The translations under genes and the position numbers were made by a program. A model generated the notes under the pieces. It was not told the DNA's origin. It made no database searches and worked only from the letters and a program-made list of their open reading frames with translations. Of a DNA stretch of 8,480 bases, positions 1 through 8,480 are shown one piece after another. The stretch is from Candidatus Cloacimonadota bacterium (GTDB taxonomy: Bacteria > Cloacimonadota > Cloacimonadia > JGIOTU-2 > B8-G9): the NCBI GenBank assembly GCA_003647765.1, contig QMNM01000045.1:1-8480 (forward strand), written 5' to 3'. Each line of letters begins with the position of its first letter. Position 1 is the first letter of the stretch.

Positions 1-41
1 AAAAATTTGCTCCAAAATTCCAAATACTGGATTTTACAAAT

Positions 42-1235
42 TTACTCATTAATTTTATTGTGATCTCTTATTTCATCAAAAATCTGTTTGATTTTTTTAT
101 TTCTTCCTGAAGTTTTTAACATTTCATTGGTATAAACATATAAACTCGATAAAAACAATGATAACATAAATGAAATTATACACAATTTAGCTCTTTTAGG
201 TCTACTTCTCAGACCTGCTGGTATTGCTTTATCAATCACTTCAATTGTTGGCAAATCCTTAATTTCTTCAATTTTTGCAGATTCATATTGAGGGTAAAGA
301 AATTCATATAAATTCTGTTTTATTTGATAATTCAACTTTAAATATGCATATTTAAGACTTAAATCAGGAATATCATCAATGTTTAATATATATTTAGGTT
401 TTAGATTGTCTTCAGAGAGTTCAATTTCCTTAATTTTTTTATCAATTATCTGTTTTTTCTTTATTAAACTTTGAATGATAGGAGAGTAAGAATCAAGAAA
501 TTCTTTATTGTATTCTATTTCTATTTCAATATTCATTTTTTGAGAAATTAGATCAGAATATGAATTAATTAGTTTAATAGTTTGTTGATTCAAATCAATT
601 GTTTTGTTTCTCTTTTGGAATTCGTTTATTTTCATTGCTAAAGAATCTAATTCGTTTTTAATTTGATACAGGCGTTCTTCAATGAATATCCGACTTTGTT
701 TGCCTTTAGTCATTCGTATCTCACGATTATATTTGTCTAACAATTGCCAGTAATAATTTGCAATCTTACTGGAAAGAAATCTATCCTTTGTTTCAATGCT
801 AATACTTATCACTCCAGTTTCTTCATTTATCTTTATCTTACTAATTTTCTTTTTTAATGCTCTTACTGCTAATTCCATAGAAATTAAACTATCCGGATTA
901 TCTATTTTAAGATATTTAATAAGATTAAACTTGCGAACAACATCCTCAGAAAATGTTCTGCTTTTCATTATTGTTACTAAATCCATTCCCTGTGTCTGAA
1001 GTGTTCCGCCTAATAAAGAAGAACCAAATCCTCGTAGTGAAGAACTAATAAAAGACGCTTGACTTCTTTGTTCTTGAGCTGGCAATATAGTCGCTGTTGA
1101 AGTCCAATATTGTGTTGTTAATAAACTATAAATAACTGCAATAACACTAACAATCAAAGTAGTAATTATAACGAACTTTTTATGTTTTGCTATGATAATT
1201 AAAATATCCAGTATATCTATTTCTTTGTTTTCCAT
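42..1235 (-). CDS. Wzz/GNVR-type polysaccharide chain-length determinant (co-polymerase)
   Basis: This inner-membrane protein of 397 residues probably controls chain length or export of a surface polysaccharide. Two membrane segments bracket a long periplasmic part: TM1 at about residues 21-40, and TM2 at about 349-368 near the C-terminus. The stretch before TM2 contains the signature of the family, with VIDKAIPAG followed by RSRPKR. The middle (about 160-300) is Lys/Glu/Ile-rich and probably forms the helical hairpin or coiled coil of Wzz proteins. No Walker motifs or Tyr-rich tail follow TM2, so this is the kinase-less form. I chose the ATG at 1235 because an AAGG lies 8 bases before it; an in-frame TTG at 1253 would add six residues and lacks a site. 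The gene lies 98 bases downstream of the broken lyase gene. No glycosyltransferases are visible, so the polysaccharide is unknown. The family call is firm; the substrate is not known. Confidence 0.88.
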   Translation of the reverse strand: MENKEIDILDILIIIAKHKKFVIITTLIVSVIAVIYSLLTTQYWTSTATILPAQEQRSQASFISSSLRGFGSSLLGGTLQTQGMDLVTIMKSRTFSEDVVRKFNLIKYLKIDNPDSLISMELAVRALKKKISKIKINEETGVISISIETKDRFLSSKIANYYWQLLDKYNREIRMTKGKQSRIFIEERLYQIKNELDSLAMKINEFQKRNKTIDLNQQTIKLINSYSDLISQKMNIEIEIEYNKEFLDSYSPIIQSLIKKKQIIDKKIKEIELSEDNLKPKYILNIDDIPDLSLKYAYLKLNYQIKQNLYEFLYPQYESAKIEEIKDLPTIEVIDKAIPAGLRSRPKRAKLCIISFMLSLFLSSLYVYTNEMLKTSGRNKKIKQIFDEIRDHNKINE

Positions 1236-1278
1236 ATAAAATACCTTATTCAATAAAATTATGCTGATATAAATAAGT

Positions 1279-1316
1279 CAGGTTGCGATACATATACCGA
1301 CAAAAGTATCATCCTG
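1279..1316. repeat. Imperfect inverted repeat between hutH and the Wzz gene
   Basis: CAGG (1279-1282) and GATAC (1287-1291) are matched in reverse by GTATC (1306-1310) and CCTG (1313-1316), leaving an unequal internal bulge and a loop of about 14 bases. The hairpin lies in the 98-base gap after the hutH stop codon and before the Wzz start. It could be a weak terminator or processing site, but no T-run follows on the minus strand. Low confidence that it is functional. Confidence 0.3.
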
Positions 1317-1333
1317 CGAAAATCAAACAACCA

Positions 1334-2929
1334 TTATAATTCATCTTTTAGTAATTCCAATGTCTTCTCAATATCAATATACGCAACTTTATCTTTGTCC
1401 CAAAACTTTACTCCAGCATTTCGTAATTTTGTATATATTTTAGCTGTTTCTTTGCCAAATACTTTTTCTGATGCCTGTCCAACAAAATCACTGTTAGCTC
1501 TTAATCTAAGATCTAATGCCTGACATGCTGATATATATTCAATAGCAATAATTTTTTTTACATTCTCCAATATTTCACGAAACTGCCTTGCCGCAATTGT
1601 TCCCATTGAAACATGATCCTCTACATCTTCGCTTGTAGGTATAGAATCTATGGATGCTGGGTGAGCTAACACCTTGTTCTCGGAAACAAGTGAAGCCGCA
1701 GTATATTGCAATATCATAATTCCGCTTTGCAAACCAGGATCAATTGAGAGCATACTTGGCAGTCCATTATTTATAAAATGTGAGCTTAGTTTGAATATGC
1801 GTCTCTCAGATATATTTCCTAACTCGGCTATTGCAATCTTCATATAATCACTTACCAATGCTATAAATTCCCCGTGAAAATTACCACCTGAAAATAACTT
1901 ATTCTCTCTTTCTGCTTCAATAATAATCAATGGATTATCAGTAATGGCATTTGCCTCATTTTCAACAATCTTACTTGCAAATTCAATAGTATCCTTTATA
2001 GGTGCTACTACCTGAGGAAAACAGCGAAGTGAATAGCTATCCTGTACTTCTCCAATGTTAGAATCTATCAAATGGCTTCCTCTAAAATATTCGCAAATTT
2101 GGTTAGCAATATCAACTTGACTTTTCTGTGCACGAAGTTCATGAATTTTGTAGTAATATGCATCAGATACACCACAAAGTGATTCAAGAGATGCGGTAAA
2201 GATTTTTGTAGCATTTTTCAATAATACTTTTGCATCATAAATAGCTAATGCTGTAATTGCAGTCATTACATTAGTTCCATTGATGAGAGCAAGCCCTTCT
2301 TTTGCATCTAAAATGACTCTTTCAATACCAGCTCTTTTCATTGCAGACAGACCGGAAATCGTCTTGATAGAATAATTATCTCTATCAAAATTTTCCTCAA
2401 CAATCACTCTGCCGCTAAATTCTTCTAAATCATTCTTTTCATCTTTTGAAAGCACTAATATAATATGTTAAATTGGAGCAAGATCACCACTTGCACCGAC
2501 TGAACCTTTTTCAGGGACAGCTGGATGTACACCTTTATTTAGCATTTCAACAAGAGTATTAACAGTGGTCAATCTTATTCCAGAATATCCATTTGCAAGA
2601 GAATTAACCCTCAACAACATTATTGCTCTAACAACTTCAATAGGCAGATAATGTCCAACACCAGCAGAATGACTGACTATTAAATTCCTTTGAAGCTGTC
2701 GTAATCTATAATACGGAATTTTCTTATTCCTTAATGCTCCAAAACCTGTGTTCACCCCATAAGCTATTGCAGCATTTTCAGAAATGTAATTATTCTCAAT
2801 ATATTTCCTGCATTTTGAGATATTTCTCTTTGCTTCTTCTGTTATCTCAACCTTTGCATAATACCTTGATACAGAAACAATCTGTTCAATTGTCAAACTA
2901 TTGCCATCTATAATTACTTTATTATACAT
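1334..2929 (-). pseudogene. hutH: Histidine ammonia-lyase, interrupted by one in-frame TAA
   Basis: Histidine ammonia-lyase converts L-histidine to trans-urocanate and ammonia in the cytoplasm, the first step of histidine breakdown. The reading frame continues from 2929 to 1334 (531 codons counting the internal stop) without a frame change, but codon 154 (2470-2468) is TAA. Nearly all family landmarks are intact on both sides: YGVNTGFG (Tyr57), SHSAGVG (His87), the MIO-forming Ala-Ser-Gly at 146-148 in GSVGASGDLAP, LALING, QDSYSLR, TDNPL, SGGNFHGE and EDHVSMG. The SH in SHSAGVG favours a histidine rather than a tyrosine or phenylalanine lyase. The stop sits at the residue after GDLAP[L/I], normally Ala or Ser; TCA to TAA would be a single change. 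The start at 2929 has GGAG at 2942-2939, 9 bases away. A GTG at 2455 could restart the C-terminal part, but has no Shine-Dalgarno. About 18 extra residues lie after the stop compared with the usual enzyme. No other hut genes are in the window. Nonsense mutation is likeliest; a sequence error is possible. Confidence 0.88.
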
Positions 2930-2938
2930 AGCATTACA

Positions 2939-2942
2939 CTCC
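2939..2942 (-). promoter_or_regulatory. Shine-Dalgarno that sets the hutH start
   Basis: GGAG on the minus strand lies 9 bases before the ATG at 2929. The upstream in-frame ATG at 2944 overlaps this site and extends the protein with residues that do not look like the family, so 2929 is preferred. Confidence 0.6.
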
Positions 2943-2948
2943 ATTCGT

Positions 2949-2987
2949 GAAACCCGACTCGAGTTCAAAGAACCCGAGTTGAGTTTC
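2949..2987. repeat. 18-base inverted repeat with a 3-base loop before hutH
   Basis: The arms 2949-2966 and 2970-2987 are reverse complements at 15 of 18 positions and are separated only by AAA (2967-2969). All three differences are transitions; in a minus-strand transcript two would be G-U wobble pairs. The hairpin ends 6 bases before the hutH Shine-Dalgarno. No T-run follows it on the minus strand, so it does not look like an ordinary intrinsic terminator. It could be a leader structure that limits or stabilises translation, a protein-binding palindrome, or a dispersed palindromic repeat. The structure is plain in the sequence; its role is inference. Confidence 0.65.
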
Positions 2988-3000
2988 TGTGTGGCTAAAA

Positions 3001-3297
3001 TTACTTTTGCCTACGAATGCAATTACAGAACCCGTGATAAATTGCACAAATGCCACCAAATAATGAAAATAGTCCTCAGAAAAGTGGACGCCCCAAAATA
3101 TGTGATAAAATTGGTTTGGAATCTGGTAAAAGATAAATTCCCCAGGTAATCATAAAACACCCAAGAACTATACATATATGACCAAATAAAATAAGTGCAT
3201 AACGGTCATTTCTCCATCCAACAAAACAGAGTCCTATACCTATAAATATCGGAATTATTCCTCCAATATTACTAAATAGTGTCTGACCGAAAACCCT
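3001..3297 (-). pseudogene. Remnant of a small three-helix membrane protein with in-frame TGA
   Basis: I do not recognise the family. On the minus strand an open frame from 3297 to a TAA at 3003-3001 is interrupted only by a TGA at 3078-3076. Three hydrophobic stretches follow each other: NIGGIIPIFIGIGLCFVGW, then (after RNDR) YALILFGHICIVLGCFMITW, then beyond the TGA the stretch GLFSLFGGICAIYHGFC, ending in a basic tail with RRQK. Reading the TGA as tryptophan (from TGG by one change) gives RPLFWGLFSLFGG, which reads naturally as membrane sequence. No proper start is visible: a TAA at 3300-3298 lies just upstream, and the only nearby ATG (3306) is two codons before it. The 5' end is therefore also damaged or missing. 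The segment lies 71 bases upstream of hutH in the same direction. The alternative is a chance hydrophobic frame in AT-rich DNA, but its length and its Gly/Trp/Pro pattern argue against that. Confidence 0.5.
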
Positions 3298-3346
3298 TTA
3301 ATCCATTTAATAAAAAGAAGTTAAGTGTCGTTTTTTGGAGCGAAGA

Positions 3347-3414
3347 TTAACCGCAAAGTCCGCAGAGAAAAATCTCTGGGAACTCTGCGAAAACTTTGCA
3401 TTCTCTGCGGTTAA
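3347..3414. repeat. Palindromic intergenic repeat with GCAGAG/GCAAAG units
   Basis: A 68-base element folds into nested stems: TTAACCGC (3347-3354) with GCGGTTAA (3407-3414), GCAAAG (3353-3358) with CTTTGC (3394-3399), and CGCAGAG (3361-3367) with CTCTGCG (3383-3389). Within the right half the motifs recur about every 10-11 bases. It is more G+C-rich than the surrounding DNA and lies in a gap without intact genes. I recall similar CGCAGAG/GCAAAG-type intergenic repeats from many environmental bacterial genomes, but cannot verify a named family here. It carries no coding potential and may be a non-autonomous dispersed element or an RNA/DNA hairpin. Confidence 0.72.
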
Positions 3415-3517
3415 ATAAAGATCATTAAAAATATAAAAAAGTAGTATGGATTAAAAATCTTCATCTCTAAAAATATGTCTCAAAGTATCTTTATTAAAAC
3501 ATTTAGAAGGTTTCTGT

Positions 3518-3634
3518 TCAATCACTAAATATTATAAATGTGAATATTCCAAGAATAAATATAAGTATTCCCGAAATTACAGTAATAAAATTATGAGATT
3601 TTATTATTTTTTCTTTTTTGATTTTTCCATTCAT
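3518..3634 (-). CDS. Possible 38-residue single-helix membrane peptide
   Basis: An ATG at 3634 opens 38 codons to a TGA at 3520-3518. The peptide has a basic, polar N-terminus (MNGKIKKEKIIKSHN) followed by an uninterrupted hydrophobic stretch of about 20 residues ending in Ser-Asp, the layout of a small type II or tail-type membrane peptide. No clear Shine-Dalgarno lies before it. It is downstream of the DUF58 gene in the same direction, but beyond the probable terminator at 3659-3677. AT-rich DNA readily gives Ile/Phe-rich short frames, so this may be chance, or a further piece of the decayed membrane gene downstream. No function can be assigned. Confidence 0.25.
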   Translation of the reverse strand: MNGKIKKEKIIKSHNFITVISGILIFILGIFTFIIFSD

Positions 3635-3658
3635 AAGAAAATATTGAAAATAAGAGGA

Positions 3659-3677
3659 CTACATTTAGAAAATGCAG
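3659..3677 (-). terminator. Possible terminator hairpin after the DUF58 gene
   Basis: On the minus strand CTGCATTT, a TCT loop and AAATGTAG form an 8-pair stem with one U-G wobble, 25 bases after the DUF58 stop codon. The following minus-strand bases (TCCTCTTATTTTC) are pyrimidine- and T-rich but not a pure T-run. The stem is short and AT-rich, so it is a moderate candidate for the end of the three-gene operon. Confidence 0.4.
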
Positions 3678-3702
3678 TAGGAATACGAAAATTTTGATGA
3701 TA

Positions 3703-4590
3703 TTACAAAAGCTTTGCTCTTTTAATTAAAAAGCGAAAAAGTGCTTTATCATAAGGAGTAGATGTATTTATTGGGACATAATCAATAAAGGCATTATGGC
3801 ATTTAGCAGAGAAGAAGCTTTTCATATTGTTAATTTGTTTTTTATATTGCTTTTTGATTTGCCAAGGCTGGGTTACTATTTCCTCGCCTGTCTCCATATC
3901 TATAAACTTTGCTTCTCTTCTAAAATCAAACTCCAATTCCTGCTCATCTAAAATGTGAAACAGAATAAGCTCATGCTTATGATGACGAAAATGCTGTAAG
4001 CCAAGCATAATTTCTTCTGGATTATCTAATAAATCAGATATAAGAATAATCAAACCCCTTTTCTTGATTCGTTCTGCTAAATTATGAAGCACACTTGCTG
4101 TATTAGTTTTTTTTTCTGGTGCAAGATTATAAAGTTTTTTGAATAGAATAGATAAATGAGATTTTGCTGAGCGCGGTGGGACATATTCATTAATTTCTTC
4201 TGAAAAGGTGAGCAATCCTACTGCATCTTGCTGACTTATCATTAAATAGGAAAGTGCTGATGCAATGGTTTTGCCGTATTCTAATTTAGAAATTTTACCA
4301 GATTTATAATTCATAGAATTACTGCAATCCAATAAGATATATGCTTTTAGATTGGTCTCCTCTTCAAATTTTTTAATGAAATACTTGTCAGTTTTAGCAT
4401 ATACTTTCCAGTCAATATATCTAAGCGCATCACCTGGTATGTATTGGCGGTGTTCAGAGAATTCAACACTAAAGCCGTGATATGGTGATTTATGTAGACC
4501 AGTAATAAAGCCCTCTACAATCAATCTGGCTCTTAAATCAAATCTGTCTAATTTGGCAATAAATTCAGGTGAAAGATTTATGTTATTCAA
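3703..4590 (-). CDS. DUF58 / von Willebrand A-like protein
   Basis: This 295-residue cytoplasmic protein belongs to the DUF58 family. The signature block is complete: SPYHGFSVEFSEHRQY (35-50), PGD and RYIDWKVYAKT (52-67), then the KKFEEETN segment (73-80). A vWA-like fold follows, with the metal-site motif DCSNS (Asp88, Ser90, Ser92), DAVGLLTF (122-129) and ISDLLD near 184-189. DUF58 proteins usually pair with a MoxR-type AAA+ ATPase and act in assembly or stress functions that are poorly defined; no MoxR gene is in this window. The start is a TTG at 4590: it overlaps the TGA of the upstream regulator (TTGA), a TAA two codons upstream forbids extension, and AAGGA at 4604-4600 lies 9 bases before it. 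Translation is therefore probably coupled to the HD-GYP regulator. Family call firm; biological role unknown. Confidence 0.9.
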   Translation of the reverse strand: MNNINLSPEFIAKLDRFDLRARLIVEGFITGLHKSPYHGFSVEFSEHRQYIPGDALRYIDWKVYAKTDKYFIKKFEEETNLKAYILLDCSNSMNYKSGKISKLEYGKTIASALSYLMISQQDAVGLLTFSEEINEYVPPRSAKSHLSILFKKLYNLAPEKKTNTASVLHNLAERIKKRGLIILISDLLDNPEEIMLGLQHFRHHKHELILFHILDEQELEFDFRREAKFIDMETGEEIVTQPWQIKKQYKKQINNMKSFFSAKCHNAFIDYVPINTSTPYDKALFRFLIKRAKLL

Positions 4591-5669
4591 AACTTACCAT
4601 CCTTATTATAATGCTTAAGAATGTCCATAGTAGAATGGTCAGTGTTAAATAGTTTTATAAAGTTTTTCCCAATCTCAGGGTCAAATTGTGTCCCTAAATT
4701 TTTATCAATTTCAATAATAGCCTTTTCTGCTAGTAATTGATTCCTGTACGGACGAGTGCTCATCATAGCATCAAAAGCATCAACTACTGTTACAAGGCGA
4801 GCCAGAAAGAATATATCATCTCTTTTTAGTCCTGATGGATAGCCCTGTCCATCATATCTCTCGTGATGTTGATAAATAATATTAATAATTTTCTCATCAA
4901 ATTCTATTGGTTCCAATATATGTTTTCCAACTGATGGATGGGTTTTTATAATTGCATATTCATCATTATTAAGAGGTCCATTTTTATGTAAAATAGTTTT
5001 ATCAATGCCTATTTTTCCTATATCGTGCAATATAGATCCAATTTCAAGATTTCTTATCTCTTGTGAGGTTAATCCCAACTTTTTGGCTAATTTTATACTG
5101 TATTGTCGCACTCTTTCTGAATGTCCTTTTGTGTATCTATCACTAGCTTCTAATGTATTGATTACAATACGGACAGTTCCTAGAAACATATCTTCTAAAT
5201 TTTTATAAGCTATTTTCAACTGTGTTGTTCTTTTTTTTACCATTTCCTCTAAATGAAGCCGATATTGAATATTTTCCCATTTCAATCTCTGTTTGTCTAC
5301 TGCATTTTTAACTGATATAAACATCTCGTTCATATCAAATGGCTTAGTTATAAAATCATAAGCCCCATTCTTAAATGCATCCATTACTTTTTCCATATCT
5401 CCATAGCCAGTCATTAGAATTAAAGGGATGTCTATTTCTTTTTCCTTAATAAGATGTAATAGATCCAAGCCAGACATTCCTTGCAAACAAATATCACTAA
5501 TAATAAGTGAGAAAACCTCTCTATCAAGCAACTTTGTAGCTTCAATAGCATCCTTAGCAGTAATAACTCTATATCCTCGTAATTCTAAATAATCTTTAAT
5601 CGCTGTTCGTATATCTTTCTCATCATCAATTACTAATATTGTATCAATTTTATTATCTATTATGTTCAT
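4587..5669 (-). CDS. Response regulator with receiver and HD-GYP domains (RpfG-like)
   Basis: This 360-residue protein is probably a phosphorylation-controlled cyclic-di-GMP phosphodiesterase in the cytoplasm. The N-terminal receiver domain (about 8-125) has the acidic pair Asp15-Asp16, the phosphoacceptor Asp59, Thr87 in LMTGYG and Lys109 in ITKPFD. A charged helical linker (about 127-160) joins it to an HD-GYP domain with GHSERV (His183), HDIGKIGI (His215-Asp216), THPSVGK (His244), HHERYDGQGYP (His268-His269, GYP 276-278) and VDAFDAM. All expected metal and substrate landmarks are present, so it should be active. I chose the ATG at 5669 because GGAG at 5679-5676 lies 6 bases before it; the ATG at 5681 has no site. 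The gene overlaps the PPC gene by 17 bases and the DUF58 start by 4, which implies tight co-translation. The cognate kinase is not in the window. Confidence 0.93.
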   Translation of the reverse strand: MNIIDNKIDTILVIDDEKDIRTAIKDYLELRGYRVITAKDAIEATKLLDREVFSLIISDICLQGMSGLDLLHLIKEKEIDIPLILMTGYGDMEKVMDAFKNGAYDFITKPFDMNEMFISVKNAVDKQRLKWENIQYRLHLEEMVKKRTTQLKIAYKNLEDMFLGTVRIVINTLEASDRYTKGHSERVRQYSIKLAKKLGLTSQEIRNLEIGSILHDIGKIGIDKTILHKNGPLNNDEYAIIKTHPSVGKHILEPIEFDEKIINIIYQHHERYDGQGYPSGLKRDDIFFLARLVTVVDAFDAMMSTRPYRNQLLAEKAIIEIDKNLGTQFDPEIGKNFIKLFNTDHSTMDILKHYNKDGKF

Positions 5670-6096
5670 TGCTATCTCCATAAAAATTTAATCGTAATTT
5701 TTTATCTTCTGGTTCCTTGCGAAATATTGCATTAGGAATGGTCTCTAAAAAAAGTTCCAGTGTATTCCATACCTTAGCATTTATTAAATGGCCACCAAAT
5801 ACACGGTGTCCTTTATCACCTAAACTTATATGAACATGCCAATCCTTTTGATTATCAACTGTCGTGAACATATTACCACTAATAGAAATCAACTCTAATG
5901 GCTGTTCAAATTTATCTATTTTATATCCTTTACCAGTAAAATAGCCAATTTCAGTATCTTTAAGCATACCTACGCCATTTAATACAATAATATTTTTTAT
6001 ATCTTCTTTATTTGCAAATTCTTTTAATTTTTGAACTAAGTCCTCTTGATGAATAAGACGCAAACAATACTTATTGCTAAATCGTTTTATAATCAT
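5653..6096 (-). CDS. PPC/DUF296 domain protein
   Basis: This 147-residue protein is a single PPC (plant and prokaryote conserved, DUF296) domain. Evidence is the YCLRLIHQEDL opening, the FAN...IVLNGVGML strand-turn segment (27-45), YFTGKGY, LELISISGN (67-75), and the histidine cluster HVHISLGD (His87, His89) and GHRVFGGHL (His97, His103), which in this family lies in a conserved, possibly metal-binding pocket. PPC proteins form trimers; in plants the domain is part of AT-hook proteins, while bacterial single-domain members have no settled function. The start at 6096 has GAGG at 6105-6102, 5 bases away. It is the first gene of an operon with an HD-GYP regulator and a DUF58 gene, so a sensory or ligand-binding role in that pathway is a reasonable guess, not shown. 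Confidence 0.85.
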   Translation of the reverse strand: MIIKRFSNKYCLRLIHQEDLVQKLKEFANKEDIKNIIVLNGVGMLKDTEIGYFTGKGYKIDKFEQPLELISISGNMFTTVDNQKDWHVHISLGDKGHRVFGGHLINAKVWNTLELFLETIPNAIFRKEPEDKKLRLNFYGDSNEHNR

Positions 6097-6139
6097 AATT
6101 GCCTCGCTTACTAATGTGAAATATTCAGATTGTATTTAC

Positions 6140-6168
6140 ATTATAAATAAGTCATCATATTAAGCCAA
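6140..6168 (-). promoter_or_regulatory. Sigma-70-like promoter for the PPC / HD-GYP / DUF58 operon
   Basis: On the minus strand TTGGCT (6168-6163) and a perfect TATAAT (6145-6140) are separated by 17 bases. Transcription would begin near 6133, leaving a leader of roughly 37 bases before the PPC start codon at 6096, with the GAGG site inside it. Position and spacing fit well; no experimental support. Confidence 0.55.
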
Positions 6169-6333
6169 AATATGAAAAAATATGTCAAATATTATTTTTT
6201 CAGAAAAAAGCCAGGAATTCATGAATTAAAATATTTATATTTTCCTTTGGATTGACTTATTAAAACTTGATATTCTTATTTTTTTAATGCTTATTATTAT
6301 TTCTTGACTAAAATCATCTACAATGATGGTGTT

Positions 6334-6363
6334 TTGACAAAAATTTGAACATACTTTTATCAA
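6334..6363 (+). promoter_or_regulatory. Candidate promoter for the dGTPase gene
   Basis: A perfect TTGACA (6334-6339) is followed after 18 bases by TATCAA (6358-6363), a 4/6 match to the -10 consensus. Transcription would begin near 6370, placing the GTG/T-rich repeat in the leader before the ATG at 6424. The -10 is weak and another TTGACT lies at 6304, so the exact site is uncertain. Confidence 0.4.
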
Positions 6364-6371
6364 AAAAAATT

Positions 6372-6397
6372 GTGTGTTTTTAGTGTAGTTTTGTGGC
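6372..6397 (+). repeat. Degenerate GTG/T-rich tandem units before the dGTPase start
   Basis: GTG-containing units recur at about 10-11 base spacing (GTG at 6372, 6383 and 6393), separated by T-runs and ending in TTTTGTGGCTAA. The ATG at 6424 follows 26 bases later. The array closely resembles the exact one at 7628-7657, which also precedes a plus-strand start. A TTG start at 6370 would translate this array, giving an unlikely CVFSVVLWL leader. Confidence 0.5.
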
Positions 6398-6423
6398 TAA
6401 TTAAGTATCAAAGAAAATTTGCT

Positions 6424-7578
6424 ATGGATAAAACAAAGAAATTACAAGAAATTTATGCAATAGCAGAAGAAAAGTATAGACACTGTTTTTCGCAATATGC
6501 CACTTTGAATAGTCAAGCATATAGATTAAGAGAAGAGAAGTCCACTGAAATTCGTGGTCCTTTTGCTATAGACCGTGATAGAATACTTTATTCTGGAGCA
6601 TATCGTCGTTATCAAGGTAAAACACAGGTTGTTTATTTTGCCAATCTCGTTGATGAAGAGATGAGTAATCGGAGTTTGCATACTACTTATGTTTCACAAA
6701 TTTCCAGAACAATCGGCAAACTATTAGGCCTGAATTTGGACTTGATAGAAGCAATTGCTTTAGGTCATGACATTGGGCATCCACCTTTTGGTCATGATGG
6801 TGAAGAAGTATTAAATCAACTTTGTGAGGAACATAATATTGGGCAGTTTCATCATAATATAGAAAGTTTACATATTGTTGATAATATTTCTAAAGGTGGT
6901 GAAGGACTTAATCTTAGTTTTCAGGTGCGAGACGGGATAATCTCTCACGATGGTGAAGTGCATAATCAAAAACTCAAGCCAGAGCATAATAAAACAGAAA
7001 AGGATATTCAAAGATTTATTGCATATAAAAAAGCTGGCAAAAATATAGAAATGATGCCAGCTACCTTAGAAGGATGTGTAGTTAGAATTAGTGATACAAT
7101 CGCCTATATTGGACAGGATATTGAAGATGCTATCCGTTTCGGATTCCTCTCACGCAAAGAATTACCAAAAAAATCTACGGATGTGTTAGGTAATAACAAT
7201 AGTGATATTATTGGTTCTCTTGTAAAAAGTGTCGTTCTAAATAGTCATAATAATGATTTTGTATGCTTTGATTATGAGACCTCCGAAGCATTATACAATC
7301 TAAAAAAGTTCAACTATGAAAGAATTTATACTTCTACACAAATAAAGAAAGCAAAATGTGTAATTCAGCGTGGTATTAGAATAATGTTCCAAAAATATTT
7401 ATCTGACTTTGAAAATGAAAACAAGGATTCAAAAATTTATAAACATTTTCTTAATCATAAAAATGATAGGTATATATATAATTTTAACAATGCAGAAAAA
7501 GTCAGAGATTTTATTGCTACAATGACAGACAGGTATTTTAATGAAGAGCTGAAGAATTTTTTATTGCCAATTATATAG
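6424..7578 (+). CDS. dGTPase-like HD-domain deoxynucleotide triphosphohydrolase
   Basis: This 384-residue cytoplasmic enzyme of the HD superfamily probably hydrolyses dGTP or other dNTPs to the nucleoside and triphosphate, controlling nucleotide pools. The N-terminal block RGPFAIDRDRILYSGAYRR followed by KTQVV (about 44-70) is characteristic of dGTPases. The catalytic HD set follows: His86 in RSLHTTYVSQISR, His115-Asp116 in LGHDIGHPPFGHDGEE, and Asp224 in RISDTIAYIGQDIEDA. DGIISHDGE (170-178) is a further family landmark. The C-terminal third is Lys/Asn-rich and less conserved. The ATG at 6424 begins sequence that fits the family; the earlier TTG at 6370 runs through a repeat. There is no clear Shine-Dalgarno. 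trmO follows 99 bases downstream on the same strand. The preferred dNTP cannot be told from sequence. Phage-defence dGTPases also belong to this family, but nothing here points specifically to defence. Confidence 0.88.
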   Translation: MDKTKKLQEIYAIAEEKYRHCFSQYATLNSQAYRLREEKSTEIRGPFAIDRDRILYSGAYRRYQGKTQVVYFANLVDEEMSNRSLHTTYVSQISRTIGKLLGLNLDLIEAIALGHDIGHPPFGHDGEEVLNQLCEEHNIGQFHHNIESLHIVDNISKGGEGLNLSFQVRDGIISHDGEVHNQKLKPEHNKTEKDIQRFIAYKKAGKNIEMMPATLEGCVVRISDTIAYIGQDIEDAIRFGFLSRKELPKKSTDVLGNNNSDIIGSLVKSVVLNSHNNDFVCFDYETSEALYNLKKFNYERIYTSTQIKKAKCVIQRGIRIMFQKYLSDFENENKDSKIYKHFLNHKNDRYIYNFNNAEKVRDFIATMTDRYFNEELKNFLLPII

Positions 7579-7627
7579 GCATCTGACAGTAATTATGAAA
7601 AGTGCATTTATAGGATTTAGATTTTAA

Positions 7628-7657
7628 TTTTTGTGAATTTTTGTGCGTTTTTGTGGC
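7628..7657 (+). repeat. Three exact tandem TTTTTGTGNN units before trmO
   Basis: TTTTTGTGAA (7628-7637), TTTTTGTGCG (7638-7647) and TTTTTGTGGC (7648-7657) stand in exact 10-base register. The trmO ATG follows 20 bases after the last unit, and there is no convincing Shine-Dalgarno between. The last unit matches the end of the array at 6372-6397. A 10-base period places each unit on the same face of the helix, so protein binding or DNA bending is possible; a dispersed repeat remnant is the alternative. Confidence 0.65.
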
Positions 7658-7677
7658 AAAATATAAGATAAAATATA

Positions 7678-8157
7678 ATGGAAGAAATAATCATTAAGCC
7701 AATAGGTATTATTCACACACCTTACAAAGAGGCAAAGGATATTCCAATTCAGGGTAAATTCCGCAAGGAAATTAAAGGCACAGTAGAAGTTTTTAAGGAA
7801 TATGAACAAGGATTAAAAGATATACAAGGATTTTCTCATTTGATTTTGCTTTTCTATTTCCATAAAAGTAACAAAGAGTGTGTAATAGGTAGGCCATATT
7901 TAGAAGATGAAGAACATGGCATTTTTGCTATTCGTAGTCCACATCGTCCTAATCATATTGGTATATCCATAGTGAGATTATTAAAGCGCAAGAAAAATAT
8001 ACTTTATATTCAGGAAATTGATATATTTGATGGAACGCCTTTATTGGATATAAAACCGTATGTTAAGCATTTTGACAATAGAGATAATATTCGCTGTGGC
8101 TGGTTGGAAAAACATTTTGCTAAAAATAATATACCTGATAGAACTATCTTGAAATGA
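7678..8157 (+). CDS. trmO: TrmO/TsaA-family tRNA t6A37 N6-methyltransferase
   Basis: This 159-residue protein is a TsaA/TrmO-type (YaeB-like) methyltransferase. The E. coli member uses S-adenosylmethionine to methylate N6-threonylcarbamoyladenosine at position 37 of threonine tRNA, fine-tuning decoding. Landmarks are all present: KPIGIIHTPY (7-16), GFSHLILLFYFH (51-62), the core motif GIFAIRSPHRPNHIG (81-95) and DGTPLLDIKPYV (118-129). It is shorter than the E. coli protein of about 235 residues because it lacks the C-terminal extension; single-domain forms are common in bacteria and archaea, and their exact tRNA substrate is less certain. No clear Shine-Dalgarno precedes the ATG. It lies 99 bases after the dGTPase gene, with a 10-base tandem repeat in the gap, and may be co-transcribed with it. 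Confidence 0.88.
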   Translation: MEEIIIKPIGIIHTPYKEAKDIPIQGKFRKEIKGTVEVFKEYEQGLKDIQGFSHLILLFYFHKSNKECVIGRPYLEDEEHGIFAIRSPHRPNHIGISIVRLLKRKKNILYIQEIDIFDGTPLLDIKPYVKHFDNRDNIRCGWLEKHFAKNNIPDRTILK

Positions 8158-8260
8158 GAATAAGAAATAATACTGTCAAATTAAGGATATAGAGCCAGTT
8201 GTGTTTTTGGCAAGTGAGCTATGCAGTTATGTGTAAATTATAAAATGGAGACAGGATACT

Positions 8261-8480
8261 ATGAATCAATTGGCCTTGTTTGGACGAGGCGAAAAAAAAT
8301 TGTTTAATTTACAAGAAGCAAGTAAGTGGGCTTCTAAATATTTAAACCGAAAAGTATCTGTATCCAATATTTCTTATTTGATTCAGTATGGACGAATTAA
8401 AAATTATGGAAATAATGGAAATCCACTGATAGCTGAGAACGAATTAAAAGAATATTACCGTGCAATAAATAAAAAAGAAA
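8261..8480 (+). CDS. N-terminal part of a probable DNA methyltransferase (runs off the window)
   Basis: Seventy-three codons are open to the window edge. The ATG at 8261 has GGAG (8247-8250) 10 bases before it, with AGGA (8253-8256) also nearby. After a short tail (MNQLALFGRG) comes LFNLQEASKWASKYL, a block containing SNISYLIQYGRI, then a Gly/Asn turn and LIAENELKEYY. This looks like a small winged or MerR-like helix-turn-helix. I recall such an N-terminus (EAS-WAS-YL, SNISYLIQYGRI, ELKEYY) in front of DNA methylases that modify bases in restriction-modification or orphan systems. No catalytic motif is within the visible part, so the assignment rests on recollection of this N-terminal pattern. 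The alternative is an excisionase- or transcription-factor-like DNA-binding protein. Confidence 0.6.
   Translation, partial: MNQLALFGRGEKKLFNLQEASKWASKYLNRKVSVSNISYLIQYGRIKNYGNNGNPLIAENELKEYYRAINKKE

Follow-up and report, generated by a model that had tools for sequence, protein, structure and literature searches.

A histidine ammonia-lyase-type gene interrupted by one in-frame TAA in a Cloacimonadota genome assembly: recent loss or consensus error?

The DNA analysed here, a stretch of 8,480 nucleotides that we refer to as the window, carries on its minus strand a gene of the histidine ammonia-lyase (HAL) type that is cut by one in-frame TAA (Table 1). The question that it raises is whether the enzyme has been lost, whether it is made in two parts or through the stop, or whether the assembled sequence simply contains a wrong base. 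The stop is an ordinary nonsense state in an otherwise intact gene and not a new two-part enzyme; as to its origin, we regard a real loss and an error in the consensus as about equal.

Table 1. Coordinates of the interrupted gene, its neighbours in the window and the other interrupted genes found in the assembly
Feature	Position	Strand	Remarks
HAL-type (histidine ammonia-lyase) gene	2929-1334	minus	ATG 2929 to normal stop; one internal TAA
N-terminal piece of HAL-type gene, 153 codons	2471-2929	minus	Translation; PF00221 E = 1.7e-54; alignment with relatives
In-frame TAA in HAL-type gene	2468-2470	minus	Ser/Ala codon in all relatives
C-terminal piece of HAL-type gene, 377 codons plus normal stop, same frame	1334-2467	minus	PF00221 E = 5e-109
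38-nt palindrome copy	2950-2987		Directly upstream of HAL gene; dispersed in genome
Small membrane-protein gene remnant	3025-3285	minus	N-terminus missing; in-frame TGA at 3078-3076, a TGG (Trp) codon in relatives
pyrG (CTP synthase) with lone in-frame TAA	L234 (G000 contig C113) 1990-3690; stop 3205-3207		Glutaminase domain
DUF3782-like ORF	L033 11231-11695	minus	One in-frame TAA after 22 codons

A reading made earlier from the sequence only had placed a single in-frame TAA eight codons after the start of the MIO triad, with the frame unchanged on its two sides, and translation agrees on both counts. The stop takes the place of residue 154 counted from the ATG at 2929 (a second in-frame ATG lies at 2944), eight codons past Ala146, and the triad Ala-Ser-Gly (residues 146-148) falls in the N-terminal piece. 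The minus-strand translation runs ...GSVGASGDLAPI, is broken by the stop, and resumes as HIILVLSKDEK..., and the Pfam family Lyase_aromatic (PF00221) matches each piece. Homology this strong on either side of one stop is not due to chance. Read as one frame with X at the stop, the gene scores 547.5 bits against the hutH model TIGR01225, above the curated cut-off of 539.15, while the pieces scored apart reach 186.6 and 359 bits, both below it, so that the cut-off is passed only when the frame is read through the stop. HIILVL does resume where the family motif had been expected, but close relatives have [S/A]H[I/L][I/M]LV at this place and not the SHMALV that had been cited.

The residues required for catalysis are in place. 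We take the HAL active site to comprise, in Pseudomonas numbering, Y53, H83, N195, Q277, Y280, R283, F329 and E414, and all eight were found at the aligned positions, so that with the MIO residues 11 of the 11 checked are intact. The earlier claim that every catalytic landmark survives holds to this extent, but a proline typical of the family, found in 49 of 55 HALs, is replaced by Phe355 in GNFHGE[P].

Orthologues were sought in relatives that included 17 genomes of the same order, some of them incomplete, none belonging to the family of the window genome. In the ten closest relatives with a HAL orthologue, at 60-73% identity, the gene is uncut without exception, and the codon at the position of the stop is TCN or GCN in all ten, being TCA in one of them (L009). 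Across 55 aligned HALs the corresponding position is Ser in 37 and Ala in 17, and only the window has a stop there. Examination of the locus and the codon in relatives, which had been proposed as a check, thus finds the stop in the window only. Matches of at least 60% identity to the HAL-type gene are absent from 8 of the 17 same-order genomes, again with some of these incomplete, and the gene therefore seems to be dispensable. A contig scan with a single HAL protein as query returned no match, and one with the HAL alignment as query returned distant HALs only. Two further observations were made among the relatives. One same-class genome encodes a HAL with 100% identity to the HAL of Candidatus Syntrophosphaera thermopropionivorans, by which the window is assigned to the class of Syntrophosphaera within the Cloacimonadota; and relative G008 has, downstream of a HAL, several short fragments resembling HAL C-termini (contig C23, about 2301-5895). 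A literature search found no paper that combines Cloacimonadota and histidine ammonia-lyase.

In order to judge how long the gene might have been broken we consider the constraint on its two halves, which match the relatives equally well. Where the other ten proteins all agree, the window HAL differs at 10 of 241 sites, compared with 11 of 242 for L008, which lies at the same distance, and at the 94 columns of the 55-HAL alignment that are at least 95% conserved it deviates at 2, other members deviating at 0 to 6. Differences are distributed over codon positions 1, 2 and 3 alike in both halves and much as in intact pairs. Old decay is rejected on these grounds, both halves being under normal constraint. 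Selection on the gene was normal up to a very recent time, or remains so, and the combination of a single stop, normal constraint elsewhere and intact relatives is that of a recent nonsense pseudogene. The alignments thus point to a private, recent one-base nonsense state and not to a conserved split enzyme.

In same-order relatives the HAL-type gene usually belongs to a conserved block, where it precedes a second HAL and further genes, TruA-, TsaB-, Rho- and MutS-like (names that we assigned by inspection). In the window it stands alone, flanked by a Wzz-type gene and by what is left of a small membrane-protein gene. This decayed remnant adjoins the HAL gene upstream and goes beyond what had been claimed for the locus; it shows that real decay occurs here too. 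Part of the ancestral HAL block sits on another contig of the assembly, without a HAL. Neither the second HAL nor urocanase was found in the window's assembly, which is 88.8% complete; urocanase was found in 15 of the 16 near-complete genomes of the urocanase search. The hutI and ftcD genes are present and uncut. The palindrome between the HAL gene and the remnant, GAAACCCGACTCGAGTTC-AAA-GAACCCGAGTCGAGTTTC, has 41 matches genome-wide, mostly intergenic and often close to contig ends. No Rfam families or tRNAs were found in the window, and a promoter and terminator scan gave matches at chance level. Contamination during binning is unlikely, the GC content of about 30% being like that of the rest and the dispersed palindrome being common to many other contigs.

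We put at even chances a real and recent loss of a dispensable HAL gene, either fixed or segregating in the population. A single nonsense change, TCA to TAA in one step, would have been acquired very recently and in the window genome only. The product would then be a truncated fragment of 153 residues, with the MIO residues but without the remainder of the active site, and the gene as written would give no working enzyme; the stop base would be real and neither fragment would function. In favour of such a loss we count that the stop is private and that constraint is unrelaxed, as well as the dispensability of the gene in relatives, the failure to find the second HAL and urocanase, and the decayed remnant next door. 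Against it count the uncut hutI and ftcD, the near absence of decay in the HAL gene beyond the stop, and the fact that the genes not found may sit in the 11% of the genome that is unassembled. Also to be counted against it is a second gene, pyrG, which is cut by a lone TAA of its own.

It is pyrG that gives weight to the other leading explanation, namely that a single base is wrong in a fragmented metagenome assembly and that the HAL-type gene of the organism is intact, for which we would set the chances somewhat short of even. Our survey of 0.98 Mb, roughly half the genome, looked for stop codons that interrupt coding frames (in-frame stops only, frameshifts lying outside the survey). Apart from the HAL gene and the remnant beside it, it turned up two cases, pyrG and a DUF3782-like ORF whose TAA probably replaces a Lys codon. 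CTP synthase, the product of pyrG, is normally essential, and the interrupted copy is the only one found in the assembly. The sequence around its stop is GTA TAA CAT, against GTT TTA CAT in relatives, and the stop is most easily taken as a consensus error. Because a true break of an essential gene is unlikely, the assembly probably holds errors of this kind, and an equivalent lone TAA in pyrG raises the chance that the HAL stop is one of them. The 360 contigs (1.97 Mb) over which the assembly is spread and the otherwise intact state of the HAL gene are consistent with this. However, the half of the genome that was surveyed gave no more than about three clear cases if the remnant is set aside, and these might equally be real pseudogenes; a true remnant does adjoin the HAL gene. 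The sequence-only reading had favoured a recent nonsense event over old decay, and that much stands: the change is a single base, most simply TCA to TAA, relatives are uncut and constraint is normal. Given the TAA in pyrG, a real mutation is not established.

A much less probable explanation is that the TAA is translated, by readthrough or suppression, and full-length enzyme made. What speaks for it is that both the HAL gene and pyrG have TAA followed by CAT and are conserved past the stop. The CAT, however, is ancestral in both cases, as intact relatives have it too, so that the shared context is weak evidence for readthrough. Moreover, TAA is in regular use as a stop, ending 279 long ORFs compared with 128 for TAG and 88 for TGA, and no tRNA with a TTA anticodon, as expected of an ochre suppressor, was present among the 34 of 35 tRNA matches that were read. 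RF2 is present and is the sole release-factor gene of the RF1/RF2 family found in the assembly; the other probably lies in the missing part of the genome. With all three stops in use at the ends of long genes and no ochre-suppressor tRNA found, an alternative genetic code is rejected and recoding is unlikely, and it would be very surprising if the lineage translated TAA at selected sites so as to produce HAL and CTP synthase at full length through TAA-CAT.

Least credible of all is a split lyase in which each piece is translated on its own, the second starting at the GTG at 2455, and the two combine to form an active enzyme, since, for all that both pieces are conserved and that this GTG, the first possible start of the C-terminal piece, follows the stop by 12 bases, the break lies directly behind the MIO loop, is known from one sequence only and occurs in no relative examined (10 of 10 orthologues are uncut), and the bases before the GTG (CCAATTTAACATATTATATTA) contain no Shine-Dalgarno-like stretch. 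The earlier reading had noted the GTG and the missing Shine-Dalgarno and had judged a split enzyme less likely on that account, rightly as it turns out, and a conserved split HAL is rejected.

By itself the HAL case matters little, adding one more nonsense-interrupted gene or one-base error to those of metagenome-assembled genomes. The broken pyrG is more of a warning, in that the reads should be consulted before any biological meaning is given to interrupted genes in this assembly.

Compared with known systems, the gene shares with HutH (TIGR01225, PF00221; the MIO family) a full frame that passes the cut-off, the MIO triad and the HAL active-site residues, and differs in being cut by one TAA, in belonging to a subgroup whose MIO loop is followed by an insertion of about 18 residues, and in that this subgroup is not part of a hut operon in the relatives inspected. 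The extra stretch (SGRVI..RDN..KTISG), present in the window at 2351-2449 and in loci L002-L011, does not occur in the remaining HALs of the class. In several relatives the subgroup gene stands in tandem with the second HAL, which has Gln for His after GDLAPMS; hutU was found beside it in none of the relatives read, and histidine is a putative substrate. With recent bacterial nonsense pseudogenes, and with the spurious pseudogenes of draft assemblies (PMC11017572), the window HAL shares a lone internal stop that only one assembly shows, the gene being conserved in all other respects, and from these it has no distinctive difference.
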